A DNA stretch of 40,000 bases, taken from NCBI GenBank assembly GCA_029555925.1, contig JAKPQU010000390.1, positions 1 through 40,000 of the forward strand, read 5' to 3'. Positions 1 through 40,000 of this stretch are shown piece after piece. Source of the stretch: Bacillota bacterium (GTDB taxonomy: Bacteria > Eremiobacterota > SpSt-956 > JAKJGF01). The stretch's first letter is position 1; every line of letters starts with the position of its first letter. The notes beneath the pieces were generated by a model. That model was given only the letters and a program-made list of their open reading frames with translations. It was not told where the DNA came from and did no database searches. The position numbers and the translations under genes are program-made.

Positions 1-975
1 TCTATGTCTATGCCGTCTATGTCTATGCCGTCTATGTCTATGCCGTCTATGTCAACTCCATCTATTGGCACAGGTGCAGTGGCAGGAGCAGGTGCCGGTG
101 GCGCAATGGCATCGGCTCAGGCAGGGCCGGGTGGTGCGGTAGCATCGGCTCAGGCAGGGCAGACAGGAGTAAATGCTCAGGCAGGTCAGGATAATAAAGT
201 AACGAACGACAAGAAAACTCAGGATGCGAAAAAGCAGGAAGAAGCAAAGAAAAAACAGCAGGGAAATCAGAAGAATAAAACCCAGGGAGCGCAAAAAGGT
301 CAACAGGGTCAACAGCAAAAAGGCGCACAGGGTATGGGACAGGCCAAAGGCACACAGCAGGGCAGAGAAAAAGGCCAGAACCAGATAGAACAGATGAAAC
401 AACAGATGCTAGAGATGGCCAATTTCATCAATGGTAATAAAGATAATAAGCAGCCTGATATTCAGAATAATGTAAAAAGTAACAAACGATCACTTCAGAT
501 GATGTATTCCAAAGTAGAAGGGAAATATGATCTCGGTGAAGCCCAGGGGCCTATAACACAGGCTCTCGGAGTGGATGCAGAGCAGTTCAAATCCGAGGCA
601 ACACTGGATGATGGTTCCAAACAGAAAGGGAAAGGAATGGGCCAGAATAAATTCGGGCAGAACCAGTTCGGTCAGAATAAATTCGGGCAGAACCAGTTCG
701 GACAGCAAAATCAGGTAAATGCCCGGGCACAGGCATTCAATCAGAACCAGCAGGGACAGAATATGGCGAAAGCAGAAGCAGGCGTAAATACAACGACACC
801 AAATACGACTACTACAGCTCAGGCTTTTGCTGCTACGGATAATACATTTGCCAGCGCCAGTGTAAATACAGTACCGAGTACTCCCACCATAAACACCGGT
901 ATTCCAAGCACACCTTCTATCAGTACAGGTAATACGGGTGGCGGCTTCAGCACAGGTGGAGGTGCAAAAGTCTAA
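1..975 (+). CDS. Low-complexity Gln/Gly/Ala-rich protein, 5' end outside the window
   Basis: The frame is open at the left edge, so the true start is probably upstream even though an ATG occurs at position 4. The first about 18 residues are tandem MSMPS-type repeats (15-bp DNA unit tctatgtctatgccg). An Ala/Gly/Gln-rich stretch with repeated ASAQAG motifs follows, then a Lys/Gln-rich probable coiled coil (about 65-140). A short more complex segment (about 155-205) contains LGVDAEQFKSEATLDDG, and a duplicated QNKFGQNQFG motif (about 215-240) precedes a Thr/Ser/Asn/Gly-rich tail. There are no membrane segments or cysteines. The composition suggests a surface, matrix or cytoskeletal structural protein, but I do not recognise a family. 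A strong terminator follows the stop. Confidence 0.7.
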   Translation, partial: SMSMPSMSMPSMSMPSMSTPSIGTGAVAGAGAGGAMASAQAGPGGAVASAQAGQTGVNAQAGQDNKVTNDKKTQDAKKQEEAKKKQQGNQKNKTQGAQKGQQGQQQKGAQGMGQAKGTQQGREKGQNQIEQMKQQMLEMANFINGNKDNKQPDIQNNVKSNKRSLQMMYSKVEGKYDLGEAQGPITQALGVDAEQFKSEATLDDGSKQKGKGMGQNKFGQNQFGQNKFGQNQFGQQNQVNARAQAFNQNQQGQNMAKAEAGVNTTTPNTTTTAQAFAATDNTFASASVNTVPSTPTINTGIPSTPSISTGNTGGGFSTGGGAKV

Positions 976-992
976 ATAACAGATTTACAGGT

Positions 993-1028
993 AACGGGTG
1001 AAGCATCAACTCTTCACCCGTTATTTTA
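993..1028 (+). terminator. Rho-independent terminator of the low-complexity gene
   Basis: The arms AACGGGTGAAG and CTTCACCCGTT form a perfect 11-bp stem with an 8-nt loop, followed by the T-rich ATTTTATT. It lies 18 bp after the stop codon. Confidence 0.85.
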
Positions 1029-1103
1029 TTCGACCAAAATTACAAGTTGAAAATTTATAAATTAAAGTTTATAATGGTAAGAGTAATAAATTTTAAATTC
1101 TTC

Positions 1104-1131
1104 CATTACGCGTTACGCGTCACGCATCACG
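1104..1131 (+). repeat. CGTNACG heptamer array, 4 units (Y orientation)
   Basis: The units are cattacg, cgttacg, cgtcacg and catcacg in strict 7-bp register. The array ends 21 bp before the ATG at 1153, and the units on the coding strand carry C/T in the centre. Confidence 0.85.
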
Positions 1132-1152
1132 ATTTAAAAGGGAGCTAACCCT

Positions 1153-2268
1153 ATGGAGCCGGCAACCATATTAATAGTCGAAGACAATACTGTTATAAGA
1201 AAAGCACTGGAAAGTATTCTAAAAAAATATGGTTATAATGTCATTATTGCCGTTGACGGTCAGGAAGCTCTAAACATTGTATCAGGCCAGGTACCAGATT
1301 TGATCATTTCCGATATAATGATGCCAAATTTAAATGGCTATGAATTTTACAAATTGATTCGAGATATGCCTGATTTAGGTATAGTTCCCTTTATATTCTT
1401 AACTGCTCTTGACGCAGAAAAAGAAGTCCGTCAGGCAAAAGAACTGGGAGTGGATGACTATCTCACAAAACCTTTTACAAAAGAGGATCTTATATGTGTG
1501 GTTAAAGGCAAATTAAAGAGAAAAGCCCAGATAAAGGACAGTACCAGTAAAGAGATTGAAGATTTAAAAAAAGATATTATTATGACTCTTACTCATGAAT
1601 TTAACACTCCTCTGACTATAATAAGGGGATTTACGTCTTTATTGTTACGAAATGATCTCTATCTTGAAAAAAATGAGCTGAAAGAATTATTAAATTGCAT
1701 TAAAGCCGGCGGTGATCGTCTGAGTGAACTTATAAGTGATTTTACAGCTATGATAGAAATCGAATCAGGTTTTTTAGATAGAGAAGTGGCTCTATTATAC
1801 AATAGAAATAACATTAACAGAGTTATTGACACCATTAAATATAAGTTCACTTCAAATACGCCCAGAGACATAGAGTTTCACTGTGATTTAAAACAGGATG
1901 TACCTTTATTCGGTTTTTCAGATAAACACATATCTCTGGCCATAGAAAAAATTATTGATAATGCGATTAAATTTTCCAACAAAGAAAAAATTGTTATAAA
2001 AATAAATACTTATAAAGAAAAAGACAGTATTTTTATTGAAATAGAAGACAATGGCCCCGGCATAGCGGAACATGAATTTGAGAATATATTTAAAAAATTC
2101 TACCAGATCGACAGAAGAATTACTGAACAGCAGGGAGCCGGCGTGGGACTTACTATTTCAAAAGCATATATCGAAGCCAACAGCGGCAAAATTTCTGTAC
2201 AGAGTAAAGAGGGAGAAGGAGCCAAATTTATCATCACATTCCCTGTGGGTGAGGATGAGGATGCGTAA
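1153..2268 (+). CDS. Receiver-histidine kinase fusion, cytoplasmic
   Basis: This is a soluble two-component hybrid of 371 aa. The N-terminal receiver domain (about 5-120) has the acidic pair E10/D11, phosphoacceptor D54 in IISDIMMP and K106 in DYLTKP. A dimerisation/phosphotransfer domain follows with H138 in LTHEFNTPLT. The C-terminal ATPase has a full N box (EKIIDNAIKF), G1 box (DNGPGI) and G2 box (GAGVGLTIS), so the kinase should be active. No sensor or membrane segment is visible; input probably arrives as phosphorylation of the receiver. GGGAG lies a few bases upstream of the ATG. The stop TAA is part of a heptamer unit, and the C-terminal GEDEDA runs into the repeat array. The target regulator is unknown. 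Confidence 0.9.
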   Translation: MEPATILIVEDNTVIRKALESILKKYGYNVIIAVDGQEALNIVSGQVPDLIISDIMMPNLNGYEFYKLIRDMPDLGIVPFIFLTALDAEKEVRQAKELGVDDYLTKPFTKEDLICVVKGKLKRKAQIKDSTSKEIEDLKKDIIMTLTHEFNTPLTIIRGFTSLLLRNDLYLEKNELKELLNCIKAGGDRLSELISDFTAMIEIESGFLDREVALLYNRNNINRVIDTIKYKFTSNTPRDIEFHCDLKQDVPLFGFSDKHISLAIEKIIDNAIKFSNKEKIVIKINTYKEKDSIFIEIEDNGPGIAEHEFENIFKKFYQIDRRITEQQGAGVGLTISKAYIEANSGKISVQSKEGEGAKFIITFPVGEDEDA

Positions 2269-2342
2269 TGCGTTATAATCGTGACGCGTAACGCGTAACG
2301 CGTGCCGGGTGGTTAGTGATGCGTAACGGGTGATGCGTGATG
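2264..2342 (+). repeat. Interrupted CGTNACG heptamer array, about 10 units (R orientation)
   Basis: Units include cgtaatg, cgtgacg, cgtaacg (twice consecutively), cgtgccg and two cgtgatg-type units, with two short spacers. The first unit supplies the stop codon of the upstream kinase. It forms the left half of a composite that recurs at 21811-21920. Confidence 0.8.
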
Positions 2343-2360
2343 CGTATTTTCACCGGTACC

Positions 2361-2382
2361 GGGCGACCACAGGGGGTCGCCC
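2361..2382. repeat. GGGCGACC palindrome, copy 1
   Basis: Arms GGGCGACC and GGTCGCCC have a 6-nt loop (acaggg). The hairpin and its flank CCGGTACC are repeated at 21876-21897. It lies between convergent genes and has no T-tract, so it looks like a dispersed palindrome rather than a standard terminator. Confidence 0.75.
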
Positions 2383-2389
2383 CTACTGA

Positions 2390-4387
2390 TCACTTTTCAC
2401 TTCTTTTCACTGCAAAAGGCCTGAAGGTATTTAATATTTCACTGCACATATCTTTTATTTCCTGATCAGTATCATAGACACTGGACATAAATATTTGAAT
2501 TATAAAACCATCCCTCATAAAGGTCGTAACAGTAATATAAACATCTCTGTTAGTGCTATCTCTCAGGGTTCTCCTGACTCTTATAATAGATGCCGGGAAA
2601 TTACAGAATGTGCCGTTGATTTTGTCAGGGTTTGCATAACCGAGTGCTTCAAACTGATTTAATAAATCCATTGAAACAGTATCCAGATCTTCTTTTTCGG
2701 AAGCTTTAAAATACAGAATATTTAAACCGTTTACCCAGGCCGTATTGGACGGAGGCGAAATAGAAAAAGAAGAAAATCTGTCAGATTTTTTTTGTTCCAT
2801 AACCCATGTGGAAGGATATTGAAGAGAAAAGAGTTCAGAAGGTTCGTTCAATCCAGTCCAACCCTGTTTTTCTTCAGGTACCATAACATAAAAATTGTCT
2901 ATTATATCCATAAATATACTCTTATAATCGGCAAATTCGGCAGATTGAGCTATCAGATAAAGAGTATAAAGATTTTTACCGTTAAGTTCTACATATACAA
3001 TACCTTCTACATTAATATTGTTTTTATCACCTTTAAAATGGTACATTTTTCCTTTCTTATTTGTTAAGGTCGAAATTTTAGGAAGTTCTGAAAAATTTTT
3101 TATATCTTTTTTATAAGCATCTAACATGTTTTTCCCTGCAACATCTATATTAACCTCGACACCATCTGTTGCATTCATAACCATGTAATCTACTACAAGA
3201 GGAGGATTTTCTGCTGTACTATCGGAACGGTTGAAGGTATAAGTAATTTTCTGCGGATTTTTTTTATTATCTATTTTCCAGTCCAGAGGGTATTTCATAA
3301 TAAAATATGCTTCCGGTGAAATAAAGTTTTTCATGTCTACCACTTTTCGCGAAGCTTTCTGTAAAAGCTGAAAGGTATTTATCATATCCGTAAAAGTCGG
3401 AAGATAAACGGAGAAATCTTCTAGCGGTCTTGCGGCACTCACAATTACCATATTTTCTTTACCTATGGCTATTATAAGGATAGTATCCAGTTTTATACCC
3501 TTCAGATTTCCCTGTATATGATATTTTCGGGCAGGCATATCATTCAATATAAAATCCTGTACTTTCTCAACTTCCTGAGATTCCGTAAGACTTCTTTTAT
3601 AAAGTTCTGCCAGACCCATTGCGGTAAGATTGAGATTCATATTATCTTTTTTCTTACTGTCCAGCTTCAGGATATTCACGAGTATGCCATTTGTAGCAGG
3701 ATGTTCTCCGGGAGGAGAAAAGCCAAAAGAAAGAGCATCGCTCTTACTCATATTATTTACTTCCCAGTCCTGAGGATATTTTATAGTAAAACTCTCGTCT
3801 GTAAACAATTTAAAGGATTCATCTTCTCCCGGCACAGGTGTTTTCATTTCGAATGCTATAGGTACAGGTGTTACAAATTTATCTATCATGGCAAGATATG
3901 TGTCTTTATAGAGATGAAATTTATTTTCTGCAGAAAAAGCAGTTATAATAAATATGGTATCCCTGTTTACGGAAAGAACCAGAAATAATTCCCTCGAATT
4001 TTTTTTATCTCCCTTATTTGTTTTAAAATGATAAAATACGGCGTCTGACCCTGACAGTTCAATTTTTTTAGAAGGTTCTACTTCAATGGAATAAGGGTAT
4101 GACTCCATAAAAGATTTTCTGAATTTTCCCGACAGGTCATCAAGAGATATAAAAGCACCTCCGTAAAGATTGCCGTAAATCACGGCCACACCGGTATTTT
4201 TTGCTTCTGCTCCGGAAGGATAAAAGCCGGCAATACCGTCTGTAGTCTTCTGACATTCCCATGAAGAAGGATAACTTATGCCAAATATGCCATGAGGTTC
4301 TTTATATTCCTTAAAAGGCTCATCTTTAGCATAAACTATGTTCGAAAAACATATACATATAAATAAATTAATTAAAAATTTTTTCAT
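2390..4387 (-). CDS. Secreted protein with four PsbP-like repeats
   Basis: This is a 665-aa exported protein. A signal peptide with a KK n-region and a long hydrophobic core ends at VYA, a likely signal peptidase I site (about residue 20). The rest is four divergent domains of about 160 aa (roughly 22-180, 188-345, 350-505, 510-660). Each opens with a motif like FSLQYPSTWVMEQK, FTIKYPQDWEV or YFIMKYPLDWKI and closes with an amphipathic segment ending in a D-F/T-F pattern. The (I/L)xYPxxW signature is that of PsbP/DUF1795-type domains, a Mog1/PsbP fold often found as single domains in bacterial envelope proteins. The function is unknown. No clear Shine-Dalgarno precedes the ATG. The stop lies in GTGA-type heptamer DNA. 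Confidence 0.8.
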   Translation of the reverse strand: MKKFLINLFICICFSNIVYAKDEPFKEYKEPHGIFGISYPSSWECQKTTDGIAGFYPSGAEAKNTGVAVIYGNLYGGAFISLDDLSGKFRKSFMESYPYSIEVEPSKKIELSGSDAVFYHFKTNKGDKKNSRELFLVLSVNRDTIFIITAFSAENKFHLYKDTYLAMIDKFVTPVPIAFEMKTPVPGEDESFKLFTDESFTIKYPQDWEVNNMSKSDALSFGFSPPGEHPATNGILVNILKLDSKKKDNMNLNLTAMGLAELYKRSLTESQEVEKVQDFILNDMPARKYHIQGNLKGIKLDTILIIAIGKENMVIVSAARPLEDFSVYLPTFTDMINTFQLLQKASRKVVDMKNFISPEAYFIMKYPLDWKIDNKKNPQKITYTFNRSDSTAENPPLVVDYMVMNATDGVEVNIDVAGKNMLDAYKKDIKNFSELPKISTLTNKKGKMYHFKGDKNNINVEGIVYVELNGKNLYTLYLIAQSAEFADYKSIFMDIIDNFYVMVPEEKQGWTGLNEPSELFSLQYPSTWVMEQKKSDRFSSFSISPPSNTAWVNGLNILYFKASEKEDLDTVSMDLLNQFEALGYANPDKINGTFCNFPASIIRVRRTLRDSTNRDVYITVTTFMRDGFIIQIFMSSVYDTDQEIKDMCSEILNTFRPFAVKRSEK

Positions 4388-4572
4388 AAATAATTTTACG
4401 ATTTATCAGGGCAATTGAAATATTTGTATCAACAAAGCTTTATCTTTCATTTGCTTCTTCCCCAATTAAATTTACCTCTGCCTGCAGAAATTATTATAAT
4501 ATTTTTTTGCATTTATGTCCATTATCTGGTTTATTAAGGCTGTGTAAAATAAAAGCCGGGCCTGGTGAAAAG

Positions 4573-4601
4573 TTGACGAAATGAGATAAATATTGCATAA
4601 T
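4573..4601 (+). promoter_or_regulatory. Sigma70-type promoter of the first Rpn gene
   Basis: -35 TTGACG (4573-4578), 17-bp spacer, -10 CATAAT (4596-4601). Transcription should start near 4608, which rules out the in-frame ATG at 4600 and supports the start at 4651. Confidence 0.65.
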
Positions 4602-4650
4602 GAGTATAAACTCAGGGTTTGATTATAAGGTAAAAAAAGGAGATTATATT

Positions 4651-5532
4651 ATGTGTAAAATAAATCCCCGTGTCGATTTTGCTTTTAAACTAATATTCGG
4701 AAGCGAACAGAACAAGGATATACTTATATCTCTTCTAAATTCTATACTTGAAGACTACCAGGAAAGACCTATAGCTTCTATAGAAATACTTAATCCTTTT
4801 GGCAGTAAAGAGCATGAAAGAGACAAACTTACAATATTGGATATAAGAGCCAGAGATGATAAGGGAGAATTTTACAATATCGAAATGCAGATAGCAGATC
4901 AATACTATTACAATAAGAGAGCAACATATTACTGGGCAAGACTATACTCTTCACAGCTGGGAGAAGGAAGAGCTTACAATAATTTAAAAAGAACAGTAAG
5001 CATAAATATATTGAATTTCAACAGACTGGAAGAAAAAGAATACCACAGTGTTTATAGGATAAAAAATTTAAACACAGGTAAGGAACTTCACGACCAGCTC
5101 GAATTTCATTTTATAGAACTTGAAAAATTTTCTAAAGAACTACCTGAGTTAAAAAAGACACTTGATAGATGGATATACTTTCTGAAATATGCAGAAAAAT
5201 TTACAGAGCTTAATCTTCCTGTCCCTCTTAAAGAAATAGATACTATTGAAAAAGCAAACAGAATACTGGATAAAATCTCCTTAACTGAAGAAGAAAGAGA
5301 AATATATGAAGCAAGACTGAAAGCACTTCGTGATGAAGATGGAGCTTTAGAGACTGCAAGGATAAAAGGTATGGAAGAAGGTATAAAAAAAGGGAGAATG
5401 GATACTGCAAAGAAAAGTCTTGCAAAAGGTCTTTCTGAGGAATTAATTTCAGAATTGACAGGCTTATCCATAGAAGAAATAAGGAGTCTGAAATTCAATG
5501 ACATCGCCCACAAGGGAACGGAGTGTCATTGA
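4651..5532 (+). CDS. Rpn-family PD-(D/E)XK nuclease / putative transposase
   Basis: A 293-aa member of the Rpn family (recombination-promoting nuclease, also annotated PD-(D/E)XK nuclease family transposase). The opening NPRVDFAFKLIFG is characteristic. The catalytic core has D64 in ILDIRARD and E78/Q80 in YNIEMQ. The C-terminal third is helical and charged, with IKGMEEGIKKGRMDTAKK and an ELTGLSIEEIRSL tail typical of the family. The start at 4651 is chosen because AGGAG lies 8 nt upstream and the promoter -10 overlaps the earlier ATG. Family proteins cut DNA and raise recombination in E. coli; mobility as a transposase is unproven. The last codons lie within a perfect inverted repeat (see 5487-5540). 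Confidence 0.88.
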   Translation: MCKINPRVDFAFKLIFGSEQNKDILISLLNSILEDYQERPIASIEILNPFGSKEHERDKLTILDIRARDDKGEFYNIEMQIADQYYYNKRATYYWARLYSSQLGEGRAYNNLKRTVSINILNFNRLEEKEYHSVYRIKNLNTGKELHDQLEFHFIELEKFSKELPELKKTLDRWIYFLKYAEKFTELNLPVPLKEIDTIEKANRILDKISLTEEEREIYEARLKALRDEDGALETARIKGMEEGIKKGRMDTAKKSLAKGLSEELISELTGLSIEEIRSLKFNDIAHKGTECH

Positions 5533-5540
5533 ATTTCAGA
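5487..5540. repeat. Perfect 17-bp inverted repeat spanning the 3' end of the Rpn gene
   Basis: Arms TCTGAAATTCAATGACA (5487-5503) and its exact reverse complement (5524-5540) are separated by 20 nt containing ...GGGAACGGAG. The stop codon lies inside the right arm. No T-tract follows. Confidence 0.8.
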
Positions 5541-5576
5541 ACTTGAATTCTGTTGACAAAGTCATAAAAATCAACA

Positions 5577-5620
5577 AAATCCTGCCCATCCCGATAATCC
5601 CCCAAAATCCCTGTCCGAAT
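5577..5620 (-). repeat. CGGGAT/CAGGAT dispersed repeat, inverted copy
   Basis: Read on the minus strand it is a run of short GGGAT/GGATT modules (acagggatttt, gggggattat, cgggatgggcaggatt), matching the family at 6951, 13631 and 13783. The rest of the 287-bp gap (5533-5819) is AT-rich with a possible TATAAT at 5681-5686 and no gene that I can support. Confidence 0.5.
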
Positions 5621-5819
5621 TGTTAAGAAATTTTTATAATTTTTTAACAACTTTGTAACATAATTTGTACTTTAATAGGGTATAATATTAATTGTAAAGG
5701 AATAATAAAAATATAAAAATAAATGAAAATTAATCAAAATATGAAAGGAGAGTGAAATAATCTCTCTGAAGTGGCAGAAGAGAGAAATCTGCTCGAAATT
5801 AAAAAAAATTTATTAAGAG

Positions 5820-6893
5820 GTGAAAGAAAATGAAAAAATATTATTAACAGCGATGATGGTTATACTCGTATCATCACTTGCCCTGGCAGGAACAGGGAAA
5901 ATCGATCTTCAGCTTACAAAAGATGCAACTACTTTTGTAATAAGTAATGAATCAGGCGGATATCTTATTGATGAATTAATTAAAGCCGGTTACGGTAATT
6001 CCAGTCTTTATGACACTTTAGTAGCTCTTCAGGCCACATCAGGCGGAGTTATCTCCGATGCATTTCTTGCTACACTCAGAGCATGCCCTGCAGGAAGTGA
6101 AATATTCACTGCAAAATTGAGTACGTTCGGCGGTTCAAATAACCCTGTCTGTATAAATACAGACGGAACTGTTAAGATAAAACCTATTTTTGGGAGAGAC
6201 TATTATCAAAAAGAAGGTTATAGAACCTACAGTGACAGTCAGCAGGGAGTTGGCCGTGAATTATTTACCTATGCAACAAGCCCTCAGTATTATATTGATG
6301 CAGGTCAGAGCACAGGGACTTATGGTGGCGGAATAGTAACAAGTACAACAAGATATAAAGCATTTGCCATAGGCTGGTCAAGCCCTATAGTCCTCGATCT
6401 GAACGGAGACGGAAAACTTGACGCATCAGGCGGAAAATGGATGCCCCACAATGGTTTCGTAGAAGGCGCAAAAGTAGTAATGTTTGACATCAATGCCGAC
6501 GGTTTCGAAGATGTAATAGAATGGGTAAGCCCCAATGACGGTATCCTTCTTATGCCTGGCGAAACAGCAAATCTTGACGGAACAAGCCTTTTCGGAAACA
6601 CTGACGGTTACAAAGACGGATATGAAAAGCTTGCCAGCTTTGATAAAAACAATGACGGCAAACTCACAGGTTCCGAGCTTACCGGTATGAATGTATGGAT
6701 AGATGAAAACGGTGACGGTAAAGCAACTGCAAAAGAAATTAAGACCCTTGCAGCACTTAAGATTACCGAATTAGCAGTAACTCACAAAACCTATGTATCT
6801 TCCTTTGTCCAGAACGGCCAGAGAAAATACTCCTGGGACTGGTGGCCCACTGCTATGAGCGTAGAAAAAGTGGCAGTACCTGCAACCAAATAG
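5820..6893 (+). CDS. Secreted EF-hand/dockerin-type calcium-binding protein, start probably frameshifted
   Basis: This protein of about 357 aa is probably exported. Calcium-loop motifs of the DxNxDG type occur at DLNGDGKLDA, DINADGFEDVIEW, DKNNDGKLTGSEL and DENGDGKATAKEI, resembling EF-hand/dockerin or FG-GAP loops. The only in-frame start upstream of the signal peptide is GTG 5820, directly against AAGAGG. A better placed ATG at 5830 (7 nt after AAGAGG) reads ATG AAA AAA TAT TAT TAA and stops at once. One more A in that run would give MKKILLTAMMVILVSSLALA, a textbook signal peptide. So the gene probably carries a 1-bp A-tract deletion, a slippage-controlled start or a sequencing error. It is followed by a strong terminator. 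Confidence 0.75.
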   Translation: MKENEKILLTAMMVILVSSLALAGTGKIDLQLTKDATTFVISNESGGYLIDELIKAGYGNSSLYDTLVALQATSGGVISDAFLATLRACPAGSEIFTAKLSTFGGSNNPVCINTDGTVKIKPIFGRDYYQKEGYRTYSDSQQGVGRELFTYATSPQYYIDAGQSTGTYGGGIVTSTTRYKAFAIGWSSPIVLDLNGDGKLDASGGKWMPHNGFVEGAKVVMFDINADGFEDVIEWVSPNDGILLMPGETANLDGTSLFGNTDGYKDGYEKLASFDKNNDGKLTGSELTGMNVWIDENGDGKATAKEIKTLAALKITELAVTHKTYVSSFVQNGQRKYSWDWWPTAMSVEKVAVPATK

Positions 6894-6916
6894 TTAAATA
6901 ATACGCTTAAATTCAG

Positions 6917-6950
6917 AAGGGTAGTCATTTAAATGGCTACCCTTAATTTG
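6917..6950 (+). terminator. Rho-independent terminator of the EF-hand gene
   Basis: AAGGGTAGTCATTT pairs with AAATGGCTACCCTT (14 bp, one G-U pair), followed by AATTTG. It begins 23 bp after the stop. Confidence 0.75.
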
Positions 6951-7013
6951 TCTGAACCGGGATGCGCGGGATTAAAGGATTATCAGGATAAATAAGACAG
7001 GATTGAGAGACTG
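6951..7013 (+). repeat. TCTGAACCGGGAT dispersed repeat
   Basis: tctgaaccgggat is followed by short GGGATT/AGGAT/CAGGAT modules. It shares its first 13 bases with the repeats at 13632 and 13784. It occupies part of the 358-bp gap 6894-7251, which also holds a terminator, a heptamer array and the promoter of the next gene; I see no gene there. Confidence 0.7.
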
Positions 7014-7080
7014 TATTGTTACTGTGCAAACCGCCATTATTTACTGACCTGAGCATTAGCATGTAATAATTGTTTGCTCC

Positions 7081-7108
7081 CGTCACGCATTATGCGTTAC
7101 GCGTCACG
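7081..7108 (+). repeat. CGTNACG heptamer array, 4 units (Y orientation)
   Basis: The units are cgtcacg, cattatg, cgttacg and cgtcacg. It lies on the 5' side of the gene at 7252. Confidence 0.85.
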
Positions 7109-7161
7109 AGAATTAATAGTGAAAGACTGTCTTCGCAGGTAAACATATTTTATAAATCTAT

Positions 7162-7191
7162 TTGCAAGATGAAGGTACTGTATGGTATAAT
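7162..7191 (+). promoter_or_regulatory. Sigma70-type promoter upstream of the secreted protein at 7252
   Basis: -35 TTGCAA, 18-bp spacer, -10 TATAAT at 7186-7191. The leader to the ATG is about 55 nt. Confidence 0.55.
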
Positions 7192-7251
7192 TTTTATAAA
7201 ATTATTTTCAGGAGGTGTTTAATCCACGGCTGACAGGCCGGGAATGTTATT

Positions 7252-8334
7252 ATGACTCATTTAAAATGTGTAATTTCTCTTATGCTTCTTTCTCTCCTCT
7301 TCTTTTCATTTACTTCAGTTTCTTACGGCGCCATAAAAGTGGACAGGGCAGGCTTTCTGGATCATAAAGTCAATTTTGCAAAATTCAAATTATGTCTTCT
7401 TTCCGATAAAGGTGATTTAGTTGTAGCTATGGAGGAACTTGATGATTTAGCCCTGAGAAAAGCAGGAAACATGTACGCCGTACACATATTAAAACTGGAC
7501 ATGGAAAATAATAAACTCAGTTCCTGGAAAACTGCATATGCCAATGTTGCAAGATTCAATCAAGTCGTATTATCAGATAAAGGCGATAAATTACTCATAA
7601 TAGGAGACGGAGGCACAAAATTATTTGTTCTTGACACAGATTCAATGGAAATGAAATGTGTCTTCAAACATGAAAAAGGCAAAGCCGGTTTCAGAAGCGA
7701 ACCTATAGGCATGTATTACGAAGGATTCTTTTATGTAAAAGGTTATTTTTACGATGAAGAACAGTATTCCCAGGGTGAATATATTGCCAAAGTGGACATT
7801 ACAAAAACAGGAGCGGCAGCTTTTGAAAAAAATCTGAATATAGACGAACTGTACAAAAAGCTGGATGGCATGGTAACTTCACTCTATATAGTATCACCGG
7901 TAACGGGATATTTTTCTGTTATGAAAGAAGATGGAATACGCCTTATAGCCTATAAAGACGGAGAACTCAAAGAAATAGACAAAGGTTTTGACATACCTGA
8001 CATAGCAGGTGCCCCCACAAAGGTTATTTATAATGTAATTAAGAGCAAAAAAGCAAGTGACGAAACAAAATTATTTGATTTTAAAACAGGCAAATCAATA
8101 AGCCTCGGTTCATATATTCCCTATTCATTTATAGCAAGGACTACAGGCAAGGTGGTAGTTATGGCAACATTTGATTATGCCAGGGTAAAAATGAGTTTTT
8201 ACTTTGCAAAAGAAGAAGATAAATTTCAGGTAAAACCTCTTTTTGAAAATGTAGATCCGGGACAGTTTAAACTGTATGCAGACGGACGTATTTATGCCTT
8301 TCTTTCCAAAAACCTTGTTATAGATAAACTTTAA
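7252..8334 (+). CDS. Secreted protein of unknown function, possible beta-propeller
   Basis: 360 aa. An N-terminal signal peptide (hydrophobic LMLLSLLFFSFTSV, cleavage near SYGA) is followed by a beta-rich soluble region. Repeated short blocks of the type KLLIIGDGGTKLFVLDTDS and GYFSVMKEDGIRLIAYKDG resemble the strands of a WD40- or YVTN-like propeller, but no repeat is clean enough to assign a family. There are no catalytic motifs. An in-frame TGA at 7231 excludes an earlier start. A strong AGGAGGT sits about 36 nt upstream of the ATG, too far for it, so initiation may depend on leader folding. It has its own promoter and terminator, so it is a single-gene unit. Confidence 0.72.
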   Translation: MTHLKCVISLMLLSLLFFSFTSVSYGAIKVDRAGFLDHKVNFAKFKLCLLSDKGDLVVAMEELDDLALRKAGNMYAVHILKLDMENNKLSSWKTAYANVARFNQVVLSDKGDKLLIIGDGGTKLFVLDTDSMEMKCVFKHEKGKAGFRSEPIGMYYEGFFYVKGYFYDEEQYSQGEYIAKVDITKTGAAAFEKNLNIDELYKKLDGMVTSLYIVSPVTGYFSVMKEDGIRLIAYKDGELKEIDKGFDIPDIAGAPTKVIYNVIKSKKASDETKLFDFKTGKSISLGSYIPYSFIARTTGKVVVMATFDYARVKMSFYFAKEEDKFQVKPLFENVDPGQFKLYADGRIYAFLSKNLVIDKL

Positions 8335-8362
8335 TTTTTTAAGTTTCCGTTCTTTCCCGGAC

Positions 8363-8407
8363 AAAGGAGGCTCCAGAGTAAAGATTTCTGGAGTCTCCTT
8401 TATTATT
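8363..8407 (+). terminator. Rho-independent terminator
   Basis: AAAGGAG/CTCCTTT and CTCCAGA/TCTGGAG stems stack with a single mismatch around a 9-nt loop, followed by ATTATT. It begins 28 bp after the stop at 8334. Confidence 0.85.
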
Positions 8408-8417
8408 ATCTAAAAAA

Positions 8418-8446
8418 TAGACAAAAAAATTAAAAAGATTTATAAT
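8418..8446 (+). promoter_or_regulatory. Strong sigma70-type promoter of the second Rpn gene
   Basis: -35 TAGACA, 17-bp spacer, -10 TATAAT (8441-8446). The predicted transcript start near 8453 leaves a leader of about 16 nt with GAGGG before the ATG. Confidence 0.7.
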
Positions 8447-8468
8447 AAAACTGTAGAGGGAAACATAT

Positions 8469-9398
8469 ATGAAAGTAAATAAAGTAAAGAGAAAAAAACC
8501 TGCAAAATTAGAAGACAGTGCATGGAAAGATATACTGGAGGAGCTTTTCCCTCAGTTTCTGGAATTTTTCTTTTATGATCTGTATAAAGAAATAGATTTT
8601 TCTAAAAAGCCAATTTTTATGGATAAAGAGCTGGAAAAAATATTGAAGACAAGCAAAACAGGTAAGAGATTTGCCGATAAGCTTGTAAAAATTTATCTGA
8701 AGGATGGCTCTGAAAGATGGTGTCTGTGTCATGTTGAAGTTCAGGGAAAAAAAGAAAAGAATTTCTCTGAACGAGTTTATATATATAATTACAGGATTTT
8801 TGACAGATATCATAAAAATGTTGTAAGTCTTGTTGTTCTGACAGATGAAGATGAAAATTTTCGTCCCTGTCCCTATGAATTCACTATAGATGGTTTCAGC
8901 CTGGTATTTAAATATCCTTTAGTGAAAATAATAGATTATAAAGACAGACTGGATGAAATAAAAAAAAGTGAAAATCCCTTTGCTGTAGTAGTAGAAACCT
9001 ATATAAGGCTTCTTGAGGTTAAAAAAGATAATGAGAAGAAACTGTCATTAAAAATAATTCTATCAAAATCCGTATGTAATAGAAGAGATTATTTAAAATT
9101 ATTAAGATTTATCGACTGGCTTATAAATTTACCGGAAAAATATGAGAAGATCTACTATGAAGAAATGAGGAAATTTGAGGAGGTGATCGAAATGCCTTAT
9201 GTAACAACTTTTGAGCGTTATGGTTATAAAAAAGGATTAAGAGAAGGAATTGAAAAAGGTAAGGAAAAAGGATTAAGAGAAGGAATTGAAAAAGGAATAG
9301 AAAAAGGAAAGATTGAAGCCGCAAAAATGATGGTTCATGCAGGTATGGACAGAAAAAAAATAGCAAAGATACTCGATATAGGTGAGAATGAGTTTTAA
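8469..9398 (+). CDS. Rpn-family PD-(D/E)XK protein, second type
   Basis: 309 aa. This distant relative of the 4651 gene lacks the NPRVDFAFKLIFG opening and instead begins with a basic stretch and AWKDILEELFPQFLEFFF, as in the subgroup often annotated as Rpn family recombination-promoting nuclease or DUF4351-like transposase. Candidate active-site residues are D70 (FADKLVKIY) and E90/Q92 (CHVEVQ). The C-terminus has a tandem charged repeat GLREGIEKGKEK / GLREGIEKGIEK followed by a helical GMDRKKIAKIL tail. GAGGG precedes the ATG. The OmpR-type regulator follows 35 bp downstream without a terminator and may be co-transcribed. The role is probably DNA cleavage or recombination. Confidence 0.82.
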   Translation: MKVNKVKRKKPAKLEDSAWKDILEELFPQFLEFFFYDLYKEIDFSKKPIFMDKELEKILKTSKTGKRFADKLVKIYLKDGSERWCLCHVEVQGKKEKNFSERVYIYNYRIFDRYHKNVVSLVVLTDEDENFRPCPYEFTIDGFSLVFKYPLVKIIDYKDRLDEIKKSENPFAVVVETYIRLLEVKKDNEKKLSLKIILSKSVCNRRDYLKLLRFIDWLINLPEKYEKIYYEEMRKFEEVIEMPYVTTFERYGYKKGLREGIEKGKEKGLREGIEKGIEKGKIEAAKMMVHAGMDRKKIAKILDIGENEF

Positions 9399-9433
9399 CC
9401 GGAATAACATAAATTTAAACGGAGGATCTACCA

Positions 9434-10135
9434 TTGACCCCATCTGTTCTTGTTGTAGACGATGAAAAATCTATAGTGGAATTTATCGAATTAAACCTCA
9501 AAAGACAGGGCTTTTCTGTTCTGAAAGCCTATAAGGGACAGGATGGTATTAGCATTGCCAGGGAAAGTAATCCTTCTGTCATTGTCCTGGATGTCATGCT
9601 CCCCGATACAGACGGTTTTGAAGTGTGCAGATCTATAAGAGAATTTTCCATGGCTCCCATAATAATGCTTACTGCAAGAGGAGAAGATGTGGATAAAATA
9701 ATAGGTCTGGAAATGGGAGCAGATGATTATATGGTAAAACCCTTCAATCCCAGGGTACTGGTAGCAAAAATAAATGCCATGTTAAGGCGTCTTTCAGTGA
9801 AAGTCTTGTCTTCTCCCACTTCATCTATTATAATAGACGATATTAAAATGGATTTAATCAACAGAACACTCTTTAAATCAGAAAAACAGATAGAACTTAC
9901 CCCCAGAGAATTTGATTTATTAAAGTTCCTGGTTTTAAATCCCAATAAACTCTTAAAGCGGGAAGAAATAATTGAAGAAATATGGAAACAGGAATATGTA
10001 GATCATAGATCGGTAGATGTCCATATAAGAAGATTGAGAGAAAAAATAGAAAGAGATCCCAATAATCCGGAAAAAATTTTGACTATATGGGGAAAAGGTT
10101 ATAGATTCAATAATGAACGGAATGAGCAGGATTAA
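9434..10135 (+). CDS. OmpR/PhoB-family response regulator
   Basis: 233 aa. The receiver domain (1-115) has D9/D10, phosphoacceptor D53 in VIVLDVMLP, T80 in MLTARG and K102 in DDYMVKPF. The C-terminal winged helix (about 130-230) has ELTPREFDLLKFL and the recognition segment YVDHRSVDVHIRRLREKIE, ending in WGKGYRF. The start codon is TTG, 8 nt after CGGAGG; no better in-frame start exists. No kinase is adjacent. The PhoR-like kinase at 20024-21793 is the most plausible partner in the window, but pairing is inference. It could control the pilin cluster that begins 150 bp downstream. Confidence 0.9.
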   Translation: MTPSVLVVDDEKSIVEFIELNLKRQGFSVLKAYKGQDGISIARESNPSVIVLDVMLPDTDGFEVCRSIREFSMAPIIMLTARGEDVDKIIGLEMGADDYMVKPFNPRVLVAKINAMLRRLSVKVLSSPTSSIIIDDIKMDLINRTLFKSEKQIELTPREFDLLKFLVLNPNKLLKREEIIEEIWKQEYVDHRSVDVHIRRLREKIERDPNNPEKILTIWGKGYRFNNERNEQD

Positions 10136-10178
10136 ATATAAAATTATGAAAAATTTATTTAAAATTAACTAAAGTTGA

Positions 10179-10207
10179 TTGTAATTATCTTTCATATATA
10201 GTATAAT
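10179..10207 (+). promoter_or_regulatory. Sigma70-type promoter of the first pseudopilin cluster
   Basis: -35 TTGTAA, 17-bp spacer, -10 TATAAT (10202-10207). It lies 75 bp before the GTG of the first pseudopilin gene. Confidence 0.55.
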
Positions 10208-10281
10208 CTATATAAGACAGGAAAGATGTATTTTTTTAATTAAGTATAAATAAATTTTATATTACAAGGAAGTTACAAAAA

Positions 10282-10737
10282 GTGTTTTATGTAAAGAAAA
10301 AAATATCTCCCGTTAAGGGGTTTACTCTTGCGGAAATCATGCTTGGTATGTTTCTTTTAGGAATTGTTATGGTTACTGTAACAGGAGTTTTTGTAAGCGG
10401 TTTATCAGGAGCAAGAAAGGCTCAGAAGAAAATAATCACTCTTAATCTGGCAGAAAGTATGCTTGACAGTATACTTCTTATGGATTATTCGGATATAGAT
10501 GAAGGTATCTATAATGGAACAACAACTAAATCTAATGTCGATGGCGATACAATATTATTTCCTCCTGACCCATCTCCACAGGATATTGAAAGCAAAACAG
10601 GAGCAATATATAAAATATCTGTGGAAGAGAAAGGGACTGGGGCAAAAATCAAAAAAATTACAGTAGAAGTATTAATAAAAGGCAGACAGAGTGAGGGAAG
10701 CAGTAAAGCCAGACTGGTAGGCTATAAAGCACAATAA
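10282..10737 (+). CDS. PilV/GspI-like pseudopilin
   Basis: 151 aa. The class III prepilin leader VKG-FTLAE (cleavage after G13, Glu at +5) is followed by a hydrophobic helix of about 22 residues (IMLGMFLLGIVMVTVTGVFV). A small globular part has LNLAESMLDSILLMDY, similar to PilV/GspI proteins, where a conserved LAES/LAEN segment follows the helix. The start is GTG with AAGGA 11 nt upstream. It is the first gene of a three-gene operon with 14 bp to the next start. Prepilin peptidase would cleave and N-methylate it, and it would join a type IV pilus or type II secretion pseudopilus as a minor subunit. Confidence 0.8.
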   Translation: MFYVKKKISPVKGFTLAEIMLGMFLLGIVMVTVTGVFVSGLSGARKAQKKIITLNLAESMLDSILLMDYSDIDEGIYNGTTTKSNVDGDTILFPPDPSPQDIESKTGAIYKISVEEKGTGAKIKKITVEVLIKGRQSEGSSKARLVGYKAQ

Positions 10738-10751
10738 TAAAGGTGGTATTT

Positions 10752-11477
10752 ATGAAAGGTTATTCAGTAGTTGAATTAATGATAACAATGCTTATATTTT
10801 CTTTTTTTCTTCTTGCTCTTACGCAGATTTTCAGTCTTGGCCTGAAATCATGGAATATAATAGAAAGTAAAACAAGTATTGAACAGGAAGCATCTTTATC
10901 ATTGAGTTTATTAAAGAGAGATCTATTTTTTTCCGATAACATGACTGTTCAGATTGGTGGCGAAGGGAAAGAATATGTCATTATGGAAAGTGCGGCAGAT
11001 GAGAAAGGCAAATTTCATTACAATGAAAAAACCGGTGTCATCGAATGGCAGTCTTATATACTCTATTACACCTTTCCAAGAAGTTCTGCAGACGATGAGT
11101 TTTGCCTCAAGGTAGATTTAAAATCAGCCAGCCCGGAGAAAACTCCGAAGAAAAAACTGATACGAAAGGTAATAAGACATAATCCTTCGGAAGTTGCAAA
11201 AAAACTGACAAATTACAAACTGTATTTTACCGACAGCATAAATCCTCCCGCTTCGGAAGGTATTATAGGCAAACCTCATATCCTTTCAAAACATATATAT
11301 AATATGGATATTACAGAAAATAGCGTCGACAAAAATAACGGATTAGACATAAAACTGGAAATGGTTAAATCCATACTGGAAGATCGACTTGCCTATGTAA
11401 AGGATTTTTCCTATAACGTAGGTTATGAAACAATAACATTAAATGGAACTGTTCTTTTAAAAAATACTAAAAAATAA
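10752..11477 (+). CDS. PilW/GspJ-like pseudopilin
   Basis: 241 aa. A very short leader MKG is followed by YSVVE (Glu at +5) and the hydrophobic helix LMITMLIFSFFLLALTQIF. After it, SLSLLKRDLFFSDNMTVQ is the post-helix segment typical of PilW/GspJ subunits. The start at 10752 is preferred over GTG 10743 because AGGTGG ends 5 nt before it and the leader then has the usual length. It sits between the PilV-like and the large PilX-like gene. The expected role is a minor pseudopilin in the tip complex of a pilus or secretion filament. Confidence 0.78.
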   Translation: MKGYSVVELMITMLIFSFFLLALTQIFSLGLKSWNIIESKTSIEQEASLSLSLLKRDLFFSDNMTVQIGGEGKEYVIMESAADEKGKFHYNEKTGVIEWQSYILYYTFPRSSADDEFCLKVDLKSASPEKTPKKKLIRKVIRHNPSEVAKKLTNYKLYFTDSINPPASEGIIGKPHILSKHIYNMDITENSVDKNNGLDIKLEMVKSILEDRLAYVKDFSYNVGYETITLNGTVLLKNTKK

Positions 11478-11495
11478 TAGAAAGGGGATGTGGTA

Positions 11496-13628
11496 ATGAA
11501 AAAAATGACTGATAAAAAGGGAATGGTAATAATATCCATATTAATGGTTACCGTGGTGCTGTTAATAATGACCACTTCAATGCTTATAATCCATTCAAGC
11601 ACACTGGGATTTATAACTACCTTCGAAAAACAGACTATGGCTCGTAAACTTGCGGAATCAGGAGTAGCTTATGCTCTCTATTCCCTGAAAAACGATTCCA
11701 GCTGGGGCGATCCGAATGATCCGAATTGCCATCTTATAACAGTTTCGGTTCCTGAAGTAAATGGTAAGTTTGAAATTGCTTTTAACAGAAGCGCCAGTTT
11801 TTACTCCTTCAATAACATTATGAATGGAGCAGATCCTAACGGCGGATATAATAATGCCGGAGTACCCGGCTATTCTGTAGATCTCATAGTGACAGGCATA
11901 ATAGATCCCGGTTCAAGTCAGGTATCAAAGAAATACAGGGTTATATTACAGGCAGACTCCTATTATGACGGAGCGGTTACAAGCGGTGCATTTGAAGCAG
12001 AGGCCAATTCAGTTACAGTAAAAACCGAGGGAGATGATCCAAACATCCCTCTTCCGGGAAGCATCCATTCAAACAGTGTACTGGGCCTTCTTGATTCGGG
12101 TGGAAACCGTATAGGAACACCAGATAAGTATGCTATAAATCCTGTAGGCAGTACCCAATTTGATCTTTATGGAGGCGTCTTAAGCGCCCAGGGAGAAATA
12201 AACTCCTCTGCAACAGTTGACCCTAATTCACAGATTGATCAGAAAAGCAGGGCAAGAAATATGAAACCTGTAAATATATCAGGTATTATACATGATGCAG
12301 CAGCATCAACAATCCCTAAAGTCACCGGAGGCACATATGTAGTCGGGCCAAACAGCCTGGTAAGTCCAACAGATGCGAATACAACTGTCACTCTGCCAGG
12401 AATATCAGGGGATCCAAACGTTTATTATAGCGTCTCTGGTGGACAACTAACTATAAAAAAAGATATAGTCTTTACCGGAGATACAAAATTTGAATTTGCT
12501 TATGACAAAATTGCTGAAGGCATAACTGATCCCAATACTCAGAAAGAGTTAATTAAAAAAGCAGGTATATATATGGAAAAAGACACGAATGGAAATGTTC
12601 CATCTGTATATGTAGATGGCGGAGATTTAACTGTAGCAGGAGGGGTAGTAAAGGGGAACGGATCTTTTTACGTAGACGGGAAAGCAAATTATATAGGAGA
12701 AAATAATTTAACCGCATCAGACGATCCCGGAGTGGCAGTTCTGGCAAACAATGATGTCAATTTAAGTATTCCCGCCATTGCAGGAGAGGCTCTGAACGTA
12801 AATATGAAAGGTCTTGTTTATTCCTCAGGGAATGCAAATATTACAAGATTCGATCCAACGGATACTACAAACAAGACAAATCTTACCAATCTTTCTTCGT
12901 CAGCTCAATGGCCTCCTTCATGGACATGGAACTATGAGGAAGTATATAAAGAAACTAGTGTAAGTGGAGGAACTACATGGAAACAAATACCTATTACTGG
13001 CGCTGATGGTTCAGTAGACCCATATGGAACACAATATGGAGGCTCAACTGGAGATTGGTATAAATTTGTTATTGAAGGTGACGGTAACGATAGTAAGATT
13101 GAACTAACCAAGCCAATCGATAAATTCTCAAGTGAAGCAACTCTTAAAGTAGGTAGTACCAGTACAGCAAAAGTGATTCTGTATAAAAGAACAAATAGTA
13201 GTGATCCATATGACCCAAGCTCATGGACTGTTGCCGACATAAAGAATCTTGCTTCAGGGCAGTCATTGACATTTAGCTCAACTAGTCCGTCTGATTGGCC
13301 TACTGGCCTGCAAGCAGAGTTTAGACTAGGAATGTGTACCCAAACAATTAACGATACGGAACATTTCGATCCAGTCACAGGTGTATATCAGATACCAGTA
13401 TCCACCAATTCCCCCGGCTTTAATTTCACCGGCGCACTTGTAGCAATAGATCCCAACAATCCTGTGCCTTCAGTGGATAAACCGGACGACCCGAATAGAG
13501 GTAATATATATATAAATATAGGAGCAGACAGCAAGATAAATATTACCTGTTCTCCTCGATATCTGAAATTACTCCGCGTGATAAAAGCCGGCACGGTATT
13601 TCGCGTGGTAAGCTGGACTGAATTATAA
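11496..13628 (+). CDS. Large PilX/GspK-like pilus-associated protein
   Basis: 710 aa, far longer than classical PilX (about 160-200) or GspK (about 330). The N-terminus KKGMVIISILMVTVVLLIMTTSMLIIH is a pilin-like helix without the usual Glu at +5, as in GspK/PilX proteins. TMARKLAESGVAYALYSLKND follows, the segment after which PilX_N-type proteins are recognised. The remainder is extracellular-type, rich in Gly, Asn, Thr and DPN motifs, with a beta-rich tail (DPNRGNIYINIGADSKINI). AAAGGGG lies 8 nt before the ATG. It closes the first V-W-X cluster. It could be an adhesin-like tip protein; no catalytic motif is visible. Confidence 0.75.
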   Translation: MKKMTDKKGMVIISILMVTVVLLIMTTSMLIIHSSTLGFITTFEKQTMARKLAESGVAYALYSLKNDSSWGDPNDPNCHLITVSVPEVNGKFEIAFNRSASFYSFNNIMNGADPNGGYNNAGVPGYSVDLIVTGIIDPGSSQVSKKYRVILQADSYYDGAVTSGAFEAEANSVTVKTEGDDPNIPLPGSIHSNSVLGLLDSGGNRIGTPDKYAINPVGSTQFDLYGGVLSAQGEINSSATVDPNSQIDQKSRARNMKPVNISGIIHDAAASTIPKVTGGTYVVGPNSLVSPTDANTTVTLPGISGDPNVYYSVSGGQLTIKKDIVFTGDTKFEFAYDKIAEGITDPNTQKELIKKAGIYMEKDTNGNVPSVYVDGGDLTVAGGVVKGNGSFYVDGKANYIGENNLTASDDPGVAVLANNDVNLSIPAIAGEALNVNMKGLVYSSGNANITRFDPTDTTNKTNLTNLSSSAQWPPSWTWNYEEVYKETSVSGGTTWKQIPITGADGSVDPYGTQYGGSTGDWYKFVIEGDGNDSKIELTKPIDKFSSEATLKVGSTSTAKVILYKRTNSSDPYDPSSWTVADIKNLASGQSLTFSSTSPSDWPTGLQAEFRLGMCTQTINDTEHFDPVTGVYQIPVSTNSPGFNFTGALVAIDPNNPVPSVDKPDDPNRGNIYINIGADSKINITCSPRYLKLLRVIKAGTVFRVVSWTEL

Positions 13629-13630
13629 TT

Positions 13631-13711
13631 GTCTGAACCGGGATACTCAGGATTTTAAGATTACCAGGATTTTTTATTCTGGTAATCTTTTATAATCCCG
13701 AAAATTTTTAT
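13631..13711 (+). repeat. TCTGAACCGGGAT repeat with long imperfect inverted repeat, terminator-like
   Basis: After tctgaaccgggat the arms AAGATTACCAG (13657-13667) and CTGGTAATCTT (13679-13689) pair perfectly around a T-rich loop. Flanking GGATT/AATCC bases extend the pairing, and a T-rich tail follows. It begins 2 bp after the stop of the PilX-like gene, so it may also end that transcript. Confidence 0.65.
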
Positions 13712-13739
13712 ATCCCGAAAATCATGTCACGATACAACT

Positions 13740-13784
13740 ATGAAAAATATAAAAAATGAAATAACTCATAAGATTATTGGATGT
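13740..13784 (+). pseudogene. N-terminal fragment of a GxxExxY protein gene, cut by a repeat
   Basis: ATG at 13740 reads MKNIKNEITHKIIGC, which resembles the conserved start of GxxExxY-family proteins (NEIT..IIG.AIEVHR). At 13783 the sequence passes into the TCTGAACCGGGAT repeat and similarity ends; the frame runs out shortly after. A matching C-terminal piece lies at 14456. The assignment rests on a short match. Confidence 0.45.
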
Positions 13785-13827
13785 CTGAACCGGGATGCGC
13801 AGGATACACGGGATGAACAGGATGAGA
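13783..13827 (+). repeat. TCTGAACCGGGAT dispersed repeat
   Basis: tgtctgaaccgggatgcgca is followed by ggatacacgggatgaacagg, third direct copy of the family in the window. It supplies the possible start codons of the small gene that follows. Confidence 0.7.
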
Positions 13828-14085
13828 TTAACCATTTCGTTTTATAAATACTTATTTTACGAAGAAAGACATAAAAATAAAGAAGTAATATATCAGAGAT
13901 GTCTGTCCATAGAAATATCAGAACAAAGATTAATGATAAAAGACGTAGCAACCAAACATCCGGTTCATTCTGCGCATCTGGTATTAGACAAAATAAATAA
14001 AAAGATGTATAATAAAATTAAGAAAGTAACCGATAAATGGCAGGAAAGAATTACACAAAAGCTGGCCTATGAAGTCGCCACATAA
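13822..14085 (+). CDS. Small basic protein of unknown function
   Basis: About 87 aa from ATG 13822 (earlier in-frame ATGs at 13795 and 13813 lie in repeat DNA). The sequence is charged and helical, for example MYNKIKKVTDKWQERITQK, without cysteines, signal peptide or membrane segment. I do not recognise a family. No Shine-Dalgarno is visible because the 5' part comes from the TCTGAACCGGGAT repeat, so this may be the 3' remnant of a longer gene. The next gene begins 11 bp after the stop with a good ribosome site inside the gap (AAAGGAG), which suggests co-transcription. Confidence 0.4.
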   Translation: MRLTISFYKYLFYEERHKNKEVIYQRCLSIEISEQRLMIKDVATKHPVHSAHLVLDKINKKMYNKIKKVTDKWQERITQKLAYEVAT

Positions 14086-14096
14086 AGGAGAAAATT

Positions 14097-14432
14097 ATGG
14101 AAGAAGTATTAAAACAGATCTTAAATAAACTGGATACAATGGGAAAAGACATAAAAGACCTGAAGACAAACATTACCCGTCTTGAAGAAAGGCAGACAAA
14201 ACTTGAAGAAGGTCAGAGAAAACTTGAAGAAGGGCAGAGAAAACTTGAAGAAGGGCAGACAAAACTTGAAGAAGGTCAGACAAAACTTGAAAAAAAGATT
14301 AATGATAATCTGGAATTAGTTATAGAGGAACAGCATAGAATTTATAATAGTCTGGATGGTAAACTTGATAAAGTTCTTGAACATATAAAAGGTCACGAAA
14401 TAAGAATTTCTGCATTAGAAGTAAGAATTTAA
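14097..14432 (+). CDS. Small coiled-coil protein with 7-residue tandem repeats
   Basis: 111 aa, almost entirely coiled coil. The middle contains five or six tandem copies of a heptad of the form (Q/R)xKLEEGQ, encoded by a 21-bp DNA repeat (14182-14290) that could expand or contract. It is flanked by MEEVLKQILNKLDTMGKDIKDL and an ELVIEEQHRIYNSLDGKLDKVLEHI segment. No membrane anchor. Similar short coiled-coil proteins are common in bacterial genomes with no defined role. AAAGGAG is 7 nt before the ATG, so translation is likely. Confidence 0.65.
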   Translation: MEEVLKQILNKLDTMGKDIKDLKTNITRLEERQTKLEEGQRKLEEGQRKLEEGQTKLEEGQTKLEKKINDNLELVIEEQHRIYNSLDGKLDKVLEHIKGHEIRISALEVRI

Positions 14433-14455
14433 TAAGTGCTATTACTGGATATTGA

Positions 14456-14530
14456 TTGGATATTGGCTTTCTTATTAATTTCGGAGGAACAAGTCTTGAA
14501 TTCAAAAAACTAATAAAACTGTTCATCCTT
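14456..14530 (+). pseudogene. C-terminal fragment of a GxxExxY protein gene
   Basis: The frame from 14456 reads DIGFLINFGGTSLEFKKLI, closely resembling the C-terminus of GxxExxY-family proteins (VGLLINFG...LEFKR). The upstream reading frame is closed by a stop just before. With the N-terminal piece at 13740 this suggests an original gene whose middle was lost or replaced by 13783-14455. What follows is not convincing coding sequence. Confidence 0.55.
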
Positions 14531-14543
14531 CCCATAGTAATCC

Positions 14544-14978
14544 CTATTTACTTTCTTTTTCCTTCCCACCGGCCACTTCTTCTTCTCCAGGTTCTTCAAG
14601 TATACTGCGTAAAAAATCTTTACCTTTTTTTAATTATAGTGTATTTCATAACTTATTAGAATTTAAGTCGGCGTGACGCGTAACGCGTGACGCGTGACGG
14701 GTTTAATCCCTGCGCATCACGCATTACATGTTACGCATTACGAGGTCATTATTTATGGATAGTTATGAAACTAACTATAAAACCTTTTTTAAAAACTCAT
14801 CATATTTTTTATCCAGAATTTTTCCGAGAAACTCGTCATCAAAAAGTCTGTTTATAGTCTCATTATGTTCGAAAAGTTCCTTTACTTTTTTCATAATCTC
14901 TCCCTCCTTAACTCTGTCATATTTTTGACAGGGCTCTTCTTTTCTCTTTTTTGTTTGTTTTTTGACAGGTTTCTGCAA
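14544..14978 (-). pseudogene. Small acidic/basic helical protein gene disrupted by a MITE
   Basis: On the minus strand an ORF begins at TTG 14978 (AAAGGAG upstream) or, better, at an internal ATG at 14894 with AAGGAGGG upstream, and reads MKKVKELFEHNETINRLF...YDEFLKKVL. Its TAG stop (14775-14777) is the terminal CTA of the inserted element. Beyond the element (14634 down to 14544) the minus strand continues with plausible coding sequence KDFLRSILEEPGEEEVAGG and a TAG. Joining the two halves needs one base removed from an A-run. The likely original product was about 68 aa; I do not recognise the family. The shortened product may still be made. Confidence 0.5.
14637..14777. mobile_element. MITE copy A (141 bp, TA target duplication, internal heptamers)
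   Basis: The ends TAGTGTATTTCATAACT and (inverted) TAGTTAGTTTCATAACT match at 14 of 17 positions. TA flanks both sides (14635-14636, 14778-14779). Inside lie four R-type heptamers (14672-14699), gtttaatccctgcg, then four Y-type heptamers (14715-14742), which can fold back on each other. A TA duplication is characteristic of IS630/Tc1-mariner elements and their MITEs. There is no transposase in the window. Confidence 0.8.
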
Positions 14979-15296
14979 AAAATACTCCTTTAAAAGAATT
15001 ATTCTATATTTAATTTTATCACAGTGATATTGAATTGTCTTTTGAATTATCCCTATGGAGTTAAACGAAAAATAAAAAGTAATATTTTTATATTAAATAT
15101 ACTTTTTTTCACTTATATTAAACTAATAAATTCTCTTTTTTCACTCAAATTGAATTTTTTTCTCCATATAAACCTATGAAAAAGTCATTAAATTCCAGAA
15201 TATTTCTTGCACATAATCAATTTATATGTTATTATATAAATAGAATAATTTTCTCCTTTTATGTAATTGTTTATCGAAAGGAGTCTTTTTAAATAT
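14979..15296. other. AT-rich gap without a recognisable gene
   Basis: The 318-bp stretch holds a near-duplicate ttttttcact motif (15104 and 15136, spacing 32 bp) and a weak promoter candidate (TTGCAC 15207, TATTAT 15230, 17-bp spacer) ahead of the second pseudopilin cluster. I see no coding sequence. Confidence 0.4.
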
Positions 15297-15974
15297 ATGA
15301 TGATTATAAAAAGAAAAAAGAACGGTATGTCCCTTGTTGAAATTATGGGGGCAATTTTTGTCCTGTCCTTTGCAATTCTTGCCGTTGCATCTATTTTCCC
15401 CGCAGGTCTTCAAATGAATAGAAAAACAAAAATCAGGATACAGGCACTCGAACTGGCAAGTGGTATAGCAGAAGAAATAAGGCAACTGCCTTATTATGAC
15501 TACAGTAATAATCCCGGAGTAAATAACAGTTTGCTTGATATAGCAAATACCAGCACCAGTGCCGCAGATGGCTGGGATGGATTTACTAACGCTGCAAATG
15601 GTGCAAACCAGGGAGGTGCTAAAGCATGGACACCCAATATTTTACTGCAAACTGTCGGTACAAAAAATGATGTATTCAGCGAGAGAAGTCCTATATTTTT
15701 TCGAAACGGCAGTAATGAAGACACAAGAAGGAACACTCCTGTCACCTTTACACAGCTGGCTCCGATACAGGTTCCTGCTATTCAAATTCAGCCTTTAGTC
15801 AATACCGGTGGAAATATAAGATGTTTTTATACTTACGGTGGTGTCAGCAGATGTCGTATACACAGAATTATAGTTACAGCCAATATAGAAGAATCCTCGG
15901 TAGGACGGATGAAATACAGTATTATACAGGTAGTTACTTACAAGAGTGACGGAATAACCAGTCTGGGAGAATAA
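15297..15974 (+). CDS. PilV/GspI-like pseudopilin, second cluster
   Basis: 225 aa. The prepilin site is KKNG-MSLVE (cleavage after G10, Glu at +5), followed by the helix IMGAIFVLSFAILAVASIFPAGLQM. LELASGIAEEIRQLPYYDY follows, the PilV-like post-helix segment. The start at 15297 is chosen over the upstream TTG because AAAGGAG lies 13 nt before it and the leader then has normal length. It opens a five-gene run through 19931 and mirrors the gene at 10282. The expected role is a minor pseudopilin cut by prepilin peptidase. Confidence 0.82.
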   Translation: MMIIKRKKNGMSLVEIMGAIFVLSFAILAVASIFPAGLQMNRKTKIRIQALELASGIAEEIRQLPYYDYSNNPGVNNSLLDIANTSTSAADGWDGFTNAANGANQGGAKAWTPNILLQTVGTKNDVFSERSPIFFRNGSNEDTRRNTPVTFTQLAPIQVPAIQIQPLVNTGGNIRCFYTYGGVSRCRIHRIIVTANIEESSVGRMKYSIIQVVTYKSDGITSLGE

Positions 15975-15996
15975 AATTATTTAAGAAGGTGGTTGT

Positions 15997-16854
15997 ATGA
16001 AGAAAGAGCCAGGGTTTACTTTAATAGAGATTTTAATCGGAGTTTTTGTTTTTACTTTACTCTGTACTGCAGCATTTTTGATATTTTCTTACGGACTCAA
16101 GGTATCAGTTCAAAATTCGACGAGGGTACAGATGCAACATAATGCAAGAATAGCTATAGAACGAATCGTTACAGAAGCTAAAAACGCAGCGTTTCTTCCC
16201 TGGCAGAGTGGTTCAACATCATCTCTATATTCTCCAACAATTCCTCCTTCCCCCGTTTTTATACCTTTTATAAATGAATATCAGTATAATCCAAATAATA
16301 TTTCTATTTTGTATTTTACTGCTCCTGATCCTAACGGCCCCAATATGGAAGCGGCTATTTCCAACTTTAATTATTCGAAAAATACATCATATCGTATGGT
16401 ATGTTATTATGTAGATCCAAATTACGATCCAAACGGTTCAGCCAACGGAACTGCAGCTATTATAAGAGCCACAAAAGCTTTTCCGTCAGATATTATAAGC
16501 ACATATTTTAATACAAACTGGACACTCCAGAGTAAACCCGCTAACGTGAATGATATGAAAAATTTGACAAGCACAACAAACGGATGGACAAAAGAAGCAA
16601 TAATTCAAATGCCTTACAAGGCAGATAGTATATCGTTCCTGGTAACACACGATCTGAAACCTGATTACTGGACAAAAAGAAAGACGGAATTTCAAAATGC
16701 CGGTGCTATTTACAGCAATCAAAATAATATTTATGACCCTTTGACATTCAAAATAAAATTAAATTTGACACAGTATCCATATGGTAATACAGGTTACAAT
16801 AAACAGGAACTTACTCTGGATTCAACATTCCAGATAAGAACATCTTATTATTAG
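15997..16854 (+). CDS. PilW/GspJ-like pseudopilin, second cluster
   Basis: 285 aa. The leader MKKEPG is followed by FTLIE (Glu at +5) and the helix ILIGVFVFTLLCTAAFLIF. MQHNARIAIERIVTEAKNA is the typical PilW/GspJ post-helix segment. The ectodomain is rich in Asn, Pro and Tyr with several DPN motifs. AAGGTGG lies 5 nt before the ATG. The 22-bp gap to the upstream gene supports one operon. It is the second-cluster counterpart of the gene at 10752. Confidence 0.82.
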   Translation: MKKEPGFTLIEILIGVFVFTLLCTAAFLIFSYGLKVSVQNSTRVQMQHNARIAIERIVTEAKNAAFLPWQSGSTSSLYSPTIPPSPVFIPFINEYQYNPNNISILYFTAPDPNGPNMEAAISNFNYSKNTSYRMVCYYVDPNYDPNGSANGTAAIIRATKAFPSDIISTYFNTNWTLQSKPANVNDMKNLTSTTNGWTKEAIIQMPYKADSISFLVTHDLKPDYWTKRKTEFQNAGAIYSNQNNIYDPLTFKIKLNLTQYPYGNTGYNKQELTLDSTFQIRTSYY

Positions 16855-16923
16855 ACAATTAAAATACTTACAGAATCAATCTTTCTGGTAACAAATAAAT
16901 TTTTATCGAGAGGAGAATCAAGA

Positions 16924-19053
16924 ATGAAAAAACGGAAATATAATTATGAAAAAGGAGCTGCCATGTTACTGGCATTATTTACAGTTATTATACTGGCAGC
17001 TATTGCTACAGGATTTCTTGCCATAGTTTTTACAGAGAGTAAAACTACCGATTCCAGAATCGATTCTGAATTAGCCCTTCAGGCCGCTACTGAAGGTCTT
17101 CAATATCTTGCTCTTGTAGCCACAGCCGAACCGAATTGCTGGGCATACGCTGCAGCCACCGGTGCAAATCCACCGAGAAACGGTAAATTCAGCCAGCTTG
17201 ATACAGGAAATAACACATATTTTGCTCAAAATACTTTAGGTGGCGGTGGATTTTATCTGGTTTATGATATGGCCAATAGTACTGCAAAAACTTCAAATAG
17301 ATTTTTAATTGGAGACAGAGCCAGTGATGGAAAGCTTATTGGGTGTAGAGTATTGATTTATCCCGATCCGAACAGGTATCCCGATATAGTTGCCAAAAGC
17401 ATAGGTTATGTTGTTGATGGAGATACTGTTAATAATGTAGATCTGGATAATGTCAATACACGCTTTTTTGCTACCAGAGCAGTTCAGGCAGTATTAAAAG
17501 AAATATCTCAAACTGAATTTGCATATATATATAAAAATTTCACCGATTTAGATCTGCCATTTAATGTACCTACTGCCAATTTAGCCGACATGCAGAATAT
17601 GGTCGGTCTCTGCCCCAATACTACAATTAACGGAGGTGTCAGAGCAGATGGCATTATGGGGAACCAGGCAGCTACAGATAATGTAGGGAGACTTATTTTC
17701 TGGGATGCAAATGGTCTTCCTATCAACTCTATATCAGATCCAAACCAGATTGCAAAGATAAACGGCCCCGTTCGCCTTTCAAGCAGGGACCAGTACAATG
17801 CAACAAACTCGGGAACTCCCGATCCAAACAGTGTTGTTGTAAAGGACAGTCAGATAGGTAATTATTATCTGTCGAAAGATATAAAAGGCCCCAATGGAGC
17901 TTTCCAGGGATCTTCTACAGTGCTCGGCGCACAGCAAAGAGGAGTTCCAGGTGCAAACACGGAATTTATGCAGAATATAAGAAATGCTACGGGAGGCAAT
18001 TTTTCCACACAGGGAACATCTCTAAATCCTACCCAATCGAGTGGAGTATTGACAGGACTTGCTATAAATAACAGTAGCACCTACAAGGATCAGGAAAGCA
18101 CTGCAGCCAACAGAGATGACCTGGATCATGACGGGAAAGCCGATTACAGTAAAAATATCTGTAAACTCACTTTCACCGTTGACAACTCTACTCCTCCTGT
18201 AAAACGTGTAACCGTTGATATATACAATCGTTATGCAGGCCCGGGCGGCAAAAATAGTGGCAATATAAACAAGATAATGACCGAAAACTGCAGAGTAGGC
18301 ACACAACAAACTTATACACTCAGCCAGGATGCTGTTATTTATGTAAATGGGGGCAATGTAATGGTTGAAGGTGAAATTGGGACAGGCGTTACAGTAGTAG
18401 CAGATGATTCCAGAACTGCAGCCAACAGTGATGTAAATAAGACCATAGACGAACTGTTAGGCGATCCTGACCCGTCCAATCCGGACAATCAGGCCCAGTT
18501 TTTCAGGAGACTGGAAAAAGATAATCTGGAAGGTACACCTACATCAGAAGGAAATATTTTTATATCAGGTGATATAAAATACAAAGACGGAACAACCTCC
18601 GCAGCAGGACTTATATCGGAAAATTATATGTATCTTCACGAATTGCACAAAACGAAAAATCCCGGCCCATCTGATTCTTTCAGAGAACTCAATGTGAGAG
18701 CCCAGTTAAATTCTATACGTCAATCAATACAGTTTGATTTCTTTAATTATTTACAGGAAGGAAAGATTGATGCAAGCGATAATTTTGATTATTTTACAAA
18801 CGGTGCAGGAAGTACCAGTTTCAGGGGAGCTTTTAACTTTAGAGGGCAAATGGTAGGAAAACAATCAGACGTAGAAGGAGATGTAGGTGGAAGAGGTTAT
18901 GCAACCAGAATGTCAATAGGTTTTGATGAAAGCCTGAAATACTATACAGCTCCGCAGTTTTTTAATGAAAACTATCAGAGTGTTCCTTCCGGAGAATTAA
19001 AATTTGCTATAACTGCATTTTTTGACAGTGGAAGTCTTGGTGTAAAGAAGTAA
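16924..19053 (+). CDS. Large PilX/GspK-like pilus-associated protein, second cluster
   Basis: 709 aa, almost the same length as the PilX-like protein of the first cluster. After MKKRKYNYEKG a hydrophobic helix AAMLLALFTVIILAAIATGFLAIVF follows, without Glu at +5. LALQAATEGLQYLALVATAEP resembles the PilX N-terminal segment. The ectodomain is Asn/Asp/Gly-rich with many DPN motifs, including a possible cation loop DLDHDGKADY at about residue 398. AGGAG precedes the ATG. The equal size and position suggest that both large proteins serve two related filaments, perhaps as tip proteins. Confidence 0.76.
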   Translation: MKKRKYNYEKGAAMLLALFTVIILAAIATGFLAIVFTESKTTDSRIDSELALQAATEGLQYLALVATAEPNCWAYAAATGANPPRNGKFSQLDTGNNTYFAQNTLGGGGFYLVYDMANSTAKTSNRFLIGDRASDGKLIGCRVLIYPDPNRYPDIVAKSIGYVVDGDTVNNVDLDNVNTRFFATRAVQAVLKEISQTEFAYIYKNFTDLDLPFNVPTANLADMQNMVGLCPNTTINGGVRADGIMGNQAATDNVGRLIFWDANGLPINSISDPNQIAKINGPVRLSSRDQYNATNSGTPDPNSVVVKDSQIGNYYLSKDIKGPNGAFQGSSTVLGAQQRGVPGANTEFMQNIRNATGGNFSTQGTSLNPTQSSGVLTGLAINNSSTYKDQESTAANRDDLDHDGKADYSKNICKLTFTVDNSTPPVKRVTVDIYNRYAGPGGKNSGNINKIMTENCRVGTQQTYTLSQDAVIYVNGGNVMVEGEIGTGVTVVADDSRTAANSDVNKTIDELLGDPDPSNPDNQAQFFRRLEKDNLEGTPTSEGNIFISGDIKYKDGTTSAAGLISENYMYLHELHKTKNPGPSDSFRELNVRAQLNSIRQSIQFDFFNYLQEGKIDASDNFDYFTNGAGSTSFRGAFNFRGQMVGKQSDVEGDVGGRGYATRMSIGFDESLKYYTAPQFFNENYQSVPSGELKFAITAFFDSGSLGVKK

Positions 19054-19075
19054 TATGTATAAGGAGGAAAAATTT

Positions 19076-19432
19076 GTGAAGCTATCATTACTTGTTATGT
19101 GTTTTGTAGTTTTTATTCTATGTTCCAGCAGCTCTATGGCATTTGTCACAAGACCGGTAGATAAAATTCCCGGAGTCGATTTACCAACACCCAATCCCAG
19201 AGTGCCAACCCTTCCTCCCCCTGAAGCTACTGTTTCAAATAATAATCCCACTCCTCTTTATTCCATACCAAAACCTACATCAATGTCAACTCCTATATTT
19301 CAGGAAATGGATAATCCTGATGAACAGGAACAGCCTAAAAACAATTCTCAGACAATCAAAATTGTCTTGTTTATACTGGGAATACTGGTGCTGGTAGGAG
19401 GATTTCTATTCGTTTACAGGACGAAAGGATAA
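19076..19432 (+). CDS. Small secreted Pro-rich protein with C-terminal membrane anchor
   Basis: 118 aa from GTG 19076. The in-frame ATG at 19055 is rejected because AAGGAGG lies between the two, 8 nt before the GTG. A signal peptide (KLSLLVMCFVVFILCSSSSMA) is followed by a Pro/Thr/Asn-rich linker of about 65 residues and one C-terminal membrane helix (IVLFILGILVLVGGFLFVY) ending in a short basic tail RTKG. This topology fits an envelope protein exposed between two membrane ends, or a sortase-like tail without an LPXTG motif. It lies between the PilX-like and GspH-like genes, so a role in filament assembly is likely but unproven. Confidence 0.65.
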   Translation: MKLSLLVMCFVVFILCSSSSMAFVTRPVDKIPGVDLPTPNPRVPTLPPPEATVSNNNPTPLYSIPKPTSMSTPIFQEMDNPDEQEQPKNNSQTIKIVLFILGILVLVGGFLFVYRTKG

Positions 19433-19439
19433 ATAACAT

Positions 19440-19931
19440 ATGAAATTCGTAAACCATAAAAGACAGAGGGGCTTCACTCTTCTGGAAATGATGATAGCTA
19501 TAGGAATTATTATTCTGCTTGCAGGTATATCGGTAGGTTCTTATAGACGATATCAGTGGAGCATAGAATACAGGGGGGCTTTGAACGAACTGGAGGGGGA
19601 TATAAAGCGTGCCCAGCAGGTTGCTATTACAAACCCCTACCCGAATCCGTCAGGTGGCCCGACTACATACAGGGTGGAAACATCTACAGGTAAGGAGTAC
19701 AGCATTAGAGTATATCAACAGAATAATACTGTACCTGTAGCACAGATTAAAACAGTAAAATTGCCAAATTCTGTAACAGTAGCCTCTGCGACTACAATGG
19801 TAGAGTTTTATCAAACAGGAGTTCCCGTTTCAGGTACAACAACAATCATAAGCCTTAAATCAGGAAACCTGAATCTGACGAAGAATATAACAATCACTGC
19901 AGTAGGAGGTGTTGTGAAAGAGAATTTTTAA
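19440..19931 (+). CDS. GspH/FimT-like pseudopilin
   Basis: 163 aa. The prepilin site is RQRG-FTLLE (Glu at +5), with the helix MMIAIGIIILLAGISVGSY. LNELEGDIKRAQQVAITNPYP is the segment seen in GspH/FimT, where an (A/L)R.AQ..A motif follows the helix. The C-terminal half is beta-rich (VEFYQTGVPVSGTTTI), as in the GspH fold. It begins 8 bp after the previous stop with AAAGGA upstream. It completes the V-W-X-H set of the second cluster; the first cluster has no H counterpart. Confidence 0.82.
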   Translation: MKFVNHKRQRGFTLLEMMIAIGIIILLAGISVGSYRRYQWSIEYRGALNELEGDIKRAQQVAITNPYPNPSGGPTTYRVETSTGKEYSIRVYQQNNTVPVAQIKTVKLPNSVTVASATTMVEFYQTGVPVSGTTTIISLKSGNLNLTKNITITAVGGVVKENF

Positions 19932-19945
19932 ACAGTTTATAAAAG

Positions 19946-19982
19946 TAACCGGAAGATTACATTCAGACATAAACGTTTTATA
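19946..19982 (-). repeat. Degenerate duplicate of the 3' end of the sensor kinase gene
   Basis: This segment resembles 20037-20074, which encodes the kinase residues around SGLEVIFQLP, at roughly three quarters of positions and in the same orientation, 91 bp away. It probably results from a partial tandem duplication or a deletion that shifted the kinase stop. Confidence 0.5.
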
Positions 19983-20023
19983 GAATTTTCAGATACCTTT
20001 TAAGTTTTTATATATAATAATTT

Positions 20024-21793
20024 TTATATATATAAAGGTAACTGGAAGATTACTTCCAGACCTGAAGGTTTTATATTTTTTACTTCTATGTTACCGGAGT
20101 GAGCTTCTATTATTTCTTTGACTATAGGTAAGCCCAGTCCTGTTCCTCTTATTTTTTGTTCTCTCGTGATGTTCTCTGACCTGAAAAATCTTTCAAACAA
20201 ATGAGGAATTTCTTCTTCTGCAATGCCATAGCCTGTATCACATATCTGTACAACAAATTTTTCTGCTTCACTGTAAGCCTTTATCCTGACCTTACCTCCC
20301 CGAGGAGTATATTTAACAGCATTATCTATCAGATTTATAAATACCTGTTTCATTTTATCAGGATCAAAACATAGCTCCGGTAGATCTTCATGGAGCTCAC
20401 ATAAGAGGTCTACTTCATATCTCCTGGCATGAAGTTCAAATTGTTCTATTACCTGGTTTAATATAGATTTTATATCACCTTTTACCATATTGAATTTTAT
20501 TTTATGGCTTCTCAATCTTGAAAGTTCCAGCATATCATTTACCAGCCTTGTAAGTCTGTCTGTTTCTTCATCTATTGTTTTAAGAGAATGATTCCAGAGA
20601 TCATATTCAGGAGGATATTCATCTAAAAGGGTTATACAAAAGCCTTTGATTATAGTCAGAGGTGTTCTCAGTTCATGAGAAACATTGCTGAAAAATTCAG
20701 ATCGTAAATTTTCCAGTTTCCTTAATTCCGTTATATCTCTGAATACGATCATTATACCGGGATGCTCTCCTGATTCGTCTCTAAAAGGAGCGAAGGTAAA
20801 ATGGAATATTTTCAGAGGTATATTCTCCATTATGATTTCCTTTTGTATAAGAGCTTTTTCTTTAATTGCTTTTTCAAGAAGATTTAACACTTCCTCCATG
20901 GAACAGATCTCTTCCATAGCTTTACCGGCAGCTTCTATTCTGGAAAAGTTAAATTCTTTTTCCGCAGCAGAATTAAGAAAAATAATTCTTTTCTCCATAT
21001 CAACAGCTATGAGTCCGTCTATAACATTTGTAAGAATAGCATTCATTTTATTTTTTTCACCTGTTATCTCTTCTATAAAATTTTTCAGCTGTTCTGCCAT
21101 ATAATTTATCGTATATGATAATTCGGCCAGTTCAGGAGGATTTTTCACCGGTGAAATCCTCTGTTGAAAGTCGCCATGAGAAATCTTTACTGCTATGTTA
21201 TTAATCTTTTTTATCGGCTCAGTAACAGTTCTGGCTATTAAAAATCCTATTATACTCACTATGATAACAGAACATAATGTGGACATACCCAGGATTTTCA
21301 TCATGACAAACAGTATATTCTGTATGTCAGAAAGAGAAGAAGAAACATCTACAGTGCCTATTTTCTTTTTCCATGTTGCTACAGGCACCGTCATATGCAT
21401 TATCTTCTCATTATTATCCTTCTCCTCTACCCACCTGACTTCTCCTTTATCTCCAGTCAAAAGCTCTTCTTTTATAACAGAACCGATTTCATCCTGAGCA
21501 CCGGAGGTAGCAATCAATACACCTGTATCATCATATATTTTAAATATATACTGGCCTCTGGACTCAAAACTTTCGGTAAAAAAGAAAGAAGCCTGACGCA
21601 GATCCCTTTGATTCCAGGCAAAACCTCCGAGCATTTTTGAAATGGAATAGGCCTGAGTTCTCAGGTTATTTTCTACATTCAAAAGTAGAATATTTCTTAC
21701 CCATGGTAAAAAAAGACTCCCTGTCAGGGTTATGGTAAGTAATATAACTATTATGTATGTAAATGTAAGCTGATACTGTATTTTTATTTTCAA
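20024..21793 (-). CDS. PhoR/WalK-like membrane sensor histidine kinase
   Basis: 589 aa. Domains in order: TM1 (about 10-30), extracytoplasmic sensor (31-160), TM2 (about 166-188), HAMP (about 189-240), PAS (about 250-355), dimerisation domain with H373 in VSHELRTPLTIIKG, then ATPase with N box (INLIDNAVKYTP), G1 (DTGYGI), F box and G2 (GTGLGLPIV). All catalytic boxes are intact. The start is TTG (21793) with AAAGGA 8 nt upstream; no ATG lies in a better place. PhoR, ResE and WalK share this layout. It is alone in its unit; the OmpR-type regulator at 9434 is a possible partner. A heptamer array lies just upstream. Confidence 0.9.
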   Translation of the reverse strand: MKIKIQYQLTFTYIIVILLTITLTGSLFLPWVRNILLLNVENNLRTQAYSISKMLGGFAWNQRDLRQASFFFTESFESRGQYIFKIYDDTGVLIATSGAQDEIGSVIKEELLTGDKGEVRWVEEKDNNEKIMHMTVPVATWKKKIGTVDVSSSLSDIQNILFVMMKILGMSTLCSVIIVSIIGFLIARTVTEPIKKINNIAVKISHGDFQQRISPVKNPPELAELSYTINYMAEQLKNFIEEITGEKNKMNAILTNVIDGLIAVDMEKRIIFLNSAAEKEFNFSRIEAAGKAMEEICSMEEVLNLLEKAIKEKALIQKEIIMENIPLKIFHFTFAPFRDESGEHPGIMIVFRDITELRKLENLRSEFFSNVSHELRTPLTIIKGFCITLLDEYPPEYDLWNHSLKTIDEETDRLTRLVNDMLELSRLRSHKIKFNMVKGDIKSILNQVIEQFELHARRYEVDLLCELHEDLPELCFDPDKMKQVFINLIDNAVKYTPRGGKVRIKAYSEAEKFVVQICDTGYGIAEEEIPHLFERFFRSENITREQKIRGTGLGLPIVKEIIEAHSGNIEVKNIKPSGLEVIFQLPLYI

Positions 21794-21810
21794 CAGTAAA
21801 ATCCTTTATA

Positions 21811-21860
21811 CGTGACGCGTAACGCGTGACGCGTGACGGGTAGTTTCGTGATGCGTGATG
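21811..21860 (+). repeat. CGTNACG heptamer array, 6 units in two blocks
   Basis: Units cgtgacg, cgtaacg, cgtgacg, cgtgacg, then gg plus a 6-bp spacer, then cgtgatg twice. It ends 17 bp from the start of the minus-strand kinase and is Y-oriented relative to that gene. With the palindrome that follows it repeats the composite seen at 2264-2405. Confidence 0.85.
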
Positions 21861-21875
21861 CGTTTTACCGGTACC

Positions 21876-21897
21876 GGGCGACCACAGGGGGTCGCCC
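21876..21897. repeat. GGGCGACC palindrome, copy 2
   Basis: It is identical over the 26 bases from the first G through cccctac to the copy at 2361-2386, and again is preceded by accggtacc and cgtgatg heptamers and followed by TCAC-type heptamers. Confidence 0.75.
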
Positions 21898-21945
21898 CTA
21901 CGACTCACTATTCACTATACAGAGAGTGATTTCCTCCCTCCTGTA

Positions 21946-21974
21946 TTGTTTTTATGTGTTTATTTTGCTATAAT
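21946..21974 (+). promoter_or_regulatory. Extended -10 promoter of pheS-pheT
   Basis: -35 TTGTTT, 17-bp spacer, -10 TATAAT (21969-21974) preceded by TGC, an extended -10. Transcription would start near 21981, downstream of the in-frame ATG at 21954. Confidence 0.65.
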
Positions 21975-22016
21975 GTCAGGAATAAAAATTTTTCAATCAA
22001 AAACATCGAAAGGCAG

Positions 22017-23612
22017 GTGACAGTCGGCTGTTACAAAACAGTCGCCATCAGAGTGACATCAGATATTATATCTTCTCTTCATCCTCTGGAAATAGAAGTA
22101 CTGAACAGGTTTAAAAGTGAAAATAAATCACTCCTGTGGACAGAAATCCTGGAGAAAACCGGATTAAAAGAAAGCCAGTTAAGAACTGCCATTGAATGGC
22201 TCCTCCACAAAGGACTTATCGTAACGGAAACAACAGGTGTAGAAGAGATTGTAACACTTACAAAAACAGGAATATCCTATGCAGAAAAAGGAATACCTGA
22301 AAAAAGAATTGTACAGATTCTGACTGAAGAGACACAACAAAATACTATGGCCCGTATTGCAGAATTACTCTGTCTTGAAAAAGAAGAAGTCGGCTCTGTA
22401 ACAGGTTTTCTAAAAAAACATAAAGATATCTCCATTGAATCAGGAGGAATCCTAAAACTTATTGCCGGTAATTCTGCACCTTATATAGAGAAAAAACAGA
22501 ATCTTATCAATAAAGTATTCAATGAAAAACAAGTAATGCTCACGGAACTCACAAAAGAAGAACAGGAACTGGCAAGAAGTCTCTACAGAAAAAGAGGAAC
22601 AGAACAGGGGGTATTCAGAATAGATGAAAAACCTGTCATGTTACATCACCTCACAGAACAGGGTAAAGAATTAATATTACATCTGGAGGAAAATCTTGGA
22701 GATAGAAAGACGGAAATCAGTCAGATAACGCCCGAACTGCTTCAGGAAGGGAAATGGAAAGGTGTTAATTTCAGAAAATATAATATAAGTCTCAATCCGC
22801 CCAGGTTAATAATAGGGAAAAAACATCCTTACAGACAATTTCTTGACTGGGTGAGGCAGAAATTCATATCACTCGGCTTCAAAGAGATGAAAGGCCCTGT
22901 TGTGGAAACAGAATTCTGGGATATGGACGCCCTGTTCATGCCTCAGTTTCATTCCGCAAGAAATATCCATGATGTGTACTATATAAAAAAACCTGAATAT
23001 TGCAGAGAAATAGAAGAGCCATATTTATCAAATGTGGCTGCATGTCACGAGCATGGAGGCGCCACAGGTTCTGAAGGATGGAGATATAAGTTCGACAGAA
23101 AGAAAACAAAAAGACTTGTCCTGAGAAGCCAGGGAACGGCACTTTCTGCAAGAACTCTTGCAGGGAATCCTGAAATACCGGGAAAATACTTCGGTATAGC
23201 CAGATGTTTTCGCTATGACCAGATAGATGCGACTCATGGAACAGATTTTTTCCAGAGTGAAGGAATAGTGCTGGATGAAAGTATCAATTTCCCGAAATTA
23301 CTCGGATTATTAAATCTCTTTGCAAAAGAAATAGCAAAAGCAAAGAAAACAAAATTTACCCCTGCTTATTTTCCTTTTACAGAGCCATCGGTAGAACTTC
23401 ATGTAGAACATCCCGTCCTTGGCTGGATAGAACTGGGAGGAGCAGGCATATTCAGACCGGAGGTCACATTGCCTCTTGGTATAGATGTCCCTGTCATAGC
23501 ATGGGGACTCGGTATAGACAGAATGGCCATGGTTTCTCTCGGTATAAATGATATAAGACAGCTCTTTTCCCATGACATGAACTTTATCAGAAATTCAAAG
23601 GCGGTGATATAG
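22017..23612 (+). CDS. pheS: Phenylalanyl-tRNA synthetase alpha subunit, archaeal/eukaryotic type
   Basis: About 531 aa from GTG 22017. The subunit charges tRNA-Phe with phenylalanine as an alpha2-beta2 enzyme. At over 500 aa it is much longer than bacterial PheS (about 340). The N-terminal half carries winged-helix DNA-binding-type domains (LHPLEIEVLNRF, LLWTEILEKTGLKESQLRTAI), as in archaeal and eukaryotic enzymes. The class II core shows KRLVLRSQGTALSAR, FGIARCFRYDQIDATHGTDF (motif 2 region) and WGLGIDRMAMVSLGINDIR (motif 3). The in-frame ATG 21954 lies upstream of the predicted transcript start and is rejected. The ribosome site before the GTG is poor, so the exact start is uncertain; GTG 22053 is the alternative. 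The stop abuts the pheT start. Confidence 0.92.
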   Translation: MTVGCYKTVAIRVTSDIISSLHPLEIEVLNRFKSENKSLLWTEILEKTGLKESQLRTAIEWLLHKGLIVTETTGVEEIVTLTKTGISYAEKGIPEKRIVQILTEETQQNTMARIAELLCLEKEEVGSVTGFLKKHKDISIESGGILKLIAGNSAPYIEKKQNLINKVFNEKQVMLTELTKEEQELARSLYRKRGTEQGVFRIDEKPVMLHHLTEQGKELILHLEENLGDRKTEISQITPELLQEGKWKGVNFRKYNISLNPPRLIIGKKHPYRQFLDWVRQKFISLGFKEMKGPVVETEFWDMDALFMPQFHSARNIHDVYYIKKPEYCREIEEPYLSNVAACHEHGGATGSEGWRYKFDRKKTKRLVLRSQGTALSARTLAGNPEIPGKYFGIARCFRYDQIDATHGTDFFQSEGIVLDESINFPKLLGLLNLFAKEIAKAKKTKFTPAYFPFTEPSVELHVEHPVLGWIELGGAGIFRPEVTLPLGIDVPVIAWGLGIDRMAMVSLGINDIRQLFSHDMNFIRNSKAVI

Positions 23613-25313
23613 ATGCCAACAATAAGCTGTTATTATAAAGATCTCCAGAACCTCTACGGACAAAAAATAGAACTGGAAGAACTGCCTGACTTGCTTTCAA
23701 AAGCAAAAGCAGAATTCAAAGAATATGATGAAAAAACAGGGGAATTAAAGATAGAACTCGTTGATACAAACAGACCTGATCTGTGGTGTGTGGAAGGTGT
23801 GGCAAGACAGATAAGAGAAGCAGTACTACATAAGAAAAGTAATTACCCCTTCTTCTCATCAGACCCGTCAGAAAATGACATGATTATAGTTGACGCAAAT
23901 TTGAAAGACATAAGACCTTTTATAGGGGGATTTCTTGTACTGAATATAAATGTAGATGATGCTCTTCTTACACAGCTCATACAGACCCAGGAAAAACTCT
24001 GTGTAAACTACGGACGTAACAGAGAATTAATTGCCATAGGCGTATATGATGCTTCAAAAATAACATTCCCTGTTTATTATAAAGGTTTTAAAGAGAAGGA
24101 AATAAAATTTGCACCCCTGGGGTTTTCAGAACAAATGAATTTAGGAGAAATACTGGAAAAACATCCTAAAGGTCAGGAATATGCAAAGCTGGTAAAAAAA
24201 TACCCTCTTTATCCTGTCATAATGGATAAAAACAGTAATGTCCTTTCTTTTCCGCCTGTAATAAACAGTGATGACCTGGGTAAAGTGACGGAAGGCAATA
24301 AAATGCTTTTCGTAGAAGTAACAGGCACATCACTGGAAGCTGTCATATTAAGTACAAATATACTGGCATGCAATCTGGCAGACAGAGGGGCAGACATAAA
24401 ACCTTTTGCCGTAAAATATGACAGTGATACAGTAGTTACTCCGAAGGACCTGGCCCAGATTGTATCAGTGGAAAAATCCTATCTTGAAAAGATGCTGGGA
24501 GAAACTATATCCGCTGATTCTATAAGAGAAAAACTTTCTTCTATGGGCTTTACTGTCACATTATGTGAGAATAAAATAACCTGCAAAAGTCCTCCTTACA
24601 GAAGAGACTGCATCCATCCTGTAGATCTGGTAGAAGACTATGCCATAGCAAGAGACTATAACAGTTTTTCCCCTCAAATGCCTGATAAATATACCGTCGG
24701 TTCTGTAGCGCCTATAGCGGAACTGGGAGATACAGTAAGAACATTGATGACAGGTATGGGCTTCCAGGAATTCATCACCTACATTCTTACAGGAAAAGAG
24801 AAAAATTTTTATAAAATGAGAAGAGAAGAAACTGACATAGTTGAAGTGGAAAATGTCATGAGTGACACCTATTCGGTGCTTCGTCCTTCACTGCTTCCTG
24901 TTTTGCTTGAAATAGAAAGTAAAAATCTGAGAGTTGAATTTCCTCATAAGATTTTTGAAGAAGGGGAAGTGGTAATTTATTCTCCTGAAGAAAATTATGG
25001 CAGCAAAACAGTTCATAATGTATCTGCATTGATTTCCCACAGCAACGGAAATTTTTCGGAAATACACAGTTACCTTCATTCACTTATGTATTATCTTGCC
25101 ATTCCTTATAAACTGGAAGAAACTACCAATCCGACTTTCATAGACGGAAGAGTAGGGAAAATAATTTGTTTCGGAAGGGAAGCAGGGATTATAGGTGAGA
25201 TTCACCCTGAAGTTCTGGAGAGATGGGGGATAAATATGCCTGTTTCTGCCTTCGAATTAACATTGAATGAAATAGTGAAGGGTGAGGCTGGTTTTAATAC
25301 TTATGTCAGGTAA
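23613..25313 (+). CDS. pheT: Phenylalanyl-tRNA synthetase beta subunit, archaeal/eukaryotic type
   Basis: 566 aa, the archaeal/eukaryotic length rather than the about 800 aa of usual bacterial PheT. It lacks the N-terminal EMAP-like tRNA-binding domain and the C-terminal anticodon-binding FDX-ACB domain. Visible parts: B1 domain with VDTNRPDLWCVEGVARQIRE, B3/B4 editing domain (about 90-260), B5 domain with CKSPPYRRDCIHPVDLVEDY, and a catalytic-like core with GFQEFITYILTG and GEIHPEVLERWG. The ATG directly follows the pheS stop, and AAAGGCGGTG lies in the end of pheS, so translation is coupled. Both subunits being of this type shows that the pair was inherited or transferred together. Confidence 0.93.
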   Translation: MPTISCYYKDLQNLYGQKIELEELPDLLSKAKAEFKEYDEKTGELKIELVDTNRPDLWCVEGVARQIREAVLHKKSNYPFFSSDPSENDMIIVDANLKDIRPFIGGFLVLNINVDDALLTQLIQTQEKLCVNYGRNRELIAIGVYDASKITFPVYYKGFKEKEIKFAPLGFSEQMNLGEILEKHPKGQEYAKLVKKYPLYPVIMDKNSNVLSFPPVINSDDLGKVTEGNKMLFVEVTGTSLEAVILSTNILACNLADRGADIKPFAVKYDSDTVVTPKDLAQIVSVEKSYLEKMLGETISADSIREKLSSMGFTVTLCENKITCKSPPYRRDCIHPVDLVEDYAIARDYNSFSPQMPDKYTVGSVAPIAELGDTVRTLMTGMGFQEFITYILTGKEKNFYKMRREETDIVEVENVMSDTYSVLRPSLLPVLLEIESKNLRVEFPHKIFEEGEVVIYSPEENYGSKTVHNVSALISHSNGNFSEIHSYLHSLMYYLAIPYKLEETTNPTFIDGRVGKIICFGREAGIIGEIHPEVLERWGINMPVSAFELTLNEIVKGEAGFNTYVR

Positions 25314-25344
25314 TATAAAATGTGGGTATAATTTATAGTGGGTG

Positions 25345-25386
25345 GTGAGTCGTGAAGAGTGAGTCGTGAGTCGTGAAGAGTGAATG
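25345..25386 (+). repeat. GTGANNN heptamer array, 6 units
   Basis: Strict 7-bp register: gtgagtc, gtgaaga, gtgagtc, gtgagtc, gtgaaga, gtgaatg. Different sequence from the CGTNACG family but same period. Confidence 0.85.
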
Positions 25387-25407
25387 CTTAATAGTAACTG
25401 TTAATAT

Positions 25408-25491
25408 AACTGGTCACTGGTAACTGGTCACAGATCACTGCTCACTGATAACTGCTCACTGCTCACCGACCACTGGTAACCGGTTACTGAT
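25408..25491 (+). repeat. MACTGNT heptamer array, 12 units
   Basis: Twelve consecutive 7-mers without a slip, consensus (A/C)ACTG(G/C)T: aactggt, cactggt, aactggt, cacagat, cactgct, cactgat, aactgct, cactgct, caccgac, cactggt, aaccggt, tactgat. It fills most of the gap between pheT and the DA1-like gene. Confidence 0.9.
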
Positions 25492-25522
25492 ACACGGGGT
25501 GGTTTAAATCAAAAAGAGGATT

Positions 25523-26479
25523 TTGTTATTTTACTTCATATTCCTTCTCTTTATTACGGGGAAAGTATGTTCCAGAAATCTTGAAGTAAGCGACCTGGTC
25601 TGTTCTAACTGCGGCTGTACTATACACGGACAGTGCTGGACAATGGACGGGAAAGTCTACTGCAATAAATGCTATGAACGTCTCGTTCCAGTATGTGCAA
25701 AATGCGGAAAACCCTGTGTAAATGGTTATTATACGATAGAAAGATATGCCTACTGTAAAGATTGTTTTAATAAATATGCCCGGTGCGATATATGCGGCTC
25801 TCTTCTTGAAGGTAAATTTGTAAGAAATAAAGCAGGGAAAAAATTCTGTCAGTCCTGCATTAACAGATATACGGCTTGTGCCAATTGCGGATGTCCTGTA
25901 GGCCCTGATGGTTATAATCTCGGTTACTCCCGGTGGTTATGCCCTGACTGTGCATCAGTGGCAATATTTACTCACGATCAACTTGCCTATGTTTACGTAG
26001 AGGCAGTGGCTCAACTAAAAGCCATGGGTATCGTAATAACAAGGCCTGTAGACAACCTTACCATTATGGATCAAAAAAACCTGGAAATGTCCTATTACAA
26101 TACTAAAAATAAAGAATATATTCCATCCGGAGGAGTGGGAGGATTTTATAGTTTTTCATCAAATGAAACCGGTTCTGCCTCAAGAATATATGTCCTTGAC
26201 GGAATTTCCTGGGAGAGAGCCCTTGCAGTACTGAGTCATGAATTGACCCATGCCTGGCAGATAGATAACTGTCCCAGGGACCAGAGACTTCTATATAGAG
26301 AAGGTTTTGCCCAGTGGGTAGCCTATAAGGTTATGCTTCATAAGGGATATACAGATGAAGCAGAAGCTTTACTTGCCAGCCAGGATGCTATATATGGCGA
26401 GGGATTAAAATTTATGCTCAGTGTAGAAGCTTATTATGGAGTAAGCGGTACCATTGAATATGTAAAAACACTCAGATAA
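25523..26479 (+). CDS. Secreted DA1-like protein: cysteine-pair zinc fingers plus HExxH peptidase
   Basis: About 318 aa from TTG 25523. A hydrophobic signal sequence (LFYFIFLLFITG) is followed by eight CxxC pairs arranged as four LIM/treble-clef-like fingers (C27/C30, C47/C50, C58/C61, C78/C81, C88/C91, C109/C112, C119/C122, C140/C143). The C-terminal part has a gluzincin-type site, SHELTHAWQ (H239, E240, H243) and third ligand E260 in YREGFAQW. This order and the HELTHAW...EGFAQW signature match plant DA1 and its bacterial relatives (LIM plus DA1-like peptidase). A start at ATC 25508, preceded by GGGGTGG at 5 nt, would add the basic n-region KKR that a signal peptide needs; the TTG start lacks it. 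It probably acts outside the cytoplasm as a zinc protease. Confidence 0.85.
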   Translation: MLFYFIFLLFITGKVCSRNLEVSDLVCSNCGCTIHGQCWTMDGKVYCNKCYERLVPVCAKCGKPCVNGYYTIERYAYCKDCFNKYARCDICGSLLEGKFVRNKAGKKFCQSCINRYTACANCGCPVGPDGYNLGYSRWLCPDCASVAIFTHDQLAYVYVEAVAQLKAMGIVITRPVDNLTIMDQKNLEMSYYNTKNKEYIPSGGVGGFYSFSSNETGSASRIYVLDGISWERALAVLSHELTHAWQIDNCPRDQRLLYREGFAQWVAYKVMLHKGYTDEAEALLASQDAIYGEGLKFMLSVEAYYGVSGTIEYVKTLR

Positions 26480-26481
26480 TT

Positions 26482-26799
26482 TCATCCTTTGCGAAATCCT
26501 ATTACAAAACCAATAGAAAAAGCACCTGCATAAGGGAAATGGGTTGTCAATATTGTCCACCATAGAGGACTCGATGAGGCCGTCGCCTTAATGGCTCCTT
26601 CTGTAGCTTTTCCTATAGATTGCCAGTCTACATGAATAAACTTATAATACGCAAGAATCTGGAGTCCGATAAAAAATACACCGAGAACTATAGCAACCAG
26701 CTTTGTAAGCTTTTTACATGTATAACCGACTATTATGCCTGCAATGAAACCAAAACTTAACTGCAGTGCTATTGCCGGAAAAAGAGTTTTTATGTCCAT
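26482..26799 (-). CDS. FUN14-family membrane protein
   Basis: 105 aa. A small integral membrane protein with three hydrophobic segments: LFPAIALQLSFGFIAGIIVG, LTKLVAIVLGVFFIGLQILAY and the C-terminal FPYAGAFSIGFVIGFRKG. The GYTCKKLTKLVAIVLG segment, the VDW after the second helix and the GFVIGFRKG end are typical of the FUN14 family, known in eukaryotes from the mitophagy receptor FUNDC1 and of unknown role in bacteria. The start at 26799 is chosen because the upstream in-frame codons from 26838 are translated heptamer repeats. No clear Shine-Dalgarno. It converges with the DA1-like gene with a 2-bp gap. Confidence 0.82.
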   Translation of the reverse strand: MDIKTLFPAIALQLSFGFIAGIIVGYTCKKLTKLVAIVLGVFFIGLQILAYYKFIHVDWQSIGKATEGAIKATASSSPLWWTILTTHFPYAGAFSIGFVIGFRKG

Positions 26800-26808
26800 A
26801 TTATTGTT

Positions 26809-26829
26809 CGTGACGCATGACGCGTGACG
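26809..26829 (+). repeat. CGTNACG heptamer array, 3 units
   Basis: cgtgacg, catgacg, cgtgacg. It lies 9 bp upstream of the FUN14 start and is Y-oriented relative to that minus-strand gene. Confidence 0.8.
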
Positions 26830-26894
26830 GGAAATCACCCCATTAAGTTATGTGTTCAATAATATTTCTATATCTTTATATATTTTCCTTCATA

Positions 26895-26982
26895 ATTACT
26901 GAAGTGAGTAGTGAATAATAAAACTTCGCTCCCTTAACCCTTCACTCTTCACCATTCACCTTCTTATACTCACTTCAGTAAT
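26895..26982. repeat. Long inverted repeat of GTGA-type heptamers
   Basis: The arms ATTACTGAAGTGAGTA (26895-26910) and its exact reverse complement (26967-26982) enclose 56 nt. Within it gtgaat (26911) and attcac (26954) extend the pairing. Both arms contain 7-bp GTGANNN/TTCACNN modules. Confidence 0.65.
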
Positions 26983-27071
26983 GAATTCATTCACAAAAAG
27001 GAAATTGAATATATAAGTAGAATAAGTATAATAATCAGTATAATCAGTGACGAAAAGAGGACCTTTTTACG

Positions 27072-27099
27072 CGTCACGCGTCACGCGTCACGCGTCACG
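27072..27099 (+). repeat. CGTNACG heptamer array, 4 perfect cgtcacg units (Y orientation)
   Basis: Four identical units, with a fifth degenerate one (ttttacg) just upstream. The array ends only 5 nt before the ATG of the lptC-like gene, occupying the place where a ribosome site would be. Confidence 0.9.
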
Positions 27100-27104
27100 T
27101 TTTT

Positions 27105-27749
27105 ATGAAGATATTATTAACATTAAAAGAGCTTATCCTTAAAATAACAGGAAAAAAAGAAGAGAAAATATTGATTATTCTCTGTGTTTATTCAGTATTA
27201 CTGTTACTGGCAGGTACTTTCACTGGCTCTATTCTATCATCAAAAGAACCTGTTCCGTTACCTTCTCCGTCACCTGTACCATCACCTACAGAGAAAATAG
27301 AGACACATAAATCCTTTATTAAAAACGAGAAATTTGAAAGAGGCAACAGATGGAAACTTTTTTCAGATTCTCTCAGATTCAAGAAAGAAAGTAATCAGGG
27401 TGCTATGTATAATGTGACATGCTGCTACTATGAAGGGGATAAGCAGAAGATTATAATAGAAGCAGACAATGTAGATTTAAACCTTAAAGACGAAGTGGCA
27501 GTATTTACGTCCAGAGTAAGAGTAATATCCTCAAAAGGAGAAACTGTTGAAGTTGATAAATTTACTCTGGACAACAAGAAAAATGAAGCATATGGCGAAG
27601 GAAATGTTAAGTTAGTAAAAGAAGATACATCTATCAGAAGTGATAAAATTCAATCTGATACAGGGCTGAAAACCTATAATCTCATAGGGAATGTAAGGGT
27701 AATAAAAAGTAAAGAGAGAAGAGCATTATATATGCAGGATTTACATTGA
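27105..27749 (+). CDS. lptC: LptC-like lipopolysaccharide export protein
   Basis: 214 aa. LptC is a bitopic inner-membrane protein that passes lipopolysaccharide from LptBFG to the periplasmic LptA bridge. Here a membrane helix (ILIILCVYSVLLLLAGTF, about 27-45) is followed by a Pro-rich linker and a beta-jellyroll-type domain with repeating strands such as EADNVDLNLKDEVAVF, GEGNVKLVKEDTSIRSDKI and LIGNVRVIKS, the LptC/OstA pattern. Length is near the family norm (about 190). No Shine-Dalgarno is present, since the heptamer array reaches to 5 nt before the ATG. The stop overlaps the amidase start (TGATG). It implies an outer membrane with LPS. Confidence 0.75.
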   Translation: MKILLTLKELILKITGKKEEKILIILCVYSVLLLLAGTFTGSILSSKEPVPLPSPSPVPSPTEKIETHKSFIKNEKFERGNRWKLFSDSLRFKKESNQGAMYNVTCCYYEGDKQKIIIEADNVDLNLKDEVAVFTSRVRVISSKGETVEVDKFTLDNKKNEAYGEGNVKLVKEDTSIRSDKIQSDTGLKTYNLIGNVRVIKSKERRALYMQDLH

Positions 27750-29482
27750 TGTTTAAGTATATTCTATTCCTTATTATAATTCCGGTTTATCTGACTTCTG
27801 CCGCTTACGGACAGAATGTAATATTAAACGGGAAAAAGATAGATTTTGCAAAACCTCCTGTAATAAGTGATAATAAAATCTTTTTACCTGTAGAAGACAG
27901 AGGAACCACTTCCATTATAAATTATTTCGGAGGAACATATAAGTGTAAAACAGAAGAAATTTATATAGCAAAAGATGGGAAACCTTCCCGTTTCAAAGCA
28001 GGTAATAAAGATGCCACTGTATGCGGAAAATCGATAAAAATCAGTAATCCCCCCTTTATTCAGAATAAAATACTTTATATGTCTCTTGATGATCTCGGGG
28101 CATCTCTCTCAATGCATTATAAAACAGATAAAGAACAGAATATAGTTCTGGTACCGGATGTTTATAACATAATATGCAAAAAAAATCCTGCCGGTTATAT
28201 TGAATTGTGTGTGAAGGCTTCTGCAAAAATAGACTATAATATTGAATATTCAACGGAATCTCTGGGAATTATTATAAATATTCCTGAAAGCTTTATTGAA
28301 CCATGTCCGGCTATAAATGAAGATATTATAAAAAGTATTTCTACGTCTCAGAAAGGCGAAACAGGCAGAATAGAAATCATATTAAAAAAACCTCTCCCTG
28401 TAGATATTTCGTCCAGAATAGATCTGAGTACAATATCAGTAAGAATTTATTATGCCGGCAATACTGTGACAGAACTATGGTTGCCAGAGGTATCACAGGA
28501 ATTTCTCTCGGCTCAGGGCTCAACAAAACCTCAATTAATAAAAAATATTGATTTTGAACCTGACAGGAAGATTATAAAAATAGAGTCCAGTGGTTTTTTA
28601 ATATATGAATGGCACAGGGCATCTGGTAACAGGTTTTACGTAGATTTTTCAAAGGCTGTTATCCCCAAAAACAGTTTAACAAAAATCATAGAAGATGATT
28701 TTATATCAGATCTAAAGCTGGTCCAGCTAAATAGAAATCCTCAAATTGTAAGACTTGTATTCAATCTGAAGAAAAACGTTGACATAATATTACAGGCAGG
28801 AGAAAAAACAAATGAATTATATATTTCAATAATGAAGGAAGAAAAAGAACATTCAGATCTATCGGTAAATGGAGAAGGCTCTTTCGGCAACCCTGTTTCA
28901 GATAAAACGATAGTTATAGATCCCGGTCATGGCGGGAGAGACTGCGGTGCAGTTAACCGCTCAACGGGACTCATGGAAAAGGACCTGAATCTGGATATAT
29001 CTCTGAAACTTCAATCTCTTCTGGTAAAAGCAGGTTTTAATGCCATTTTAACAAGAACAGAAGACAGAGATGTTACATGGGACGGAAGCCCTGACAGAAT
29101 CGAACTTGCTGCAAGGGCGGATGTGGGGAACAATCTGCAGGCAGATGTTTTTCTCTCCATCCATAATGATTCAAGCAACAATAAAAATCTGAACGGTACA
29201 TGTACTTATTATTATAAAGATATCGATTATAATCTTGCCTGTAAGATTCAAGAAAATCTGGTATCAAAACTTAATATCGCAAACAGAGGGCTGAAAAAAG
29301 CAAATTTTTATGTAGTAAAACATACAAAAATGCCTGCAGTTCTTATTGAAGTTGCCTTTATGAGTAATAAACAAAATGTCAGATTACTGGCAGACCCGGA
29401 ATTCAGAGCTAAAGCAGCAGAGGGGATCTATCAGGGATTAATGGAATATTTTCAATATACAGACGGCAGCAGTGAGCAGTGA
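27749..29482 (+). CDS. N-acetylmuramoyl-L-alanine amidase (Amidase_3) with AMIN-like domains
   Basis: 577 aa. It cuts the amide bond between MurNAc and the stem peptide in peptidoglycan, in the periplasm. A signal peptide ends near SAAYGQ. A region like copper amine oxidase N-terminal/stalk domains (about 25-140) and AMIN-like beta segments (about 150-370) follow, which would bind wall or secretin. The catalytic Amidase_3 domain begins near residue 385, with zinc ligands in VIDPGHGGRD (H about 393), LMEKDLN (Glu) and SIHNDS (His), and the general-base Glu in VLIEVAFMSN. The ATG overlaps the lptC-like stop by one base, so translation is coupled. The last codons and the TGA stop are gcagtga heptamers. 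It may remodel the wall for envelope complexes such as pili. Confidence 0.9.
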   Translation: MFKYILFLIIIPVYLTSAAYGQNVILNGKKIDFAKPPVISDNKIFLPVEDRGTTSIINYFGGTYKCKTEEIYIAKDGKPSRFKAGNKDATVCGKSIKISNPPFIQNKILYMSLDDLGASLSMHYKTDKEQNIVLVPDVYNIICKKNPAGYIELCVKASAKIDYNIEYSTESLGIIINIPESFIEPCPAINEDIIKSISTSQKGETGRIEIILKKPLPVDISSRIDLSTISVRIYYAGNTVTELWLPEVSQEFLSAQGSTKPQLIKNIDFEPDRKIIKIESSGFLIYEWHRASGNRFYVDFSKAVIPKNSLTKIIEDDFISDLKLVQLNRNPQIVRLVFNLKKNVDIILQAGEKTNELYISIMKEEKEHSDLSVNGEGSFGNPVSDKTIVIDPGHGGRDCGAVNRSTGLMEKDLNLDISLKLQSLLVKAGFNAILTRTEDRDVTWDGSPDRIELAARADVGNNLQADVFLSIHNDSSNNKNLNGTCTYYYKDIDYNLACKIQENLVSKLNIANRGLKKANFYVVKHTKMPAVLIEVAFMSNKQNVRLLADPEFRAKAAEGIYQGLMEYFQYTDGSSEQ

Positions 29483-29493
29483 ACAGTTTGTAT

Positions 29494-29521
29494 CGTGATG
29501 CGTGACGCGTAACGCGTGACG
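29494..29521 (+). repeat. CGTNACG heptamer array, 4 units (R orientation)
   Basis: cgtgatg, cgtgacg, cgtaacg, cgtgacg. It begins 11 bp after the amidase stop, which itself lies in gcagtga heptamers. Confidence 0.85.
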
Positions 29522-29542
29522 CGAGGATAATAATTGTTCTAA

Positions 29543-29674
29543 CAATTTGCCGGAGTTGTTTTTCCTGCAATTCTCAGTACCGTAACAGGTAAAAGGGTAT
29601 CAGTAAAAAGCTTCTGCCCAGAAGGATCTGGAGAAGAAAAATTAGTTTCTTATATAGAATTAAAAATTAAATAA
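29543..29674 (+). other. Open frame without start codon, possible gene remnant
   Basis: An uninterrupted frame reads GVVFPAILSTVTGKRVSV and SFCPEGSGEEKLVSYIELKI before a TAA, with protein-like composition but no start codon. It ends inside the dispersed repeat that begins at 29664. I do not recognise it; it could be the C-terminus of a deleted gene or chance. Otherwise the 489-bp gap 29483-29971 contains only repeats. Confidence 0.2.
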
Positions 29675-29783
29675 GGGTTAATTTATTGTCTGGAAAACAA
29701 ATTAAATAAGGCAAATGATTTTTCTTCGTAAGAGCCTTCCGGGTAGAAGCTGATAAAATGGTTACGAACTTATCCGAAGCGGT
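29664..29783 (+). repeat. 120-bp dispersed repeat R2, uninterrupted copy
   Basis: It starts aaattaaataagggttaat and ends ccgaagcggt. It is closely matched by 38033-38284 apart from a 129-bp insertion in the latter. It has no obvious terminal inverted repeats and no coding capacity that I can support. Confidence 0.75.
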
Positions 29784-29918
29784 ATTTAGCAGTGGAGATT
29801 AAATTGTGAGCGGCGAAGAGACATTATAAAAATTTCTAGAGGGAAAAGAAAAAATAAATAGAAGAATGTATTTTCATAATAGTTGTACCTGTTTCCAGCA
29901 AAAACATGGGAAACCACG

Positions 29919-29932
29919 CGTGACGCGTCACG
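29919..29932. repeat. CGTNACG heptamer pair in inverted orientation
   Basis: cgtgacg and cgtcacg form a perfect 14-bp palindrome 39 bp before the PilT paralog. The flank tcacgattttcatataaata recurs at 38335-38354. Confidence 0.7.
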
Positions 29933-29971
29933 ATTTTCATATAAATACTTAAGAAAGGTATGGTTATTAAT

Positions 29972-31279
29972 ATGGCTGAAACAAAAACAGATCATAGTTC
30001 TACAAAAGTAAAAGTTCGTCGTGAAATTGTAACATATTTGATGTGTTCAGATGAACTCTGTCCTGACTGTAATAAAAGAAAAAGCATAGATAAAGCCGGT
30101 ATCAGAGTATGTCAGGACTGCGGCGGAGAGTTTACCCTTGCAAAAGGAGATACAGCTATTGACAGACCTGTCATGTCAGGAGAATTAAAAGACGGAAGAA
30201 CTGTTGATGCTTTTCTGCTTGCAGTATTAATGAAAGGAGGATCAGATATTCATCTCTCTGCCGGTTCCCCTCCTATTATGAGGCTTTACGGAAAACTTTA
30301 TAAAATGGATTTTCCGACTGTAACAAAAGCTGAAAGTGAGAAAATAATGAAGGAAATTCTCACTACGGAACAGTTAGAAAAATTTGATGGAGATAAGAAT
30401 ATAGATATATCCTATGAATTAAACGTAGACGATAATACATTTCGTTTTCGTGTAAATATTTACCAGCAACAGAGAGGATGGAGTGCTGCATTCCGTGTAA
30501 TACCCCAGAAAATTCCTACTTTTAAAGAGTTACGTCTTCCTCCTATCGTAGATAGTTTTACCAGACTTCATGCAGGACTTATTCTTATGACCGGCCCTTC
30601 TGGATGCGGGAAAACTACAACTCTTGCAGCTCTTATAGATCATATAAATCAAAACAGAGAAGATCACATAATAACCCTTGAAGACCCGATAGAATATGTT
30701 CACAAAATGAAAAATTGTTATGTAAGACAGAGAGCCATAGGCCATCATACCAGAAGTTTTGCAGCTTCCCTCAGAGCTGCTATGAGAGAAGATCCTGATA
30801 TTATACAGGTAGGTGAAATGAGAGATCTTGAAACAATGCAGCTTGCCATGACTGCGGCAGAAACAGGACATCTGGTGCTTGGAACAATGCCGACAACAAA
30901 TGCTGCAAGAACTATAGACAGAATCATAGATTCTTTTCCTCCTGCACAGCAACCACAGGTAAGAATTATGCTCTCAGAGTCCCTGAAAGGTATTGTTTCA
31001 CAGAAACTCATACCTACAAAAGACGGGAAACAGGTACCTGCCGTAGAAGTTATAGTGTCTACTCCATCACTTGCCCATCTGATAAGGGATCAGAAAACCT
31101 TTAAAATACCTTCTGTAGTACAGACCGGCAGACACCTGGGCATGCAAACTCTTGAAGATTCTCTGCTCGCTTTATATAAAGAAGGTATAATAACCGACCG
31201 TGAAGCCCGTCTGGCTGCAAATGATCAGGTTGTAATAGAAGAAATGCTGGCAGGGAAAACCGTAGAATATAAAGATTAG
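29972..31279 (+). CDS. PilT-family ATPase with N-terminal zinc ribbon, His box lost
   Basis: 435 aa. PilT-type ATPases power pilus retraction at the cytoplasmic base. Residues 25-50 form a zinc-ribbon-like motif (C30/C33 and C47/C50, plus C25). The PilT domain follows, with Walker A GPSGCGKTT (K214), Asp box TLEDPIEYVH (E237/D238) and Walker B VGEMRDLE (E282). The normal His box GTLHTNSA is GTMPTTNA here (P307 for His), although the following RTIDRIIDSFPP is normal. ATP binding is probably kept but catalysis may be altered. The start at 29972 is chosen because AAAGG directly abuts the earlier ATG 29960. A second PilT gene follows after 14 bp. Confidence 0.88.
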   Translation: MAETKTDHSSTKVKVRREIVTYLMCSDELCPDCNKRKSIDKAGIRVCQDCGGEFTLAKGDTAIDRPVMSGELKDGRTVDAFLLAVLMKGGSDIHLSAGSPPIMRLYGKLYKMDFPTVTKAESEKIMKEILTTEQLEKFDGDKNIDISYELNVDDNTFRFRVNIYQQQRGWSAAFRVIPQKIPTFKELRLPPIVDSFTRLHAGLILMTGPSGCGKTTTLAALIDHINQNREDHIITLEDPIEYVHKMKNCYVRQRAIGHHTRSFAASLRAAMREDPDIIQVGEMRDLETMQLAMTAAETGHLVLGTMPTTNAARTIDRIIDSFPPAQQPQVRIMLSESLKGIVSQKLIPTKDGKQVPAVEVIVSTPSLAHLIRDQKTFKIPSVVQTGRHLGMQTLEDSLLALYKEGIITDREARLAANDQVVIEEMLAGKTVEYKD

Positions 31280-31293
31280 GGAGGAACACCACT

Positions 31294-32367
31294 ATGAGTA
31301 AAGTAATTGAAACAGGAATAACAGGAGATTATCATATAAATGAACTTTTTCATCTTATGCTGAAATTAAAGGCATCCGATTTACATCTGGCTGCAGGCTC
31401 TCCTCCTTATTACAGGATTCACGGGAAAATGAGCCGGACTGACTTACCCAATCTCACAAACGACAGGGTAAAAACCCTCTTGACTCAGATATGTAATAAG
31501 AAACAGTGGAGCAGGTTTGAAATGCTGGGAGATCTTGATTTTTCCTATGAACTGGAGGGATATACCCGTTTTCGCTGTAATTATCTGAAACAGAATACAG
31601 GCTGCGGCGGTGTATTCAGAACTATTCCGACAACCATGCCAGATCTTGAAGATTTAAATCTGCCGCCTGTATTGAAGGAAATTGCAGATTACAAGCAGGG
31701 ACTGGTTATAGTAACGGGAGCAACGGGAAGTGGTAAATCAACAACACTTGCCGCAATGATCAATTATATAAACCAGAGAAAAGATGTAAGTATAATAACG
31801 ATTGAAGATCCTGTGGAATTTGTTCATACAAGTAATAAGGCTCTTATTGAACATCGTGAAGTAGGTAAAGATGCAAAATCCTTTGCATCTGCCCTCAGGG
31901 CAGCCATACGTGAAGATCCGGACATAATACTCATAGGAGAAATGAGAGACCTGGAAACTATATCCCTTGCAGTTACTGCAGCTGATATGGGAAGACTCGT
32001 ATTCGGAACACTTCATACCAATACAGCAGCAAAATCAGTAGACAGAATCATAGATGTTTTTCCTCCTGAGCAGCAGGGACAGATAAGATCGATGATTTCC
32101 GTGTCTTTGAAAGCAGTAGTGGCACAGATACTGCTGGAAAAAGCAGGAGGAGACGGAAGGTGTGCTGCAGTGGAAGTACTTATTAACACACCTGCCATGG
32201 GAAATTTAATACGTGAAGGCAAAACATCACAGTTATCTTCTGTGATTTTATCGGGACGCTCCATTGGTATGAGGACTATGGATGAGTCTTTAAAAGAACT
32301 GGTTACATCCGGCATGATAACATTGGACACAGCACAGAAACGTTCTTCTGTACCTATTAATATTTAG
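31294..32367 (+). CDS. pilT: PilT-family type IV pilus retraction ATPase
   Basis: 357 aa, normal PilT length. PilT hexamers hydrolyse ATP to depolymerise type IV pili, giving twitching, DNA uptake and surface sensing. All boxes are canonical: Walker A GATGSGKSTT (K148), Asp box TIEDPVEFVH (E171), Walker B IGEMRDLE (E216) and His box GTLHTNTA (H241). AGGGAGGA lies 10 nt before the ATG. It is the second of two tandem pilT paralogs and the fully conserved one. It could equally be PilU, which PilT-like sequences alone do not settle. A heptamer array starts 2 bp after the stop. Confidence 0.9.
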   Translation: MSKVIETGITGDYHINELFHLMLKLKASDLHLAAGSPPYYRIHGKMSRTDLPNLTNDRVKTLLTQICNKKQWSRFEMLGDLDFSYELEGYTRFRCNYLKQNTGCGGVFRTIPTTMPDLEDLNLPPVLKEIADYKQGLVIVTGATGSGKSTTLAAMINYINQRKDVSIITIEDPVEFVHTSNKALIEHREVGKDAKSFASALRAAIREDPDIILIGEMRDLETISLAVTAADMGRLVFGTLHTNTAAKSVDRIIDVFPPEQQGQIRSMISVSLKAVVAQILLEKAGGDGRCAAVEVLINTPAMGNLIREGKTSQLSSVILSGRSIGMRTMDESLKELVTSGMITLDTAQKRSSVPINI

Positions 32368-32368
32368 T

Positions 32369-32396
32369 CGTGACATGTGACGCGTAACGCGTAACG
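32369..32396 (+). repeat. CGTNACG heptamer array, 4 units (R orientation)
   Basis: cgtgaca, tgtgacg, cgtaacg, cgtaacg, starting 2 bp after the pilT stop. Confidence 0.82.
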
Positions 32397-32432
32397 CGAG
32401 GAATGAAGTTATTATTCTATTCCATAATATTG

Positions 32433-32456
32433 CAGGGGCTACGCGAACAGCCCCTG
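32433..32456. repeat. GGGGCT palindrome between pilT and pepA
   Basis: CAGGGGCT and AGCCCCTG form a perfect 8-bp stem with an 8-nt loop. No T-tract follows, so termination is uncertain. It ends 23 bp before the pepA ATG. Confidence 0.6.
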
Positions 32457-32479
32457 ACGAAATGAAGAAGTGATTTAAC

Positions 32480-33994
32480 ATGAATGTAATAACTACAACA
32501 GATAATCTGGAGCAGATTCAGAGTCAGCTCCTTATATTGCCATTTTTCAGCGATGATAAAAATCTGAATGGCAAACTGATAAAATTTGATAAAACCCAGG
32601 GAGGAAGACTTAAAAGCCTCCTGTCATGGGGCGACATTAAAGGCAAATACAAAGAATTTACCATGTTCTATACAGGAGGTGTGGATATAAAGAGAATCCT
32701 TGTAATAGGGCTGGGAGAGAAAAAAGACTTTACTCCAGACAGACTTCGTTCTGTAATGGCGCGAGCCGCCAGAAACGGCAGAAGAATAAACTGCTCTTCC
32801 ATGTGTATTTACGGCTATAATAATTTCGGTATGGCCCAGGAAGATTACGGAAGATGTATTATTGAAGGTATAATGCTAGGTCTTTATAAATTTACAAAAT
32901 ATATCACCCCGTCAGACAAACCGCCTTTTATAATGGAAGAATTGAAGATAATAGTAGACAGTAAAGACCACATAAGTGACATATCCTCCGGTGTTGAAGA
33001 GGGACTTGTTCTCTGTGATGCCACAAATTTTGCAAGGGATCTCGTCAATGAACCTGCCATGGTATTGACACCGACAGCATTTGCAGAACATGCAAAACAA
33101 ATAGCTTCTTCCTGCGGCATGGATATTAAAATACTGGAAAAGGAAGATATGAAAAAACTTGGCATGGGAGGTATTCTTGCAGTAAGTCAGGGAAGCGAAG
33201 AACCGCCCAAAATGGTGGTCATGCACTACAAAGGCAATCAGGGAGGGAAAACTCTCGGTCTCATAGGTAAAGGTATAACCTTTGACAGCGGAGGTATATC
33301 TATAAAATCTGACAGTCATCTATTTCGTATGAACTCCGACATGGCAGGAGCAGCAGCAGTTCTTGGAGCATTAAAGGCCATAGCAGTCAGAAAAATAAAA
33401 GCCAATATAATTGCCGTAATGCCACTGGCAGAAAATCTCCCTGACGGTCGTGCATACAAGGTGTCAGATATAATAAAAACCTTTGAAGGCAAAACAGTTG
33501 AAATACTATCAACAGATGCAGAAGGAAGACTTATTCTTGCAGATGCACTGTCTTATACCAGACATGAAGGTGCTGATATATTAATTGATATTGCAACCCT
33601 TACAGGAAGTATAGTGTCAGCTCTGGGACATCAGACAACAGGTATTATGGGGTCAGATAAAAACACTGTCAGGAATCTTATAAAATCAGGTGATAAAGCA
33701 GGGGAAATGCTATGGGAACTGCCTTTATTCCCGGAATATAAGATGCAGATAAAAAGTGATGTAGCAGATCTGGAAAATTTCGGTGGTTCTCCTGCAGGTG
33801 CCATAACTGCAGCCATATTTCTGCAGGAATTTACCGGTGGACTTCCCTGGGCCCATTTAGATATTGCAGGGACAGCCACTACAGATGAAGCAATTATGAT
33901 ATACCTGAAAAATCCTTATCTGCCCAAGGAAGGAGGAACAGGTGTAGGGGTAAGAACATTATATCATTTTGTAAAAGACTGTATGACACAATAA
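32480..33994 (+). CDS. pepA: Leucyl aminopeptidase, M17 family
   Basis: 504 aa, normal length. The cytosolic hexameric enzyme removes N-terminal residues from peptides using two divalent metals. Residues up to about 170 form the variable N-terminal domain. The catalytic domain has LVNEPAMVLTPTAFAEHA, the metal and catalytic motif GKGITFDSGGIS (about 263-274), MNSDMAGAAAV (Asp ligand) and STDAEGRLILADAL (Asp/Glu ligands and the bicarbonate-site Arg, about 343-350; the usual N is S). In E. coli PepA also binds DNA in XerCD recombination and transcription, but nothing here shows that. GAAG-rich sequence but no strong ribosome site precedes the ATG. Confidence 0.95.
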   Translation: MNVITTTDNLEQIQSQLLILPFFSDDKNLNGKLIKFDKTQGGRLKSLLSWGDIKGKYKEFTMFYTGGVDIKRILVIGLGEKKDFTPDRLRSVMARAARNGRRINCSSMCIYGYNNFGMAQEDYGRCIIEGIMLGLYKFTKYITPSDKPPFIMEELKIIVDSKDHISDISSGVEEGLVLCDATNFARDLVNEPAMVLTPTAFAEHAKQIASSCGMDIKILEKEDMKKLGMGGILAVSQGSEEPPKMVVMHYKGNQGGKTLGLIGKGITFDSGGISIKSDSHLFRMNSDMAGAAAVLGALKAIAVRKIKANIIAVMPLAENLPDGRAYKVSDIIKTFEGKTVEILSTDAEGRLILADALSYTRHEGADILIDIATLTGSIVSALGHQTTGIMGSDKNTVRNLIKSGDKAGEMLWELPLFPEYKMQIKSDVADLENFGGSPAGAITAAIFLQEFTGGLPWAHLDIAGTATTDEAIMIYLKNPYLPKEGGTGVGVRTLYHFVKDCMTQ

Positions 33995-34122
33995 ATATTT
34001 CTAAAAAATAAAAGGAAGTTTTAGATAAATCTGGAATTTAACAACTTGATATTTTGAATAAAATCAGAAGAAAACAATTTTAACTAATAGCCAATAAAAT
34101 TAAATTTTGGGAGGTCTCCAAG

Positions 34123-34512
34123 ATGTCAAAGATCCTAATAGTGGAAGATAACAGTATTATTGCAAAAATGTTAAGGACTACTCTGATGTTGGAGGGTCAT
34201 GATGTATCTATAGCTCCAAACGGCACAGTAGGTCTGGAAAAAGCCCAGACAGATAAACCGGACCTTGTTTTACTCGATATAATGATGCCGGGAATGGACG
34301 GTTTTGAAGTCTGTCGAAGATTAAGAGAAGGAGAAGACACAAAAGATATACCGATAGTTTTCCTTTCTAACCTTTATCAAAGTCAGCATCAGGAACTGGC
34401 AAGACAGCTTGGAGCTATTGATTATCTGGTTAAAGTCCATATGGCACCTCCTCAGCTTGCTGAAAAAGTAAAAGAAATACTTTTAAGAATACAGAAGGAT
34501 AAGGAGGCATGA
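34123..34512 (+). CDS. CheY-like single-domain response regulator
   Basis: 129 aa, receiver only. The phosphoacceptor is D52 in LVLLDIMMPGMDG, the acidic pair is E8/D9, the switch Ser is S82 in VFLSN and the lysine is K104 in DYLVKVH, where the usual KP is KV. GGGAGG lies 9 nt before the ATG. Only one base separates its TGA from the start of the PilB-like pseudo-ATPase, whose ribosome site AAGGAGG lies in its last codons, so the two are translationally coupled. It resembles PilG/PilH-type regulators that steer pilus motors. It probably regulates, or is read by, the downstream protein. Confidence 0.9.
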   Translation: MSKILIVEDNSIIAKMLRTTLMLEGHDVSIAPNGTVGLEKAQTDKPDLVLLDIMMPGMDGFEVCRRLREGEDTKDIPIVFLSNLYQSQHQELARQLGAIDYLVKVHMAPPQLAEKVKEILLRIQKDKEA

Positions 34513-34513
34513 A

Positions 34514-36238
34514 ATGGACGCTATTAATAAAATTAAAGGTTTCCTTCTGACTGCCGGGATAATAACAGAAGCTCAGTGGAATGATGCTTTAAAAATATCC
34601 CAGAGTACAGGAGAGCGTATCGAGAAGGTGCTTGTGGAAAAAGAAATCATAACACAGCAGGAAGCTTTTGAAATACTGGAACTGGTTTATGATGCACCTT
34701 ATATAAACCTTGCAAGAGAACTTGTTGAACTCGATGCACTTATGCTTGTACCAAAAGATGTAGCCCTGACAAATAAATTGATGCCTATAAGTGTCACGCC
34801 CGGACAGATGGTGGTTGCTATGGCAAATCCACAGGATCTTATGGCTATTGATAATATAAGATTTTTAACATCTCTGTCTCTGAAAGTCTATTTTGCCTTT
34901 GAAGAAGATATCATAAAAGCCATAGAGGTATATTATGAAAAAATGAGTCTTCTTCCCACTCCTGATATAATTCTAGAAAAGGGAGCAACACAGAGGAAAC
35001 AGAGAATAACAGAGACGCAGAAAAGAGATAGTATAGGTGCAGCTAAATTCGATGCTCCGGCAAACCTGAGACCGGTACAGGAAAAATCGGCTCTGGAAAT
35101 GGTAGATGATATATTTAAAATGGCTATTGAATGCAGAGCCACAGATATACATTTTGAACCGGTTCCGGAGGGAATGTTACTCAGATTTAGAATCTATGGA
35201 AGACTTCATGACGTACAGGTTATACCTCCTTCAGTTGCAGAACCTATACCTCTCAGGATCAAGGTTATGACTGATTTGAACATAGCAGATCCATCTACAG
35301 CTTTACAGAATGAATGTGATGTAAAAATCGTGGATAAAATCCTCAGAGTAAGAGCATCAGTCATAAGAACAGCCGACGGAGAAAGAATTAATTGCAAGAT
35401 ATTAAATCAAAAACATACCTTTGCAAATTTCTGGAATCTCGTTCTGGATGAAAGAAGCTTTAAACCATTACAGGATATACTCAGAAGAAATAAAGGACTC
35501 CTCCTGCTTGCAAGCCCTCCGGGAAGCGATAGCGAATCAACTCTTTTTGCCATACTTCATATGATAGCAAATCAAAATAAAAGTATAATTATTATAGGTA
35601 AAGGTATGAACCTGCAGTTTAAAGGCATAAATTATATAAGAGTTACCGAACGATTCAGCTATATTGATGCAATAAAAACTGTGGTAAACCAGGATCCCGA
35701 TGTTATCCTTATAGACAAACTGTCAGACAGAGATACCATAGAAATGGCTTTCAGGCTTGCTCTATCAGGTCAGGTCGTTCTGAGCACACTGGAAACCTAT
35801 TTCCATTCCGCAGAAACGATCTGCGGACTTATGAAAAAAGGTATCAGTCCTTTCTGGATTGCTTCTGCCCTGAACGGCATAATAACACAGAGGTGGGCCA
35901 GCAAAATATGCCCTTACTGTAAAACCGAACATTATCTTGGAGAAGATGACTGGCGATGGGAATTTTTAGATATGAAAACTAAAGCCAAAAAAGTGAAACT
36001 TTACAGCGGAAGAGGCTGTAACTTCTGTGATCAGACAGGATACTACGGTTGTATAGGCATATATGAAGTACTGAATATGACAAAAAGAGTCAAATCAGAA
36101 CTTATAAAGAGGCCCATACCTGATGCGATTCACAGACTTGCAGAAAAAGAAGGTATGGAAGCATTGAAAGATAATGCTATGAAATATGTATGGAACGGAC
36201 AACTTAACCTGGATGACATATTTGAAATAGTTATTTAA
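34514..36238 (+). CDS. PilB/GspE-like pseudo-ATPase
   Basis: 574 aa, full PilB length and fold. The N-terminal MshEN/GSPII_E_N-like region (about 5-145) has GERIEKVLVEKEIITQQEAF. The N2 domain follows with ATDIHFEPVPEGMLLRFRI. In the motor domain every nucleotide site is lost: Walker A GPTGSGKTT is SPPGSDSEST (334-343, no Lys), the Asp box is missing (IIIGKGMN), Walker B GEIRD is LIDKLSD (399-405) and the LHTN His box is LETYF (425-429). The C-terminal zinc cysteines survive (C466/C469 and C502/C505), as does YGCIGIYEVL. The uninterrupted frame and kept structural motifs argue for a maintained non-catalytic role, for example as a regulatory partner of a true PilB, linked to the CheY-like protein. 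Confidence 0.9.
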   Translation: MDAINKIKGFLLTAGIITEAQWNDALKISQSTGERIEKVLVEKEIITQQEAFEILELVYDAPYINLARELVELDALMLVPKDVALTNKLMPISVTPGQMVVAMANPQDLMAIDNIRFLTSLSLKVYFAFEEDIIKAIEVYYEKMSLLPTPDIILEKGATQRKQRITETQKRDSIGAAKFDAPANLRPVQEKSALEMVDDIFKMAIECRATDIHFEPVPEGMLLRFRIYGRLHDVQVIPPSVAEPIPLRIKVMTDLNIADPSTALQNECDVKIVDKILRVRASVIRTADGERINCKILNQKHTFANFWNLVLDERSFKPLQDILRRNKGLLLLASPPGSDSESTLFAILHMIANQNKSIIIIGKGMNLQFKGINYIRVTERFSYIDAIKTVVNQDPDVILIDKLSDRDTIEMAFRLALSGQVVLSTLETYFHSAETICGLMKKGISPFWIASALNGIITQRWASKICPYCKTEHYLGEDDWRWEFLDMKTKAKKVKLYSGRGCNFCDQTGYYGCIGIYEVLNMTKRVKSELIKRPIPDAIHRLAEKEGMEALKDNAMKYVWNGQLNLDDIFEIVI

Positions 36239-36242
36239 TAGG

Positions 36243-36256
36243 CGTGACGCGTGACT
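36243..36256 (+). repeat. CGTNACG heptamers, 2 units (R orientation)
   Basis: cgtgacg and cgtgact, 4 bp after the stop of the pseudo-ATPase. Confidence 0.65.
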
Positions 36257-36277
36257 GATAAACATATTCTCTGTAAT

Positions 36278-36303
36278 AACGCCCCGTATGCCGGGGCGTT
36301 TCT
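36278..36303. terminator. Bidirectional terminator between convergent genes
   Basis: AACGCCCCG and CGGGGCGTT form a perfect 9-bp stem with loop tatgc. T residues follow on the plus strand (TTTCT) and the arms begin with AA, so both convergent transcripts can end here. Confidence 0.85.
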
Positions 36304-37000
36304 ACATGGTAAATTCTATAGAAAATTTATATCCTCTGGAAGCTAACGGTTCAAGTTTAATAGTTCCTCCATGAAGCTCAACTAAACTCCTGACTACAAT
36401 AAAACTTAGCGCTCTTCCTTTATCTGTATCTATAGTATCAAGAGAAGGTTTTTTTCTTTTAAATATAGCTTTTACAATGGAAGGGTCCAGAAGAAATATC
36501 GTATTGGACATGACTAAATTAATATGATGTTCATCTTCTTTCCAGGCTCTCAGGTCTACCTGTCCCCCTTCTTCAGTAAACAGTAATAGATCTCCCATAA
36601 TATTCTCTATTATTTCTTTTATTCTGTCATAATCACCGAAAAATCTCATATTATCTTCAATATTTATATAAAGATTTTTCCTGTCAATCCTCTCAAGATA
36701 GTTTGTTGAAATTTCTTTCACCAGGTGACTGAAATTTACCGTAGTGGAAGATAAAAGCAATTTTTTTTGCTTTATCTGTTCCCAGGTAAGCATATTATTT
36801 ATTATCCTGACCATTCGTTCACTTTCCTGTATGATAGACCCATAGCATTTTTCTTTTATCATACTGTCTATATCAGGCCTGGACTTGAGAATTCTGGCGA
36901 ATCCAATAATACTTGTGAGAGGACTTTTTAAATCATGTGATAAAACAGAAAGAAAATATTTATGAAGTTCTGTAATACTGGCCGCTTCTATGTGTTTCAT
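36302..37000 (-). CDS. Soluble histidine kinase-like protein with degenerate ATPase
   Basis: 232 aa without sensor or membrane segment. The dimerisation domain is good: FLSVLSHDLKSPLTSIIGFA with H22. The ATPase domain keeps its fold (EGGQVDLRAW, VVRSLVELHGGTIKLEP) but loses key residues. The N box NLIDNAIK is NIMGDLLL (the Mg-binding Asn is Asp), the G1 box DxGxGI is replaced by SNTIFLLD, and the G2 box has DKGRALSFIVV without the GxGLG glycines. Autophosphorylation is doubtful; it may act as a phosphotransfer protein, a phosphatase or a dimer partner. No strong ribosome site. It converges on the CheY-pseudo-PilB unit across a terminator. Confidence 0.8.
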   Translation of the reverse strand: MKHIEAASITELHKYFLSVLSHDLKSPLTSIIGFARILKSRPDIDSMIKEKCYGSIIQESERMVRIINNMLTWEQIKQKKLLLSSTTVNFSHLVKEISTNYLERIDRKNLYINIEDNMRFFGDYDRIKEIIENIMGDLLLFTEEGGQVDLRAWKEDEHHINLVMSNTIFLLDPSIVKAIFKRKKPSLDTIDTDKGRALSFIVVRSLVELHGGTIKLEPLASRGYKFSIEFTM

Positions 37001-37015
37001 AGTATCATTTCTTTT

Positions 37016-37043
37016 CGTAACGCGTGACGCGTAACGCGTGACG
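37016..37043 (+). repeat. CGTNACG heptamer array, 4 units
   Basis: cgtaacg, cgtgacg, cgtaacg, cgtgacg. It begins 15 bp upstream of the minus-strand kinase start and is Y-oriented relative to it. Confidence 0.85.
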
Positions 37044-37104
37044 CGGAGATTGGATTACCTGTGTAAATATTATAGAATAAAACATTTTAAACTTCAATTA
37101 TTAA

Positions 37105-37113
37105 TGATATAAT
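37105..37113 (+). promoter_or_regulatory. Possible extended -10 element
   Basis: TGATATAAT fits an extended -10 (TGN-TATAAT), with no good -35. A transcript from here would start near 37120, leaving almost no leader for ATG 37126 but a normal one for ATG 37150. Confidence 0.35.
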
Positions 37114-37125
37114 TATATATGAATC

Positions 37126-37644
37126 ATGAACAGAATCTTTTTATATCTTATGAAAAATTTATATAAAAAACTGGATAGTAAACTGACCGGTGAAGAAAAT
37201 ATCTGCAGGGACTGTTATAAATGCTGTACTGCTGCAGCCAGACAGACAGTCAGTTCAGTAGAACAGGCATATATAAAAAAATACCTGCAGGAGCAAAATC
37301 TACCTCTTACTCTTATGGAGGATTATGAAAAATTTCTGAATGACAGGCAAAATTTATATGATAAATCTGCTCATAATATATTATGCCCTTTTTATGACAG
37401 AGATAAAAAACATTGCTTTATCTATTCTGTCAGACCTTATTCATGCAGAATCTATGGAAATTTTTCAATATCAGATAATGATCTTCCCGGAAAATGTGTC
37501 TATAAAAAAACAACTGCCATCTATAATGAAAAAGACCTTTTTAAAACAGTGCCATATTCGGAAGACTATGCAAGCATAGCTGCCGCTTACAAAATATATA
37601 TTAAATATATTGCATGGTGGGGCAAAATTTTTTATAAAATTTAA
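37126..37644 (+). CDS. YkgJ-family cysteine cluster protein
   Basis: 172 aa. The signature CRDCYKCC (C27, C30, C33, C34) near the N-terminus and the later ILCPFYDRDKKHCFIYSVRPYSCRIYG, where the cysteines and RPxxCRxYG are conserved, define the YkgJ/Fliw-like zinc- or iron-chelating cluster family. The function of the family is not established; members are thought to bind zinc or an iron-sulfur cluster. No signal peptide, although the N-terminal MNRIFLYLMKNLYKKL is slightly hydrophobic; ATG 37150 may be the true start. The lipoprotein gene follows after 14 bp and may be co-transcribed. Confidence 0.8.
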   Translation: MNRIFLYLMKNLYKKLDSKLTGEENICRDCYKCCTAAARQTVSSVEQAYIKKYLQEQNLPLTLMEDYEKFLNDRQNLYDKSAHNILCPFYDRDKKHCFIYSVRPYSCRIYGNFSISDNDLPGKCVYKKTTAIYNEKDLFKTVPYSEDYASIAAAYKIYIKYIAWWGKIFYKI

Positions 37645-37658
37645 AGGGGGAATTTTAT

Positions 37659-38015
37659 ATGAAGAAAAACGTAATTTCATTGCTACTCCTCATGTCTGTC
37701 TTTATATCCGGTTGCCTGTATAGCAGTAATAAACCGCCTGTTCCATTATCTGTGCAGGTGGAAAAAACAGTTACAGTACAGTCAACTCCTGTTACTTACA
37801 GTACAGATGCGCAGAAACTGGAAGAAGAATATAATCAACTCATAAAAAAGGTACAGCAAAATATAAAAAAAGCAGAAACGGCAGATCAGCAGCAGGCAGT
37901 TGCTTCTTACTATACCATGGAAGCTATGGAACTGCTTCAAAAACAGAATAATCTGATTATAAAACAGAATGATAAAATAATAGAACTGCTTACAGAAATA
38001 AGAGACAAGAAGTGA
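37659..38015 (+). CDS. Small coiled-coil lipoprotein
   Basis: 118 aa. The signal peptide MKKNVISLLLLMSVF ends in the lipobox ISGC, so the Cys at residue 19 is the likely lipidated N-terminus. A short Pro/Thr-rich linker is followed by a coiled coil (EEYNQLIKKVQQNIKKAE and MELLQKQNNLIIKQNDKII). I do not recognise a family; small lipoproteins with one coiled coil can act as envelope tethers. AAAGGGGG precedes the ATG. The TGA stop is the first TGA of two GTGANNN heptamers (gtgagta, gtgaata), so the 3' end borders repeat DNA. Confidence 0.75.
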   Translation: MKKNVISLLLLMSVFISGCLYSSNKPPVPLSVQVEKTVTVQSTPVTYSTDAQKLEEEYNQLIKKVQQNIKKAETADQQQAVASYYTMEAMELLQKQNNLIIKQNDKIIELLTEIRDKK

Positions 38016-38032
38016 GTAGTGAATAGAATAGG

Positions 38033-38284
38033 AAATTAAATAAGGGCTAATTTATTGTCTGTAAAACAAATTATAGTGTATTTCATAACTTATTAGAATT
38101 TAAGTCGTCGTGACGCGTGACGGGTTTAATCCCTTCGCATCACGCATTACGCTTTACGCATTACGAGGTCATTATGTATGGATAGTTATGAAACTAACTA
38201 TAAATAAGGCAAATTATTTTCCTTCGTAAGAGCCTGTCAGGCAGAAGCTGATAAATGGTTACTAACAGCCATGACCGATACGGT
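38033..38284 (+). repeat. Dispersed repeat R2, second copy, interrupted by the MITE
   Basis: The outer parts (38033-38073 and 38203-38284) match 29664-29783. Removing the MITE and one TA restores the arrangement aaacaaattaaataaggc found in the empty copy. Confidence 0.75.
38074..38200. mobile_element. MITE copy B (127 bp) nested in R2
   Basis: It has the same ends as copy A (TAGTGTATTTCATAACT and its imperfect inverted partner), with TA at 38072-38073 and 38201-38202. It contains two R-type heptamers (38109-38122) and four Y-type heptamers (38138-38165). It is 14 bp shorter than copy A, the difference being two heptamers in the R block. Confidence 0.82.
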
Positions 38285-38313
38285 CACAACGAAAAATGAA
38301 AATTTGTTCCCCC

Positions 38314-38341
38314 CGTGACGCGTTACGCGTTACGCGTCACG
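38314..38341. repeat. CGTNACG heptamer array, 4 units, near-palindromic
   Basis: cgtgacg, cgttacg, cgttacg, cgtcacg. It ends 14 bp from the stop of the minus-strand MidA gene. Three of the four units are R-oriented relative to MidA. Confidence 0.82.
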
Positions 38342-38355
38342 ATTCTCATATAAAT

Positions 38356-39444
38356 TTACCTGTAGCGGTACGTCTTCTTCTGTATAAGTACCTTAATATT
38401 TCCAAGCCCTCTTTCGTCTATTAGCCTGTTGAGGCCATTTAACTCACTGTTATAGTCCAGTAAATTCATAGTGGTTTTATCAAGGGCTTTTATTCTTTTT
38501 TCTATGCCGAGAGAGAGGAGAAAATCTCTCTGAGTGGTATATTCTTCTACTGTCAGTCCTGACTCTTCCCCACCTCTTATCAAAGGAGAAAAATTCACAT
38601 GACATGTTATATCCTGATATCCGGGTCTGACAAATGGTTTTCTATTGAATGTATGTTTATAAAAACACATGAGAGTGCCATCTTTTTTATCAGGAATATC
38701 TTCTTCATTATATCCATAATCTATTGTTAATATATAGCCTTCGGCAAGAGATTCCGCTGCTTTTCTTATCCAGGTGACAGAAGCCGGATTTATCTCTATC
38801 CTGCTACATGGAGGAAGATTCTTTATATATGGAGTAATTTCTATTGACGGACTACCATATGCTTCTATAAATTCTCCGTCTTTAACGGTAACAAAAACTT
38901 CTTCCGCTCTATCCCCTCTACAGGTAATTACATGAACAGGAAAAGCATCAAAAAGTTCATTGGATATAAAACATCCTTTTACCTGTTTCAGAGGTAAGAA
39001 AAAATCTTTATATATACACTGAGAAATTTTATTATCATTCAATTCTATATAATTAAGATTTAAAATAACATAATGGATGGAGTCATAAAAATCAGGATGT
39101 ACCAGTGCACAGTTCAATATCTGACGACATAAAGTACCGTCTCCGGGCCCCGTTTCTACTATAAAAAAATCTTCCGGTTTTCCCATATGGTCCCACATAA
39201 ACAGTAACTTCTCTGCTATAAGCTCTCCGAAAGCTCTATGAATTTTCGGTGATGTCAAATAATCATTGTAAAGGGACATGTCACGACTTGTATAATATCC
39301 CAGGGCCGGATAATAGAGGACTATGTCCATGAATCTCGCAAAGGTTATCCTGCCATTGGTTTCTATTTCACTGCAGAGGATTTTTTTTAGTTCTGCCGAG
39401 CGGGGATAAAAATAATCATAATACTCTTCCCTGTAGTCTTTCAT
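38356..39444 (-). CDS. MidA/NDUFAF7-family SAM-dependent methyltransferase
   Basis: 362 aa. The family (COG1565) includes mitochondrial NDUFAF7, which methylates an arginine of complex I; bacterial substrates are largely unknown. The N-terminal ITFARFMDIVLYYPALGYYT is diagnostic, as is the SAM-binding ETGPGDGTLCRQIL. SNELFDAFPVHVI and LTIDYGYNEEDIPDKKDGTL follow in the usual order. The C-terminal NFSPLIRGGEESGLTVEEYTTQRDFLLSLGI also fits. The ATG lies 3 bp after the stop of the polyprenyl synthetase gene, so the two form an operon on the minus strand. Confidence 0.88.
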   Translation of the reverse strand: MKDYREEYYDYFYPRSAELKKILCSEIETNGRITFARFMDIVLYYPALGYYTSRDMSLYNDYLTSPKIHRAFGELIAEKLLFMWDHMGKPEDFFIVETGPGDGTLCRQILNCALVHPDFYDSIHYVILNLNYIELNDNKISQCIYKDFFLPLKQVKGCFISNELFDAFPVHVITCRGDRAEEVFVTVKDGEFIEAYGSPSIEITPYIKNLPPCSRIEINPASVTWIRKAAESLAEGYILTIDYGYNEEDIPDKKDGTLMCFYKHTFNRKPFVRPGYQDITCHVNFSPLIRGGEESGLTVEEYTTQRDFLLSLGIEKRIKALDKTTMNLLDYNSELNGLNRLIDERGLGNIKVLIQKKTYRYR

Positions 39445-39447
39445 AAG

Positions 39448-40000
39448 TCAGAGGTTCTCTCTTATGTTATGTACCAGATTACATAACATCTCTTTTTCAT
39501 CAGATGTTCTGAGAGGAAGTATATAATTTCTGGCAGAATTAACATAATTTGCCATCTTCATAGATGTATACTCATGGCCATTATACCTGTAAATAATTGA
39601 TTTTATATGTTCTGCACTTGTAAGAGCACATGATGAATAAACATCAGATAAAATTTCTTTATCTTCCTTACCGGCTATTTTGTAAGTATATATTAAAGGA
39701 AGAGACAGGGTGAAATCATAAATATCTGTTCCGAGATGATTCACATCAAAAAGATCCTGTGACAACTGAAAAGCTATGCCTGTATCTCTGCCGTAATTTC
39801 TCATCATGTCTGTTTCTTCATCTTTAGCACCTGTAATTATGGCGCCTGCCATGGCAGAAACAGATGTAATGGAAGCGAAGCCTTTTTCTATTGTATATAT
39901 ATAATCTCTTTCTTCCGTATCAAGGGAACTGCTTAATTTTAATTTCAACAGTCCCCCTTCACACATACTCAATATGGCATTGATAACAGGTCCATATATA
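39448..40000 (-). CDS. Polyprenyl diphosphate synthase, C-terminal part (runs off the right edge)
   Basis: The frame is open to the window end; about 184 residues are visible. Trans-prenyltransferases build the long isoprenoid diphosphates used for quinones or lipid carriers. YIYTIEKGFASITSVSAMAGAIITGA corresponds to the KTA/GA segment after the first Asp-rich motif. GIAFQLSQDLFDV corresponds to the second Asp-rich motif FQxxDDxLD, but here its first Asp is Gln. SLPLIYTYK corresponds to the conserved TLPLIYAL. The first Asp-rich motif lies outside the window. Loss of one Asp could change activity or mark a non-catalytic subunit of a heteromeric synthase. The MidA gene follows 3 bp downstream. 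Confidence 0.8.
   Translation of the reverse strand, partial: IYGPVINAILSMCEGGLLKLKLSSSLDTEERDYIYTIEKGFASITSVSAMAGAIITGAKDEETDMMRNYGRDTGIAFQLSQDLFDVNHLGTDIYDFTLSLPLIYTYKIAGKEDKEILSDVYSSCALTSAEHIKSIIYRYNGHEYTSMKMANYVNSARNYILPLRTSDEKEMLCNLVHNIRENL

Follow-up and report, generated by a model that had tools for sequence, protein, structure and literature searches.

A receiver gene adjoins a PilB paralog without catalytic residues

The window, by which we mean the whole stretch of 40,000 nucleotides that was analysed, carries two closely spaced genes on its forward strand. One encodes a CheY-like, receiver-only protein of 129 amino acids (34123..34512; Pfam Response_reg, 87.6 bits), and the other a catalytically dead paralog of PilB/GspE of 574 amino acids (34514..36238), assigned on the basis of its Pfam MshEN and T2SSE domains, its relatives and a comparison with AlphaFold2 and Foldseek. 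The coordinates confirm that a single base separates the end of the receiver gene at 34512 from the start of the second open reading frame at 34514, and this frame is open.

The larger protein belongs to the PilB type in domains and in fold. Its best NCBIfam model is that of PilB (TIGR02538), at 305 bits and well under the cut-off of 676, and a phmmer search against the PDB matched it over almost its full length to the PilB/PilF chains 5zfr, 3jc8, 6olj and 6f8l. When the protein was predicted alone, with 76 aligned sequences as the input to AlphaFold2, the model showed a PilB-type fold (mean pLDDT of 82, pTM of 0.61, with pLDDT below 50 at residues 147-180 and 300-307), and the top PDB match found by Foldseek was the PilB structure 5tsh, with a TM-score of 0.88 by target length and 0.61 by query length. 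An MshEN-type N1 domain, a T2SSE domain and the PilB fold are present in the same protein, and the MshEN-like N-terminus, the N2 domain and the four zinc cysteines that the initial annotation had read in it are borne out by Pfam and by alignment columns. The tetra-cysteine zinc site (C466, C469, C502 and C505; 35909..36028, forward strand) is intact in 7/7 rows of the family described below.

According to McCallum et al. 2017 (PMC5424180), the residues conserved in the PilT-like family are those of Walker A and Walker B, the catalytic Glu, two arginine fingers, the ASP-box Glu and a HIS-box His of high conservation, and the residues named there were mapped by eye onto our protein through alignments. 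Columns were counted in an alignment (A3) of seven family rows (the window protein, P0001 and P0003-P0007) with 69 ordinary PilB/GspE sequences; P0007 is a C-terminal piece, so the columns nearest the N-terminus are counted on six family rows. The remnants of the four motifs all lie on the forward strand. That of Walker A, SPPGSDSESTL (residues 334-344; 35513..35545), has Ser340 in place of the Lys found in 69/69 others, the family showing Ser at this column in 6/7 rows and Arg in 1/7, and the Ser/Thr that follows the Lys is replaced by Glu or Asp in all seven. The ASP-box remnant (residues 358-368; 35585..35617) has Gly362 instead of Glu, with Gly in 7/7 family rows against Glu in 69/69 others. 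Lys402 takes the place of the catalytic Glu in the Walker B remnant PDVILIDKLSDRDTI (residues 395-409; 35696..35740), a column occupied by Lys in six family rows, Arg in the seventh and Glu in every one of the 69 others. The HIS-box remnant (residues 417-433; 35762..35812) carries Glu427 for the second His (Glu in 7/7, His in 69/69), and its first His, at position 420, is Gln in 3/7 rows, the window protein included (Gln420), and His in 4/7. The early observation that the Walker A Lys, the ASP-box Glu, the catalytic Glu and the HIS-box His are all replaced within an intact frame holds when set against these 69 sequences. All four catalytic motifs are intact in 42/42 non-family PilBs of a chosen set that partly overlaps the earlier one and leaves out L045-L048, divergent paralogs from a related metagenome-assembled genome (labelled Bacillota UR.bin48, hereafter G001), some of which are degenerate in their own way.

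Outside these motifs, conservation is uneven. The first arginine finger (R280, equivalent to R271) is Arg in 7/7 family rows and the second (equivalent to R286) is Lys in 6/7 and Arg in 1/7; the acidic pore residue 407 (equivalent to E400) is Asp or Glu in 7/7, and the R257-equivalent is acidic in 7/7. Of the columns with a conservation of 90% or more among the 69 ordinary sequences, 12 are kept, 17 lost and 10 mixed in the former nucleotide region (residues 307-436), compared with 14, 9 and 4 for the N2 domain (N2D) and 12, 6 and 1 for the C-terminal part.

The N1 region (34529..34939, forward strand) contains an MshEN-type domain (Pfam MshEN, residues 59-142) with degenerate RLG...Q motifs. 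MshEN receptors of c-di-GMP are defined by two RLG...LxxxLxxQ motifs in Wang et al. 2016 (PMC5013675). Throughout the six family rows that include N1, the first motif presents Lys6, Ile7 and Lys/Glu8 for RLG, Trp22 for the first Leu and Ser29 for Gln, and the second keeps Arg35 and has Ile36, Glu37 and Val58 for L, G and Q; the NCBIfam motif model NF053729 gives N1 34.6 bits, under its cut-off of 38. As most of the key residues for binding in MshEN are substituted, the c-di-GMP switch proposed in the initial annotation is not supported and was rejected; going by these motifs, binding of c-di-GMP by this protein is unlikely.

The losses are shared by relatives and the gene is constrained

A database search with the 574-amino acid protein returned 219 proteins. 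Among the 120 matches listed, seven (P0001-P0007) lie at 58-96% identity, and below them the next stand at about 31% and less. P0002 looks chimeric, with residues 1-300 equal to P0004 and residues 301-573 differing from the window protein at two places, and was excluded from the counts. The relative P0001, like P0242, an ortholog of the kinase-like neighbour described below, carries the database label Candidatus Eremiobacterota. Catalytic residues are absent from all seven relatives, and the Walker A Lys is kept in the 113 non-family proteins among the 120 matches listed. The initial annotation had asked whether the lost residues are conserved as losses or whether orthologs with intact motifs exist: the loss is common to 7/7 family rows, and none of P0001-P0007 (0/7) has intact motifs.

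Substitution rates between the window and G001 were estimated for the neighbouring genes as well. The dead paralog gave a dN of 0.122 and a dS of 1.46 over residues 178-574, with 0.133 and 1.52 in the former nucleotide region and 0.195 and 1.11 in the N-terminal part; dS values near or above 1 are imprecise, and dN is nonetheless far lower. For the receiver the values were 0.03 and 1.14, for the two PilT genes upstream 0.142 and 1.12, and 0.099 and 1.43, and for the kinase-like gene 0.424 and 1.62. The dN and dS values of the dead paralog resemble those of the neighbouring PilT genes, and as judged by these rates it is under purifying selection. A gene decaying on its way out would fit the loss of catalytic residues taken by itself. 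However, the frames are open, identical losses occur in relatives down to 58% identity, and dN is far below dS in each part tested, which already contradicts such a reading and leaves it next to no credence. Recent decay was rejected, and chance is excluded along with it, since the loss is conserved in relatives and dN lies far below dS.

The gene pair recurs in a second genome

Upstream of the pair, also on the forward strand, lie two genes for PilT-type ATPases. The first (29960..31279; TIGR01420, 436 bits) encodes 439 amino acids with a Cys-rich N-terminus and a HIS box that reads GTMPTTNA, with His replaced by Pro, and the second (31294..32367; TIGR01420, 459 bits) encodes 357 amino acids with motifs that are intact by eye. 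PilC was sought in the window and none was found among the 32 proteins scanned.

A scan of genome contigs gave no match with the window protein alone as the query; when the query was an alignment of the family, a single locus was recovered, L001, in G001. A scan of viral contigs gave no match. The class of G001 was represented by G001 alone. In its phylum, 149 genomes were compared, with at most nine candidates scored in most genomes; a match at E <= 1e-60 was found in 42, and identity above 32% in G001 only. L001 has, in this order, PilT1, PilT2, the receiver and the beginning of the dead ATPase; an aminopeptidase gene between PilT2 and the receiver is present in the window and not in L001. 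In the assembly of G001 the ATPase is broken between the ends of two contigs (C400 and C148), and we infer that the two parts are one gene. After the ATPase, C148 continues with a convergent kinase-like gene, genes for two small proteins, the first of which contains Cys, and a methyltransferase-like gene, which is the order of the window.

Direct linkage of receiver and ATPase was read in two genomes, the window and G001. The longest contigs recorded for the receiver orthologs P0121 and P0122 are 23303 and 6400 bases, and likewise for the ATPase orthologs P0005 and P0006, which suggests the same contig for receiver and ATPase without proving it; the intact PilB P0048 also shows a longest contig of 23303 bases. 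Orthologs of the kinase-like protein have no longest-contig value in common with those of the ATPase. The link between the two genes, noted at first from the window, is conserved in L001, with the same one-base spacing, and is supported by the two ortholog pairs with matching contig values. G001 has a canonical pilB-pilT-pilC cluster (L043), pilM and pilN at another place, and eight matches to the T2SSF domain, none of them on the two contigs that carry the dead gene, so a pseudo-motor would act in trans.

A complete receiver and a degenerate kinase-like protein

The residues for phosphorylation of the receiver are complete: E8, D9, the phospho-acceptor D52 (34276-34278), S82 and K104, so that the acidic pair, Asp, Ser/Thr and Lys expected of a single-domain response regulator are all found in the protein of 34123-34512. 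These sites are identical in 4/4 family receivers, in which residues 81-120 are invariant at 37 of 40 positions, compared with 66 of 80 for residues 1-80.

Convergent with the ATPase gene, and at the same place in G001, lies the gene of a soluble kinase-like protein of 232 amino acids (36302..37000, reverse strand) with Pfam HisKA and HATPase_c domains. We take its motifs to be the H, N, D and G2 boxes of histidine kinases. The H-box His is kept in the window protein (identical to P0241) and in the orthologs P0242-P0245 and P0247, the last of which is a fragment; P0246 is without that part. Throughout P0241-P0246 the N-box Asn is replaced by Asp, the D-box reads SNTIF and the G2 box GRALSF or GRALNF. 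The protein from G001 keeps the N-box and has lost the D- and G2-boxes. At the loci of intact PilBs described below, the kinases of L052 and L051 are likewise degenerate and that of L071 keeps the N- and D-boxes and part of G2, while all boxes are present in 3/3 control kinases (two from the window, one from L052). The phosphotransferases ChpT and Spo0B have a kinase-like fold in which a phospho-acceptor His is combined with an ATP-binding domain that is degenerate. The protein of 36302-37000 presumably resembles them, with its His kept and its ATP-binding domain degenerate, and phosphotransfer is here putative. The kinase-like and PilB-like neighbours are both without ATP-binding residues, and the phosphorylation site of the receiver is kept.

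Intact cousins are mostly linked to receivers

Seven intact PilB cousins were identified, six of them linked to a receiver and six belonging to the phylum of G001. An intact PilB is fused to an N-terminal receiver in L042 (from G001 itself), in L019 (G011) and in the database protein P0011. L052 (G006) encodes, in one direction, a receiver, an intact PilB, a soluble kinase, a second receiver and a further kinase, and adjoins PilM and another PilB on the opposite strand. A kinase-receiver fusion lies about 0.9 kb downstream of the intact PilB in L051 (G014) and about 2.2 kb downstream in L071 (G010). L054 (G011) has no receiver on its contig stretch. Among 46 other PilB ORFs in the loci read (PilB model score of at least 550), a receiver was flagged no more than 3 kb away for six, a lower bound given flanks of 1.5-4 kb; these are the fusions L058 and L068 (weak), a PilB next to one of the fusions, the module of G006 viewed from its opposite side, L059 and L069.

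Some of these genes appear in the trees under second labels (L003 for L042, L012 for L051, L013 for the PilB of L052 and L028 for that of L071). A first quick tree joined the family and the cousins at 99%, but two very long rows were included. Free search with 49 PilB rows placed the family, on a long branch (1.7), beside another group of 11 rows and not with the receiver-linked cousins; forcing family and cousins together, a grouping named after the quick tree had been viewed, gave a log-likelihood higher by 20.5 and a p-AU of 0.82, which is not decisive. With the motif columns removed, a tree of 33 rows recovered family and cousins at 84/58, and within it the family is sister to L054, L013, L012 and L028 at 93/86. 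The receiver tree (62 rows, with database receivers sampled) unites the four family receivers with those of L051, L071, L013 (its second receiver), L003, L019 and P0011 at 83/84, and the receiver directly upstream of the L052 PilB falls outside this group. The PilB and receiver trees point, with moderate support, to the same loci, and descent of the dead family from intact receiver-linked cousins is a reading to which the trees likewise lend moderate support.

A candidate signalling role for the dead motor

These observations suggest a former pilus motor turned into a signalling part, and the retention of the zinc site, the core of N2D and the acidic pore residue while the catalytic residues go supports a pseudo-motor. 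Compared with the initial annotation, the degenerate kinase-like neighbour and the intact, mostly receiver-linked PilB cousins are new, and both were recognised from gene and protein comparisons. We give about an even chance to a phosphorylation-gated pseudo-motor, in which a PilB-type extension ATPase, already under the control of a receiver, would have given up ATP chemistry in a single lineage and been retained as the output protein of that receiver. Another kinase, possibly by way of the His of the 36302-37000 protein, would set the phosphorylation state of D52. The receiver may contact the N1 region of the dead PilB, a contact we propose because the fused cousins carry their receiver directly before N1. 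Phosphorylation would then alter the docking of an ATP-independent PilB ring or subunit onto the platform of the pilus (PilC/PilM, with genes elsewhere), and the docked protein could block, hold or release the real PilB and PilT motors; alternatively, it might signal as apo-PilB does. The more specific picture, a phosphorelay with a dead pilus motor as its output, the protein acting on type IV pilus machines as a clutch or plug set by phosphorylation, is tentative, and we rate it as somewhat short of probable.

Other functions were weighed as rivals. The output of the receiver might lie away from the pilus, as a scaffold or signal in, for instance, polysaccharide production, in the manner of a locked apo-PilB of Myxococcus xanthus. 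A Walker A mutant of that PilB drives the production of exopolysaccharide without pilus assembly and is dominant, as reported in PMC5544727, and no PilC was found among the 32 proteins of the window or on the two G001 contigs with the gene. Yet the kept zinc site and acidic pore residue are not obviously needed off the pilus, and both genomes have two PilT genes upstream; we judge this scaffold unlikely. The dead protein could instead be a regulatory subunit in mixed hexamers with the real PilB, lending the arginine of its N2D to the site of its neighbour while its own site stays empty, and the receiver would set the number of dead subunits per ring. R271 acts on the neighbouring unit in the PilB of G. 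metallireducens (PMC5424180), and its equivalent R280 remains Arg in every family row though the Glu with which it would pair has been lost; at the second finger the family has Lys in 6/7 rows and Arg in 1/7.

Against such mixed rings, identity to ordinary PilBs is just 23-32% or so, the contacts R257 and H420 are missing from 7/7 rows, R455 (residue 463 in the mapping by eye) is lost as well, and R280 may be retained for folding, so we regard them as rather improbable. It is more doubtful still that some unusual chemistry lets the protein bind or hydrolyse nucleotide. In the loop, 7/7 rows retain Gly337 and Thr343, the loop of P0006 contains Lys and Arg (GNKRDTD), and the AlphaFold2 model has the core strands and helices in PilB order; but the Walker A Lys and its Ser/Thr, the ASP-box Glu, the catalytic Glu and the second HIS-box His are jointly lost in all seven rows, and the substitutions mostly abolish or invert the charge.

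The pseudo-motor that we favour has counterparts among known systems, each with differences. With PilB and GspE the protein has in common the domain order, the fold, the zinc tetra-cysteine, the core of N2D, one arginine finger and the acidic pore residue, whereas its motifs for ATP chemistry are replaced and its score is far under the PilB equivalog cut-off. In M. xanthus, according to PMC5544727, the Walker A mutant of PilB is inactive and yet signals more strongly, and nucleotide-free PilB has been proposed as the active signal. The likeness is a regulatory role without ATPase activity, on the M. xanthus side; there it concerns a laboratory mutant or a state of a working motor, and here a separate, natural dead paralog with a receiver of its own. 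The CheY-like PixE of Synechocystis is held to act through PilB1 (PMC7690835), but it has a PATAN domain and its PilB works, unlike the present receiver, which stands alone and whose likely target is dead. Paralogous motors also serve one pilus in the PilT/PilU and PilB/TfpB pairs, and PilT can work without hydrolysis of its own, the Walker mutants of Vibrio cholerae PilT still retracting pili together with PilU (PMC11656802). These paralogs are described there as ATPases and the inactive PilT forms are laboratory-made, whereas the one described here is natural. The literature searched, which consisted of open-licence papers and is weak evidence of absence, contained no description of a naturally inactive PilB associated with a receiver.

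What turns pilus extension on or off at the level of the motor is still an open question, and section 11 of the 2024 PilB review (PMC11656802) states that interactions between ATPases in the control of extension need more work. A natural, conserved PilB without ATP chemistry, with a single receiver and active cousins, sets docking and signalling apart from the generation of force, and comparison with the active receiver-linked cousins makes the question of motor regulation testable. The dead PilB would also place a bacterial motor among the pseudoenzymes. G001 also encodes another PilB paralog that has no Walker A (L048), so pseudo-motors may recur as a class in its phylum.

Motor-like genes and platforms in the second genome

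Across the whole of G001, the second genome carrying the dead-PilB locus, motor-like genes far outnumber platforms: the PilB query matched 31 stretches at E <= 0.001, some of them pieces of one gene, as against eight T2SSF domain matches. A second PilB paralog of this genome, at 3-1007 of locus L048 (contig C200), has no Walker A motif, with SSPSKIDLS in the place of GPTGSGKT, and carries an MshEN of the RLG...Q kind. This gene is cut by the contig end and perhaps continues at L049, a minus-strand gene at the end of contig C61, where the Walker B Glu and the HIS box are missing and which is adjoined by several PilT-like genes. Two T2SSE-like proteins were also observed in G001, at L045 (contig C4) and L047 (contig C246), whose N-terminus, as judged by eye, reads like a helix-turn-helix/excisionase domain. 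Both retain the P-loop and have lost the HIS box, and the catalytic Glu is absent in L047.

A C-terminally fused receiver is present in the PilB of L058 (4113-7952), from genome G013, and in the PilB database proteins P0028 and P0099. The trees place neither L058 nor P0028 in the group formed by the dead-PilB family and its receiver-linked intact cousins, and P0099 adjoins P0028 in the first quick tree.

Other genes of the window

Near the dead PilB paralog, a PilT-type ATPase (29960-31279), which is extended at its N-terminus by a Cys-rich stretch, has Pro in place of His in its HIS box (GTMPTTNA), as is also the case in the G001 dead-PilB locus. A kinase-like protein (36302-37000) has lost its ATP-binding boxes, a loss that is conserved, and retains the phospho-acceptor His. 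Four proteins within the window carry the prepilin-type N-terminal methylation motif (Pfam N_methyl; 10282-10737, 15267-15974, 15997-16854 and 19440-19931). Although the window is bacterial, its phenylalanyl-tRNA synthetase alpha and beta subunits (21954-25313) best matched NCBIfam models of archaeal type, PRK04172 and pheT_arch.
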